Below, in pieces: positions 1 to 64,000 of a stretch of DNA of 64,000 bases; positions within the stretch are counted from its first letter, which is position 1, and each line of letters opens with the position of its first letter. The stretch covers positions 1 through 64,000 of the forward strand of contig JAMAHW010000029.1 in NCBI GenBank assembly GCA_023627715.1, read 5' to 3'. The position numbers were made by a program, and so were the translations under genes. This DNA comes from Periconia sp. R9002. Taxonomy: Eukaryota > Ascomycota > Dothideomycetes > Pleosporales > Periconiaceae. The notes below the pieces were generated by a model. It saw nothing but the letters and a program-made list of their open reading frames with translations. It was not told the origin of the DNA and searched no databases.

Positions 1-3000
1 TATTAAAAAAGTTAACATTCTATAAATTAGGACTAATATATATTTTATCCTCTTTATAATATACTTAGTATCTACCTTTAGGGCTAGAGATATATTTAAT
101 ACCGTATAAGTAGTATATATAACATAGATTTTCCTTATTAGGTTATTACTATAAGAGAGTCCACCGCTAATAGCCCAAATTATATATCTAGACTACTAGT
201 CTAATAAGAAGGATACCCTCTTCTTTAGCTATCTAAAATCGTTTAGTAATAGTAGTAGCGTCTATAGGAATACTTTAAAAGTATTATTTAATATTATACT
301 TAGTTACTTTAGTAGTATTTTATTATTTATAAGTACTAAAGACTAAATTAGTATCTTTATTATTTACGTCCTATAGTTAAAGAATACTATAGCTTATAGT
401 AGAAGGCTTCTTATCTAACTTCTTACGTACTATAAAAGCGTACTCTTTATCTAAGTAATTACTAATAGGCGTAAGTACTTACTCTAGTATAGAAAGATTA
501 GTAAGTAGATAATATATATTACTATAAGGTATAGAGTTATTAAATTTTTATATATTATCTATACGTACTAATATAATATAAGTAGCGCACTACTTATCTA
601 GATTCTAAATCTATATAATAGACTTACTCTTTAAGTATAAAAAGTAACCTAAGGTAGCGTAAAAAGTATAAAGCTTTAACTTTTAGATCTTAAGTAAAAT
701 AGTAGTATAAACTTAAGCGCTATACGCTATATTTTTAGAGTAGTTAAGTATAATATAATTAATTATTTTATAGAGTATTTTTTTTAATTTACGAAGTGCT
801 TTATATAGCGTACACTCTTTTAGCTAAGATACTTATTATATAGTAAAAAGCTATAGTTCTTAAAAAAGTAATAAGTTCTAAATTACCTCTTTTATATAAT
901 TAATAAAGTAGTAAACCTAAGGCTAAAGTAAAGTATTATCCTAAATTATAGTAGTAGTACGTTTACGTAGAGTACAATTAGCTTACTTAACCTAACTATT
1001 TTACTAATAAGTATAAGGTGTAGATAGCTCTAGTGTCTTACTATTTTTAGCCTCTTATTTTTTTATTTTTACTATATAATAGGCATTATTATATTATAAA
1101 ACGTAGACTTTAACTATATTATATACTTTAAACTAAGTTACTATTTTAATAATAATACTATTACTGCTTTTTTTAGTCTTAAAAAAACGTACGTTACTAC
1201 TATAAAACGTAGAGTTAAAGCGTACTATAGTGTATTACTTACCTTATATACCTTTAATAAGGTTAGAACTCTATAAATTAAATACTATAAGTACGCTAAA
1301 GTCTATAAATAGTTAGCTAAATAAGTTATAAAGTATATAGCGTAGGGCGTGCGTAGTGTTATATATTAGATAAAGTTACTATAGGTAGGTAATAATCTAT
1401 TTATTAGTAAGTAAGATGCCTTTACCTTATTTTAGTACTAGACGTATATTATTAAGGCCTATATATCTAAGGCGATAATACTATTACTATATAAAGTTAG
1501 AAAAGTTAGCTATAATAATAGTAGAGACGCTATTACTATTATTAGAGTAGTTAGAGTTATTAAAAATAGCGTTACTTATAGTAGCTAGAGTAGCGCTAGT
1601 AGATAGGTCGTAAAAAATAGTAAAGTAATATAAATAATCTTTTTACTAAGTAAAAGTAACTTTTATACTATTTTAGTATACGTATATACCTTTAGTATTA
1701 CTAGTAAATATAGTTCTATTAGTATTTATTAACTATCTAGGTAAAATAAAATAGTATTATACGCTGCTTATAAAAAGTATATTATAAAGTATTAGTAGTA
1801 TATATTTACTTTTAAATATACGGACTATAGCTTAAATATTGCTACGTCCTTCTAAGAGTAGTTAACTATTACTAGCTAAGTTAATTATTATAGTTTAATT
1901 AGTATATAAGGAAAACTAAGTTCTATTATTAATAATATAATAACTAACTCTAGAATTTATTATCTAGATATTAATATTACTACTATTACTACCTACCTCT
2001 ATTTTACTACCTAAGTTTTTTATACTATCTATTATAATATCTTTTACTATTATATAAAGCTTAAGCTATACTATATTAGCTATAAATAGAGAAGTAGATA
2101 TAGATAAAGACTTATAGTTAATATTTATACCTTAGAAAGTAGTAACTATAGAAATAAAATTATTATTATTATTACTATTATTAGCGTTATTAAAAGAAGT
2201 ATAAGTATAGTAAGTAGAAGTAGAAAAAACCTTATTTTTATTCTTATAAGGTTTTTTACCTTTAGGCTAGACGTACTTATTATAATAGATACTATTAGCC
2301 TAATTATTTTTAAGCTTATAATACTTAGCCTTAGTATATCTAGAGTAATTATAGTAATTATATTTAGTCTAGGTAGAGGCTAAAATACCTTAAGAAGTAG
2401 GCGTTAAGGTAGATAGGTAGTTACAAAATATATAGCCTTATCTACTATAAGTAAAGTATATTAGTTCTACTAATTTTTAAGTTTAAATAAAACTACAACC
2501 TTATCTATAATATAAGCTAGAGCCTTATCTATAAAATCTACTATTATTATTTCTATAAAACTAACTATAGAATAAGCTATAACTACTACTATAACTACGT
2601 TTTTATTTTTATCCTTATTCTTAATTTTACTAGTTTTACTTATAGTAGTAGTTACGCTTATACTTAATAATATCTTTATATATTATAGTATAATTATCCT
2701 TACTATAGTTACTAGCTTTATTAACATTATATTTATCTAGAATACTAGTATATTACTAGTCTAAACTATTAAAAGTTTTAGTAAAAAGTAATTTATAGCT
2801 TATCTATCTAACTTTTTTATAGTTAAGCTATACCTTTTATATAGTAACTAAGTATTCCTCTATAAAATTAAATTTCTTACTACTAGTTATAGCTAAGATT
2901 TAATTAGACTTAGCTATAACCTTAGCGTTAGTAGGCTTAGTAAGTTTTATAAGCTTATCTTAAGCTTTCTTAAAACTCTTTATTATTTTAGCTATAGTAG

Positions 3001-3720
3001 TAATATTATACTAAAAGCTAGGAGATATAATCTTACTAAAAACTTAAATAGCTTTATAATAAACCTTCTAGTAGCGTTCTTATTATTAGTAATCCTCTAT
3101 AAATAACTACTTAGCTACCTTTATATAGATCTTAAAAAGTTAACTAACAACGTTACTACCTACTACTTAGGTAAAAAAGTCTATTACTTTAGGGCGTAGT
3201 ATACTTACTTATTTAGGAAAAAAGAGTAAAGTATCTTACTTCTAATCCTAGAACGCTATTTTAGTATAGGAGCTAATCTTAGGTTTTATAAGCTAGTAGG
3301 GATAATTACTAGTCTAAGATTTAAGGATATTATAGCTTATACTAAGTAGTAGAGCTATCTTATAATACTACTTAGTATAGTTATTTTTACCTTTTAGGAT
3401 AACTTAAAAAGTAGACTTCTACTTTATAGTCTTACTATCTATTATAGTAATAGTAATATATAATATAAGGTATAAGTATAATATAAGGCACTAGTATTAA
3501 TAGAACACTCTTTCTTCTAATATACGTAGAGCACGTTAATAGTATATAGAATATATTAAAGTAGCGCTTAAAGGCGTAGACAATAGACTATAAAAGCCTA
3601 TATTAGACTATAATTAAAATTAGAGTTACTAGACTAAAGCGCATAATAGTTACATAAAAAGCTCTATAACCTATAAGTACTAAAAAATAGAGAGTATATT
3701 AACTAATCTAGTAGCTATAT
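1..3720. repeat. RIP-mutated AT-rich transposon relic
   Basis: About 3.7 kb of extremely AT-rich sequence with no open reading frame of useful length on either strand. CpA and TpG are almost absent while TpA is everywhere; CpG (acgt, gcgt, tacg) is kept. That is the signature of repeat-induced point mutation acting on CpA, not of CpG deamination. RIP acts on duplicated DNA, so this is most likely a dead copy of a multi-copy mobile element. A minus-strand zinc-knuckle fossil at 2321-2362 suggests a retroelement read right to left. I could not recognise reverse transcriptase or integrase motifs. The left end lies outside the window. Confidence 0.85.
2321..2362 (-). other. Fossil CCHC zinc knuckle (retroelement Gag-like)
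   Basis: Read on the minus strand, one frame shows tyrosine codons (all TAT) at exactly the spacing Y-x2-Y-x4-Y-x4-Y. RIP turns TGY (Cys) and CAY (His) into TAY (Tyr), so this is what a C-x2-C-x4-H-x4-C zinc knuckle would look like after mutation. Such knuckles sit at the end of Gag in LTR retrotransposons and also occur in LINE ORF1. If the reading is right, Gag lies to the right and Pol to the left. The pattern is short, so chance is possible; the RIP context makes it credible. Confidence 0.55.
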
Positions 3721-3729
3721 ACAGGGGCA

Positions 3730-3779
3730 GTAGGTATATATACCTACTAGCCTACTACCTAGGCAGCAGCCTAGGCAGC
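3730..3779. repeat. Palindrome and direct repeats at relic/catalase boundary
   Basis: At the edge of the AT-rich block lies a perfect 18-bp palindrome (3730-3747, GTAGGTATATATACCTAC). It is followed by a 10-bp direct repeat CCTAGGCAGC at 3758-3767 and 3770-3779. Composition changes sharply to normal here. This is probably the terminus of the element, about 70 bp upstream of the first surviving catalase exon. Confidence 0.5.
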
Positions 3780-3847
3780 GGAACAAACGCTCTATGAATG
3801 GACATAATCACGTGACAGGGCTATAACCAACAGATTATCCTGTCTAG

Positions 3848-4703
3848 ACCATGAATTTACAGATCATGGACCCCAAAGACGCTGAGAACTACCGATGGAA
3901 CATTTTTGACATTACGAAGATTTGGCCGCAGAAAGATTATCCTCTGATCCCCGTGGGAAAACTCACCCTCAACAAGAATCCCGAGAACTTCTTCCAAGAT
4001 ATCGAACAGGCAGCGTTTTCTCCATCGGCACTTATTCCCGGTATTGGACCTACCGCAGATAGTATGTTGCAAGCGCGCATGTTCTCCTACCCCGATGCAG
4101 CGAGATATCGAGTTGGCCCCAATTACCAACAGCTTCCCTGCAATCGTCCCAAGTATGTGTACTCACCGTACAACCGAGATGGACCAATGCGATTCGATGG
4201 GAACTACGGCTCCGATCCTGACTATGGTAAGGATTCAGCTTGAACCAACATCTACCTTTTGTTTAAAGTATTTACTCACGCGCATGTAGTCCGCTCTTCC
4301 TTCAAGACATTGACACTGGGACCTGGCGACGTAGCCCACGACGAATGGGTTGGCAAGGTCGGTGCATTCACATCTGAAGTCAACGACGACGACTGGATCC
4401 AAGCGCGCGACTTCTGGCATATTCTCAAGGATAGGGGCGACGATGAGCTATTCATTGGAAATTTGACGAGTCATGTGAGCAAAGCTCTCCCGCAGGTGCA
4501 GAAGGAAACCATCAGTAAGTTTCAAAAATTCGCACCACAAATAGAGTTTGTGACCCAGGCTGACAATGGCGTTAGAAATGTTTACGAAGGTGTATGAGGA
4601 GATTGGCGAACGGATGCAGAAGGCTCTTGATGAGTTGAATAATGCTCCAGATCATAGTAAGGCACCGTACGGAGTACAGGAGGCTCTGGGCGGAGGCTAT
4701 TAG
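3848..4703 (+). pseudogene. Catalase, 5'-truncated
   Basis: Haem catalase, C-terminal half only. Deduced exons 3848-4226, 4290-4514 and 4576-4703 join in frame to 243 residues plus stop, against about 500 for a small-subunit catalase. The protein opens with [19 protein letters not shown], normally mid-protein, and keeps the proximal haem-tyrosine region ([14 protein letters not shown]) and the C-terminal DVAHDEWVGKV block. The catalytic His and Asn belong to the missing N-terminal half. The first exon is preceded by an intron acceptor (tctag at 3843-3847), and 70 bp further upstream the RIP-mutated element begins. So the upstream exon was displaced or deleted by the insertion. An initiation at 3851 is possible but could not give an active enzyme. 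The surviving coding part shows no RIP damage and the frame is intact, so the loss may be recent, or the 5' half may lie left of the window. Confidence 0.8.
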
Positions 4704-5023
4704 ATATACCACGGCTTACCCTTCTGTCGAGCATCGGTGCGGGATTGCTGGTGATTGAAGTTTGATATCATCCAGATCGAGTGTAGTTGGAATACGAATA
4801 ATGCTAATTTCGGATCACGGATCGCAAAGTTTCATTGTTCTTCGAGTAACATTGAAGTTCGTATTTGTCTAATATGTTCTATTGAGGATTGTTATCTACA
4901 AAGGCACGGAGTGTGCAGTGTCAATAATATACTAAGAAATGAAAGAATTAGATTTCAGTGAAGACCTCCCGAAAGGTCAGAAGGCCTGGTCTGAAACCCT
5001 TTCCATCCTGAAGAACCATTGCC
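4704..5023. other. Intergenic, nothing recognised
   Basis: Convergent 3' ends of the catalase remnant and the cupin gene; AT-rich tail sequence. No gene or repeat seen. Confidence 0.6.
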
Positions 5024-5859
5024 CTAACTGAGATTGCAGCGCTTAAGGCACTGGTCAACCATCTCCACAGTACGAGCCGGAAGCAGCCCACGAACCGCCG
5101 CAAATCCCTCAGGACCAACCTCCCTCCTCGCCACCGTCGAATTTCCACGCGTAGGATCCTGCAGCACAGCCGTGCTCCCCGCATCGTCGTTGGACAAAAC
5201 CGCGTAGAATCTAGCAGGCTTGCAATCTGTTGAGTTGTTGATCTGGAAGTGGATGGAGCCTTGAGGGAACACAATGCCCACATCCTTCTTCAGGACGGTT
5301 GAGACTTCCGGGAGGTTGGGGGATCGCAGGAGGATATCCTGCTCGGGGCTGAATGCGGCGTAGATTTCTCCCTCGTCGACATTGACGAAGAACTCGTGGG
5401 CGCGCGGGTGCACGTGTGGGAGGAAAATACCGCAGGGGCCTAGGGTGCCTCCGGTGAGAGACATGCCCGTTCCAAGGAGGATGGGGAAGCTTTCGGCATC
5501 GGCCTAAGATTCGATATCAGCATATTTCCCCTGGTTGGATCTACACATGACTACAGAATGGTGGTGGAACTTACGGTTGGAGCTACAGCTCCTTGACCTC
5601 CAGGAATAGGTGGAGCATTGGCGACATTCGCGCCAAAATCAAAAGTAGCAACTTTCGCCAGGCTTTCGGGATCAAGAGGCTCCTTTCCATCTTTCGTCCA
5701 GAGCTGTTTCTCTTTACCGAACTGGGTCGGGGTCGTGAGGAGTTTCGCAAGTAGCGCGGTGTTGTCTTCTGAGCCATCTACCCTCTTGACTGCGGGGACG
5801 GCTTGTACGGCAGCAAAGGCCAGGGAAGCAGCGAGAGCTTTGGAAAGAATCGACGGCAT
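5024..5859 (-). CDS. Secreted cupin (germin/spherulin-like)
   Basis: Extracellular cupin of the germin/spherulin-1A type; 254 residues from exons 5859-5575 and 5503-5024, with a 71-bp phase-0 intron. The first 20 residues (MPSILSKALAASLAFAAVQA) form a signal peptide. Cupin motif 1 is visible around LPHVHPRAHEFF (two His plus His/Glu metal ligands). Motif 2 is GIVFPQGSIHFQINN, with the conserved P-x-G-x2-H-x3-N. Germins bind Mn and may act as oxalate oxidase or superoxide dismutase; fungal spherulin-like proteins have no settled reaction, so I do not assign one. A TATA-like box lies about 120 bp upstream of the ATG. The splice is supported by continuity of the family pattern into LLGTGMSLTGG. 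Confidence 0.88.
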
Positions 5860-5979
5860 GATTTACTTCTGGAAATTGGTTGTCTTGGTAGATATGGAGA
5901 TTGGATAGTGGTGTTGTAGTGAGGATGTAGCGATGGTAGAGAAGGGAGTGTTGACTGGTTTTCTCGACGTCGGTTATGT

Positions 5980-5987
5980 CTTTTATA
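5980..5987 (-). promoter_or_regulatory. TATA box of the cupin gene
   Basis: TATAAAAG on the minus strand, roughly 120 bp upstream of the cupin ATG at 5859; position and orientation suit a core promoter. Confidence 0.45.
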
Positions 5988-6712
5988 TGAATGCCTATTC
6001 AGATCCAAGACTTTTTAGATGTGGCTATGATAAATTATTTCAAATGATTTTTTGGAGCCTTGAATCATGGGGGCGAAACTAGATCGGATCTCGGATCTCG
6101 CATATCGCATCTCGGTCCCCGCAATGTTTATGCAGCACGGACATTTTGTTGCTCAGGATGATGATGTTGAATACAAGAATGAGAAAATGAACGAGTATTG
6201 CAATAAAGGTAACTTTATGATATTTAGCACTTGCATTAGATAATTTTATTTCCAACTTACCATTTATGGAACATCGGCGGCTTTAGACTCGGACATATTT
6301 AATAGTACAAACGTTTGAAAAAGACCAACATCAAACGCGGGCCACCAGTAGGTGTTACAAGATAATAACACAGAGAGCCAAAGAAATATGATAGTTTGAC
6401 CGAGTCAATGATTAGAGTACCTAGCAACGCGATGATCACGTACAAAACCAAAAAGAGTAGTTAATATCAATTGCAATGTTACTTGAAGTAGTTTAAGAAA
6501 TTTCGCAGGTGTCCTAGTCTTCGCAATTGATGTGAAGGAATCACCCAACTTGGCAATATGCGCATTGTTCCGTTGCCAGTGTATGAGAAACGCAACTTCA
6601 CAAATTTCTACGCACAGCAGACTCAAGCATTCTGAGAATCGTGTGACCAAGTTTTCTAGGGATCTGCGAAATTGATGTAGTCCCATATCGTGGGTACAAA
6701 ATTAGCTATAGA

Positions 6713-6773
6713 CAACCGGGGTGGTTACAGGATATTCTCGTCTTGATACGCCACGCCACATGGTGTCTCGATA
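6713..6773 (+). repeat. Degenerate repeat family 1, copy 1
   Basis: About 61 bp beginning CAACCGGGGTGG and containing TACGCCACGCCACATGG. It aligns with 9491-9554. In the best-matching 27 bp five of six differences are C/T or G/A transitions, in the direction expected if the second copy had been mutated by RIP. Confidence 0.45.
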
Positions 6774-7704
6774 CTTGAAAACACTGCTTTGTAGCCTCAT
6801 GTCGCTATTATTCGTTTGCCGATCTTGGGCGGAGCTTCCGGTCGCAAAATAATCACACAAGCATGGCTTGTGGCGCAGCCGCATTGGCCACGCAATTGCG
6901 GCTGAACCTACTCGTAATCTTACGTTGCACCTCTCTCAATGTTGAATCCGGCCTCGTGATTCGATCTAATTCACTATTTTGAAAATGCAAAGCTGTGCCT
7001 GAGAGCCATTGGGTGCTGACGTGAAAGGTGTAGATGAATTCGGTAGTAAATTTGCATTACCTGTCCCATGACTGCCGTGATACGTCGGGCCTATGTTTCC
7101 ATCGAACGCCGATCATGTTGGGGACCTTATCGGTCTTGCCTATGCTGATCCAGTATCTCTTAAAGCTCAGTCATCAATATTAGGCGTTCCCATCACTTGA
7201 ACAGACCTATCAGAGTCGCAATTCTAGTGTTTGCGAGGGAGGACAATATATTTACAGCTCCGTTATAGGAGAAACGATATTTTGAGGGTGTTCCCTCAAC
7301 TCCTGTGATTACGTGAGAAACGTTCAGCTGAATCGCTATACCGTAAAATCTAGCCAATAAGATACACTAGATGGACCAAGAGTTAACTACATGTAGAAAA
7401 GAGCTAACTCTTTAAGCTGAGCTTGAGACCTCATCTAACCTCAAGACGTTAACCTCCTGCTCTATCAAAAGATACTGATCTGTGCGGTGTTTTACGGTAA
7501 ATGTTTTTTGTTCTGATTAGCGAGCAGCATGTTCCTTTGCCACCCCCAACGCAACCTCCCTTTGAAGCTCCCAAGTAGGCATGCTTTAGTTGTGCCTGAG
7601 GCTATATAACATTCAAATCCGACTTTCGTCAAGCGCCACGCTAGAATCTTTTTTGGACTCCTTCTGCTTTGGGGCACCATCATCACACTATAAATGCTGG
7701 GAAG

Positions 7705-9416
7705 ATGACAGGAGTAATCAAATCGTCCCGATGCGGCACTTGTCGAAGAAGAAAAGTTAAAGTTGGTGATACACCTAGCCTAATTTCTTACCCTGTCTAA
7801 CCACAAAACGTCAGTGCGATGAAGTGAAGCCGGTTTGTGGGCCTTGCCAGAAAAAGAACCGCATCTGTGAGGAACCAGTGTCAAAATACAAGTTCACCGG
7901 GGAGATTTCACTGCTTCCTGCATCTGCACGGTTACCTACCAAAGAGTCAGCGCCGTCTCTCAAACTTCAAAACATTACTGTTATCCGTTCGATTCCTACC
8001 AGTGATGGCGTTGGCTCATTCCAAACGATGCGGCTCATTGACCGGCAGCGTCGTCGACGTGGTAAACAGATCAACGAGGAGAAAACCATTATTTCGAAAA
8101 GCCCACCAATGTCTGCAACTGAATCTCTTCAACAGATCCTTTGTTATTCCTTCCAGGCGCACGTGGAAGGTTGGAGTATCAAAGCTCTTGCTACCTTTGT
8201 GACTGAGATACCTGCCCGAATCGGTCATTCAGAAGCCTTGGATAGTGCAGTGGCTTGCCTTGTCCACTGCCACTCTTCTTTGTGTTCCAAGAAGCTTCCA
8301 CATGAAGATCCGATACAAGCAAAGCTGTACACAAAGTGTCTTGTTTCATTACAAAAAGCCTTGAAGGATCCCGTTGAAGGTTACACAGACGAAACTCTGG
8401 CAGCTGTCAGCATAATTGGGCAAATTGAGATGTTTGGAGGTGGATCCCAAGGGACGGCAAAGTGGATATCGCACGCTGGCGGTGCTGCGAGACTGCTTCA
8501 AGTGCGCGGTCCAGGATATTGTCAATCGAGGTTCTCCAAGATACTTTTGTCTCTTACACGACAGCACTGCGTAGGTTCTCCCCTACTCTCCATACTAATG
8601 TTTGCAGTCGATTCTTCGAACATTCCAGCACTTAGGTTATCGCGGGAGCTAACATTTTACTACCAGATAATGGTGTCTGTTAGCCGCAACGAAGACTGCT
8701 TTCTGGCAGAGAGCCCATGGCAACAGATTTCCTTCGAAGAGATGTACACGGAGGAATTGCATCCTTTCGTAATCAACTTCACCTCATCTCTTTTAGTCCT
8801 TCCATCCATCATCAAGCAAGTAAGACTGTTTCATTACAGGCCAGATATGGTTGACCCAATCTCCATATACCACCAAATCTCCAGATTGCGCCATTCTTTC
8901 GCAGAGGTTTCCGACTATATCAATACCAAATTAAATGACGGTACGACTATCACTGAAGTTCCGACACAAACCGACGATTCCCTCACTCCATTTGTGTATA
9001 ACTTCACTTCGAATCCACTCGCTAGTCTCTGCGCGGCGTACTGGTGTTTCCAAATCATAGTAGACACGTTGATGGCGAGATTTCTCCCATTTCGGCCACT
9101 TCCAACAGATATTGGCTGTGAGACCGCTTCATCCATGGTGTCTTTCGAAGAACTTTGCGATAGCTGTATCCAAGCACGGGAACACATTATCAAGTCCTAC
9201 GAATTTTCAGAACAGAGACAACCCTTCGATGTAGTGTACATGGCTGCTCCAATGATCTTTGCATATCACGGTGCGACAGATATTGAGCGGGAGTGGATTA
9301 TAGAAAGACTATGGAGGGTTGGAGAGCTGGTTCCAAATTCCAGGAAGATCTGGGGTAAGCAAGGGTTGGATTTCATCTACAAATGTTTTCTCGGTGAGCC
9401 AATGGAGACGATCTAA
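7705..9416 (+). CDS. Zn2Cys6 fungal transcription factor
   Basis: Nuclear DNA-binding regulator of 552 residues. Exon 1 is 7705-7761 and exon 2 is 7815-9416, split by a 53-bp intron inside the zinc cluster. After splicing the cluster is perfect: C10-x2-C13-x6-C20-x6-C27-x2-C30-x6-C37, with the basic RRRKVK between. The intron donor is GTTGGT (not the strongest consensus) and the acceptor gtcag. The C-terminal part (from roughly residue 130) resembles the Fungal_trans_2 regulatory domain, for example ISHAGGAARLLQVRGP and CFLAESPW. A 37-nt GTAGGT...TTTGCAG stretch at 8571-8607 looks like a minimal intron but removing it breaks the frame, so I keep it as coding. Target genes are unknown; it converges on the RelA/SpoT homologue downstream. 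Confidence 0.88.
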
Positions 9417-9490
9417 AAAAAACAGGCTGGACGTGTGTATTTTGTGGCGTCCACGGGTGTGTTACATTGAGAGTACAAGTCAGATTCACG

Positions 9491-9554
9491 CAACCAGGGT
9501 TATTACAGTACATAATCAGTGTCTTAGTACGCCACGCTACATAATATCTTGATT
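9491..9554 (+). repeat. Degenerate repeat family 1, copy 2
   Basis: Starts CAACCAGGGTTATTACAG and contains TACGCCACGCTACATAAT. It matches 6713-6773, mostly with transitions. It lies in the 173-bp gap between the convergent regulator and RelA/SpoT-homologue genes. Confidence 0.45.
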
Positions 9555-9589
9555 ACGAGCGAATTTTTAGTCGGGGTTTAATATGAAAC

Positions 9590-11938
9590 TTACTTCCCGA
9601 TTTTATCGCTCAGAGATTGTTTTCTCTCCCGTCGATCGTTCTTGTATATGATCAATTCCAAGGCGGTGGATTCTAGAACAAACTCCCCTTGTTCCATAGT
9701 AATCAAATACGATACAAAATTGTTTTCTTTTCCTACCCGCTCAATGGAAGCGCGATTCGGAATCAAAGATTTTGTGAGGTCTTCGAACGGATGTTCGCGT
9801 TGAATAACGAGGATACGTCTGTTTTTGCCCGGGTCTGAAATGGTTCTTTTCCTCAGCTCCCATTTTTCGGGCAAATCGGGGATGTAATTCCATTTCGGCC
9901 CTTCTGTATCATTGCTTCGTAATGGCCTGAAGTATCCAGGATGCTTGCGGGGCCGAGAGGCATTTTTGTTCGCTCGAAACTCGATACTGAAGTCGGATTC
10001 CCCCAGTCCGCGCTTGAAGTTCCATCTCGTATCACGTTTATCCGGGTACGGAAAGAGAGAAAATACTCTGTCTGTCTTTTCTCCCTCATCAGTTTCCTCG
10101 ATGATATCAATGCCTTCCTCAAGTCGGAGGTGAAGTTGAGCTCCGCGATTCGTACCAGGTGCTTGCTCTGCGCGAAGCGTCTCCAATCCCGATTTTGGAT
10201 CCTGGACGACAATGTCCCTCCAATTCTTGGCAACGTTTGAGATATCTGGCACCCAATGTGAATTGTTGTGATCTTTCAATAAAGCGCACAGAGTCCGAGG
10301 AATGATTACACCTTCGTCAGCGGTATGGCCATTCCCCACGGTCGAGTCTTCGTTTGTACCGAAAATGGGGTAGGCAACGCGCTCCGTCTCGACAATCAAT
10401 CTTGGCAGTTCGGTCAGAACCGGGGTGATATCTACATCTGGCTCGGTTCTCACGCGCTCTATTGCACTGCGAAATTTCTCCATATCCAGAAAAGCGGTAC
10501 TAAAATCACATAATGGATCCAGGGAACTCCAATTCACGCGGCTCTGATCTGGATGCAGAATATCCAAAAAGTCGAGTAGTGTTGGCCGCTGGTCCTCGTC
10601 TGGAAGAACATGTTCGTCCATGATCTGGATGAAAAGATCGTGAATGCCAAGCGATGCAGCCACGTTGAGACAGTGAACAACGCGCAAAGCCAGAGCCCGG
10701 CATTCATGTCGTGTTTTGTCCTTAACAGGTAGATTGGTCACTTGTCGAGCGGTCACAGTCTCCGCATTGCTCTTGCACTTGGCTCTCAGCATAAATAACG
10801 GCAGATTGAAGCCCAGATCTTGTTGTGTGCGGTTTCCTTCCAAAACTTCTGTCACCAGGCCCTTGATGATACCCCGCGTATGCTGTTTCCCGGCTTGCAA
10901 ATATTCGTAGAGCTTCTTCAGATAGTTCCAGTATGTAATACTATCGTGAAGCGAGTTTCTTTTCGTCGGAGGTACGTGATCCGCAATCCATTTTCCGACA
11001 TCATAAATATGCTTAGCTTCTTGCATCTCTTCTTGTACCAGTACCTTGCCCAGCTGACTCAGCGCATTTTCTCCCACTGTAACGATACCATTAATAGTAT
11101 CGAGAATGCTTTTTTTCTCATCACTTGTAGCAATTTGAGGCTTGTATCCAATGTCATGTTCTACTTGTGACCAGGCATTCATGACCATCGTTTGTATTTG
11201 AACCTCGACCACATATCTCGACTCATCAGCAGGCTGAAGGTGTACGTGCGTCGCCCTATATCCCGGGAAAGTTTTTGCAGCCCGACCATGCTGAGGTGCC
11301 TTGCCATGCCTCAAGAATTTAATGTATTGCTCTAACCAGAACATGTCTGGTGCTATATCTCTTCCTCGGTGTAGCTCACGGAGAAACACGACGCCCTTAA
11401 GACATTTCAAGTCTTGTACAACCTTTTCGATGTCGTCGGGGAAATATACCATCACTCTTATACCACCAATGTCATGCAGGCCTTCGAACATTGCGTCTGA
11501 ACTTTGAAAAGGACCATAGTCGTTGATCCTCTCCGGTCGCTGGTTATCTCTCCAGTAGTTTTCCCAGCTTTTCCCCAGCTTTTCCAACTCCAGCTTGAAC
11601 GAAGCGCGCCTGTTTCTCTCGATCTGACGTCTTTTAAGCGCAAGAATAGCTGATTTCTCGGTTTTGATTCTGTATGTGATCTGGAACATCACCCCATTCT
11701 CGCGTAACTGTGTTTCTATGTCTTTGTAGATTTCTTCCAACCCACTTTTGATCAGGGCACTCCTTTCACTATAGCGTCGTGTGAATTCGGCTAAATGCTG
11801 TTCAAAAAGTTGCTCGTTCGTCAAACCGATATGTGAACCATCGTCAGGCTGGCTTTCATCTCTTTCAGTGGATGGCGTAGATCCTGGTTGTTTGGACCCA
11901 TCGACAGGTGTTGAATTCGAAGATCGGAGCAAATCCAT
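9590..11938 (-). CDS. RelA/SpoT-domain protein (alarmone synthetase-like)
   Basis: Intronless gene for 782 residues with a RelA/SpoT nucleotidyltransferase domain at about 75-300. The synthetase signatures are intact: YRIKTEKSAILALKR (ATP-binding R-x-K...S, 90-103), D156-x2-G-x-R161, the GYRATH loop (226-231, Y-R-x2-H), and E245-VQIQT followed by W256 and H261. In bacteria this fold makes (p)ppGpp from ATP and GTP/GDP; the pattern here is closest to small single-domain synthetases (RelP/RelQ type). Only about 75 residues precede it, so there is no room for an N-terminal HD hydrolase. The C-terminal 450 residues match nothing I recognise and show no TGS or ACT domain. No signal or membrane segment is evident. 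RelA/SpoT domains are known in some fungi, but what the enzyme makes there is not established to my knowledge. The gene converges on a Zn2Cys6 regulator; there is no evidence of recent bacterial transfer beyond lack of introns. Confidence 0.85.
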   Translation of the reverse strand: MDLLRSSNSTPVDGSKQPGSTPSTERDESQPDDGSHIGLTNEQLFEQHLAEFTRRYSERSALIKSGLEEIYKDIETQLRENGVMFQITYRIKTEKSAILALKRRQIERNRRASFKLELEKLGKSWENYWRDNQRPERINDYGPFQSSDAMFEGLHDIGGIRVMVYFPDDIEKVVQDLKCLKGVVFLRELHRGRDIAPDMFWLEQYIKFLRHGKAPQHGRAAKTFPGYRATHVHLQPADESRYVVEVQIQTMVMNAWSQVEHDIGYKPQIATSDEKKSILDTINGIVTVGENALSQLGKVLVQEEMQEAKHIYDVGKWIADHVPPTKRNSLHDSITYWNYLKKLYEYLQAGKQHTRGIIKGLVTEVLEGNRTQQDLGFNLPLFMLRAKCKSNAETVTARQVTNLPVKDKTRHECRALALRVVHCLNVAASLGIHDLFIQIMDEHVLPDEDQRPTLLDFLDILHPDQSRVNWSSLDPLCDFSTAFLDMEKFRSAIERVRTEPDVDITPVLTELPRLIVETERVAYPIFGTNEDSTVGNGHTADEGVIIPRTLCALLKDHNNSHWVPDISNVAKNWRDIVVQDPKSGLETLRAEQAPGTNRGAQLHLRLEEGIDIIEETDEGEKTDRVFSLFPYPDKRDTRWNFKRGLGESDFSIEFRANKNASRPRKHPGYFRPLRSNDTEGPKWNYIPDLPEKWELRKRTISDPGKNRRILVIQREHPFEDLTKSLIPNRASIERVGKENNFVSYLITMEQGEFVLESTALELIIYKNDRRERKQSLSDKIGK

Positions 11939-12897
11939 GGTGAAAGAAATTTTCGGTGGCGGTTCGATGAAGAGGAAATCAACAATAATTCTATATGCTC
12001 CGCCATGGATAAGCTATTGCCACAGCGAAGGGGTATACGTGTTGGGCAGGCGCGCTTCAAGCGAGAAAAATACGAGTTTGTTCATTTTATGGCTCGAGCT
12101 GAGAAATCCCCAAGTCTATCGAGCCAATCGTTTGTTTCGAACAATCAGGCTGACCGAGATTTGAGTTTCAGCCTCATCCTTTCCTTCTGCAACACGCAAG
12201 GTTGACGGAAGATGGTTATGGGACCTTGATGCCCGACACTCCCTTTCAACTACCCATTACATCAACCGGGTAGTAGCATCTGTCGAATTAACTCCTACGA
12301 CACAAAAACAGAAATCAAATACGAGTGACGTTCTCGACATGGATCATGTCGCAATCTGATTGTGGTGAGGGTCTCCAAATCCTCCACATTATGAACGACA
12401 TTGGTTGCCTAAATTTCTTTTTATTTCGTGCGCCTCACTTCCCGATCCTGATGTGCCGCAGCCAGCCTATCTGGGATGGATGTGTTAAATACTAAATATT
12501 GGCTGCGTAATAAGGCTGAGGTTGTTCTCTTTCTTCACTTTGTCTCAGATGGAACGTAAATTCAATGAGAGCAGTTGAGGTCCTTAGTCGTCCACGTCGC
12601 CATCCGTTTTTGAGATAGGAAAATTTCGGGCTATCAAAATGGTGAACTAAGTTGAAAAATCTCTTGGTATTGATGCTGCTGCAAATTGTGGTATACGTAG
12701 TCGACCAGTTCGCTTATATGCCCAGAAATTTATGTGTAAACCATCAAACGCCTAACGCAATTTATCAAGACACCATTTAAAAGTATTCATGCTCATGTAA
12801 TCATTGCCAGGCCTGCTTTACGTCCTTTTCGTATCAATTTCTGTCCGAGACAAGCCTTGTCCAGATCGTTCACTCTCCAGGTAGTAATTAAAATCAG

Positions 12898-12939
12898 CCA
12901 GGGTAGCAATACTCCGTGAGGATCAACTTCAAATTTCAT
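12898..12939 (+). repeat. Dispersed repeat family 2, copy C (partial)
   Basis: Begins CCAGGGTAGCAATACTC and ends CTTCAAATTTCAT. It matches the 3' 42 bp of copy A (37105-37200) with a few substitutions. Confidence 0.6.
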
Positions 12940-13293
12940 AGATACAATCATCGTACCTAATATTCTACATTTAGAAGGACTGTGATGACTACGATGTGCT
13001 TGGGATTTATTTCTTGTAAATCCAGCAGTTGATGTTTCATTGGTGGATATATACATCCGGACATGTAGCTGTATATGTATATATGTACCTACATACGTAG
13101 GAGGTATGTCCGTTTGAAACCACGTGATTATAGATAGGTCTTACCCAGGGTTAAGATTGACAATAAACTTACTCATCTCGGCTGCAAGACCTATACCTAT
13201 AGCTTCAAAGTCACAGTTATGATTTTGATATTTGATGTGTATCTTTGACCCCTCACCTAATCCCAAAGCACTTCATATTACCTTATACCTGCC

Positions 13294-13318
13294 TACATAC
13301 ATACATACATACATACAT
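13294..13318. repeat. (TACA)6 microsatellite
   Basis: Six uninterrupted TACA units in non-coding sequence. Confidence 0.9.
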
Positions 13319-14627
13319 CGCAGGGTTTGACGCACTCTAGGAATGACTGTCGAAAGAATCAAAACCTGTATCGTACGTTTATAGCCCATAGAAGGTACGT
13401 TAGAAGGTTGTTGAAAACTATTTCAAACTCGGATATGCGGTAAAGGCCTTATTCCAAGCCCAGCCAAGACCGGCAATGTATAACTAGACTCGGCCACTTG
13501 TCATACTACTCTGGAAAATCCATCTGACGAAATTATGATACTCATCCACAATGACGATCAATAACAACAACAGAACGAATTAAAAAAATACGCCACAAAC
13601 CCAACCCGTCCACGTTTCGCCCTCTACCCCCAAACAAACACAATCAACCATCCCACATCGGCAGGGGTGAAGGGGAGGCGACCCAAACAAGTAAAACAAG
13701 TGTATGCACGCATAGATTGCATTAAACATAGCAAGGTCGGAAAGATCCACGCACACGCCCCACTTTGACTATTCCACCCGCACACATGGACATGTGCATG
13801 CATGCAATCTATATACACGAAGAAAAACCCCTACCCACCTAGCTAGCTACCGAATGGGTCTCCAAAGCCTGGCCAACTTCGTGTTCGATCCCTGTACGAG
13901 ATATAGTGCTGGTATGCGTGCGCTTGGGGTCGGACTTAAGTAGGCACGTTTGCCTTGTTTTTTGTAGTTGCTGCTTGTGGGGTCATGATTAAGTTTTTCC
14001 TCTGAGGAAATGCGGGGGCTGAACTTCGAGAGATTACGGTGTCGCTACTTTATCCAGTATAGCGCGAGGGTTTGCTTGGTAGTCAACAAGGCAAAAAAAA
14101 AAAAACGAAAGCGGCGGCGTCTCAGAGTAGGGAACCGTGCCAAACCTTTGAAATCTTGGTTGGGACGGGAAGAAAGAAGGAATGGTGGCTTGGGAGGCTT
14201 GTGCTTAGAGAGGTCTTGGTACCGCAGTGTTTATCCGGACGTTGCATCCCCGAGTTGAAAGAGGCGAGTTTAAGCGGACGGGGTGTGGAGTCCGGAGTAA
14301 AGGGTGGCGCTCTTGTTTTGACATCACGATTTGGAATGTGGTGGGTTAGTGTTTTTGGGACGTTGTGATTTTTTGGTCTGGGGTGGGCAGAGTGTCACGA
14401 TGGTGCGAGCACGTATGGTTGGTAGAGAGAGTGAGTGAAGGTATGTATGTATTAGACGTAGATTCTCATGCATGCATTTATGTGATTGGTGACGATGCGA
14501 TTGTGGGTTCAACTAAACAACTCATGGAAGGCGGATGATGAGCCTCTCTCGCCATGAATCGATTCGCTGAAGCCCAGAAAAGACAAAACTAATATTCGTG
14601 ACTGACATCCACATTCGAGGTAGCTTT

Positions 14628-16425
14628 TTAGACTACACGCTCGACGGCGGTGATCGAATTCTTCTCGTCTCCCAAGGGTGCATCGTGAATCTGCTTCTCG
14701 ACGGCGTGGGCTTGCTCCTCCTTGAGTTTGTCGTCTTCGAACACTGTTGGAAGATACAGTCAGCCTTTGTCTTTTTTCTTTCTTGTTCGGGTGTAGAGGG
14801 TGGGGAGGAAACTTACAGAAAGCCAACTCTTCGAGAGTGCGGTTGTAGGTCTCGGGGTACAGGAAGTAGACGGTAAGGAACTCGAAAACGATCCAACCAC
14901 AGTAGATGGCCAGGAATTTCCAGCCTATGGCATCCAGGGCAAGCGGGTTGACGTTGGTGGAGAAGAAACCACCGAGCTTGCCGAAAATCTGCTCGACACC
15001 GATACCCATAGTACGCTGGGCGTAGGGGAAGAGTTCAACAAGGTAGGTATATGTGAGCGAGTTGTTACCAATGTTGTAGGTCGGCGAGTAGGCAAAGTAG
15101 AAGACCAACGCCGCAATGGCTGCGGATTGATTCTTCGTCTTGTGGTCTTTGGCCACACGAAGACTGTGGAAGGAGATCGTCATGGCGGTGAAGATGGCGC
15201 ACATGGAACCAGCAGAAAGCATAAACATCCACCTACGGCGGAAACGGGTAACGACGAGCGCGATGATAACACCGTTGAGCAAACTCCAGCACTGGTTGGC
15301 AATGTTGATCCTGGTCTTTGCGAAGTTGCTGGTGTAGCCCATCATGTCGAAGAGTAAGTTGGAGTAGTAGCTGAGCAATGTGTTTCCGCTCATTTGTGTA
15401 AACAGACCCATCATCACGGCGATGAGCACACGACGGCGCATACCCGGAGTGCGGACCATATCCACCCAGGACTGCTTAGAGTGCTCCAATTCAAGTTTGA
15501 TCGTCGTCTTGATCTGAGCCATTTCAGCCTGAACAAGGACGGACGAAGAGTCACCTTCAGCGTGGTACTTGACAAGGACGGCATACGCCTCCTCCTCACG
15601 ATCCTGACTGACTAACCAACGGGGGCTTTCTGGGAGTAAGAAGACAGTGCACATTTGGAGCAATGAAGGGCAAATCTGAAGAAGCGAGGGAAGTCGCCAA
15701 CTCCAGTCACCCTTAATGTCAACAGTCTTGATAGCGATAGCGGCGGCCAGGATGGAGCCAAAAAAGTAGGAGGCATTGAAGAGCGAGGTCAGAAAGGGGC
15801 GTTCCTTGGGGTGACCGAGTTCACCAATCAGGGAAGATCCTGAAATGATGGCAAACACGATACCGACACCAAGAAGCATACGAGCAATGATGTACATGCC
15901 AACTTTACATGAGTTAGCAGGGATTTGAGGGAGTAATGGGGGTGTCACGCATACTATGCTGAGCGAAGCCTTGGAGAAGGGCTCCTACAACCATAAAGAT
16001 AGATCCACCCATGATAGACCATCGTCGACCGAAGCGTTGATTCAAATAGGGAGCGAACGGAACGGCGAGAATGGATCCAAGCTGGTAGCAAGAAGAGATG
16101 AAACCGAGAAGGGCTGGTTTGATGGCCCATTGCAATTTGCCCTTGTCGTTCTTGGTCTGATAGCCATCTCCAAAGTCTGTCTCTGTCAGTCCTGATATCG
16201 CTGGTTTCAAAGTTGAGGAGATGTATTACATTTGTTGAAAGGCTGAGAGAATTGCAGGGTGTTGATGAGTTGAGAATCAAAACCAGAGGTCATCTCAACA
16301 CCCATACAACACAGGAGGAGCCAGAGGTACATCAACCTCAGGTTGGGCTTCCTGTACCATGGCACCTTGTCCTCGGCCACCAACCTCGTCACAACTGGAT
16401 CTCCGGAGTCGCCTTTGTTGACCAT
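14628..16425 (-). CDS. MFS sugar transporter (hexose/lactose-permease type)
   Basis: Plasma-membrane sugar:H+ symporter of the major facilitator sugar-porter family, 539 residues. Exons run 16425-16230, 16176-15955, 15902-14817 and 14743-14628, introns 53, 52 and 73 bp. Family marks include NQRFGRRWSIMGG (loop 2-3 G-R-R motif), LLPESPRWLVSQ after TM6, TQMSGNTLLSYYSNLL, and LYPETYNRTLEELAFLFED at the end of TM12. The fungal lactose/cellobiose permease-like subfamily is the nearest I recall; substrate cannot be fixed from sequence. The start at 16425 has a good Kozak context (A at -3, G at +4); a longer upstream in-frame reading is probably not translated. Intron 2 ends in AAG instead of YAG, but a gctaac branch site and the family sequence support it. 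No partner catabolic gene is adjacent. Confidence 0.9.
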
Positions 16426-19400
16426 TTTTGTTGTACTGAATGATTGAGAAAAATCGTCCCAGCTGCCGAACAATGGGAGGCCAACCCTGGGTCTTATAGG
16501 GATGATAACGAAAATCCCATACCCCGGGCTTTCGACCCCAGTCCCCAGATTACTCCATAGAAACGTCCCCAAGCCGGAGGGCCACCCGCATTTACCGTAG
16601 AGCTCCTCGTCTGGGGCTAGTGGCTGGGCGTCTAGGAAACTACATGGATTCCGGGTAAATTGGTCGAGATTATCCTCCAATTAACCGTGTGTTGGTCAAC
16701 CTCGCACAGACAATTGACACCAGAACCACTCGATTACTTGCACAGTAAGCCTCAGCGCACAGCGCACTGTGCACCCTTGGACTTCGCAAGTGGTATGCTG
16801 CTCGGTACAATCCGTAGACGTGCAGTATCAGCGTCTACACAAGCAGTTAGGGGAATGCACGTGGTGAGTGCAGTACCAAACAATCGGATTTGGACGACCA
16901 GCCGCCCTGCTAGCGACCTCCAAAAAATATTGCGGATGCAAAGTCCGGCGTGAGCAAGTGCATTGCGAACTCATTGACATATTGGGAAGAAGATTGAGGA
17001 TAGCGCCGTATGCCAATACTGTATACGGGGACAAGACGTCCTTCATTTATGGGTGAGTTGGACTTTGATAATGAGCACGTCGAATACCCTAGTGCGCGTT
17101 TGTCCCCTCGAATTTGTAGCCGCCGATATATTGAGGTTTGATTCCTCGGAGAATCTGCCACAGCGCTGGGTGGTCCCCCCACCCAGGTTTGCGCGCAGCT
17201 CCTGTTCCTTGGGTGCGAACAAGCGATGGTGTACTCCAGTGTCCAGGGTGAATCAATAAATAGCAGCAATGGCAGCAATAGCAGCGCAGCTTTGATAGTT
17301 TTATCACACGAATCGTGCAAAGGAGCATTTCAAATGTCTGGCATCCCTTTGAAGATGTTGGAGGCAACTTGGATCTTGGAGCGGTAAGAGCTAGGAGTGA
17401 CGGATCTAGTTTCCAAGGATGGGACGGCAAGTAAATGCAAGGGAATCCTTCATGATTTGCCGATTGTTCTATGGACGGAACATTGACCTTTGTTGAACGT
17501 TTGCCTTGCCAACGCGCTGGAGAGGCACAGCTGCGGTGCTGACAGATTACAGGCACACAAGTAGCTTCTCGAACACTGCCGACCTGGGTGCCTTTGCTTA
17601 GGTGCCTTGTGATGTGCGATTTGGCTGGTCCAGCTGAGTTCTTCCTCCCTAAGCGATGCAACCAAAGCGTGATCCATGTAGAGACTGATGCAAATGATCA
17701 TCTGCCGGTACCAAACATTGAGTGGTTCGACCGGGGTAAGCGTCGCGCGACAAGGCGAACGGCGCAGAGTGCAGCCGACCACTATTTTTCCAAGTGTCTG
17801 GTCATGAATCTGGTAGCATGGAAATCTGGAAGGCGTGGCAACCCCAGACGGAGCTCGTTCTGCAGCAAGATTCGTGGAGAAGCACCATGGTTTTTACTTT
17901 AGTTGTGACCCGCCGTGCCTTTTGAAATGCGAGGTGAGCAGCGTCCAAGCGCTAAACGTTTATTAAAGATGCGCAGGGTCGGTGTGGCCTTGCAGACGCA
18001 TGGAACATTGTACGAACTGTCGTTGGCAAAGATGCATCAGCACCTGGTTCTCGCGAATCGGGTGAAGGCATCAATGTTGGATGGCCAAGAGCAGTCGAGG
18101 GAGTGGTGGCGGTTAAGCGATTTTTTTGGGCAAGCAGGTGAGCATCAAATTACGCTCGGAAGTGGAAGCATGTAAAAATGTAAAGCAAGCATCGCGCCGA
18201 GGGAATTGTATTGGACGGTTGGAAAAGTCTGGATTGGATACCAGTCTCTTGCGGAACGGATCATGTGACCTATGGCGACGCGGTCATGTGAGGGTCAAGG
18301 TTTGGGGGCGGGAAAAGTGCAGGTGCGCAATCATCCGAAATTTTGGGGGGTAGAGGTGAAACAGAGCAATAAATGAGAACAATTGATATTCCAGAATGTA
18401 AGACCAGGGGATGGTCTCTTTAACACGATCACTGCCAACATTACACATCAATGTTGAAGGCATACATTCATCTAGGCAGTCATTGCAGGCTGACGTTGTG
18501 TGAGCTTGGGCGGCTTGTTAGTACGATATTGATACATGTATGCACGAGAAAGCAGACATACATTCCTATCTATCTATGTACGTACAAGTCCATGTACGTA
18601 TGTAAGTAAGAACCGCAAAAGGCACGGCAACTTACAGCAGGATATGTTCCTTTTGGCTTCTATCTTTCCGCGAGAGACGTACTGAATATTGTAAAGACAA
18701 GATGGAAGGTACTAGGCGAAGGTGAAGGGAACACGCAAGTGAAATGTAGTTTTGGGCTTGCTGAGCCCGAAACATTGGGATGAAAACAAACCGTTTCTTC
18801 CGTGGATCAGGCCTTGACTGGTCATCGGGATTTGGAGAAGAATCCCATCGCGAAGAGCAACATGCAAGAGAGCGAAAATCCGAGCAAGCCAGTCAAGTTG
18901 GCACATGGTGCTCCGGCAGGTCGAGGCCAGATCAAGGCCATGGCCAGCTAGATGAATAGCATGGCTTCTATGATGTCTGCCACTGACGACCGGTGTCTGA
19001 GGGAGAAGAGAGTGGTGACGTTGATGTCGTGATGAAGCTTCGTGGGCCAGTTAGAGTTTGGATCGAAAGAAGGCTCGATTGTCTTCTGCCAAACACGGTG
19101 CCAAGATCGCCCTCGTTCATCCTGCGGCTTTGATTGGGCCAAAAGCTTGGACTTAGACTTCACCGCCCGGCAGAACGCCACGGCCGCGTCCGCTCACGTC
19201 TTGTTTCCAGCCTGCCTATGACGTACCCTGGTGTGGCGCACACTCTCACCATTCATCATCATCATGCCTACTTCGGGTCACACTCTGCCAGCATTCCCCA
19301 TTGCCTATATAGCCTGCCAGCACATCATTACAGACCCCGCTCTCACTCTCTCTCGCTCTACACCAACAAGCCAAGCCCTCTCTGCAACGACCGCTCCGAA

Positions 19401-19466
19401 CAAAGCAACACCACCCGCACTCTCTCCTACCTACCAACCTCATAGAAACACACAAACCGTCTCGAA
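16426..19466. other. Intergenic, 3.0 kb
   Basis: Divergent promoter space of the sugar transporter and the MARVEL gene. Several overlapping ORFs of 60-190 codons exist on both strands (longest minus 17089-17661), but none shows family motifs, domain structure or good codon pattern. GTAC/ATGTACGTA-rich short repeats occur near 18565-18605. No RNA gene seen. Confidence 0.45.
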
Positions 19467-20054
19467 ATGGCATTCCTCGATGTTGCTGTCCTTCCTCTAC
19501 GAGCCGTTCAGGCCATTTTCTCTATCATCGTACTTGGTTTAACTGCATATGGTGCGCCGTTTCCCCTTTGATACCTCACACCTAAATCTCCATGAGTACT
19601 AACTGTTATTAGTCGTCGATGCATCAACATATGGTTGGTGGAATGGATGGGCTAGCGTGAACTTCATGCTTTTCTGCTCAGTGTGGACCCTCCTCGCTGT
19701 AGCCTACCTCGTCCTCACCCCTCCCCGCTTCCCTGCCGCTGCTCACAAATACGCCATTCTGGGCGTCGAAGCCCTCACCATGATCTTCTGGTTCGCCGCC
19801 TGGGTTGCTGTTGCTACCCTTTGGGGTGATCTTCGCTGTGGTAGCGCTGGCGGAGTTTGCGGTGCTGGAACGGCTGCCATCGTCTTCTCGGCTTTCATCT
19901 GGTGAGTGATTTCCTGTTCGCAGACACGGAGACATAACAAATGCTAATGCAAGCTAGGCTCTCATTCGTTGCAACTACCATCATTGCGGCTCTACACGTT
20001 CGACGAACTTCTAGGGCTGACACCTCTGCCCCTCCCCAGATGCAGGGTGTTTAA
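19467..20054 (+). CDS. MARVEL-domain membrane protein
   Basis: Small four-helix membrane protein of 156 residues from exons 19467-19551, 19613-19901 and 19958-20054 (introns 61 and 56 bp). Hydrophobic segments lie near residues 10-29, 48-65, 80-100 and 118-138. WWNGWASVNFMLFCSVWTLL and the short basic tail HVRRTSRADTSAP are typical of ascomycete MARVEL proteins. These act in membrane apposition and vesicle or eisosome-like domains; no specific role can be read here. The start lies in a CA-rich leader and codes MAFLDVAVLPLRAVQ. Confidence 0.85.
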
Positions 20055-21504
20055 ATTCTCCACCCTGGTTCTCCGCGCTATTCACGCACTAGTACATAGT
20101 CAGTGCCTTCAGCCCCGAGACAACGCTATGCAAGATACCCTGTTTTTACGTTCTTCTTTTCCATATCACCTGTAATAATGAATCTCTTTCTGTTATGTTT
20201 GGGTCAAAATGTCACACAAGTATTGAATTGAGGGAGTTGTCTCGGAATATACCCAGGTTCGGCGCAGCTCTGTCACTTATCTTGTTGGTCAAGCTTGCGA
20301 TGTAATCGATGTATACTACTACTTGAGCTAATGTTATGAATCTCGAAATTATCAAAACCTACCAAATTCTCTCAGAACTCTTTGTGGCATACCCTGCAAC
20401 CTTCCGAGGTTCAACACTTTTCATTGCGTGCACACTAATGAAATTTGCACCCCAGAATTCGCATACAAATTTTTTTCGATCCACTTTTATCTCCCAAGAT
20501 GGTACCTTGCACAAAGGGCATCCTTACGGCAGATAAAAGCAAAAAATCCCCTTTGTGGAGAGCATCAACAAAATTCGAAAAATCGTGGATTCTGCGAGCA
20601 TGCCTGTCTGATTGTCACCGTACCATACAATACAGACATTCGGCTGTTAGATTGGTGTAGCATTCACGCGCTAGCCGATTCGGGTTAGATCTTAAGTCCC
20701 GGCGTGTTTCGTTCCGCGCTCAAGCAACACTCTAATTGCACCTGGCATGTTGATGTCTGCAAAAACTTAAGACATTCAAGATTTTGATTAGAGCGTGATT
20801 CCAGCGGCATCGTGAAGGCATTCACCATTTCTAAACATACCTAGCAGTCATGTTTACTAGGGTGCCGCGCTAAGGAAATGTTCCCGGTAATCAGGCGCTT
20901 CCTGCGGCCCTTTTATTTGTTTTCCTTGTCTGAGCGCGTTCACACACCATTCACCGTATTTCCATGGAACTTTCACATGTCTCCACATACGTCAGTTGTC
21001 GCTTCGTCCCGTTCCCGACCGTCCCTGCATCGCACACCATGCTTGGCTCTGAGTGTGAACAAAGAGCAAAGGATCCAGATCCGTCTTCCGAATTTCTGAA
21101 TGCTAGAATTCGGAACACATGACAACTCGTTGTGTTTGAAATTGCTAGCTTTTCGCCCTCTGCCTTTTCAATCGGCGGTCAGTTAAAATGGCTACATGAC
21201 CAGGGCGATGCTGGCTGCTGGCGCGATGCCTGTTGAGGGCAGCTTAGCCACCCCCTCAGCAACAGCGGCATTTTAAAAATCCCTCACCCAGATTCAGTAG
21301 TTACAAACGCTCAACTGGAGCCACTGATAAGCTATTCGCCCAGACAGCCAACCAAGGGGCGGCGTGGATGCTGTCAAGCTTGTTACTGCTTCGTTTCTCA
21401 TACTGGGTAGTTTGGCTCGAGATAACCGGCTTATATAAATAAGGGTTTCCCCCGTTGAGTCGTCGCCATCGAGCCTTGCCGTCGTGTGTTATTCTGTAAC
21501 AATA
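20055..21504. other. Intergenic, 1.4 kb
   Basis: 3' flank of the MARVEL gene and a long upstream region of the potassium transporter. No conserved ORF. A TATA box at 21432-21439 marks the core promoter. Confidence 0.5.
21432..21439 (+). promoter_or_regulatory. TATA box of the HAK transporter
   Basis: TATATAAA 66 bp upstream of the ATG at 21505. Confidence 0.55.
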
Positions 21505-24256
21505 ATGGATCCAACAATCCAGTTCTCGGATGCGCCGCGCCCGAAGAGGTCGTACGATGCTCAGGGTATCGGTGGAGTGGTGCCTTTGCGCGCGAGATCT
21601 AGGTCCCGCGGGGGTAGAAGCTCTGTAGACATATTCAAAGGCGGGGAGATTGAAACCGCAGAGGACGAAGATGCTGGCTTGAGGAGCGAGCGAGATTATA
21701 AGCGCAAGCAGGTACGAAAATCCCTCACTGCATTTCCCGAAATGGATTCTTGTTACCTAACACTCTGCAGACGTTCAACATCGCACAGCTCTTCCTCCTT
21801 GCCTATCAAGCCACGGGAGTGATCTATGGCGACATCGGCACTTCGCCGCTTTATGTGTTTTCTTCCACTTTCACCGAAGCCCCAGATCGGGAGAACCTGA
21901 TGGGGGCATTGTCCCTCATTCTCTGGTCTATTACCTTCATGGTAACGATCAAATATGTGCTCATCATCCTACACGCCGACAACAATGGCGAGGGAGGAAC
22001 CTTTTCGACATACTCATTGCTATCCCGTTATGTCAGTGTCACGATCTACACTCACGTCACCACTGACTCACGTGAAACAGGCAAACATTGCGAATCGCGA
22101 TCCGCGAGAAGCCACCTTGATTCGTGCGTTTCCTTCCAGACACCATGCAATCTAGCTAATTTAAACCAGGCATGGAGCGGAAATTGACCAATGATTTGAG
22201 CCGATCTACCAAAACTGTTCGTTCAACCATTGAGAAAACAAGGTTCTTCCGAGGCCTCTTGAGAACCATTGGCGTGCTTGCCGTCTCAATGGTGATGGCT
22301 GATGGTGTTCTCACTCCTGCTCAGTCCGTCTTAGGAGCTGTCCAAGGTCTTAGTGTTGTGAAAGAGGATATCTCTCGTTCTACAATCGTTGGCGTAACAT
22401 GCGCTATCCTCGTTGTACTCTTCACGCTTCAACCACTCGGCATTTCGAAGATCACCATCGTCTTCTCTCCAGTCATCATGATATGGCTGGCATTTAACGC
22501 GGGATTCGGAGTCTACAACCTTGCCCGGTAGGTTCGAACTGCGATGAGATGATTTGCACTGTTACTAATTGATACAGGTATGACCACGCAATCCTTAAGG
22601 CTTCCAATCCTTACTATGCTTTCCACTACCTCATTCGTAACAAGTATGAGGGGTGGCGAAGCCTTGGTGGAATTCTTCTCGCATTCACTGGTGTGGAAGC
22701 TTTGTTCGCAGATATCGGAGCCTTCAGTCGTCAAGCCGTTCAGATCAGCTGGCTCGGATATGCTTACCCGTGTCTTCTTCTCGCATATTCTGGTCAAGCT
22801 GCCTATATCAGCGAGCATCCTGACGCATATTCCAACCCATTCTACAACTGTGCTCCCAAAGGTTGGCTTATCCCCTCACTTATCGTCGCTGTCGCAGCTG
22901 CTATTGTTGCATCTCAGGCCATGATTACGGCAACATTCCAAGTACGTGTTGCGACCTATCTGTACTTTCCATTCCACTGACATAATCAGCTCCTCGCGCA
23001 AATTATGAAACTGAGCTACTTTCCTCAAATTCGCGTGGTCCATACCTCGAAGACCCACCACGGACAGCTTTACGTTCCAGCTGTAAATTGGTTACTCATG
23101 GTCGGAACGGTCATTGTAGCCGCAATTTACAACAATACTACATCGCTAGGAAATGCTTACGGTGTCTGTGTTATGTAAGTTGTACCCTGCCCACAGAGTC
23201 TTTACCAATCGAGACACCACTGACTTATTATACAGGTTTGTAACATTCTTTGATACCTGTATGGTCACTCTAGTTGCCATTCTAGTGTGGCAGGTGAAGC
23301 CCTACTATGTGATCTTGCCCTGGCTCACCGTCGCATGTGTTGACGGAACCTTTTTATCTTCATCGCTCACGAAAGTTCCCGATGGCGCCTGGTTCACCAT
23401 CCTTTTGGCTACGCTACTCGCGTCAATATTCATTCTTTGGAGGTTTGGTAAAGAGCAGCAGTGGTTTGCGGAAGCTGAGGACCGATTCCCAACAACTCAC
23501 TTCGTCAAACTTAATGAGTATGGGCAACTCCAATTGACCCAGCGATACGGCAACAAGAACCTCAGCCATATCGAAGGCTTTGGTATCTTTTTTGACAAAG
23601 CTGGCGAGACCACACCTATCGTATTCAGCCAATTTGTACGAAAACTGGTTACAATTCCAGAGGTAATCGTCTTTTTTCACCTGCGGCCATTAGAAGTTCC
23701 ATCCGTCGAGTACGAGAACCGCTATCACGTTTCTCGTCTGGCTATTCCCAATTGTTATCGTCTAGTCGTACGCCATGGCTATATGGATGAGGTTATCACA
23801 CCCGATCTCGGTTCTCTAATTTACGACAAAATCCGAAACCATATCATCACCCGCGCACTTGATCGCGAGGGAGAACGACAATCAGCACCTGTCAGCACGG
23901 GGACCGAACTTGATAACCCGACCAATCTTAACAAGCTCAACGTGAAGCTTTCCGTGGATGCCGAGAAAGAGGAGTCGGTACCCTCGTCGTCCGACCCAAG
24001 CGCACGGCAGGCACCAACACCAGGAAGCGCCACCAGCACAACTTCAAGACTCACCGCACTAGAGCGCGCATTCAACCACGAAGTCTTGTACATTATGGGT
24101 AAAGAGCAAATGAAGGTTAAGAGTGGAACAAACTTTGTCCGCAAAGCACTCGTCAAAGCTTTCTTGTTCATTCGTGACAACAGCCGAACTAAGATTGCCA
24201 GTCTGGACCTCGATCGAGACCGTATCATTGAGGTCGGTTTCGTTAAGGATGTCTAA
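21505..24256 (+). CDS. hak1: HAK/KUP high-affinity potassium transporter
   Basis: Plasma-membrane K+ uptake transporter of the KUP/HAK/KT family, 812 residues. It has seven exons: 21505-21711, 21771-22031, 22081-22123, 22170-22527, 22578-22941, 22990-23174, 23236-24256; introns are 46 to 61 bp. After a cytosolic N-terminus, TM1 carries the family signature GVIYGDIGTSPLYVFSS (residues 85-101). Other marks are ADGVLTPAQSVLGAVQG, GVEALFADIGAFSRQAVQISW and NNTTSLGNAYGVCVM. About 12 membrane segments are followed by a cytosolic C-terminal domain (from about residue 550) with a Ser/Thr-rich insertion. Fungal HAK1 proteins work in low K+ and are usually induced by K+ starvation; the long upstream region and TATA box fit regulated expression, which is inference. 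Length is usual for the family. Confidence 0.93.
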
Positions 24257-24789
24257 TAGAGGGCGTTTTTTTGCACGTTAAAGACTAGACCTAAGGGTTG
24301 GGTTTCTCGTTATCTTGTTGGTCGTTCGTTGATCGATACCCTCTGTTTATGACTGCAACGTACATATACCCCTTGGGCTCTCGGTAGATTGCAATATATT
24401 CATGTCTATCTTGTGGAAACGTTTAAGCGTTGTATCATGGTCGTATCCTTCACTTCGCAACCTTGACCCAACCCGGAGAAAGTTCTTTCGTTTCAATCTA
24501 CCAAGGTCATAAATCTAGTGTGAAGACATACCTTGTTAATATGTACCAATCCAGTGATCGGTTGATTTCCTTTCTGATGCTCATACACTGCGTTTGCTTT
24601 TCGAACATTGTGTACAACCATCCAGTCTCTTGCCTATAGCAATCAAGGGGAATAGTGCGTGATAATCACAATGCGTTTGTTAATACGAAGAGGTGTGCCA
24701 TTCATTGTGTATGCTCAACACTGTACACTCAACGAAGCAATGTTTATGCTCCGCACTCCGTTAATATAGGAAATATTCTCTCGTGGGAG
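24257..24789. other. Intergenic
   Basis: 3' flank of the HAK gene and promoter of the coiled-coil gene. An in-frame extension upstream of 24790 is open to 24655 but lacks protein-like content. Confidence 0.5.
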
Positions 24790-26328
24790 ATGGCAATTCC
24801 GAAAACAAAACTTCAACCCTGTATCTTCCAACGAGTAAACGCTCCAATGTTTCGAAAACGTTACTACCAACAACAGAATGGAGAGTCCAACTCCCCGCCA
24901 CCCTTCGACTATCATCCTCCTTCCCGTATCCCACGACCATCCCCTAAACACTCGCCTGATACTTCTCCAGTCCATCTTCGGCCTCGACAAAGCAATGCAG
25001 ATTTCTTGTTAAAGCGGGATCAATTCGTAGCCATGGCTAAAGACGTCATGTCAGATACAGATACTAAAAAGGATGCTTATATAGAATCTATAGAACGAGC
25101 CAACAAAGAGCATCAAGCAATCATCACCAAAGGCGTCCGGGACATTTTAGATCTTAAGAAACGAGAAGGACAACTAGTGGAAGTGGTTAAACAACTCAAA
25201 GAGCAGCTTGAGCGAGGTCCGGAAATCAAAAAGGTCGATACGTTCCATGATTTCATGGTGAGGAGGCAGAGAGAGACAGAAACCGAGCTCAAATCATACC
25301 GAACTTGTGAGGCAACATATCAAAAGCGTATCGAAGAGCTGCAGAATCAGGTACTCGAGATCCAACGAGCGAAAGAGGATTCTGTAGCGTTCCTTGCTGC
25401 TCGCAACAAGGAGCTCCAGAACCGACTTGCTGACGAGATCAACTCTTCCAAGCGCAACATGGACTCCACGAGTAACGATACCGAACCGGCGGCCCAAGTT
25501 CATCGCACGAATGGGGTGGCACAGCGTATCGAGAGGCTCGAGAACCATTTCAGCATAGACCCCAAAGCCGAACTGCTGCTCCGAACTCGCTGCCGTGCCC
25601 TCGAGAACGACTTGAAGCTCAAAACAGAGCGTGAAGCCCAACTCCTCTCGCGCATAGCCGAACTCGAGAGCAAACAAGGCCGTGAGCCTCAACTCCTCGC
25701 GCGCATCGCCGAACTCGAAGACAAATTCTCGCGAGCAAAAACCACGGAAATCAACCTCATCGCCCACGTCCAACAACTCGAGGCCGATGCACTAAAAGTC
25801 GAGCGTGAATTCCACATCGCCAAGAAAATGGTTGAAGCGCACAAGAAATGCCTCAAGGAGGCATCAAAACCTGGCCCGGCTACTAATGAGGGAGACGCGC
25901 TCCACCGGACGCAACGCACCCAGCGCAAGCAGGGTCTCGTAGCAGACGCCGTCCCCATCGTCGTCCACGTGACCGTCAACATCAACACCCAAGACGCCGC
26001 CTCACGCAACCTATTCCAGCGCCTCCACTCCACCTTGAGCACGTCTTCGCACCTCACGCAAGGCCGCGCGGAACTGAGTAGGCTCGATTTCCACGGCCCG
26101 GAAGAAGCGGTCGCGGACATCATGAAGCAGATCCAGGAGCACGACGAGATGACGGCGAAGTTGAATGTCACGCACAGGGAGGTGCTATCGCGGTTCAATC
26201 TCGCGTGGAATGAGCTGCAGAGGTTGAGGCCGGAAATGACGAAGATGCACGAGGAGAATAAGGCGTTGAGGACGCAGATTGATATTAATGGCGCTGTGAT
26301 GGAGGGTTTGGAGCGGGGGAGGAGGTAA
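24790..26328 (+). CDS. Coiled-coil protein, unknown function
   Basis: Intronless gene for 512 residues if started at 24790 (purine at -3, G at +4); 24847 is an alternative. A Pro/Ser-rich N-terminus (about residues 35-75) is followed by long stretches rich in Glu, Lys, Gln, Arg and Leu in heptad-like order (about 80-370), which predict coiled coil. An internal near-duplication, LLSRIAELESKQ then LLARIAELEDKF, sits around residues 290-315. The C-terminal quarter (LFQRLHSTLSTSS...FNLAWNELQRLRPEM) is also helical. No enzyme motif, signal peptide or membrane segment. I do not recognise the family; a structural or scaffold role is a guess. Confidence 0.75.
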   Translation: MAIPKTKLQPCIFQRVNAPMFRKRYYQQQNGESNSPPPFDYHPPSRIPRPSPKHSPDTSPVHLRPRQSNADFLLKRDQFVAMAKDVMSDTDTKKDAYIESIERANKEHQAIITKGVRDILDLKKREGQLVEVVKQLKEQLERGPEIKKVDTFHDFMVRRQRETETELKSYRTCEATYQKRIEELQNQVLEIQRAKEDSVAFLAARNKELQNRLADEINSSKRNMDSTSNDTEPAAQVHRTNGVAQRIERLENHFSIDPKAELLLRTRCRALENDLKLKTEREAQLLSRIAELESKQGREPQLLARIAELEDKFSRAKTTEINLIAHVQQLEADALKVEREFHIAKKMVEAHKKCLKEASKPGPATNEGDALHRTQRTQRKQGLVADAVPIVVHVTVNINTQDAASRNLFQRLHSTLSTSSHLTQGRAELSRLDFHGPEEAVADIMKQIQEHDEMTAKLNVTHREVLSRFNLAWNELQRLRPEMTKMHEENKALRTQIDINGAVMEGLERGRR

Positions 26329-27182
26329 GGTTTCTGCTGATCGGTCCTGGTGATTGAGTAGTCAGTGGAGGCTTCATGGATTGTAGAACATAGGTTGTTG
26401 AAAATGGTATAGACGTTGGCAACTTGATGTTGGCTGACTTAATTTCCGAATTTTTCTCGCAATGAATCAAATTTTGCACGTCACATATTTGAAGGGTTCG
26501 GGCTTGTTTTTGTTTTTTGCTAAACCGTCTGGAAGATTATGTATGTGTTTATGATGTCTATGAGCCCACGGAGCATTTTTAGTTGAAATGTACAGAGGGG
26601 TGACACGCCGGGAGGACACATATCGGGCAGCTAGTGTACCAGGCGTTATTCAAAAATCATATAACTATACTAGACATCCTACGTAGGTCGTAGAGCTTCT
26701 AATTCGTAGAAGCTATTAGTGCTCCCGATATGTCACTTCCCGGCGTGTCACCCCTCTGTATGCGGTTTTCAGTTTGATCAAGCACGCAGGAACGGCCGAC
26801 TGACTGTACTCATGATTCAGGCAAATTGGAAAACATGAATGCGTATGTGTAACATGTGTAAATGATCGCTGAACGCTTCGAGTAGTCCAGAGTACTACCT
26901 GGGCTGCCTAGGTCTAGTTGAAGTGTAATATGGATGTGTGTTGGACGGCTGACTCACAAACGACACTATGAATAGTATGAAATAGATCCAGAATTCAATA
27001 TCGTAGGCAGTTCTTAAGGAAAGTAAGCCTACTCTAAAATATACTTACAATGTAAATAAGATAAGGTAAAGAAATGAGATCCAACCCCCATAGGCCCTCC
27101 TGGTCATAAAGATGACCACGTCCCGAAATGATGTAACAAGTGACGGCTTGTAGGTTAGCCAACCTTGCGGCATTCTAGGCAT
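26329..27182. other. Intergenic with MITE
   Basis: Convergent 3' flanks of the coiled-coil gene and the inositol monophosphatase; contains the MITE at 26593-26758 and otherwise nothing recognisable. Confidence 0.6.
26593..26758. mobile_element. MITE, 166 bp, TIRs with TA target duplication
   Basis: Non-coding element with 35-bp terminal inverted repeats matching at 32 of 35 positions. Both ends begin CAGAGGGGTGACACGCCGGG, and the arms continue to a shared ACATATCGGG. Each side is flanked by TA (26591-26592 and 26759-26760), the target duplication of Tc1/mariner and Fot1/pogo-type elements. The internal 96 bp code for nothing and include a smaller inverted repeat (agcttctaattcgtagaagct). It must have been moved by a transposase encoded elsewhere. 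Well-kept ends suggest fairly recent movement. Confidence 0.88.
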
Positions 27183-28223
27183 CTACACCAAAGATAGCAG
27201 TTGGTGCAACCAAGAATACAAGGTTTCGACCAAGCCGGCACGATTCATCCTAGGGGCCGCTTTAGGAACTGCCTTAGCTCCCCACTCGAATTTGAAATGA
27301 CCCATCATCGCCCAGAGTTCCTCCACCACAGCCTTCTGCTCTTCAGGCTCAGCCTTTCGCACAGGAAAGTAAAGGCGGCCTTCGAGTGTTGGCTCCCAGT
27401 CCCCGGGGTTAGCGGAAGCAACGATACCTCCTGCCTCCTCCAGAATGATCCACCCGGCACAGATGTCCCACACCCATACTCCGCCTTCCCAGAACGCATC
27501 GATTGTACCAGCCGCAACATAGCAAAAGTTGAGAGCCGCCGACCCGTTTGATCTGATCGACTTGCACATCGCACCTCCTTCCTTCCTGGACGTGAGGAGC
27601 TTGTTGTGAACATCCGTTCGAAGTTTCCAGTTCGAGCCCTCTCGCTCGTTGCCCCATTCCACGGCAACGAGGCAGGAATTCAAGTTCTCCATCGGTCGTG
27701 GTGTTTGTAGAGGTAAAGAGAGCTGTTTGCCCGAAGACGTCCGTGTCAAGTACGCACCTCTGCCTTTGATGGCAGTGAACAGGTCTCCACGGAAAGGGTT
27801 ATACACCACACCCACGATGGATTTCTTCTCAAGGGTAAGGCCTAGAGATATGGCGGAGTTGGGTACACCCTGGCTGAAGTTGAGCGTTCCATCGATCGGA
27901 TCGACCACAAAGGTCGGCTTGTCATCGAGTTTGGTTCCCTTCTTGAAGGTTTCTTCCCCTAGGAAATCGAAGCTCGGTTGGGCTTCCAAAAGCCTGTTTT
28001 GAACCATGTCTTCGATTTCCTTGTCGTACTTTGTGACTAGATCCGAAGTGTTGTTCTTGATGGAAGCAGCCGCGCGGGGTTCGTCCTCCGCTTCCTGCAT
28101 GATCTTGCCTGCATCTTTCGCTGTGGCAATGAAAAGATCCAGGATGTCCTCCAGAGTCTTCATGCTTAACCCGTATTTCGTTAGGGTATCTCGGAAATTG
28201 GGACTTGCTTTGTCAATATCCAT
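27183..28223 (-). CDS. Inositol monophosphatase family (QutG/qa-x like)
   Basis: Mg-dependent, Li-sensitive phosphatase fold, 346 residues, intronless. Metal and catalytic motifs are complete: GEE at 89-91, DPIDGTLNF at 108-116, and the C-terminal WVWDICAGWIILEEAGG. It hydrolyses small phosphate monoesters, classically inositol monophosphate. The fungal branch includes QutG and QA-X of the quinate cluster, whose in vivo role is unclear; the length and the KSIRSNGSAALNFCYVAAGTIDAFWEGGVW block fit this branch. No quinate genes (dehydroquinase, quinate permease, QutA/R) are nearby, so I do not place it in that pathway. The predicted location is cytosolic. Confidence 0.9.
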   Translation of the reverse strand: MDIDKASPNFRDTLTKYGLSMKTLEDILDLFIATAKDAGKIMQEAEDEPRAAASIKNNTSDLVTKYDKEIEDMVQNRLLEAQPSFDFLGEETFKKGTKLDDKPTFVVDPIDGTLNFSQGVPNSAISLGLTLEKKSIVGVVYNPFRGDLFTAIKGRGAYLTRTSSGKQLSLPLQTPRPMENLNSCLVAVEWGNEREGSNWKLRTDVHNKLLTSRKEGGAMCKSIRSNGSAALNFCYVAAGTIDAFWEGGVWVWDICAGWIILEEAGGIVASANPGDWEPTLEGRLYFPVRKAEPEEQKAVVEELWAMMGHFKFEWGAKAVPKAAPRMNRAGLVETLYSWLHQLLSLV

Positions 28224-28743
28224 TCTTGAAGTGATTCACGACGGAGGAGGAAGTGGTGTGATTCCTAATAGCGTCTTCTTGTCACGTTTTGTGCTGCGGT
28301 GACTGGTCGAGGCTGACGATTAGTTACTCTATGGATAGATGTTCTGGCCTTTGAGCATGTGGATTTTATAGTGAAAAAACGACCTGACAACAAGTGTTGT
28401 GATGCGCGCTATGAGTTGTCAGGATTGGCTGACACCGAGTGACCGGGACCTTTGTGTAGCAGTCAGTGCTCCATTATTCCCCGTGCACGTACGTTTGTTG
28501 GGACCACAGATCATAACTGGAATAATTATTGCGTTACATTGTTTTGGAGTTGAATAATAAGGGTTACTGTCTATAATTTACTGATTTTACGTTATTGACG
28601 CACTTCCCAGCAGCCAGTCAGAATAAGAACGGCGACACGTGCATACAAACACTGTCTCTGAATGAGCGTAATTTTTGAAGGATTGTATTATCTATGAAAT
28701 GAGAAAGTAGCCCGTGAATGTATAAGTCATAGCTTCTCTCGTC
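28224..28743. other. Intergenic, nothing recognised
   Basis: Promoter of the inositol monophosphatase and 3' flank of the amino acid permease. No gene or clear repeat. Confidence 0.5.
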
Positions 28744-30453
28744 CTAAGTAGAGTTACTGTTGTCTGCGCATGAAAACGCCGAGTCTATCAGGCCATCCCG
28801 GTACGCATTCATAATCTGTACAATGACACCGTAGGTTCCACCAATAGTCAAAAATACAGAAATAAGAATCAAGACAACGTGTAAGGCGTACAACACCCTT
28901 TGCCACAGCGTCCCCCTATAGTACGCTGCATGATCGTACATCCAGAGCCAACCAGGCAAGCCCAGAGCGAGAGGTGCAAACGCAACGCTACCAGCCAAGC
29001 TCAACAAATAATTGAATATCGGGACACCCGAAGCAATCAGGAAGCTGATCAGTGACATCGCAGCCAGGATGCCAAACCAGCAACCCCAGTGGGTCACTGT
29101 GTTTGCCTGCAGATGCCTTGAATTTCGGAGACACCTGACGAAAACGTATTTCGCGGAGACGTGGACGTATAGCGCGCCAGAAACGCACAGACCGATTAGT
29201 CCGACACCATATGCTGCTTTCTTGATGAGAGGACCTGCGGAGCCGAGCGACGGCGAGGCAACCCACTGTCCACAGTACCAATAGACCACAAGGCTGAAAG
29301 ACAAGTAGGCCGCTGTAACTAGACCCATACAGACCAGAACTGCCTTCTTGTATTCTTTTGGATTTCGCATCTCACTCATAACGGGGAGGAACGCAGATGT
29401 TCCTGCTCCCGAGCAGAAGATGGTAGAAGCGGCCGTGATGCCTGCTGCGAAAGTGGGGTGGGCGATAACGTGGTAACCAAAATCGAAATCGCCTTCTTGG
29501 GGGGCTGCGGCGGGTCGGTCAAGGGTTGTGACTCCGACGCTGTTAGATAGATACCACGTCAGTTGCTTGATGTTACTGCATTTTATAGGTAGGTGAGCGA
29601 CTTACACGACGATAAAAACGGCGACGAATACGGAAATGAAGCCGGCCCAGGTAATCCAGGCAAGTTTCTCAAACTTGCGCATACTCGCCGCGAGCATGAT
29701 CATTATTGCCGCGATGATGGAGAAATAGTTTGTACAAAGAGCGTGCGTGGAGAGTGCGTTGAGTGCTGTTGAAACACCAACCATGCCTAAAATTCGCGGG
29801 TGACAGGTCAGCTTAACTCGAGTAGGGGGACGCAGTAGATGATGAACCGCAACGTACCCGAAGCTCCAACAATAATGAAGGCGACGAGGAACAGAATACC
29901 GGTCAGTTCCTTGACGATCTTACCGCCGACGAGCTCGCCCATGTCGGCGATACTGTGGCATCCGGGGTGATTATGTCGGAAATTCCCTAGAACGATTGCG
30001 CAGTCTTGATTCGCAGGTACAACGTCAGTTTATTTTAATCACAGGAGATCCAGTGGTTGATTGAGGTATTTGGATGCCACTGCCTTGAGTCTACATTCTA
30101 CCGGGGAAAACATACAGGTGTTGAGGAACTGCCAACCGAGAACATTGATTGCTCCTGGTAGAGAACCAAGCGTGTACATGGCACTTGGGATCGTCAAGAC
30201 TCCAGTAGCGAAGATGACTGTGCGTTACAAAAAATGTCAGTCTTTGCTCATGTATAGCGCCATGAAGACAGATGGAATACTAACGCTTAAGGAAGATAAC
30301 CGAAGTGTGAATCCAGCCGACTGTTCGGAAATCTTCTAGGCCTTCTCCTCTTTTGAAAACCTCGCCGTCATTCTCGATGTCCACTTTTCCAATGTTGACG
30401 CTTTCGCGACTTTGCGTTGGCGCAATGACATCTTGATTCTTCTCTGTCGACAT
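28744..30453 (-). CDS. mtr: Neutral amino acid permease (MTR type, Aa_trans)
   Basis: Amino acid:H+ symporter of the Aa_trans (AAAP) family, 464 residues, most like Neurospora MTR (methyltryptophan-resistance, neutral aliphatic and aromatic amino acids). Five exons: 30453-30285, 30217-30116, 30004-29858, 29786-29606 and 29539-28744; introns 67, 111, 71 and 66 bp. About 11 membrane segments. Recognisable blocks are FATGVLTIPSAMYTLGSLPG (TM1), NTYCAIVLGNFR, HPGCHSIADMGELVGG, and STIFCSGAGTSAFLPVMSEM with the adjoining NPKEYKKA. The soluble N-terminus of about 50 residues is charged. Intron 2 ends in AAG (30005-30007), the only acceptor that keeps the family sequence in frame. The start MSTEKNQDV is the first ATG of the exon. 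Confidence 0.88.
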
Positions 30454-31432
30454 CTTGGAAGAGTCCGCGCAAGGTCGGATGAGGAATTCTTTTCGTTTCT
30501 TGGACTTTGAATATGGTTCGAGGAGTGATACTTCTGCACTCTGGATTCTTTACCGACGCCCTGGGACTACATATACATATACTCATGAACTACACCTTTG
30601 CGAGGGTTATCATTACGCAGATACGCACGGATATCCCCCTCATTGAATCATGTAACAAGCCCCAGACGATATCTCGAAATCTGGGGATGCATGGCGTTGT
30701 GGATACCTGATCCAGTGTTTTGGAGGCTTGCCCCACTTAGACCGCAAGATAGAACATTTGGAGACAAATGCGACTCGACTCCAATTTATGTTCACGCGCA
30801 TGGAGAGATAGTTTCGTTTTGGAGATACTGTCGCGCATGCGATCCGGTTGCTCCGAACTGGCGGTTCTGGCACTTCGGTCTGTGTGCGAAAAGATTGAGG
30901 CCGGGTGGTGAGTTGTGTCGCACATCCAAGTACCTCGCGAACGGTACATGCTATGATCAACACCTGAAATCATTCTCTTCCTATGAGCTTGCAGCACTGT
31001 TGCCACATGGAATAATGAACAGGAACCAAGTCTACAATCGTTATTGACTCCGGAGCTAGAATGTGTAATGGTAGAGATTGTTGCGAGTTTTTTCTTATTC
31101 CTATGAGAGGAACTACCCTTGAACCTGATGTTCCTGACTCCAAAAATTGGAGTCGTTTTCAGCGCTACCTATCACCCTCTCACGCCTCTCCATCAATAGT
31201 CGGAGCTGATCGCCGAGATAAGCTAATGCTTTTGCCACATTACCTTTGTAGCTGTGCGATCACACCAACGGTTTCAACGAGGATACTGATAGCTTTAGCG
31301 ATATCCTTGGGGGTCAATCCAAGTTTATTCCTAGTGACGGTACAGTTGTTATCAATTTAACCCTTGGATATTGAGTAGACTGATAAGCCCAGAATATCAC
31401 TCACAATCACTGCCAACTACTGATCCTTCACC
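30454..31432. other. Intergenic, 1.0 kb
   Basis: Divergent promoter region of the permease and the SDR. A 149-codon plus-strand ORF (30598-31047) overlaps minus-strand ORFs and shows no family features; I leave it out as chance. Confidence 0.45.
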
Positions 31433-32341
31433 ATGGCGTCACTAGCAAGATATCTTCGAGGTGTTGCCGTCGTTACAGGTGCTGGAGGAGCAGGTGAGCT
31501 TCCTGTACTGATTCGACAATATATTATTGACGTTTGACAGGCATTGGGGCGGCGGTCGCAAAGGGTTTAGCTCGCTCTGGATGCACAAAGATAGCCATCA
31601 CAGACATCAATCCTGACACCCTCAACCAAACCAAAAAGGCAATTTTGGAGATTAATCCAGAGGTCCAAGTCATTAACGATTCAGGAGATATCGCGGACGA
31701 AAAGTTTGTCGACTCCTTTCATGAGAAGGTGTTTAGTAAATTCTCCCGGCTCGATTATGCGGTCAACTGCGCGGGCATTCTCAGCGATCCGGTGAAGGCG
31801 GTAGACATGCCGACCGAGTCTTTCGATCGATTGAATAACATCAATTATCGGGGAACGTGGCTAAGCTCTCGGGCTCAGCTAAGAGGCATGCTTCAATCAA
31901 AAACTTTGTTGCCAGAAGCCAAGGAACGAGGCTCGATCGTAAACATTGCAAGTCAACTCGGAATAGTGGCACGGCCTGGTGCAGGTGAGTGATTACAAGA
32001 ACGTCGAATGCCTCATTACGCCTCTTTCTCACGCATTCTTATCAGCTGCATACTGCGCATCAAAGGCTGCGATTATCAACATGACGCGATCGAATGCGAT
32101 CGACTATGCGGAAGATGGAATAAGAGTGAACTGCGTTTGCCCTGGTGTGATCGAAACGCCCATGACGACGACTTCGCCCGAGATGGTGAAAGCGCTGAAG
32201 CCCGCGATAGACATTGCACCCATGAGGCGTATGGGGACCCCAGATGAGGTTGCCGACGCGGTTCTCTTTCTTTGCTCGCCGCAAGCATCATTTATCCAAG
32301 GCCACGCGTTGGTTGTTGATGGTGGTTACACTATCAATTGA
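31433..32341 (+). CDS. Short-chain dehydrogenase/reductase (classical SDR)
   Basis: NAD(P)-dependent oxidoreductase of 266 residues from exons 31433-31493, 31541-31984 and 32046-32341 (introns 47 and 61 bp). The Rossmann glycine motif TGAGGAGIG spans the first splice. NCAG follows at the usual distance, then the catalytic Ser in NIASQLG and the Y-x3-K pair in AYCASKAA; CPGVIETPM and FIQGHALVVDGGYTIN are also typical. An Asp (ITDIN) at the end of beta 2 favours NAD(H) over NADP(H). The substrate cannot be deduced. It is divergent from the amino acid permease and upstream of the aldo-keto reductase, with no sign of a shared cluster beyond proximity. Confidence 0.9.
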
Positions 32342-32876
32342 CCCTTGCTCCTCCTAATTCGTGTTGATTACTTGTTTAGAGGCTTGTGAGTAGCTCAAAG
32401 GGATCAATCCGATGAACGAAAGTCAGAAGGTTCTAGAAAGATGTATCAAGATCCACAAAGTGCACGCTGTTCTAATTGATGCACATTGATGTGATTAATT
32501 ATCAATGGCTTACTAATTACAAAGCACACCGGAGTCTGTCAACCAACCATGTCGAGGCGAAAAAGTCACCGCGTCAATTCGTCCGTGAGAACAGGGTAGT
32601 GTGTGATGGTATCTCTTGATACGTTTGTCTTGCCGAGAGGAGGGGTTGCTCGAATCCGTGGTGGGGCCAAATAACCCCGCGCTTAATAAAGGCGACAGGA
32701 GTTTACAATATGATGCCATCAATGATATCAACAACAGCTGATATAAATATGGCGCTGCGGCCTCGTTCTTTGTCATACCATTAATTCACCAAAACACAAA
32801 CCAACGTTCACTCCTACCTCGAAAGTCCTACCAAAACTCGACACCAAACACTCTATCTAAGCCAACAACTAGCAAA
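32342..32876. other. Intergenic; aldo-keto reductase promoter
   Basis: Contains the TATA-like box at 32742-32749 and a C/A-rich, nearly G-free leader from about 32780 to the ATG, a usual look for highly expressed fungal genes. Confidence 0.5.
32742..32749 (+). promoter_or_regulatory. TATA box of the aldo-keto reductase
   Basis: TATAAATA 128 bp upstream of the ATG at 32877, followed by a CA-rich leader. Confidence 0.5.
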
Positions 32877-33833
32877 ATGGTCAAGATCGTTTTTGGTGGC
32901 GCCGCCCTCTCTAAACAGGCTTATTTCAATACGACAGAATCAGCTGCCCAAGTTCTCGACCTCCTTCTCGCCAACAACGTCACAATACTCGACACCGCTC
33001 GCTTGTATGCCGGATCCGAAGAAGCCATTGGCGAACAACCCAAACGCACATCCTTTACCATCGATACCAAGCTCGAAGGCGGATTCGGTACTCCAGGCCA
33101 CTTAACACGTGAAAATACCCTCGCCGATGCACGGGATAGTCTAAAACGCGTGGGCATCAAACAATTTGATGTTTTGTACATCCACGCTCCAGACACAACT
33201 GTGCAGTTCGAAGAGACTCTTGCTGGGATCAACGACGCGTACAAGGAGGGCATTTTCCGCCGATTTGGGCTGAGCAACTTCACCGCTGAACAAGTGCAGA
33301 AAGTGTACGACGTCGCCAAGGAAAAGGGCTATGTGCTCCCCAGCGTGTTCCAAGGGAACTACTCCCCCGTCGCCCGCCACTTGGAAACTCTCCTCTTCCC
33401 CACGCTAAAGAAACTCGGCATCAAGTTCTATGCCTACTCCCCCCTCGCAGGCGGATTCTTGACCAAAACAGCGGCAGATCTGGACGCGGGGGCAGGTCGT
33501 TTCAACGACAAGGCTCTCGGCGGTCTCTACAACGGCTTGTACAACAACGAATCAATGCGTAGTGCTCTAACTAAGTGGAATCAAATCGCTGAGGAAGAGG
33601 GGGTAAACAAAGCCGAGCTTGCATATCGCTGGGTCGCGTTCCACAGCCCACTTGCGGATGATGAGGAGAACGGAGTGATTTTCGGCGCAAGTAAGATTGC
33701 TCAGTTGGAGCAGACTACGAAGTTTTTCACGCATGGCAAGTTGAGTGCTAAAGCGGCGGAGGGGATCGAAAGCATCTGGGAGACTGTCAAGGATGCGGCG
33801 CCTGTGGATAACTTCAATAGGTTTTCCAAATAG
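32877..33833 (+). CDS. Aldo-keto reductase (AKR7-like)
   Basis: NADPH-dependent carbonyl reductase with TIM-barrel fold, 318 residues, intronless. Catalytic tetrad residues are visible: Asp in ILDTARLY with its Tyr, Lys in FTIDTKLEG, and His in LYIHAPD. FGLSNFTAEQVQKV and the C-terminal VIFGASKIAQLEQ (cofactor phosphate binding) are also family-typical. It is closest to the AKR7 group often named aflatoxin B1 aldehyde reductase, which detoxifies dialdehydes; that label does not imply any toxin pathway here. Cytosolic. Core promoter and leader suggest strong expression. Confidence 0.92.
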   Translation: MVKIVFGGAALSKQAYFNTTESAAQVLDLLLANNVTILDTARLYAGSEEAIGEQPKRTSFTIDTKLEGGFGTPGHLTRENTLADARDSLKRVGIKQFDVLYIHAPDTTVQFEETLAGINDAYKEGIFRRFGLSNFTAEQVQKVYDVAKEKGYVLPSVFQGNYSPVARHLETLLFPTLKKLGIKFYAYSPLAGGFLTKTAADLDAGAGRFNDKALGGLYNGLYNNESMRSALTKWNQIAEEEGVNKAELAYRWVAFHSPLADDEENGVIFGASKIAQLEQTTKFFTHGKLSAKAAEGIESIWETVKDAAPVDNFNRFSK

Positions 33834-34294
33834 CTGGTGAACTGAGCAGCCAATGGAGGGTGTCACAGGAAGAACGGCAGATATATGAAGTATCGAATCA
33901 GGATTTGAGGTGGGAAGATACACAGATCACAATGAAAATAGCAAATCAGCGAAGACCAGCAGGTTTACAATCAATTTCACATGTTCATATCACAATAGGC
34001 TTACAGAATTTTGGAAACGTACAATTTTCGACAGACGAAAATTTGTTCAATAAGCAGTTAGATCCATAAGTGTTTGATCCTACTCGAAAAACACCGTTGA
34101 TATCAATTGATCAGAAAAACAGCGGATGAAAGAAGCTCCTGCGGTATAACTTTCCACCGATTTCTCTCGTATTTGAACCACATCTTCTTGTCCGCACAAT
34201 AACTTAGTCTCGTCTTAGCGGCAGTATCTAATCTACTTGAAGGTGTGATTGGATAATGATTCGTATCATTTTTATGGTGCGACGTTGTTTACAT
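33834..34294. other. Intergenic, nothing recognised
   Basis: Convergent 3' flanks of the aldo-keto reductase and the amidase; AT-rich, no gene seen. Confidence 0.5.
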
Positions 34295-36048
34295 TTACAA
34301 CTTAAGGGATATCTTTTCTACGGTATCAGAAACACCAATCTTCTTCCAATCATTCATTGATTCCCAAGCAAATGCCGCGTCCAAAATCTTCTGCTCCTGC
34401 CATAGCCCCGCAACCAATTGCATTCCCACGGGCAGTTTGACTCTTGGGTCCGCGCTCGATGGGGCAAATCCAACAGGTAGTGATAGAGCTGGGTGACCGG
34501 TTACATCAAACACAGCCGTGTTGATGGTGATACCCATACTAGGCTTCAACGCCGCCATTGGCGAGTCTCCATGTTTCCAGTCCAGATTGGGAGGTGCAAC
34601 AAACGGAGTTGTCGGCATTAGAAGAAGGTCGTACGTTTGGAACAGTTTCTCGTACGAGTCCCTTAGCTGCTGTGCTATGTTCATAGTCTTTGCATAAAGC
34701 CCAGGGTAGCTTTTCATCAGCGAAAGCCCGTTGATGATGGTATTTTTTGTCGATGGGAATAGTTTTTGGAAACTTTGATCGTTCCAGGGTTGTCGAGCTG
34801 TTTCGTACTCGGTTGAGAATAATCCTCTTCGGCCATGTGCGAAACCCATTAGACCTAATGTCCCTGCTATGCGCTGTTGGATAGTCCAGATAGCCGGACC
34901 CTCGAGGTGGAGAGGTAGAGACACTTCTTCAACAGTGGCACCCAACTGTTGGAATGCGTAAGCAGCATTCAGTACTGTTTCCTTGACGTGCCCATCCACG
35001 ATGCGAGGTTCTAATCCTTCGGTAAGAATGCCGATCTTCATCCCTGAGACTGAAGTTTGCAGTCGCTGTGAGTACGGTATCGAGCCATTTACAGGCGCTC
35101 CTAAGGTTCGATCATCGAAATCGTCTCTTCCAGCTATTGCTTCCAAGCACAGGGCCACCTCCTTTACTGTTCGCGCAATAGGTCCAGCATGATCGTTGAT
35201 TGCGTCACCACTAGACATGCCAGTATATGGGACCAGCCCATGTGTTGGCTTCAACCCCACACCTAAACCAATCATCAGTATAAAGGACGTATGAGGAAAG
35301 AAGCACCTCATACTTACATCCACAGAATGAAGAAGGAACGCGTATACTCCCACCCTGGTCGGCACCAATCGCTATATCAACAACACCGCCGCCAACAAGC
35401 GATGAGCCGCCCGATGTGCTTCCTCCGGCAGAGAATCCCTCCGCATACGGGTTGTGCACAGTGCCCTGAGCACTTGTGTAAGACGACGTTGAATTGCAGA
35501 AGTTCTCGCAAATAGTAGTGCCGACAATATTCGCTCCGGCTTCCAGTACTCGTCTTACAACTGTAGCATCAGAACTTGGCACCCATGGACCGATCGCATC
35601 TGTACCAAAAAATTGCGGAACACTTGCGACAGCTATGTTGTCTTTTAAGCACACTGTTTTCCCTTTGAGGAGAGTCGCGTTTGGATTTCCCTGAATCAGG
35701 AATTTGTGCGCCCATGCATTGCCGAATTGTTGCTCCTCTTGGGTTGGTCGACGGACGCTTTGCCGAGGATATCTCTCAGTGTCTACGGGAACTGTATAAT
35801 CGGGAAGGTCTAAAATATGCTCTGCAACATCGTGCACTGCAGCTAAGAGCTGGCGATACTCATTCGATTCCGCTGCTGGTATACCGTTGTTGATCCCAAT
35901 GGTCGACAAAAGTAGCTCCGCCTCTCCTTCCGGAATGGACTCCTCGCTTCAGGCATGGTTAGCTTCTAGTAATCATCGGTTTGCAAAGGTGCATCTTTCC
36001 TCCGTAAATATGTACTTACCTGATTGGTGAATCGAAGAAGACAGACAT
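34295..36048 (-). CDS. Amidase (amidase signature family)
   Basis: Amide hydrolase, 541 residues, from exons 36048-36020, 35946-35318 and 35262-34295 (introns 73 and 55 bp). The Ser-cisSer-Lys triad is in place: Lys111 in VCLKDNIAV, the cis-Ser in GGSTSGGSS (about 188) and the nucleophile Ser210 in GADQGGSIRVP, followed by FCGCVGLKPTHGLVP. The short first exon (MSVFFDSPIS) is inferred; its acceptor is AAG. If it is wrong, translation would begin at the downstream in-frame region and lose little. Substrate is unknown: fungal members include acetamidase-like and gamma-lactam/amide hydrolases. The next genes are an alcohol dehydrogenase, a deacetylase-family hydrolase and a regulator, so a catabolic cluster is possible. 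No signal peptide. Confidence 0.88.
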
Positions 36049-36465
36049 GTCAAAAAGTCGAGATATCGAGAGATAAGAACAAGTTCGGTTACCTGTCGAG
36101 CTTCAACTAAAACGCCAATTAAGTTGAGGAAGTGTCTTTATCAAGCACTGTATATCTTACTCCGACAAGGATGACTTTGCCGCCCCTGCCAACTATCGGA
36201 TGGTGTGGAGGAGTGGGTCTGTGTTTTGGAGTAGGGCCGATCACCTCCGACTCGTCTCCAACTCCCTCCCCTCCGAGGTGGCAACGGTCTGCTTTTCCGC
36301 AATCAGTTATCACCGCTATGGTGGCATGTGGGCGCAAATATATCCCACGCTCACAGAATAGCGATAGTTGCAGGTACTTTTTTGACCACATACTACTATG
36401 TATTTCTTCTGAGGTACCTTGTGTATCTTTGTCATTTTTTAGGCCGTAATGCTGTTAGACAAATC

Positions 36466-36526
36466 ATAAAATTATTATAGAAACACCCAATTAGAATCCT
36501 ACTTGCTTCTAAAATAATAATTTTAT
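36466..36526. repeat. AT-rich inverted repeat (stem-loop)
   Basis: Arms ATAAAATTATTATAGAA (36466-36482) and TTCTAAAATAATAATTTTAT (36507-36526) are imperfect inverse complements with a 24-nt loop. Could be a short relic element or a chance AT-rich hairpin. Confidence 0.4.
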
Positions 36527-37104
36527 AAGGGAAGGGGGTTATTGCAGTGTGGTATGTGTAACAGTAGGTGATGTGAGTGTGGGCTATTTCGACACCTGGG
36601 TGGGTGGAACAACGAAGCCCACAGCTAGCACGAGAGGCATTGTTCAATAATTTCACCAAGACAAGATCGCATAGATAGACGCGGCGCATTCCAAAAAAAT
36701 CCAATTATTTATGATTACCACTACAGGCCATGAAGATTAGTATTTACTCAATCTAAGTGATTATAAGCTTGGAGCGGTACGTCTTGTGCATTTACATTCG
36801 CAGATCAAGAACGGCCTTTGCGTTTTCGGAGTGTTGGATATCAAAGTGGTATACGATGTTAAATAGTTTAGATGATAGCACGCAAGTAATACTATTGCTA
36901 TACGATGGTATCATGATCAGACGTGCTGGGTTTGCTGCCTACGTATATAGCTGTAATTGACAATCTGTTGATGGCTAGTGGTGGAAGTTGGGTGGTGAAT
37001 GGTGGATGGTTCTGTAATCGGAACCATGGGACGGAGAGATCTACCTACATATGTACTAACTATACATTACGTCAGCTTCATATCACGTACGTAAACAGTT
37101 TCCT

Positions 37105-37200
37105 GTGTACCCGTCCCGGCCGAGGACGTTGATAAGTGTTTTTCTACCTGCGTCGATACCCAGGGTAGCAATACTCTGTGATGATTAATTCAAATTTCAT
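37105..37200 (+). repeat. Dispersed repeat family 2, copy A
   Basis: 96 bp containing GGCCGAGGACGTT, GTGTTTTTCT and GCAATACTCTGTGATGATT and ending AAATTTCAT. It matches 48949-49044 nearly end to end and 12898-12939 over its last 42 bp. It sits 58 bp downstream of the alcohol dehydrogenase stop. Confidence 0.7.
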
Positions 37201-37258
37201 TGCTATACGATGAGTTTTCCTATTTTCGTTTGGATATTGCATCGAGGACAGTGCTTAA

Positions 37259-38434
37259 CTATGCTATTTTCACTACTAACCTTCCTTTCATCGCTTTATC
37301 CGTGTACTTTGATATCAGATTCGGAATCTCATCAAATCCTAATGTGGTGATGTGCGAGGTGATATCATGCTCTGCGACGACTTTCAACATCTCCTGGACG
37401 TCGTGTGTGCCAGAAACATAGACGCCCCGAATAGTCAGCTCGCGAAATACCAGTGCGCTCGAATCAAACTGCCACTTGTCTTTCGGCAGTCCGACCGGTA
37501 CCATGACGCCTCCGTTGCCTAGCTGTTCCAAACTCCAAGCATTTGCTTGAATAGAATCTGTACAGACCACAATACCTGCAAGTCCCTCGCCTGACGTAAA
37601 GTCTAGAATTTTGTTGCTAGCATCAGGAGCCGATGAGTCGATGACCAAGTCTGGTTTCAGCTTTTCAGAGACCTCCATGGATAATTTTCGCCCTTCAGCG
37701 CGATTATCTATGGCTACTGTCTTGTACCCCATGGCCTTTGCGAATTGAACACCGAGCTGACCAAGACCGCCAATTCCTACAATGGCAACGGATTCTCCAG
37801 CTTGTACATCTGGTTTCAGTTTTTGCAGTGCGCCCCAAACCGTTGCCTATACCAAAACGTTAGAAACTCCACGGACATCTTTCCAAGCGAAAAACTTACG
37901 CCAGCGCACATAAGAGGCGCACCCTGTTCAAACGTGATTTTCTCCGGTAAGTGCACAGTGGTATCCGGGTCCGCGAGCATATACTGAGCAAACGCACCAT
38001 CGTGCTTGAAGCCTGCCATTTCGCGATTATGGCAGAAACGCGGGTCCGTACGATTTTGCCTCCTGAGATGTTGTTGACATCCAACGCAAGTTTTGCATGC
38101 ATTCTTGAAATTCAGCATTCCAACGCGGTCGCCAACTTTCCACGGGCCTTCCACTTGAGAACCAACTTGGACGATTTTTCCGGCTGGTTCATGTGATGGT
38201 ATGAGAGGTAGTTGTGCTGGAAATTGACCGTGGAGGACTTGGAGGTCTGAATGACAGAACCCTGCAGCGTGCACTTCAATGAGAAGATCCTGGTCGCCGC
38301 ATCTGGGAGTAGGGCGCTCGCAGAGCTGGTAGGGTTTATTGTACTACAAGACGTTAGAGTTAATTATTCATGGTCATATTAGCAAAATAAATTACCTCTA
38401 CAACTTGCGCTGCTCGCATTGTTGGGGATGTCAT
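37259..38434 (-). CDS. Zinc alcohol dehydrogenase (ADH1 class, MDR)
   Basis: Zinc- and NAD-dependent medium-chain alcohol dehydrogenase, 356 residues. Exons 38434-38396, 38343-37900 and 37846-37259 (introns 52 and 53 bp). Catalytic zinc ligands Cys43 (GFCHSD) and His64-Glu65 (SHEPAG) are visible. The structural-zinc lobe has C95, C98 and C101 and a fourth Cys at 116; the last gap is 14 residues, longer than the classical 7, a known fungal variant. The NAD motif is VGIGGLGQLG. It oxidises primary alcohols or reduces aldehydes; substrate not defined. Divergent from the deacetylase-family gene (459 bp apart). Confidence 0.9.
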
Positions 38435-38893
38435 TGTTCTCTTCAACCTGATTTTACCCCGACGAGGTGAGCAGACAGCCCTTAAATTAGAAATTCACGA
38501 ATCTTTGTACACCCCTCAACATCGTGAACAGGCACGCTGTTATTCCAACGAGATCGTGTATTGACACACTTGAGTTCTCCTCGGACCCTCCGAATTAACA
38601 CCGAATGTGGGCGAATGTGGAGGTTGGAGTAAGTTGGAGACCAATGATAAGCGAAACTAAGCTACAATGCGCCAGCTTGGACTCTATTCGCTAATCATGC
38701 AGTAAGAACGATAGAAACTATCTTGCAGGCGGCACCTGAGTGATTCCTTCACAATTAAATCAGAAAGAGGCTCTTTTCTTCCCTTTGGTTCTTGACTATA
38801 GTCTCCACAACCACTCTTTTCGTTTTCTTGCTCAAACAGTTGACGTCTTACTTTTCAATACCCCAATTGAGCGTATAAACTCAATTCATTGAA
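38435..38893. promoter_or_regulatory. Divergent promoter, ADH / deacetylase-family gene
   Basis: 459 bp between two divergently transcribed genes. Contains a CT-rich stretch before the right-hand start and no obvious regulator site I can name. Shared control is plausible but unproven. Confidence 0.35.
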
Positions 38894-40053
38894 ATGGGCA
38901 AGAAACGCGTTCTTATTTCCTATGGCGTTGATGTAGATGCTGTAGCAGGCTGGCTGGGCTCGTACGGAGGAGAAGATAGCACGAGTGATATCAGCAGAGG
39001 AATCTTCGCTGGAACGGTTGGCACGCAACGATTGCTGAAGCTATTCGCAAAATATAACATCAAGACAACGTGGTTTATCCCAGGTAACTCAAACACCCTC
39101 GTTAATGTACGTTTTATCAATGATGATGGGTCTCACCAATACAATTAGGTCACAGCCTGGAAACATTTCCGGAGGATATGGCAGCAGTGCGTGATGCTGG
39201 GCATGAAATCGGTCTGCACGGATATAGCCATGAAAACCCCGTGGATATGACGCTTGAACAGCAGCGAGATGTGCTTGACAAGACGTATCGTATGTTAACA
39301 GAGTTTGCGGGAAAACCGCCGAGAGGAAGCGTAGCTCCGTGGTAAACCACCACTGAACAATTGCTCAAAATTTTGCTTGTAGACTCACTCAGTTTTTAGG
39401 TGGGAAACAAGCCAAGAGGGTGCCGAACTCCTGCTTTCATATGGCATTGAATATGATCATAGCATGTCGCACACTGATTGCCAACCTTATTTTCTACGGA
39501 CAGGCGACTCCTGGACAAAAATCGACTATACGAAAAAGGCAGAAGAATGGATGAAACCACTCGTTGCTGGCCGAGAGACTGGTCTGGTGGAAATTCCGGC
39601 GAATTGGTACATTGACGACTTGCCTCCTATGATGTTCATCAAGGCGGCGCCGAATAGTCATGGTTTCGTGAATGCGCGGGACGTGGAAGATTTGTGGAGG
39701 GATCACTTCGACTACTTCTACCGCGAGTATGATGAGTTCATTTTTGTGGGTTGAACAATGAACACGATTTGGTTTGCATGCGAGATTAACATTGGAGCAG
39801 CCCATCACCATCCATCCTGATGTGTCCGGTCGACCGCACGTATTGCTAATGCATGAGAGGTAAGCGTATTGTGACTCCGCATCGAATACGAATCAAAGCT
39901 CACATCTACTTCAGGCTTATTGAACACTTCAAGAAACATGAAGGTGTCGAGTTTGTGACAATGGAGCAGATTTCAGATGATTTCAAGAGCAGGAATTCAC
40001 CAGCCGAAGGTGCTCTGATGCCAGCTGAGCCAGGTCAGAAGCTGAAGGAATAA
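38894..40053 (+). CDS. Polysaccharide deacetylase-family hydrolase (PuuE/PgdA-like)
   Basis: NodB-homology hydrolase of 308 residues. Five exons: 38894-39083, 39149-39341, 39400-39745, 39801-39859 and 39915-40053 (introns 65, 58, 55 and 55 bp). Motif 1 is the variant [11 protein letters not shown] instead of TFDDG; motif 2 is [13 protein letters not shown] (H-x3-H); SVAPWWETS and YDHSMSH follow. There is no signal peptide, so it is not a wall chitin deacetylase. This cytosolic branch includes bacterial cyclic-imide hydrolase and allantoinase-like PuuE enzymes, which act on small cyclic amides. Beside an amidase, that reading is attractive; it is inference. Confidence 0.87.
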
Positions 40054-40339
40054 ATAGTAACATAATTTGAATTGTTTACAAAAATTGATAAAGAGTTATA
40101 GTATGCGGGATAGTTGTATGAATAATTTGCTGATGGCATGTCCCACTTTTTCTTTTGTCCAGGAGGATCCACCGGTGAAGATGATTCGCTCCAGATTGTT
40201 AGCGTCAAAGCCCCTGACTGGCTGTTGTCGGAAGAAACACCTCCACAAACCCCCAACACCTCCAAAATTTGGGAAATCGAGTGACTTTTCGGAACCCCAC
40301 GACATTGCGGGGAAAACTGTCTATATTCTCATTATACAG

Positions 40340-42899
40340 ATGCACAGACATCATCACACGTGTCGTTATTGTTCGCGCAGCTTTAAACGTGCCGAGCACC
40401 TGACCCGCCACCTCCGCACTCGTGCGTCACTCTCATTTTTAAGACCCACTTTACTGGATCGTCCCTGTTGACTGAGATAGTTAAGATACCAGAGAAAAGC
40501 CATTCATATGCCATTGTGGATCAGCATTCACTCGTCGTGATTTGCTGACCCGACATTGGCGTATCTCTAGCCATGAAAGCACTGAGACCGCGGGACTGAG
40601 CTCGACAACTGAACATGAAACACGCGAATCTTGCAACACAATTCTATCTCCATCACGCGACATAAATCCCAATCGAATAACTCATGCGAATGGGGCAGTG
40701 GAAAATGAGTTTCAGCATGAACAAGTCCCTGTAGTACACCATCAGCTCACTGCCCCTATCGCACATCTCGAAGATGTCCGATCCCAAATCATCACCCAGA
40801 ACTTGCAACATGATAGGTCGCAGGATCTAAGCTTTCATGCATCTAATGAACTTCAAACCCCTAATTATCAGGACGAAAACTTGGATGATTTCAGGGATTT
40901 CGTCAACTTCATCGATGGTGTAGGGTTGTCAGCCCAGTGGACACCAGAATATGACATAGACCTGGAAAACTATACACATGAAACCCGACACCCATCTCGA
41001 CATCAATCTCACGGATCAAATTACAGACGATCCACTACACCTGAAGATATCGGCACGCCGTTCAGTACTTGGCTACCGTCGGCGCCGCGTGACGATCAAC
41101 TTAACCTGCGATCTCAAACCGGCCAGGACGTCCGAGAGAAACGAAGTAGGAATGGCACATACCATGTGACCGATGACCACCGGACACTTCTCCAATCGCT
41201 TCTTTCCTCATTTCCGGAGCCAATCTGTGCATTTGTTGTGCCGTCACGTCATGCTCTAACGCGATATATCACTGCTTTCTTCTCCGGGTTTCACTCCCAT
41301 TTCCCGTTCATTCACGAGCCGACTTACAAGCCTTCTTGCTCGCCCATCGAACTTACACTCGCGATGTGTGCGGCTGGTGCGCAGTATTGCTTTGAGAGAC
41401 GTAGCTCGGAACGACTTTTTCGCGTATCAAAGGCTATCGTCTTCGAAAGATTAAGACAAGAAGAGTCACATTTCGGGCCCCAAACGCTGGCTTTCATTGC
41501 TAGCACCAACATGCTCTCGCCAGCGATTGCTGTGTCAGCCCGGACAGGCCCGTGGGAGCCGTTGGATATGGCGAAGACGTTGCTAATTTTGGTAGGGTTT
41601 GCAACGTGGGAAAGAAAGGATCTGTTGCAGCAGGCATTCGCGCTTCGTACTCTCCTCGTGCAGTGTTTGCGCGATAGCGGTTTGAAAGAAGACGATACGG
41701 CAGCCAACATATCGGCCCCTCGCTCCGCCATGTGGGATCAATGGGTGCAACGTGAATCAGCACGACGCACAAAATTAGTGGCATATTGCTACATCAATGT
41801 CCACAGCATCGCGTACAACATTCACCCCCTGCTATGGAGTAGTGAGATGCATCTCAGATTGCCTTGTTCTACACCAGACTGGCAAGCATCAACTGCTGCA
41901 CAATGGGCCGCGCTTCAACGCGAGGGGAAAGAGGACCAAATGCTGTTCCAACAAGCATTGTCATTACTGCTACAGGGAAGTTCTGGGGGTGAATCGGTAC
42001 AACCCATACCCAGCCCTATTGGAAATTACATCCTTCTTCACGCGCTGTTACAGAGAATACACGTTGTTCGCGAGCTTTCCATTCCTACGACCTCCCCCAC
42101 GACTATACCGCCACCTGAACTACAGACTATATGGTAAGTCCAATAACCTACTCTAGCTGAGAATTACGTAGCTCAGTTTATACAAATAGTCGCGCCCTCC
42201 GTTCCTGGACATCACTGTGGCAGCAAGCTCCCGAGTCCATCCTCGACCCAAACAACGATAGCGGCCCCATTCCCTTCACATCAAGCTCGCTCTTGGTGGT
42301 AGCTTACATTAGGCTATCCCTCAACATCGGATCATACCGGCATCTGGAGACGCGAGACCCCGATGTTATTTCTGCTGGGTTGGCAAAGCTTCCTGACATC
42401 GAGCGGAATGAAAATCTTCTGTCGGCATTGCTTTACTCCACACATGCATTAAGTATTCCCGTGCGATTAGGCATAGACCGTGTGGCGAGGAGTCAAGCAT
42501 TCTTCTGGAGCGTGCAGCATGCTATATCCAGTTTTGAGTGTGCGGTCTTCTTAGGGAAATGGCTTTGCGGACTGTCTAGGCCTTTCCATGAGGCTGCATT
42601 ATCGAGTAAGCACGCATGAACCGATTCTGATACAAGATCCGGCTAATGTTTTATTTTCCTTAGAATCTGAACTCAGAATCCTTCATTGGGTTCACTGCAT
42701 TATCAAAGAAGCTTACGCGGTTGTCGATTTTGACGAGGTTGATTCCAACGAAGACGAACCCGTTGTCCCTCAAGAGCCTTTTCAACTCGGGATTGCCGTT
42801 TTGGAGATCTGGTGCAGGTTCTTTAGAGGAAACACGCAATGGCAGTTTGTTGTCAATCTTGGGTTGAGTCTCGAGAAGTACATGAAATCATGGAGTTGA
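40340..42899 (+). CDS. C2H2 zinc-finger / fungal_trans transcription factor
   Basis: Nuclear regulator, 793 residues, from exons 40340-40421, 40486-42133, 42190-42605 and 42664-42899 (introns 64, 56 and 58 bp). Two N-terminal C2H2 fingers: C8-x2-C11-x12-H24-x3-H28, then C36-x-C38-x12-H51-x5-H57, joined by a TREKPF linker. The second His of finger 1 is created only by splicing to an AAG acceptor at 40485, which also restores the linker; a YAG reading would destroy the finger. A Ser/Thr/Asn-rich middle leads to a Fungal_trans domain from about residue 240 (FFSGFHSHFPFIHEPTYKPS). It lies just downstream of the deacetylase-family gene and may control the amidase-ADH-deacetylase group (inference). 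Confidence 0.88.
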
Positions 42900-43009
42900 A
42901 ACCCCCTAGGCGGGAATGTTTAAATCAACAGAACGCCACATACGCCGCAGCCAGTCGTGAGAAGGAGGACTTGGTGGAAAATAGTAAACAACGCACCACA
43001 CCAACAGCT

Positions 43010-44020
43010 CTACAGTTCCAACTCTTTGTCAAGAATATCCTTGAACCTAGTAGCCATTTTTCTCCCTCCTACTTGGTTTGGCTCGACTCGTGCCGTGTAT
43101 TCCTCTTTCCTGGTCCCGTCCATGACTTCGTACAATGCACAGGGTACCACAGTAGCGCCTTCCACCTGGACCTGGCGCGTTCCCATTTCGAACATGCGAC
43201 GGATCGCCGTCTGCAATTGACCTGGCCACCGATCGTAGCCCAAGCACTTCAGCGAAATATCCGCCCAGCTTTGTTGATTATAGCTGGATTCCAGAGGGAA
43301 ATAGATCATGCATACAATAACGAGTCGCGGTTTTGTCACAGAAACGAGGCGGTTGATATATTCTTCGGTCTTCTTCTTGAATATGGATCCGAAATAAGGC
43401 AGCGAGCCCGCGTTGCCGGTTTCAATAGATGATTTGCTCGTCAGCCACGCGAGGCGAAGCATGTGGTAGATTGTCCATGCAGACGGTTTCATTGCGATGT
43501 CGTTACCCCCGACGCTCACAATAAGCACATCGTCCTTTCTGATATTGCGGCGTATGAAGTCATCTTGCGGAAGTAGCTTGTCGTCGCGCTCTCGCAACAT
43601 CGAAGCTTCGATCGCCGTATTTATACAAGTCGCTTTCTCTGCATGAAAGTGGTTCATCCAGAATGCTATGTCGGGTTTCGGCGTCGCTCTGGTCAGCGCT
43701 TGCTGGTAGATCTCAGGTACTTCGACGCCTAGTTCCTCTCCACCTGGGCCAGATCCGGGGACCCAGTACTTGTTGTCGAGGGAAGAGTCGCCGGCAAGCC
43801 AGATAACCGGTGCTTCTGGCCTTAGCTTGCGCGCGAATGAATGGAAGTTCTGCAGATGTTCGACTTTATGGCCACTCCATTCGAAGTAGAACTGGGCTGT
43901 GATGATCTTACGAGGATCTGCGAGGATCGTTGCTGAGGAATCGTGCGCTGAAGAGGTTTCCTCGGTTGACCCAGAAGTACGCACATCTTGGGCTTTAGAC
44001 TTATTTGACCTCCTCCCCAT
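43010..44020 (-). CDS. SGNH-hydrolase-like protein
   Basis: Intronless gene for 336 residues. Block I reads VIWLAGDSSLDNKYW (G77-D78-S79, candidate nucleophile Ser) and block III reads VSVGGNDIAM (G-G-N173-D), as in SGNH esterases. I cannot place the block V D-x2-H triad with confidence. The first 35 residues are polar and disordered-looking, no signal peptide, so cytosolic or nuclear. Esterase or deacylase activity is likely but the substrate is unknown. It converges on the C2H2 regulator with 110 bp between stops; its minus-strand reading is clearly better than the overlapping plus-strand ORF 42839-43432. Confidence 0.78.
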   Translation of the reverse strand: MGRRSNKSKAQDVRTSGSTEETSSAHDSSATILADPRKIITAQFYFEWSGHKVEHLQNFHSFARKLRPEAPVIWLAGDSSLDNKYWVPGSGPGGEELGVEVPEIYQQALTRATPKPDIAFWMNHFHAEKATCINTAIEASMLRERDDKLLPQDDFIRRNIRKDDVLIVSVGGNDIAMKPSAWTIYHMLRLAWLTSKSSIETGNAGSLPYFGSIFKKKTEEYINRLVSVTKPRLVIVCMIYFPLESSYNQQSWADISLKCLGYDRWPGQLQTAIRRMFEMGTRQVQVEGATVVPCALYEVMDGTRKEEYTARVEPNQVGGRKMATRFKDILDKELEL

Positions 44021-45137
44021 GGTGAATTTGGACTCTTGCTATGTAGACTGAGATTTTGGTGATGTACATACATAGGTATGATGAGGGAAGGCAGCAGCGA
44101 CTGACGCGCTTATAGCGTCGGTGGATGCGAGTTGACCAATCACATCAATTTCCTTCTTCAGTGACGCCGGTCCAGGCAACAAAGACATTTGCCAACATTA
44201 ATATTCGCAACATAATCATGTATTTCACCATCGTAGAAAACATCATACTGGACGAACAAAATACGTGATCTAGCTGCCAGTGCTGAATGATTCATGGACA
44301 TAGGTATGCTGCGTCAATCACTCATTTCAAAGGAAGCGATGACGGCGAGTTTCCAGATTTCCTTTGTTCGTTGGCTACTGGAAGCAAACTTCTATTTTCA
44401 CATATCAGAACTTTGATGAGAAAAGAAATACCTTTACCGCATAGATGATTCATTATTCGCAGTACTTACACCAAAAGGCATCATCGATGACAAGGACACG
44501 TTCGGCCAAGGACGTGTACACATGGTAAATTCTTGTACACTTGATTCAGCTTTGTCTCCATACAGATCTACTTCTTTATTTTCTCCATAGTCACTCTCGG
44601 AAAAGCTGATGTTGGTCAGGAACGGTGCCCAATCCTGTCGTTTTCGAATTCGCGCTATTAGCTATATATGCTCTTCGAGAAAATTCTAATCAGAAGCAAG
44701 GATGCATCGACTCTAGCGGTGGGTATGCGGTTTTTTTCCCTTGGACACGTTGATAGCCCGGCTGACAGTGTGTAAACACTGGACATAATGCGAACGATAT
44801 TTATAGCCTGCCTATGCTCCATTCTTGCCAGATTGCGATATCTTATAATGGTATAGTCGAGTAGTGAAATATATATATTGATAAACTATGAGGAGGGGCT
44901 CTACCTCGACAAAAACAAGATCTAAAAGTAAGAAACTAAAAAAGGCGGACCACCGTTGATACCAAAAAATCTTAAAAAGGAAGTTGAAGGCGTCATATAA
45001 GACTGAGTGTCGTAGTCCTGGGTGACCAGACCCGTCAGTCCATGTGGTGACGTCCACAATGAATATGTAGTGAAATATATAGTTCACTGATTATGTCATG
45101 ATGTGGAGAGCGTGGAACAAACGATTCTTTGTTTGGC

Positions 45138-45145
45138 TATATAAA
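45138..45145 (+). promoter_or_regulatory. TATA box of the large coiled-coil gene
   Basis: TATATAAA about 200 bp upstream of ATG 45341 and 28 bp before a tandem array; this argues that translation starts at 45341, not at the upstream in-frame ATG 45098. Confidence 0.6.
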
Positions 45146-45165
45146 CCCCTACTGCGCGCACAACC

Positions 45166-45254
45166 CGCACACTCTGTACAACCCACACACTCTGCAAAAT
45201 CCGCACATTCTGCAAAAATCGTACACTCTGACAACCCGCACACTCTGTACAACC
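45166..45254 (+). repeat. Five-copy 18-bp tandem array in leader
   Basis: Units 45166-45183, 45184-45201, 45202-45219, 45220-45236 (17 bp) and 45237-45254. Units 1 and 5 are identical (CGCACACTCTGTACAACC); the others differ by a few bases. It lies where transcription should start, so it forms the start-site region or 5' leader. Confidence 0.8.
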
Positions 45255-45340
45255 CGACGAACACAACTAACACCCCGCTGCACCCAAAGTGTACCCACAA
45301 CCACTTTTCATCTTACATTCAGAGCTACAAACTCTGCACA

Positions 45341-48300
45341 ATGTTCGGTCTCGTAGTTGGAGTTCTCGGTTTTGTTGTTGTCACACTTGCCACCTACCTC
45401 TTCTTGATCCATTTCCTCATACTAGATCCTGAAATCCCGGGTATAGATCCGCACGAGAGCAACACCCCGGTTGAAAGCCGCTCAGCGGATACAGACAGGT
45501 CGGGGTCCAAACTATGCCTCGAACATTTTCTTTTGAAAGGCAAAGGAGATGTTACCCCCCAGTGGCGAGGCAGGTTGAAAAAGCTTCTAAGGGATCTCGA
45601 GTATGAACGCACAAACTCAAATAAAGCCAAGGTTAAAGCCGACGAGGCCGAGACTTCCAGGCTCCAGGGCTTGCGAAAAGACATGGAACCTGAGACGAAA
45701 CGGCTTATCGGACTCAACGCAGGCCTGGAAAATGAAAAGAAACGTTCTAACGAGCTCATCTCCCAACTGAGAAGAGATAAGCAAAATCTCGCCAAGCGAG
45801 TTGCTGAACAGGAAAGTGATACAAATATGCTCCGCAAGGAGTTTAAAGAAAAGTGCGACGTCTTTGAATCCGAAATTCGCCAACTAAAGGACCAGAATAA
45901 ACGCTTGAGTGAGGAGCAAGCGGCCGAACTCCAGCAAAAAGACCAGGAAAGCATCGAGCTAAACCAGGAAAGCATCGAGCTAAACCAAAAACTCAGCAAA
46001 GCCGAAGCGACAATACTTCGACGCGAATACTTGCGCGATGATACAGTGGAGACATTGAACAAGAAGAACCAAAGGCTGACCCAAGACCTAAAGACTGAAA
46101 TCGAGGCCAAAGATTCACTGGAAGCTAAGGTCAGTGATCATAAGGCTGAAGTCATCAAAGTTCAAAAGCTCCTGGAAGATGAGAAAAAGCAGAGTCAAGA
46201 ACGGATTGAAGCCCTTGAGGACGAAATCCAGAGCCAAACTGCACTGATTGAGGATAGTAGAGCCACCGTGGACGACCAATCTGCAAAAATGGCAGAATGG
46301 GAGAAGTCAGTAAAGGAATATCAGGATAACACCGAAAGTATCATTTTACAACATGCGGCAGCACGTGAAGTTGCCGAGAACGCGACGATAGAGCTTACTA
46401 GCAAAGTCGATGAGCTCTCTAAAGCCAATCAAGAACTGAGTGAGAAGAACACTGCTGTTATCAACGAGAACGTGGAACACAGTCAGACCAAGAAACAGCT
46501 TAGAGCCGACAAGACGGCATTGCAGAAGCAGCTAGACGAGCTTCAAAAGAAGAATGCTGCTATTCTCAATGAGAAGCACGAACTGAGCCAGACCAACAGC
46601 CAGCTTGAAGCCGATAAGACCGCATTTCAAAAGCAGTTAGGCGAGCTTAAAGAGAAGAACGTTGCCATTTCAAAGGAGAAACTTCAGCTCAGTCAGACTA
46701 ACAGCCAGCTGGAAACTGACAAGACTGCATTGCAGGGGCAGTTGGACGAGCTTAGAAAGAAGAATGCTGCTATTCTCAATGAGAAGCATGAACTCAGCCA
46801 GACTCTCAGCCAGACCAACAGCCAGCTTGAAGCCGATAAGACCGCACTTCAAAAGCAGTTAGACGAGCTTAAAGAGAAGCATGATGCCATTTTTAATGAG
46901 AAGCTTCAACTCAGCCAGGCTAACAGCCAGCTGGAAACCGACAAGACCGCATTGCAGGGGCAGTTGGACGAGCTCAAAAAGCAAGCTCAAATCGTCAGCG
47001 ACGCCGAGGCCGAAGAGCCTGTACATAAGTACTGCGCTGACTGCGGTTACGTCCGCTATCTGACTTCGGATGAGAATTCCTTCAAAAAACATCACACCGA
47101 GTCTAGTGTTGCCGGTAAAGAGAGCAATTGTCGGCGACTTTTCCTGCCTGCCACCTTCTCATCTGGTGAAGCCATCACGGGGACATTTGACGTGGAGACT
47201 GGGACACGACTAGAAGAGTACACAGGTTATGGAGATGCCCAGCCACCTATTATCCCAGAGAACCCTCATGCTTCACATCCAGTCCTGAAGGAATGGGACC
47301 CCAGTGGATACTTCTGCGATTACTGCCAGGAGCTAAGATGCGAGTATCCTGACACTCATGCGCCGAGGACCACCGAGCAGTTTTATGCCGACCACTACAA
47401 TGACTGCAAGGAAAAGGCACCGAAGACTAAGAATCGGCACAGGAAGCCTGGAGGCGGTACGAGGGATATTGCGAGGATAAAGCTGTTCGACAAGTACACG
47501 GGCGAACGTCTTCAGAAAAACCCCAGCTCGTCCCAACAGATACCCACTAGTGGTTCTGTTCTTCAAAACGCTTCCCCTACTGGTGTAGATGAATCTAAGC
47601 CCAATCTGCCTGTAGCGCCGTCAGGGAATGCTGAAGGCAGCGCAAACTCGGAGGTCCAAGCTACAAACGCTGGTACTGATAATTCGAAAAGTGCCCCGAC
47701 GACGAACCCTTCACCTGTCGATGCAGTCCCGCAAACCTCCACAGTAAGCAATGAAAGCAAAGGACCCGTTCAGAACGACACCAAACTTACCCCTGCAAGC
47801 AGCAGTCCAGAGCCTAAGGAGGTTCAACCCAAAGACACCTCTCCTGGTACAAAGGATAAGAAAAGTGTCGACCCAGTTCCCGCGGACGCTGCGTCCACTA
47901 CTAAGAACGCTGTTCCAAAACCAGTGGTTCAACAAAGCAATCCTGGGTCTGTAATCAAAGACCAGGAAAGCAAGAGCTCGGCTGGAATAGGACCCGCCCC
48001 TCGGGGTATGGTGGCCTCCAGGTGGGCAAGTGCAACTGTTACTCAAGAACCCTCAAGAAGTGATGGAAAGGCTCTTGCTTCAGATACACCATCCAATCCC
48101 AAGCCTAAGGTGGTTGTGCAACATAACTGGCAGAAACCTGCTTCGACGCCTGCTTCGACGCCTGCTCCCACGCCTGCACCTACCACTGTAAAGCCAACTG
48201 GAATGCTTGCATCGAGATTTGCACCCGCGGGACAACCAAAAAAGACGCCAACAACACCAAAGGATGTATCTGCGGGAAATTCAACAGAGAAGCCAGCAGC

Positions 48301-48733
48301 ACCAAAAGATGCGTCGACATCTCAGTCTCTTGGAGGTGAAGTGGATACACCTAAGCCTGTAAGCATAGCTCAGCCTACCGGAGGGATGGGAGCTTCAGGA
48401 TTCGCAAGCACGCCCAAATCCACCGGAGGGATGTTCTCATCAAGATGGGCAAACCCCGAGGCATCCAGCCCTGGAACGGTCGGCACCTTGACTAACCCCA
48501 TAAAGCCATTCATTTGCGCGACGTGCGGTGAGACCACCACTGGCACGGGAAATGCGTTGGAGCACTTAGCACATTTAGAGAGCCACGGGGAAGACCCACC
48601 CCGTATCTACAATACGGAGACGGGCGAGCTTTTGGAAAAAACGAAGAGTGACGATTCTCGGCACGGCAGCGGCAGAGGCAAAGGCAAAGGCAATGGCAAG
48701 AAGGGGGGTCCCAGAGGTAGTAGTCAAAAGTGA
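45341..48733 (+). CDS. Membrane-anchored coiled-coil protein with three zinc modules
   Basis: Intronless gene for 1130 residues; start chosen at 45341 because a TATA box lies upstream and a membrane segment follows at once (FGLVVGVLGFVVVTLATYLF). Order: N-terminal anchor (1-27); long coiled coil (about 65-550) ending in five copies of a 35-residue repeat; zinc module 1 from C565 (CADCGY, then HH and C); module 2 from C659 (CDYCQELRC, then H and C); Pro/Ser/Thr-rich linker with four GM-x2-SRWA-like motifs (about 885-1050); module 3 from C1059 (CATCGET, then two His); Gly/Lys-rich tail. Each zinc module is followed by a TG-x2-L-(E/Q) line (ETGTRLEE, YTGERLQK, ETGELLEK). I do not recognise the family. 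Membrane tethering or scaffolding with ligand-binding fingers is a guess. Confidence 0.8.
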   Translation: MFGLVVGVLGFVVVTLATYLFLIHFLILDPEIPGIDPHESNTPVESRSADTDRSGSKLCLEHFLLKGKGDVTPQWRGRLKKLLRDLEYERTNSNKAKVKADEAETSRLQGLRKDMEPETKRLIGLNAGLENEKKRSNELISQLRRDKQNLAKRVAEQESDTNMLRKEFKEKCDVFESEIRQLKDQNKRLSEEQAAELQQKDQESIELNQESIELNQKLSKAEATILRREYLRDDTVETLNKKNQRLTQDLKTEIEAKDSLEAKVSDHKAEVIKVQKLLEDEKKQSQERIEALEDEIQSQTALIEDSRATVDDQSAKMAEWEKSVKEYQDNTESIILQHAAAREVAENATIELTSKVDELSKANQELSEKNTAVINENVEHSQTKKQLRADKTALQKQLDELQKKNAAILNEKHELSQTNSQLEADKTAFQKQLGELKEKNVAISKEKLQLSQTNSQLETDKTALQGQLDELRKKNAAILNEKHELSQTLSQTNSQLEADKTALQKQLDELKEKHDAIFNEKLQLSQANSQLETDKTALQGQLDELKKQAQIVSDAEAEEPVHKYCADCGYVRYLTSDENSFKKHHTESSVAGKESNCRRLFLPATFSSGEAITGTFDVETGTRLEEYTGYGDAQPPIIPENPHASHPVLKEWDPSGYFCDYCQELRCEYPDTHAPRTTEQFYADHYNDCKEKAPKTKNRHRKPGGGTRDIARIKLFDKYTGERLQKNPSSSQQIPTSGSVLQNASPTGVDESKPNLPVAPSGNAEGSANSEVQATNAGTDNSKSAPTTNPSPVDAVPQTSTVSNESKGPVQNDTKLTPASSSPEPKEVQPKDTSPGTKDKKSVDPVPADAASTTKNAVPKPVVQQSNPGSVIKDQESKSSAGIGPAPRGMVASRWASATVTQEPSRSDGKALASDTPSNPKPKVVVQHNWQKPASTPASTPAPTPAPTTVKPTGMLASRFAPAGQPKKTPTTPKDVSAGNSTEKPAAPKDASTSQSLGGEVDTPKPVSIAQPTGGMGASGFASTPKSTGGMFSSRWANPEASSPGTVGTLTNPIKPFICATCGETTTGTGNALEHLAHLESHGEDPPRIYNTETGELLEKTKSDDSRHGSGRGKGKGNGKKGGPRGSSQK
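46442..46979 (+). repeat. Five 105-bp coding repeats
   Basis: Inside the coiled coil, a 35-residue (five-heptad) unit recurs five times, typified by KKNAAILNEKHELSQTNSQL followed by ADKTALQKQLDELK. Unit 4 has an extra four residues (SQTL). Alternate units are more alike (2 with 4, 3 with 5), suggesting duplication of a two-unit block. Confidence 0.85.
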
Positions 48734-50263
48734 AGCGAAAACAAATGTGGTCAAAGGTGAATTGAAGATATCCGGGATTGTGGGGTCAATGATATTATAA
48801 AGAGTGTTAGACTAGTAATGAAAAAGGAAACTTGGGAATAGTATATTGCTATTACTAAGACGGAGAGAAGTTGTTGCTTAGATGGAGTGCTTAGATTTGG
48901 ACTTAAGAACAAAAGAATTGTACTTGTATTTAGAGCTCTACGTTGACTGTGTGTCCGTCCTGGCCGAGGACGTTAATGTGTTTTTCTGCCTGCACTGATA
49001 CCAAGAATAACAATACTCTGTGATGATTCATTCTTACATTTCATAGCACTCCTCTACGTTGCGAATAACATGGGATGTTCTGTTCAACTTAACTCGCAAT
49101 GGGCCAGGGTTGAGTAAACAGCACTTGAGGTTCTGGAGTATCGTTTATCTGCAGGACCTCCCAACCCGGGATATAACCAATATCGACTCAAGTGTGGTAG
49201 CTGACGAGATCCTTAATTCACGGACCCGAAATAGAATGGCACCGGTGCGCCGTTATCAGTGGCTTGGGAGCAATTCCCACAATTGGGCTTCGTTAACGGT
49301 TCTAGCGTTGCCCAGCCCTGTAAGGCCAAGCTTATTGTCATTGATGAGTGCTCGAGGCACGGATACAGCCATTTAGGTCGTAATCCGTGGGTGACAGGAC
49401 ATGAATTGTAGAAATTTTGTGATATATTCGGCTACGCTGTTCCAGCTGGCAGGTCTATTTGTGTTTCTTTTGTTGACAAAAGGATTGGGATTGCTATGGA
49501 AATATATTGGCAGAATCTTCGTAAATGTGGCGTTCAATGGCGAAATGACAAGGTTGTGCCGAGGCTTCAGACGCTTGACTAACACGAGGACCTTCTGAAT
49601 CACAATATTAATGATGCAAGCGCAATATATCGACTGCGAAGCGAGTCTTGATATGACCCAGCCAGATCTCGCAATATTGCATGCCATTTTCTACATCAAT
49701 AGTCAAATGTTAACCGTTCAATCACGTGCAAATCTCTTGGCGATCAATGTTGAACAAGGGATGAGTCCCTCACTCCAGAACACACTGGATATCTTCCACC
49801 AGCACTGCATTGCAGCTCCCACTTTACATCTCATTTTCCATCATGTCGTCCCTGCATATTCATACGGCCTTCCCCTCTCGTCGCCCCCAACCGGGTGATG
49901 GGAATCTAGCAATCCTTGGCATCGAGGTAAATTGTCTTGCCGCCTTCTTAATCCGGCAGCTCGCGCGTTCATGCCAATCACGTCCAAATGGCTATCACAA
50001 TCGCGCAAACATATAAGATTAGCTCAACGCCCCCAGAATTTAAGATTCAGCAAGACTTCGCAGTCTCTCAATTGCGGTTCTTGTGCGACCTGCTACTGTC
50101 GCTGGCTTGGTTGGGAATCTGTACTTGCGCGACGGAGGCCTTAATACTCAATCCCAAGGTACGCAGTTCCCTAAAATTACTCATCATCCGTTCCGATGAT
50201 GAGATGGATAAAAACTCACAATTGCAAGTTTGCCTCTCTAACAATCAACTGCAGTAATTCATA
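48734..50263. other. Intergenic, 1.5 kb, with repeat copy B
   Basis: 3' flank of the coiled-coil gene and upstream region of DPP IV. Contains repeat family 2 copy B (48949-49044). Short ORFs on both strands lack family features. Confidence 0.5.
48949..49044 (+). repeat. Dispersed repeat family 2, copy B
   Basis: Matches copy A (37105-37200) over the whole length with scattered differences, many of them G/A; shares GGCCGAGGACGTT, GTGTTTTTCT and CAATACTCTGTGATGATT. It begins 216 bp after the coiled-coil gene. Confidence 0.7.
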
Positions 50264-52621
50264 ATGTTGTCGTTCACCTTTTTGGCGGCCCTCTTGCCGC
50301 TTATTCAGGCAATTGAGCCCCCAAGATTCCCTCACCAACCACTCGGGAACGGAACCAAGCGCTTGACCTATAATGTCACCACCGACGCTCCGGGTGCACT
50401 TTCCCCATCCACCCGCACCTTGAACTGGGTCAGCCTTGGAAAAGATGGCGACTACATTTACACCGGTAGCGATGGCTCTTTTCTTTTTGAGAACATTGCG
50501 ACCGGAGAGTCTTCTACTTTCCTTTCAGCCGACAAGATTCCCAAGGATTATTGGGAGTACTGGATCTCTTCGGATGCCAGCACCGTGCTTTGGGCTGTCA
50601 ACCACACCAAGCAATATCGTCATTCGTACTTCGCGGATTATCTAGTCCAGAATGTAGAGTCGGGCGAAGTCAAGCCGCTGGTCCCTACTTCTACTGGAGA
50701 CATTCAATACGCCGAATTCAGCCCATCCTCATCCAAGCAGATCGCGTTCGTGCAAGGCAACAATCTCTTCATCTGGAACGACGGGGACATCAAGCAAATT
50801 ACGACAAACGGCGGTCCCGACTGGTTCAATGCCGTCCCCGATTGGGTTTACGAGGAAGAAATCTTCGGCGACCGATATACCCTTTGGTGGTCACCAGATG
50901 GAAAGTACGTCGCCTACCTCACTTTCAACGAGACTGGAGTCGAAACATTCCGCATTCCCTATTACATGAATAACCAGAAGGTCGCCCCTGTATATCCACG
51001 TGAGCTCGAATTGAGATACCCTAAAGTTGGAACCAAGAACCCCACTGTGGGCTTTAACCTTCTGGACGTGGATGCTCTGAAGTCTACCAACATTCTCATT
51101 ACCGCTTATCCTGAGGATGACCTCGTCATTGGCGAGGTTGCATGGGTTACCGAGGAACATGGCAAAGTTCTCTACCGTGCCTACAACCGCGTGCAAGATC
51201 ACGAGAAGGTCGTGGTTGTTGATGTTCCGGCTGGGGCCTCTTCTATTGTTCGCGAAAGGGATGGTTCAGATGGCTGGTTAGAGAATTTGCTTGCGGTGAC
51301 TTACCTCGGTTCAGTTTCCGGCTCTAACGCCACACGCAGCAACTCAAGCGGAGATTACTACCTCGACCTTTCTGATGAGACCGGATGGAATCACATCTAT
51401 CTTTTCTCCGTGGATGGCGGCGAGAAGATTGCTCTTACTTCTGGCGAATGGGAAGTCCGCTCTATTTTGAAGATAGATGCGAAGCGTGGCCTTGTGTACT
51501 ACACTTCCACCGAGCACCACAGCACGGAGAGTCACGTCTACTCGGTTTCTCTCACAACCGGCAAGAAGACTGCTCTTGTCGATGATACTGTGGACGCTTT
51601 CTGGACCGCCTCTTTCTCCTCTGGCGGGTCTTACTACGTGCTCCGTTATGCCGGACCCGACGTTCCCTACCAGGAGCTGTACTCCGTCAACTCTAGCAGT
51701 CTACCACTTCGAACAATTGTTGACAATAAGAAGGTTTATGATGAGATCAGCTCGTACAATCTCAACAACATCACCTACCAAGAACTTCAGCATCCGTCTG
51801 GCTACACTCTCAACGCAATGCTGCGTCTTCCACCGAATTTTGACCCGTCCAAGAAATACCCTGCGATCCTCCTTCCTTACGGCGGACCCAACGCCCAAGA
51901 AGTGACCAAGCAATTCTCAGCGCTCAACTGGAAAGCATACATCGCGTCTGAGCCTGAACTCGAGTATATTACCTTTACCGTAGATAACAGAGGAACTGGA
52001 TACAAAGGCCGCAAATTCCGCTCCGAAGTCGCCTCCAATCTTGGCGATCTCGAAGCACAAGACCAAGTCTGGGCGGCCAAGGAACTCGCCAAAAACTCCT
52101 TCGTCGACGCCGACCACATCGGTATATGGGGATGGTCATACGGCGGATACCTCAGCTCCAAGGTGGTCGAGGTCAACGACCCCATCATCTCCTTCGCCCT
52201 GATCACAGCCCCGGTCTCTGACTGGCGCTTCTACGATTCGCTCTACACCGAGCGCTACATGAAGACCCCCGACATCAACCCCGCCGGCTACAACAAGTCG
52301 CGCGTGCACGACAGCACAGGCTTCAAGAACATCGCGGGTGGCTTCCTCATCATGCACGGCACCGGCGACGACAACGTGCACTTCCAGAACTCGGCCGCGC
52401 TCGTCGACTTGCTCATGGGCGAACGCGTCACCCCTGAAAAAATGCAGAACACCTTCTTCACCGATAGCGATCACAGCATCGTCTACAACAACGACGGCAA
52501 GTTCTTGTACAGGGAACTGAGCAAGTTTGTGTATGAGGAGAAGAAGAGAGTGGGTGATCTCAAGGGCCAGCACCAGTGGAGCAAGAGGAGCGGTAGCGAA
52601 GCAAGGAAGTGGACGGCTTAG
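50264..52621 (+). CDS. dpp4: Secreted dipeptidyl peptidase IV
   Basis: Extracellular serine exopeptidase (family S9B) that removes X-Pro or X-Ala dipeptides from N-termini; 785 residues, intronless. Signal peptide 1-16 (MLSFTFLAALLPLIQA). The beta-propeller carries the substrate-gripping Glu pair in DWVYEEEIFG. The alpha/beta-hydrolase domain has Ser625 (GWSYGGY), Asp702 (HGTGDDNVHFQ) and His737 (DSDHSI), the full triad in the right order. Several N-x-S/T sites fit secretion. Length is as for Aspergillus DppIV (about 770). No membrane anchor other than the signal, so the secreted form and not the vacuolar DapB type. Confidence 0.95.
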   Translation: MLSFTFLAALLPLIQAIEPPRFPHQPLGNGTKRLTYNVTTDAPGALSPSTRTLNWVSLGKDGDYIYTGSDGSFLFENIATGESSTFLSADKIPKDYWEYWISSDASTVLWAVNHTKQYRHSYFADYLVQNVESGEVKPLVPTSTGDIQYAEFSPSSSKQIAFVQGNNLFIWNDGDIKQITTNGGPDWFNAVPDWVYEEEIFGDRYTLWWSPDGKYVAYLTFNETGVETFRIPYYMNNQKVAPVYPRELELRYPKVGTKNPTVGFNLLDVDALKSTNILITAYPEDDLVIGEVAWVTEEHGKVLYRAYNRVQDHEKVVVVDVPAGASSIVRERDGSDGWLENLLAVTYLGSVSGSNATRSNSSGDYYLDLSDETGWNHIYLFSVDGGEKIALTSGEWEVRSILKIDAKRGLVYYTSTEHHSTESHVYSVSLTTGKKTALVDDTVDAFWTASFSSGGSYYVLRYAGPDVPYQELYSVNSSSLPLRTIVDNKKVYDEISSYNLNNITYQELQHPSGYTLNAMLRLPPNFDPSKKYPAILLPYGGPNAQEVTKQFSALNWKAYIASEPELEYITFTVDNRGTGYKGRKFRSEVASNLGDLEAQDQVWAAKELAKNSFVDADHIGIWGWSYGGYLSSKVVEVNDPIISFALITAPVSDWRFYDSLYTERYMKTPDINPAGYNKSRVHDSTGFKNIAGGFLIMHGTGDDNVHFQNSAALVDLLMGERVTPEKMQNTFFTDSDHSIVYNNDGKFLYRELSKFVYEEKKRVGDLKGQHQWSKRSGSEARKWTA

Positions 52622-52880
52622 ATGGTTCTGAGGTTAGCAATTGTTCATCATTTTTTGAGCGTTTGCTTCCTTTTGTAATTTGCCTGTATATATATTTAAA
52701 ATCAGAGCAATATCGAAAATTCAAACTTGAATATGATGCACGTGGGCTTGTAACAACTGCACAGAAGATATATGCACATCGTGTACTTTTCTGAGGTAGC
52801 AAAAGAGTGTCCAATACCATTACATTATAAATATCCAAACTAAGGTGAAACAAAGACCACTTTATCAGTACATGAACTTT

Positions 52881-54395
52881 CTACAGCATATACAGCGCCA
52901 AGCTCACGACGCCAACAAAAAGCCCAAGAGGGGCTTTGGGCTGCCCGATTGCGCCTGACTTGCCTGGAGTCCCGTTCCCATTCCCACTCCCATTCTCATT
53001 ACTCGCCTTCCCACTGTTTCCCGTGGTTGAGTTGGAAGTGTTGAATTTCCACAGTAGACTTTGCACTGCACCGAGAGCATCAAAAGCCCGTCCTATCCTG
53101 ATAATGCCCTTAAATGCTGGAGGAGGTAAATCACCAATTTTGTATGTGCTGTTCTTCTCCCATGCTTCTTTACTGCGCACCGCGGAATAATTCAATATGG
53201 TTTGCAGCTTGTCGGTCACTTGAGGCGCGGCTCTGATGGCGCGAGCATAGGAATGCGATGCGGGACCGCTGCCGAAGCGCACAAGACTGCACTGTTCTTC
53301 CTCATCAGCGAGGGGAGTGGCACTGCATGGTGAAGCGTAGACTGTTTCGTTCTGAACGAAGATGCTCGAGCTGTTGACGAAACCGGAAACCGTGGACCTC
53401 CATTTCTCTGCACCGTTTGTCTAGTATTATTAGTAAACATTGGTAGAAAGTGGGGAAGGAATGTGTCTCACGATGTTGTACATGATCGCGGCTGCCTCAG
53501 TGAAGTGGGCGTGGTCGGACAAACTCTCAAAGGGGAAGACGGTGCAATTCTGCGGATCATATGTAGACACAGCGCCAAAGACGCGGGAATCCTTTACCAA
53601 ACCGATATCCTGACACCATTGGAACGTTTTTTCCGCCCACTCGGAGTATGTTTTGTTCCCAGTGAGGTGCGCAAGACGTGCGGAAAGGAGGAACAAGTTG
53701 CCATTACTCCCAGCGGATTTCTCTTGAAGATCATTGAACGCGTAGATGGCATCAGTCAGCCCTCCTTTACAAACATCACTCCATCGTGCAACTTGTGTTT
53801 CAAACACACGGATCGCTACATCTCGCCAGCTGCTGATTTGTTTGTCCTTGGGTTGATTCTTCGGAACCCCGGCGTTGAGCTCCGCAGCTGTCAGAGCAGC
53901 AAGTCCCCATGCGCTTTGGGCGGTGTTGGTGATAACGTTGGTTTCGTTTCGAGGCATGAAGGCTTGGACGTCTTCGCCAATCTGGTACAGCATTCCAGAA
54001 GTGACTAACTCGTTGTACTGAGTATCGCCGGTCAAGTAACCATCTATACATCGCGTGAGTCTTTGTTGCGTTGCATGATTGTGTCTCTCACATTCGAGCA
54101 ACTCAGCCCAGACATCTGCTGTCAATTCCCAGGTGAAGACATCCGTATCTTCTTCGAATGACTCGAAGATACCGGGGGTTTGTGTGACCGCTAAATCCTC
54201 TTTGTAATAATCCATGATCTGTTTGGCCATTGGCCCAGTAGCTTCTTTGATTGAAGCTTCATTCGTCAATTAGACTGGATTCTAAATTCATTGTGCGCAA
54301 AGCTTACCTGCGTTACCCAAGTCCAAGCTGTTACCAGCAATCGTTCCGGGAAGAATTGTACATGCGAGCGAAAGGAACGTAAGTGAATAGAACAT
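52881..54395 (-). CDS. GPI-anchored GH76 homologue lacking the catalytic Asp pair
   Basis: Cell-wall protein of the Dfg5/Dcw1 family (GH76, alpha-1,6-mannanase fold), 454 residues. Exons 54395-54308, 54256-54092, 54043-53472 and 53420-52881 (introns 51, 48 and 51 bp; the 48-bp one is also open in frame). Signal peptide about 1-21, C-terminal hydrophobic GPI signal after a Ser/Gly/Asn-rich stalk. Family blocks are EYGYLTGDTQYN, MLYQIGED, SAWGLAALTAAELN and HLTGNKTYSEWAEKTFQWC. Where active GH76 enzymes have Asp-Asp just before Q-x2-WG, this protein has Asn124-Thr125, so hydrolysis or transglycosylation should be lost. These proteins normally help attach GPI proteins to wall glucan; this member may only bind mannan. 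Intron 1 ends in AAG. Confidence 0.85.
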
Positions 54396-55260
54396 ATTGA
54401 ACAAATAGCGAGTGAAATAACAAACAAGTCAAAGAGTGTGAGAATAGAATAACCAACGAGAGAAAGAAAGGTCGGTTACACATCCAAAGGGGCCACGGGC
54501 AGTAGTCTATCATGTAGTACCTAGTTTCATTACATTTTAACCCTTGTCCAGAATAGGCCGTAATTTGACGGGGCGAAAATGTGGCTTAGCGGTATCTGTA
54601 AGGCAACAGCGGACCCCAGTTTTCGAAGCACGCATCATGTTCTCGTCCGCCAATTCTATATTCGAACTGAACTTAAGTCAACCAATTCGCATAGAGATCA
54701 TTGCCATGAACATATTGAATTAGGTAATTCATCTAGGTACACAATTGTCCCTCGAAAAAGAAATGCGTTGATGATGATAGCCTACGTTGTTCTGCAAAAC
54801 TTGGCGCCTAAAATCGGTTACACCGAGACACCCAGTATGTGCTGCATACCCGGAGATTGATACTAGCGAATTCGGAAAAAAAGCTGACATTACTCCTGGG
54901 CTGGATGATCTATAAGCCACAAAAAACTTTAATCATACATTTTTTTTCACGTTAGGTAAAGCTTCCGAACGATACAACATGAAACAACAAAGCTAAGATT
55001 GTTGCCTAATTCTTCTTGGCCTTTGGTGGTATTGCTCAATATCAATGTAGTTAGTCTTCACGAGACACCCCTGATGCTTCAAGCCTTTCTGAGAGTGATG
55101 CGCATCTTCTTTCGGGGGTATTTTATCTCAATTAGGCCCTTGAACTGAATTGAATGTAGTTACTTGGTAGGTGTCTCCTCCCACGTCATCTACCCACCAA
55201 TTGTGACGGATGCCATTCAACTCCATTGAGCCGCGGTCCTCACAGCCAATAAACCAAAAA
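54396..55260. other. Intergenic, nothing recognised
   Basis: Upstream region of the GH76 gene and 3' flank of the Tm-1-like gene; no gene, repeat or RNA seen. Confidence 0.5.
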
Positions 55261-56511
55261 TCAAATACTCAGACCCATTAGTTTAACCAATGCTTCAGCA
55301 ATATCGCGTGCAAAACTAGGATCGTTGATTGCTCGCTCGTCATCTACCACGCGGATTGAAGTGTCAGCAAGACCTTCTTTGATAGCATAAAACAATGCAC
55401 AATCGGCCTCTGGATCTGCGAAAGGGCCGTCTGGCACTGAAATCATACTGATGCCTCCCCTAGGTAACCACACCTCGGGCGTGATTCCTCTCTCCTTTGA
55501 GCTCTTGACTTTCCGTGCAATGAACTCTCCAACAGCTTTTGCCTCCTCTTTCGATGTCCGCATCAGTGTGACCGTGGGGTTATGCTCGTACAACAAGCGT
55601 TTCTGATATTTTTCTGGCACGCTGTCTTTGGGCCCAAAATTGGACATGTCTGTTGCGCCTACGGAAATGATGGTCGGAATGCCAGCTTCCAAAGCGGCAT
55701 CAAGACGAGTGGGGCCAGCACTCATCACACCGCCGGTTAAGTGGTCACATATCTCAGTTGTAGTTAGATCGAGAACGGCATCAAGACCTCCTTCCCGAAT
55801 TAGACGTTCCATGGCCTTTCCACCATGTCCAGTTGCATGAAAGACGTACGTCTCAATGTCGTAATTAGACTCCAAATGGTTCCGGATGGTATCAACGCTT
55901 GGAGTGGTGACACCGAACATTGTGACAGCAACTCTCCTCTTCGGCGAGACAGACTGCGACCTGATTCTCGAAGCGTATGAAGCAGCCATTCCAGCCATAG
56001 CAGATCCAGCATTACTTAGCACATTCTTGAGAACTTGATTTAGGCCTGCCACATCGACGACCGAATACATAAGCGTTAAATCCGTTTCTGCGACTATAGG
56101 TCCGGTGTCGCCGCTCGCCACCGTCGACACGATCAGCTTCGGGAATCCGATTGGGAGCGCTTCTCTCATAACTATCGATGCGAGCGAAGTGCCGCCTGAT
56201 CCTCCTGCTGAAATGATTCCGTGAATGCGTCCTTCCTCAAAGAGCTTCTTTACTAGACTTGTTGCGCATCCGGCCATGAATTTAATAACCTCGCCCCGAG
56301 GCAAATCGTGCATTTTCCGATCCTGACCATATTCTTTCAACAGGCCTTTTTGTGTAGTGGAGATAGCTTCGTGTTCCACTGGCTGTCTGCCAACGTCGAT
56401 CAACAAGACTTGGATCGCAGGGTTGGAGTCTTGGATAGCATCGCGTAGAAACAAGAGCTCCTCGAGCTTAGTATCGCACGTTCCTATCAATACAACAGAA
56501 GTCATGTTCAT
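55261..56511 (-). CDS. Tm-1-like ATP-binding protein (UPF0261)
   Basis: Intronless gene for 416 residues matching the UPF0261/Tm-1 N-terminal family. Recognisable blocks are VLIGTCDTKLEELLFLRD at the start, HGIISAGGSGGTSLAS, STVASGDTGPIV and CDHLTGGVMSAGPTRL; length is as usual for stand-alone members. In tomato, Tm-1 carries this domain fused to a C-terminal TIM barrel, and the N-terminal part binds ATP and inhibits tobamovirus replication; the ancestral cell role in microbes is unclear. The partner TIM-barrel gene lies head to head 196 bp away, the two-gene form of the same module. Cytosolic, no signal. Confidence 0.9.
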   Translation of the reverse strand: MNMTSVVLIGTCDTKLEELLFLRDAIQDSNPAIQVLLIDVGRQPVEHEAISTTQKGLLKEYGQDRKMHDLPRGEVIKFMAGCATSLVKKLFEEGRIHGIISAGGSGGTSLASIVMREALPIGFPKLIVSTVASGDTGPIVAETDLTLMYSVVDVAGLNQVLKNVLSNAGSAMAGMAASYASRIRSQSVSPKRRVAVTMFGVTTPSVDTIRNHLESNYDIETYVFHATGHGGKAMERLIREGGLDAVLDLTTTEICDHLTGGVMSAGPTRLDAALEAGIPTIISVGATDMSNFGPKDSVPEKYQKRLLYEHNPTVTLMRTSKEEAKAVGEFIARKVKSSKERGITPEVWLPRGGISMISVPDGPFADPEADCALFYAIKEGLADTSIRVVDDERAINDPSFARDIAEALVKLMGLSI

Positions 56512-56707
56512 ATGCTGATCGTACTAGTGCACTTATGTTGATGTTGGGATTGAAGCGACTATTTTCGCAGCCGTCCAGTTAGTGTCCCCGCATAGTTATG
56601 ATGTCACCTTACATATATTTCCGACGTGTCTCTCTTTCTACTTTGTATTGATACCACTCGAATGAAAACATCGGGACCTTGCAAGTAAAAGAGAGAGGAA
56701 GAAGAAG
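56512..56707. promoter_or_regulatory. Bidirectional promoter, Tm-1 pair
   Basis: 196 bp separate the start codons of the two divergent Tm-1-type genes, short enough to be a shared promoter. No clear TATA box in either direction. Confidence 0.55.
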
Positions 56708-57615
56708 ATGACCGCGCCGACAAATCGCGAAGAAGTACTGCGCAATCTCCGCCAGCAAATCGACAATGGCAAAATCATTGTCGGCGCAGGTGCGGGGATC
56801 GGTCTTTCCGCGAAATTTATCGAAGCGGGAGGCGGCGATCTAATCATTATATACAACAGCGGCCGTTTTCGTATGGCAGGAAGGGGCTCCCTCGCTGGTT
56901 TAATGCCATATGGAAACGCGAACGATGTGGTTTTGGAAATGGTGAGTCGATAGTGGTTCCTACATTTTCCCGTCATTGTTGGGGTCCTCAGTGCTAACCG
57001 AACAACCAGGCAAACGAAGTCCTTCCTGTCGTCAAGAAAGCGCCCGTACTCGCCGGTGTATGTGCATCGGACCCTTTCCGGTCAATTGATAGATTCCTTC
57101 AACAGCTCAAGGATCTGGGCTTCGCAGGCGTTCAAAATTTCCCAACCGTCGGCCTGATAGATGGCCAATTCCGTCAGAATCTCGAGGAAACCGGCATGGG
57201 CTATGACAACGAAGTAGAAATGATACGAAAAGCGAGACAAATCGGTCTCCTAACGACACCCTATGCGTTCAATGTCGACGAGGCGAAAAGGATGGCTGAA
57301 GCGGGCGCCGATGTCATTGTTGCGCATATGGGGTTGACGACATCTGGAAGCATCGGCGCAACGAGTGGAAAAACCTTGGATGAGTCGGTCAAACTGGTAC
57401 AAAAGATAAGGGATGCTGCATCCGATATTAACAAAGAAATTATCGTGCTTTGCCATGGTGGACCCATAGCCAAACCTGAAGATGCGGAGTATGTAATCAC
57501 AAGGACAAAAGGCGTGCATGGCTTCTATGGAGCCAGCTCGATGGAGAGATTACCGGTGGAGGAGGCTATCACGAACATCACGCGCTCATTCAAGGATTTG
57601 AAACCTGGAAAATAA
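56708..57615 (+). CDS. TIM-barrel protein (PEP-hydrolase-like; Tm-1 C-terminal type)
   Basis: 279 residues from exons 56708-56941 and 57010-57615 (68-bp phase-0 intron). The sequence fits the TIM-barrel family annotated as phosphoenolpyruvate hydrolase-like and found as the C-terminal half of plant Tm-1: [79 protein letters not shown], and [19 protein letters not shown] with [15 protein letters not shown] at the end. The catalysed reaction is not firmly known. Divergent partner of the UPF0261 gene; the two are likely co-expressed and may form a complex. Confidence 0.9.
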
Positions 57616-57734
57616 GAAGCGCAAAATGAAAAAAAAAATATTCAGTAAACTATAATTCAGGAAATACTTCTACCCTACAATATGTACAAATTTTGAAGGC
57701 AAGGGTGGTCAAGAACCTCAATCCCATACTATTT

Positions 57735-59782
57735 TCACACCCTGCAAAGTTTCCCATCCTGGGTCTGTACTCCCCGATCCCCATCAAGAACCTCCCAACC
57801 CTCGCTCCCCACACCGCGATAAACATAAAACAACCCCGTCGGATCCCACTTCTTCTTGATCGTCACCAAACGATCGTAATTCGCGCCCCAGAAAGACTTC
57901 TGCCATCCAGGCTCCGAGATATCCGCTTCATTGCCATACGTACCCCCGTTCGGTGTCGCATCTCGAAGCGGTTTCATGATTACATTCGTCATTCTCTCGC
58001 CAGCTGCGGCGAGGCCCTTTGGTGAGAGGTCACCTACGCCGTTCACTGCTACCACCATGCCACCTTCGGTACGGAAGGCTGGGTTGACGGAAGTGAGAAT
58101 TTGGGACGGGTTTTGAGGGGTCTGGTGGTACATGAGAGTCACTACTGTTTGGTCAACGACGTGCTTAATCGCTTCAAATGTCTGATTGCTGAGCTTCGGG
58201 TCTTCCCAATTCCCGCTTGGGAGGAGCCGGTTTCCGGGCGTGCCAGTTGTGCTACCAATTGCCTCGTCGAGCCCGGAGAAGGTTGATAGGAAGGCAGGGT
58301 ATACGGAATCGTAGTGCTTTGTTTCAATCTGATAGGGTATTTTGAGGGAGGTAAGTGTATCAAAAAAGGGTTTGGTCAGAGCATTGAATTCGTCGACCGT
58401 CTTGTTGGTCGCAAAGAAGGGAAGCATGATGAAAGAATAGCTTCCACCCGGAGCCCCAACGTTGGCCAGATTCATCATCTGGAAAAACGAATACGTCTTT
58501 GCAGCATTGTACTTGGGCATCTCATCCCAGAAGGCGCGCACGCCTTTCCAGAATGTGGCTTCCGTGACGTTGGGCGAAGTCGTGAAGTTGAAGACGGATG
58601 TTGTGACTGGAATCTTAGGGTGGACTTTGATGACGGCTGATGTAATAATGCCGAACGTGCCTCCTCCTCCGCCCAACATGGCCCAGTAGAGGTCGGGATT
58701 CAACTGTGGAGTCACAGTTATGAAGCGTCCGCTGGCCGTCACCACGTTCATAGAGACAACCTGGTCTGCTCCCATACCGAAAAGCTGCATTAACGGACCG
58801 TGGCCGCCTCCAGTCATGTAGCCCCCTGCAATTCCTACCGTAGGACAGATTCCCGTTATGACGCTCACGCCGTATTTCTCACCGGCCCGGAGGAGCTCAA
58901 AACCCTGGACACCGGCACCGACTTGAAAAACTGGACCACTGTAGTACGAGTCCTTGTAATCTTTGATGTATTCGATATCTTTGAGGTTGTGAGTCCACAA
59001 ACTGAGGGCACCTTTGCCAACGGATCTGCCATTGTAATCGTGACCAGTGTTCTTAATGATCAGGCGGAGGTTGAGAGTGCGAGCCAGATTCACCGCGAGC
59101 TGGATCTGAGCTACATTGCTGACCTCAAGTGAGAGCGTTGAGTATCCCCCAAGCGTGCAGGTATCCGAGGCCGTTGCATTTGCTTTTGGTAGGCAAGTCA
59201 TGCCGGTGTATATAGGGAACATGGCCGAGCCGGGATCATCGTAGCTAGACTTGTCAGTATTGTTATTTTCTAGGATAGGAAATTCACCCATACGTACTGT
59301 AGAGATTCTTTGTTCCATTGTGAGATAACTTGCTCGCATTTCGCCTTGTCGTAGTTGTCAAACTCGGATTTGGGATAGCACACCGACGCAAGCGGTACAA
59401 TCTCCTCCAAGGCACGACCAGTCAATAAGTCGAAGAGCCCCCATACGAACTTGGAAGGCCATAGTGCGTCGCCTGGAGCTGTTTTACAATTCGAAGATCG
59501 CCTCAACAGACTTCTTCTCCGTGCTTCCGGGGTAGTGATGTTGCTGTCAGCGAACGCAAACAGGTCCGCATATGCCGCCGTCTCGTTGTTCTTCACCAGA
59601 TCCGCAACCACTTCGTCCGTGACTTGCACGGTGTCGGTTTTCAACAGTGGTACCTGAGCCTCTGTTACATCTGCGGGAAGCGTAGTAGCTGCCGGTGCAA
59701 CATCTGGGAGAACAGAAGCAGACTGCGCGTGTACCACTTCAGCAAAGGACGCTGCCAAGGAGATAAAGAGTGTGGACTTCAT
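57735..59782 (-). CDS. Secreted FAD-linked oxidoreductase (BBE/VAO type)
   Basis: Secreted flavoprotein oxidase of 664 residues. Exons 59782-59298 and 59244-57735 with a 53-bp intron (donor GTACGT, phase 2) joining NKESL to HYDDPGSAMFP. Signal peptide 1-19 (MKSTLFISLAASFAEVVHA); a longer start at 59815 is possible but adds no signal. An N-terminal extension of about 150 residues precedes the FAD-binding PCMH domain. His230 (NTGHDYNGRS) and Cys295 (GICPTVG) match the two covalent FAD attachment sites of bicovalent berberine-bridge-type enzymes. WAMLGGGGGTFGII and a C-terminal BBE segment (WDPTGLFYVYRGVGS) complete the family. Substrate could be sugar or alcohol; unknown. Tail-to-tail with the TIM-barrel gene (119 bp). 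Confidence 0.9.
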
Positions 59783-61572
59783 TATGCTATAGCTAGTCAA
59801 TTGGAGTAAGACCAATGACTAGAGGCGTACAAGCATGAAGATTGAGTCTCAAGGAACGAATTGTGGCGGCCCCGTTCTCTAACTTGTGCTCAGAGGGAGT
59901 GAAGAGAACATCACTTTTTTAGATTAAAATAACTACGCCACCGTCCGATAAGGCATAATTTCTATCGTATACTTTCGCTTCTAGAATGTAATTTCGGAAG
60001 CCCGTTTAGGAGTAGTGACGACCATGGTACATGCTACAGGGGGGAGGTTTTCAAGCTACAGCAAGGCGAAGAAGTGTCCGCAACCAGTCCATTTTCTAGA
60101 GCAATGTTGAGGAACTGACAGGTAGGGAAGTCGTTTACTATCCGATCTAAACTGTGTCGGGAAGGGAAGCCGAGCCAAGAACTGCTTTGAATCTATCCAT
60201 TTGCTTCATCTTGATTTCATGGATCTTGAAAGTGTTCTTACTTTGACTATATCCAGGGACATTTTCTCCACCCAAGAATGACATCTCTAACATCTATCAC
60301 GAAATTTCTCGGACGATTTCATATACTCTCGCGTGGCTTGCTTCTTCTCGACGACGCGCATATATGGAAAGGCGAAGGACCTGTTCCGTATTCCCGAGTC
60401 CATCACCATATCCTTGAACACATGTAACGCACATTCAATATTAAGTGTCAGCAATTAGATCGACCGTGCCGCCCCCACAACCCGCACATGTAGAGTGTGT
60501 CTTCCGAAGTGGATTAACTGGAGGCAGAAGGCACCCTTGGACATGGTTAATTCATAACCAACAGCAATTCGCTATAGCTAGTGGCAATCTCCCGCGTACA
60601 TACGACGAGTTTTGTCCTGCAGTAGCGATGGGTGGCCATATTAGCCTAAGTTCCCTGTTGGAGGCATTCGTCCTGGTCCACCTGCATGCTACATATGAAG
60701 TACACCTGGAACGGAATAGTGATTGCGCGTACGTGCGGTGTCTGCAGGTATATTTAATCTCTGCTGATGGGTTGAATACTTTGTGGTTTTCGTCCTTCGC
60801 GATACGGTATGTGATGATTTGTTATCGTGCACTCAGTCGACTAGAGTAGATTCTACGAGGATTCATTTGTTTGTTTGAAAAAATTTCGTTTGAAGAATAT
60901 GATTATAGGTCATTGTAGTATTGATATGCTGTATGTAATAGATGAGCCCCCATAAACTCAGTCGGTAGTTCTACGATCCAACCAGTGTATACTGTAACTG
61001 ACATTGGTAATTTAACGATAGATGTGGTGATTGGACAACCCAACCACGCTAGAACACAAGGTACCGTAAATAACGCAACAACATCGCTGAACACTCTCCA
61101 TCGACATTTCCTAACCACGTCCCATTGCTTCAATTCATGAATCAACTCTGTCACATACAGCGATCAAGAGAACCCACGAATCGCCCAAACCTCAACACAG
61201 CAGATAAAGTTCTCAAAGGGTCGCAATGCAGCCGATCCACGAAAAAAGGGACCAGATACAATCTACACCAAATGAGCATCGGAGCCATGGAAAGTCCCAA
61301 CAACGCGGTCGTGATCGCTTACCCGCACACGGCGCTACACAGGTTAATCTATCGCATAGTAGCGGGAGCGAATCGGTGCAGGATGGGTAAAGGAGCAGAA
61401 AAAAGCTTCCGAGAAGAACGATCCGATCCATGTCTCTAACCGTTGTTTTCAGTCTTGCGCGTAATGCGTGTTTTGTGAGGGGTAGAGGCACGAGATATCC
61501 TCCTGGCCTCATGCTGTCACCTTTTTCCCCCTTGAGACCGACTTGAACTTTGTGGAAGGATAAGAAGAGAAG
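59783..61572. other. Intergenic, 1.8 kb
   Basis: Promoter of the FAD oxidase and upstream region of the rhodopsin-domain gene. A 134-codon plus-strand ORF (60445-60849) has no family features and is left out. Confidence 0.45.
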
Positions 61573-62963
61573 ATGACGGATAAAGGCTTGCAGCCTGCGA
61601 CAATCGCGCTGTTGTATGTCCCTTCTGCATTGTCGGGTTTGGTGCTTTGCGCGCGATGTTGGAAAAAGTACGTTGATCGGACGTTTGGAGGTGGTGAGTT
61701 TGTCCTAACAATGCGTTTGTGTATCCCAGGCGTGAAGCTTCCTCCTCGTACAGATCACTGACAACGCGACAGATGACTGGGCGATACTCGTAGCTTGGGT
61801 GTTGGCGTTAGTGAACAACATCCTAACGCATTTCTGTCAGTCCAACACCGCAGTCCTTCCAACTAAACACTCCACCCAGCTAACGAGATGTCGAAACCCA
61901 AGACGTCGTTGCCGTATTCGCAGGATACCACCCGCAAGACATACCCATGGCCGAATTTCTCGCTCGACAAGCATACGCAGCAAAGCTCCAATACGCCTTC
62001 GCAATCCAATACAACAGCGTGATGTGTGCTGTCAAGCTTTCCTTTGTCTGGTCGCTCCAACGCCTCCAATCCAGCAACAAATACATCGCCGTTTCTCTCT
62101 GGACCATTCAAGCGTTAAACCTCACCTACGGGATCGTCGGCACGCTTCTGAACGCATTCCCCTGCACTCCGCTCGCAAAGCATTTTGATGATTCTATCCC
62201 GGGGCACTGCATCGACCCCTTCAAACTCGTCATAGGATGTATCTCCAGCGTGCTCATTACCGACCTGATGGTCCTCGTGATGCCGACGTGGATCATCTAC
62301 GACTTGAAAATGAGCCTGCGCAGACGAATCCTCAGCATCGCGTTTCTGAGCATGGGAGGCATAGTGATTATCGTGGGGATCCTGCGCGCCATCTGGCTGA
62401 CGAACATCTTCAAGGGCGTGTACAAGTCGCATTCGGTAGAGTCGGCGTATAGCTCCATCGAGGCGAATGTCGCGATCATTGGCGCGTCCGGGCCGACGGT
62501 GAAGTATGTCTTTGGACTCGTGTTTCCGTGTTTGAGGTCGCGGGATGGACAGAGGTCGACTGCGAAGGGATCGGGCGCGGGTCAGGGGTACGGTTCTGCG
62601 TCGACGACGGCGGGGGCGGCGAGATCGAGTCGTCGTCTATCGAAGTACCAAGGTCTTTCGGGGTATAATGATCTGAGTGACTCGGATTCGGTACATCGCA
62701 GAGACGAAGGGATTGAGATGAAGAATGGGACCGGGAATTGGAAGTCTAGGGGTGGCGAAGGAGACGTGAGGATAGACGAGCGGCGGATGGGCGGGTTCGG
62801 ATTTGTGACTGATGGGATCGTCAAGACGGTGGACTGGTCCGTTAGCTCGGTACAAAATTCGTCTACTCGACGTGGTTCGAGTGTTGGTCCTTCGCGGTCG
62901 ACGGAAAGAGGCGTGGTACGTTCTTCCAGGTACGAAGTAGTATCAAGACACCACGTGGTGTAG
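61573..62963 (+). CDS. Rhodopsin-domain integral membrane protein
   Basis: Seven-helix membrane protein of the fungal rhodopsin-domain family (PTH11-related, without CFEM), 414 residues. Exons 61573-61693, 61773-61835 and 61903-62963 (introns 79 and 67 bp). Helices begin at once (TIALLYVPSALSGLVLCARC). FGGDDWAILVAWVLAL carries the DDW typical of this family, and CIDPFKLVIGCISSVLITDLMVLVMP is the usual late helix. The tail from about residue 260 is cytosolic, rich in Ser, Gly and Arg. The intron 2 acceptor is uncertain: AAG at 61902 has a branch site at the right distance; GAG at 61887 is the alternative. Ligand and signalling role unknown. Confidence 0.75.
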
Positions 62964-63495
62964 CATTTTGAGACTTTCATCACTCATTGTATCACCCCTG
63001 GTTGAGTTAAGCTGACTTTGTACCCGCGAATTTTAGGTACTGCCGGCGAACGTCATCTGAGCTTTTACTCCTTTCTTCTTGATTAGCACGTGGGCATATT
63101 TCTCAGAAGGCTGAATGGATGAAAGTATTCATGGTACAAGCTTAATTAGATGGGTAATGGGGGGTGGTTGGCTCTGCAAAGGTACATAGCCATCACACTA
63201 CCCCCAAGTAAACAAAACAAAAGGAAAAGTCGGGTATCGCGTGTCTCTCTACTTCCATCTCCAGAGACTAATGCAAAGCGCAAGTAACATTACAAATGAA
63301 AATAACCAAACAAGAGGGCAGAACCCCACTTGAAACCATAAAAAACCCTCCATATGCAGCAACGTTTTTCCAAAAAAAGAACAAAAGTACGTATAAAGAT
63401 AGTGCAAGGAGAATACGACAAGTGACAACCGTGGTAAAGATACCACCTTTCGACTTTTTCAAGGGGTATCTTCCAGTTTTCCGCATTTCTCGCCA
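62964..63495. other. Intergenic, nothing recognised
   Basis: Convergent 3' flanks of the rhodopsin-domain and ankyrin genes; short overlapping ORFs only. Confidence 0.5.
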
Positions 63496-64000
63496 TTAAA
63501 TCAAACCCAAAACGCTCAGTCCTTTCCCCCTCCTCTCTCCACCTTGTCCGGCGCTCTCTCCCTGTACTTCCCCCCCTGCGCCATGAGCCATTAGTAATTC
63601 CACCATGGCGCTTCTCTCTCTACTGTCCAGACCAGCCGTGGCTCTCAGAGGGCTTCCAAGACCTGGCGCTTCTTTATCGACATCGGCACCCATTTCTAAT
63701 AGCCACTTGGCGATATGATACGCACCCGGTGTTCTAACGGCAAGATGAAGTGGGGTTTCTCCATTAGCATTAGGCGTGTCAACGGCCATGATAATGGAGG
63801 ATGGTGGCGTGAGGGTGAACGTGGGTAATGTATGGAAATTGGTACCGGGAGATGTGGGAGAAAGGGGTGGAGCAGCAGCGAGCGAGAGGAGGTATTGTAG
63901 GTTCTCAAGCTGACGGCCCAGCACTGCAGCATGGAGTGTCGAGTAGTACGAGTTGCGTGCTACTTTTGTACAGTCTGCGCCGTAATCGATGAGCGTTTTT
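63496..64000 (-). CDS. Ankyrin-repeat protein, C-terminal part
   Basis: Open minus-strand frame running off the right edge of the window, so the N-terminal part is missing. The visible 168 residues hold at least two ankyrin repeats: LIDYGADCTKVARNSYYST followed by LHAAVLGRQLENLQYLLSLA, then NANGETPLHLAVRTPGAYH with AKWLLEMGADVDKEAPG, and a third weaker repeat (LRATAGLDSRERSAMVELLM). A Pro/Ser/Thr-rich insertion of about 30 residues splits two repeats. The C-terminus is Gly-rich. Ankyrin repeats bind proteins; no function can be named from this fragment. Confidence 0.82.
   Translation of the reverse strand, partial: KTLIDYGADCTKVARNSYYSTLHAAVLGRQLENLQYLLSLAAAPPLSPTSPGTNFHTLPTFTLTPPSSIIMAVDTPNANGETPLHLAVRTPGAYHIAKWLLEMGADVDKEAPGLGSPLRATAGLDSRERSAMVELLMAHGAGGEVQGESAGQGGERRGKGLSVLGLI

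What the first reader, a model, noticed from the sequence alone, without database searches (positions are those of the whole stretch)
9590..11938. Fungal RelA/SpoT homologue with intact synthetase motifs and no hydrolase
All sequence marks of a (p)ppGpp-type synthetase are present (R-x-K...S at 90-96, D156-x2-G-x-R161, YR-x2-H at 227-231, E245-x-Q-I, H261), yet there is no N-terminal HD hydrolase and no TGS/ACT region. Instead there is a 450-residue C-terminal part of unknown fold. Eukaryotic alarmone-like signalling outside plastids is poorly understood; an unopposed synthetase would need a separate hydrolase or strict control.
Basis: partly seen in the sequence, partly recalled or inferred. 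Interest (0 to 1): 0.8.

Follow-up and report, generated by a model that had tools for sequence, protein, structure and literature searches.

The report
Fungal two-part alarmone-synthetase-like enzyme
This fungal gene encodes an intact enzyme of the bacterial 'alarmone synthetase' kind joined to a large part of unknown shape; related fungal enzymes have been catalogued since 2011, but this group lacks two lysines that bacterial (p)ppGpp makers have, so what it makes is an open and testable question.

Summary

Two corrections. It is not new in kind: fungal SASs without an RSH hydrolase were reported in 2011, RelA_SpoT effectors of fungal NLRs in 2014. And not 'all marks of a (p)ppGpp synthetase' are present: two lysines, one on the ATP side and one in the acceptor G-loop, found in 7 of 7 RelP/RelQ-type rows, are absent in 16 of 16 fungal rows, and an insertion of about 27 residues precedes the G-loop. 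Acceptor and product cannot be assumed.

Most likely it is a working ATP pyrophosphotransferase, gated by its own C-terminal part, serving growth arrest, stress or self-defence. Chemistry is inferred from conservation; acceptor, gating and trigger are untested.

The parts
9590..11938 (-). Whole single-exon ORF, 782 aa, RelA_SpoT domain plus family-specific C-terminal part
11030..11782 (-). Synthetase (SYNTH/SAS) domain, residues 53-303
11651..11671 (-). Donor-site motif R90-x-K92-x3-S96, invariant in 15 of 15 rows
   Evidence: by position equivalent to FaRel2 R64, K66, S70 (PMC11782079, passages)
11606..11635 (-). Basic helix, residues 102-111; the lysine at S+4 (residue 100) is absent here and in 16 of 16 fungal rows
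11456..11473 (-). Metal-binding motif D156-x2-G-x-R161
11270..11371 (-). Fungal insertion, about 27 residues, within residues 190-223 before the G-loop; the paralog on contig C53 has the same spacing
   Evidence: 64-72 residues from DxxGxR to GY in fungal rows and 66 in the paralog, against 38 in RelP/RelQ-type rows
11246..11263 (-). G-loop G226-Y227-x3-H231; stacking tyrosine kept, G-loop lysine absent
11198..11206 (-). Catalytic E245-x-Q247
   Evidence: E245 in 15 of 15 and Q247 in 14 of 15 rows
11141..11161 (-). E260-H261 to Y265-K266, invariant in 15 of 15 rows; the paralog has G-H in place of E-H
10169..11008 (-). C-terminal helical part, residues 311-590, no known family or fold found
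9641..10105 (-). C-terminal strand-rich part, residues 612-766, no known family or fold found; pLDDT under 50 in the linker 577-612

Best explanation
The gene encodes a two-part pyrophosphotransferase of a fungal SAS clade. The N-terminal SAS-fold domain (53-303) binds ATP and Mg2+ (R90, K92, S96, D156, R161) and transfers ATP's beta-gamma pyrophosphate to the 3'-OH of a purine acceptor stacked on Y227, with E245 as catalytic glutamate. The acceptor site differs from that of (p)ppGpp-making RelP/RelQ: no G-loop lysine, an insertion of about 27 residues before the loop, and a long arginine-rich helix without the S+4 lysine. The 470-residue C-terminal part most likely senses a ligand or partner and keeps the enzyme off until triggered, taking the place of a hydrolase. 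On triggering, it would arrest growth by consuming ATP/GTP, by making a toxic nucleotide, or by capping an RNA 3' end. Shown by computation: fold, motif conservation, clade, architecture, absence of the two lysines, no HD_4 match. Inferred: that the enzyme is active, its acceptor, C-terminal gating, and the biological role.
For: Fold: RelP, RelQ and S. pneumoniae SAS chains lead Foldseek and VIA-align. Catalytic residues are identical in 15 of 15 rows although identity to the window falls to 30%, which fits selection on catalysis. The C-terminal part accompanies the synthetase in the 14 relatives aligned, four of them shorter (P0003, P0011, P0013, P0014; 677-727 aa) with a truncated or diverged end. 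A search with residues 310-782 alone returned 5 proteins, all members that carry RelA_SpoT; it missed at least 9 known members, so its reach is short. No HD_4 match in the held genome (0 of 1). Both lysines absent in 16 of 16 fungal rows. Fungal clade 100/99, apart from RelP/RelQ-type rows. Toxicity in a eukaryote: S. cerevisiae made to synthesise ppGpp is growth-inhibited, and human Mesh1 restores growth (PMC5527313, abstract). Precedent for gating of a SAS by its own C-terminal part: CapRel (PMC11782079, passages). Precedent for the domain as a fungal immune effector: PMC4986451, PMC10197012 (passages).
Confidence: 0.5

Rival explanations
1. It is a plain fungal (p)ppGpp synthetase: it makes (p)ppGpp in stress, and unrelated pyrophosphatases (Nudix type, for instance) remove it. 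This is.
For: Fold and catalytic skeleton of RelQ; stacking Tyr227 kept in 15 of 15 rows. Atkinson 2011 proposes non-homologous hydrolases for such fungi (PMC3153485, passages).
Against: G-loop lysine 0 of 16 fungal rows against 7 of 7 RelP/RelQ-type rows; S+4 lysine 0 of 16 against 13 of 13 bacterial or phage-listed rows; insertion before the G-loop. The clade lies apart from RelP/RelQ-type rows.
Confidence: 0.25
2. It modifies RNA: it pyrophosphorylates the 3' end of tRNA (or another RNA) as some bacterial toxSAS enzymes do, shutting translation down.
For: No G-loop lysine, and an arginine-rich helix (4 to 8 basic residues in S+1..S+16 against 2 to 4 in RelP/RelQ-type rows and 3 to 5 in the six other rows). 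The six other rows (L004-L008, L013) also lack the G-loop lysine (0 of 6). [quoted passage not shown]
Against: The tRNA-contact residues known from FaRel2 (K28, R29; PMC11782079, passages) were not mapped here; no sequence of a proven toxSAS was in the comparison; the acceptors of the six other rows are unknown.
Confidence: 0.17
3. It is catalytically dead or residual: the SAS fold is kept only as a nucleotide or RNA sensor for the C-terminal part.
For: S+4 lysine absent in 16 of 16.
Against: R90, K92, S96, D156, R161, Y227, H231 and E245 stay identical in 15 of 15 rows at 30-93% identity to the window, which a pure binder would not need.
Confidence: 0.08

Closest known systems
Small alarmone synthetases RelQ (SAS1, YjbM) and RelP (SAS2, YwaC)
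   Different: No S+4 lysine and no G-loop lysine, 64-72 against 38 residues from DxxGxR to GY, extra 470-residue C-terminal part, separate clade
Fungal divRel SASs (Aspergillus nidulans, A. fumigatus, Gibberella zeae; Atkinson 2011)
   Same: Synthetase-only RSH in ascomycetes whose genomes carry no RSH hydrolase (PMC3153485, passages)
   Different: Those sequences were not compared here; whether they have this C-terminal part is unknown. In the passages seen, that paper offers proposals but no tested function
RelA_SpoT-NACHT NLRs of filamentous fungi (Dyrka 2014; Wojciechowski 2022; Sordariales survey 2025)
   Same: RelA_SpoT at the N terminus followed by a long further part, in filamentous fungi (PMC4986451, PMC9815663, PMC12258605; passages)
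   Different: No NACHT, NB-ARC or repeat match in any of the 15 rows scanned; the genome has 43 listed NACHT matches (a lower bound), none on contig C29 or C53
CapRel and other toxSAS (FaRel2, Tas1)
   Different: C-terminal part far larger and without a detected structural match; no known trigger; fungal

Membership tests
RSH superfamily, SYNTH domain (Pfam RelA_SpoT) | Profile match above the curated cut-off | tested here: met
   47.5 bits against 27; 15 of 15 rows match the family at E<=0.1
RSH superfamily, SYNTH domain (Pfam RelA_SpoT) | Synthetase fold | tested here: met
RSH superfamily, SYNTH domain (Pfam RelA_SpoT) | Catalytic skeleton RxKxxxS, DxxGxR, GY-x3-H, ExQ | tested here: met
RSH superfamily, SYNTH domain (Pfam RelA_SpoT) | Pyrophosphate transfer from ATP | not testable with these tools
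   needs purified protein
(p)ppGpp-making SAS of RelP/RelQ type | Lysine four residues after the donor-site serine | tested here: not met
   0 of 16 fungal rows, 7 of 7 RelP/RelQ-type rows
(p)ppGpp-making SAS of RelP/RelQ type | G-loop lysine (K-x-[S/N]-G-Y) | tested here: not met
   0 of 16 fungal rows, 7 of 7 RelP/RelQ-type rows
(p)ppGpp-making SAS of RelP/RelQ type | Falls in the RelP/RelQ clade | tested here: not met
   RelP/RelQ-type rows 100/100, fungal rows 100/99, separate
Long RSH (Rel, RelA, SpoT) | HD domain, TGS, ACT | tested here: not met
   no Pfam match other than RelA_SpoT at E<=1
Fungal RelA_SpoT NLR | NACHT or NB-ARC domain followed by repeats in the same protein | tested here: not met
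   15 rows scanned, none with NACHT, NB-ARC or repeats at E<=0.1
Fungal divRel (Atkinson 2011) | Synthetase domain without HD, not assignable to a bacterial subgroup, in an ascomycete lacking an RSH hydrolase | tested here: inconclusive
   no HD match, no HD_4 match in the held genome, outside the RelP/RelQ-type clade; other bacterial subgroups and the published divRel sequences themselves were not compared
toxSAS / CapRel | C-terminal pseudo-zinc-finger autoinhibitory domain or adjacent antitoxin | tested here: inconclusive
   C-terminal model (pLDDT 67) had no match of note; a missing match excludes nothing
toxSAS / CapRel | tRNA 3'-end or adenine-nucleotide acceptor | not testable with these tools
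   needs assay

The most novel reading that the evidence does not exclude
Filamentous ascomycetes carry a eukaryotic toxSAS-like suicide or immunity enzyme that is not an NLR: a pyrophosphotransferase whose acceptor is not GDP/GTP but adenine nucleotides or an RNA 3' end, held off by its own large C-terminal sensor and released by an invader or by fusion with a non-self hypha.
Probability: 0.22. Interest if true: 0.82.

Novelty: new variant of a known kind. Interest (0 to 1): 0.5.

Why it matters
Fungal RelA_SpoT domains have been catalogued since 2011; in the passages I saw, no paper reports a biochemical test of one. This family is a good entry point: a single intact ORF in the window, found in three classes of Pezizomycotina, with precise acceptor-site differences that predict a product other than, or besides, (p)ppGpp. 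If active, it would show how a eukaryote with no detected RSH hydrolase survives such an enzyme, and would tie bacterial alarmone/toxSAS chemistry to fungal self-defence or stress arrest.

Tried and rejected

Rejected: (1) a long RSH, because HD, TGS and ACT are not matched; (2) an NLR, because no NACHT, NB-ARC or repeat match in 15 rows; (3) bacterial contamination: the gene lies in a 407-kb contig with a fungal-specific transcription factor domain among the ORFs scanned, and the nearest named relatives are ascomycetes; (4) a recent duplicate: the second RelA_SpoT locus on C53 is only 25-29% identical over the synthetase part. Placement of that paralog is unsure: its branch is long, it joined L004 in one tree, and the fungal family at 84/75 when L004, P0010 and P0001 were left out.

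Rows: P0001, P0010 and L004 were left out of the second tree only. P0015 was not in A1 (15 rows) but is (16 fungal rows, or 14). The RelP/RelQ-type label for L009-L012 and L014-L016 rests on their sequence and on recall; one of the seven, L014, is annotated GTP pyrophosphokinase. L009-L012, L015 and L016 are unverified contigs listed as phage and may be host DNA. The role of the G-loop lysine in binding acceptor phosphates is recalled from RelSeq work and comes from no call.

Full report
What is there. The minus strand of 9590-11938 holds one uninterrupted reading frame of 782 codons. Pfam lists a single family, RelA_SpoT, at 47.5 bits against a cut-off of 27, residues 148-268, and nothing else at E<=1. 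The nearest relatives are P0001 (93% identical, source unnamed) and a hypothetical protein of Periconia macrospinosa (89% over the full length); P. macrospinosa is a dothideomycete of Pleosporales. The window's own genome is 42.9 Mb in 267 contigs, unnamed.

The family. One full-length search returned 14 proteins, and a search with residues 70-320 added one, P0015, so there are 15 relatives and 16 rows with the window. Both searches are word-based and capped, so this is a lower bound. Of the 15 rows aligned, all match RelA_SpoT, and no other Pfam family is matched by more than one member at E<=0.1. R90, K92, S96, D156, G159, R161, Y227, H231, E245, E260, H261, Y265 and K266 are identical in 15 of 15; Q247 in 14 of 15, the exception P0010 lacking the stretch around it, perhaps through a gene-model error. 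The C-terminal part is conserved too, with invariant residues up to position 556, but P0003, P0011, P0013 and P0014 are shorter there. Searching with the C-terminal part alone returned five proteins, all family members. So it was not seen with another partner; but that search scored only the 7995 candidates sharing most words and missed at least nine known members, so a fusion to something else could have been missed too.

Where it departs from (p)ppGpp synthetases. I compared the 16 fungal rows with 13 bacterial or phage-listed rows and the paralog. Two lysines set the fungal family apart. The first stands four residues after the donor-site serine (K74 in FaRel2, which helps hold the ATP phosphates; PMC11782079, passages): 0 of 16 fungal rows, 7 of 7 RelP/RelQ-type rows, 6 of 6 other bacterial or phage rows, and the paralog has it. 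The second is the lysine three residues before the G-loop glycine: 0 of 16 fungal, 7 of 7 RelP/RelQ-type, 0 of 6 others, paralog yes. The fungal rows have 4-8 basic residues in the 16 positions after that serine, against 2-4 in RelP/RelQ-type rows, 3-5 in the six others and 4 in the paralog; these ranges overlap. They have 64-72 residues between DxxGxR and GY, against 38 (RelP/RelQ-type) and 35-44 (others). The paralog shares the long spacing (66) but has G-H where the family has E-H. That the G-loop lysine grips acceptor phosphates is recalled knowledge of RelSeq. The departures do not say what the acceptor is; they say that GDP/GTP cannot be taken for granted.

Phylogeny. The 16 fungal rows form one side of a branch with 100/99 support, as do the 7 RelP/RelQ-type rows with 100/100. 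The fungal family, the paralog, L004 and the two candidate-phylum proteins (L006, L007) fall on the other side of a 98/93 branch from the remaining ten rows. The paralog's place is unsure because of a long branch: with L004, P0010 and P0001 left out, it joins the fungal family at 84/75, with a bootstrap that had not quite settled. The shared spacing points the same way. The outside sample is small (five loci from one genome scan, and eight from phage records), so no donor is named.

Surroundings. The window begins at the first base of contig C29, and its first 4 kb are 23-26% G+C against 43-51% elsewhere, so the gene lies about 5.6 kb from an AT-rich block and 9.6 kb from a contig end. On that side, an ORF at 7824-9416 (+) faces it tail to tail; it starts with a cysteine-rich stretch like half of a Zn2Cys6 motif (by eye) but has no Pfam hit. 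Ten ORFs of the window were scanned; seven gave ordinary families: a sugar transporter, a potassium transporter, inositol monophosphatase, a fungal transcription factor, dipeptidyl peptidase, UPF0261 and a berberine-bridge-type oxidase; three gave none. No partner gene stands out. The DNA query matched once in the genome, and the protein has one distant relative there, on C53.

Hydrolase. HD_4 (the Mesh1/SpoT hydrolase family) has no match in the held genome (0 of 1). The same search rings in 10 of 14 control genomes, none of the ten a eukaryote, so there is no positive control with introns. The search reads exon by exon and the assembly may be incomplete: good but not final evidence. It agrees with Atkinson 2011, which found no RSH hydrolase in the fungi carrying such synthetases (PMC3153485, passages). 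Other kinds of hydrolase were not searched.

What is known. Atkinson 2011 reports divergent SASs in Aspergillus nidulans, A. fumigatus and Gibberella zeae. Dyrka 2014 lists RelA_SpoT among 12 N-terminal domain classes of fungal NLRs and suggests manipulation of bacteria (PMC4986451, passages). Later papers repeat it: PMC10197012, PMC9815663, PMC12258605, where 14 NLRs with RelA_SpoT, 82%, are of the T-NACHT type; passages only. By the terms tried, PMC12881547 on fungal cell death does not mention it, and PMC11138114 on Aspergillus fumigatus incompatibility genes has no hit for SpoT or ppGpp, which gives no support to a role in allorecognition there. Ten literature searches (lists capped, library without most subscription papers and without preprints) listed no paper that I recognised from title and abstract as a test of a fungal enzyme. 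ppGpp made in S. cerevisiae inhibits growth, and human Mesh1 restores it (PMC5527313, abstract).

Mechanism and verdict. The strict conservation of donor, metal, stacking and catalytic residues makes an active pyrophosphotransferase the likeliest reading. A large C-terminal part not seen apart from it suggests gating in cis, as in CapRel, in place of a hydrolase; this step is inference. The acceptor is open: guanine nucleotides, adenine nucleotides or an RNA end. Biological role: growth arrest in stress or self-defence is the most economical guess, given that the same domain is found at the effector end of fungal NLRs. I file it as a member of the RSH synthetase superfamily, most like the fungal divRel kind (not compared directly), and not of RelP/RelQ, long RSHs or the NLRs. 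The finding is real and of middling interest: known in kind, new in architecture and active-site detail as far as I could see, and directly testable.

Noticed in passing
L002/L003, contig G000:C53:176949-177425 (-): Second RelA_SpoT gene in the same genome: a frame of about 390 codons, apparently followed by an intron and a second exon of about 145 codons (by eye). It keeps both lysines that the window family lacks but has G-H in place of E-H.
   Followed up: partly
window 1-4000: First 4 kb of the contig are 23-26% G+C against 43-51% elsewhere: an AT-rich block, possibly a mutated repeat or subtelomeric stretch.
   Followed up: no
L006 2797-5808 and L007 2746-5802 (Candidatus Staskawiczbacteria, Paceibacterota): RelA_SpoT-type domain at the start of proteins of about 1000 residues, the rest without a Pfam match (L006 scanned; L007 not scanned); multidomain SAS-like proteins of candidate-phylum bacteria, without the G-loop lysine.
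   Followed up: no
L013 712-1722 (Vibrio phage 10N.261.45.F7_PE002A): A phage of 8.1 kb placed in Tubulavirales carries an SAS-like protein beside a gene noted as a putative transcription regulator; it lacks the G-loop lysine and has S-H in place of E-H.
   Followed up: no
window genome G000: 43 listed NACHT matches in the genome (a lower bound): a sizeable NLR-type repertoire, none of them on the contigs of the two RelA_SpoT genes.
   Followed up: no
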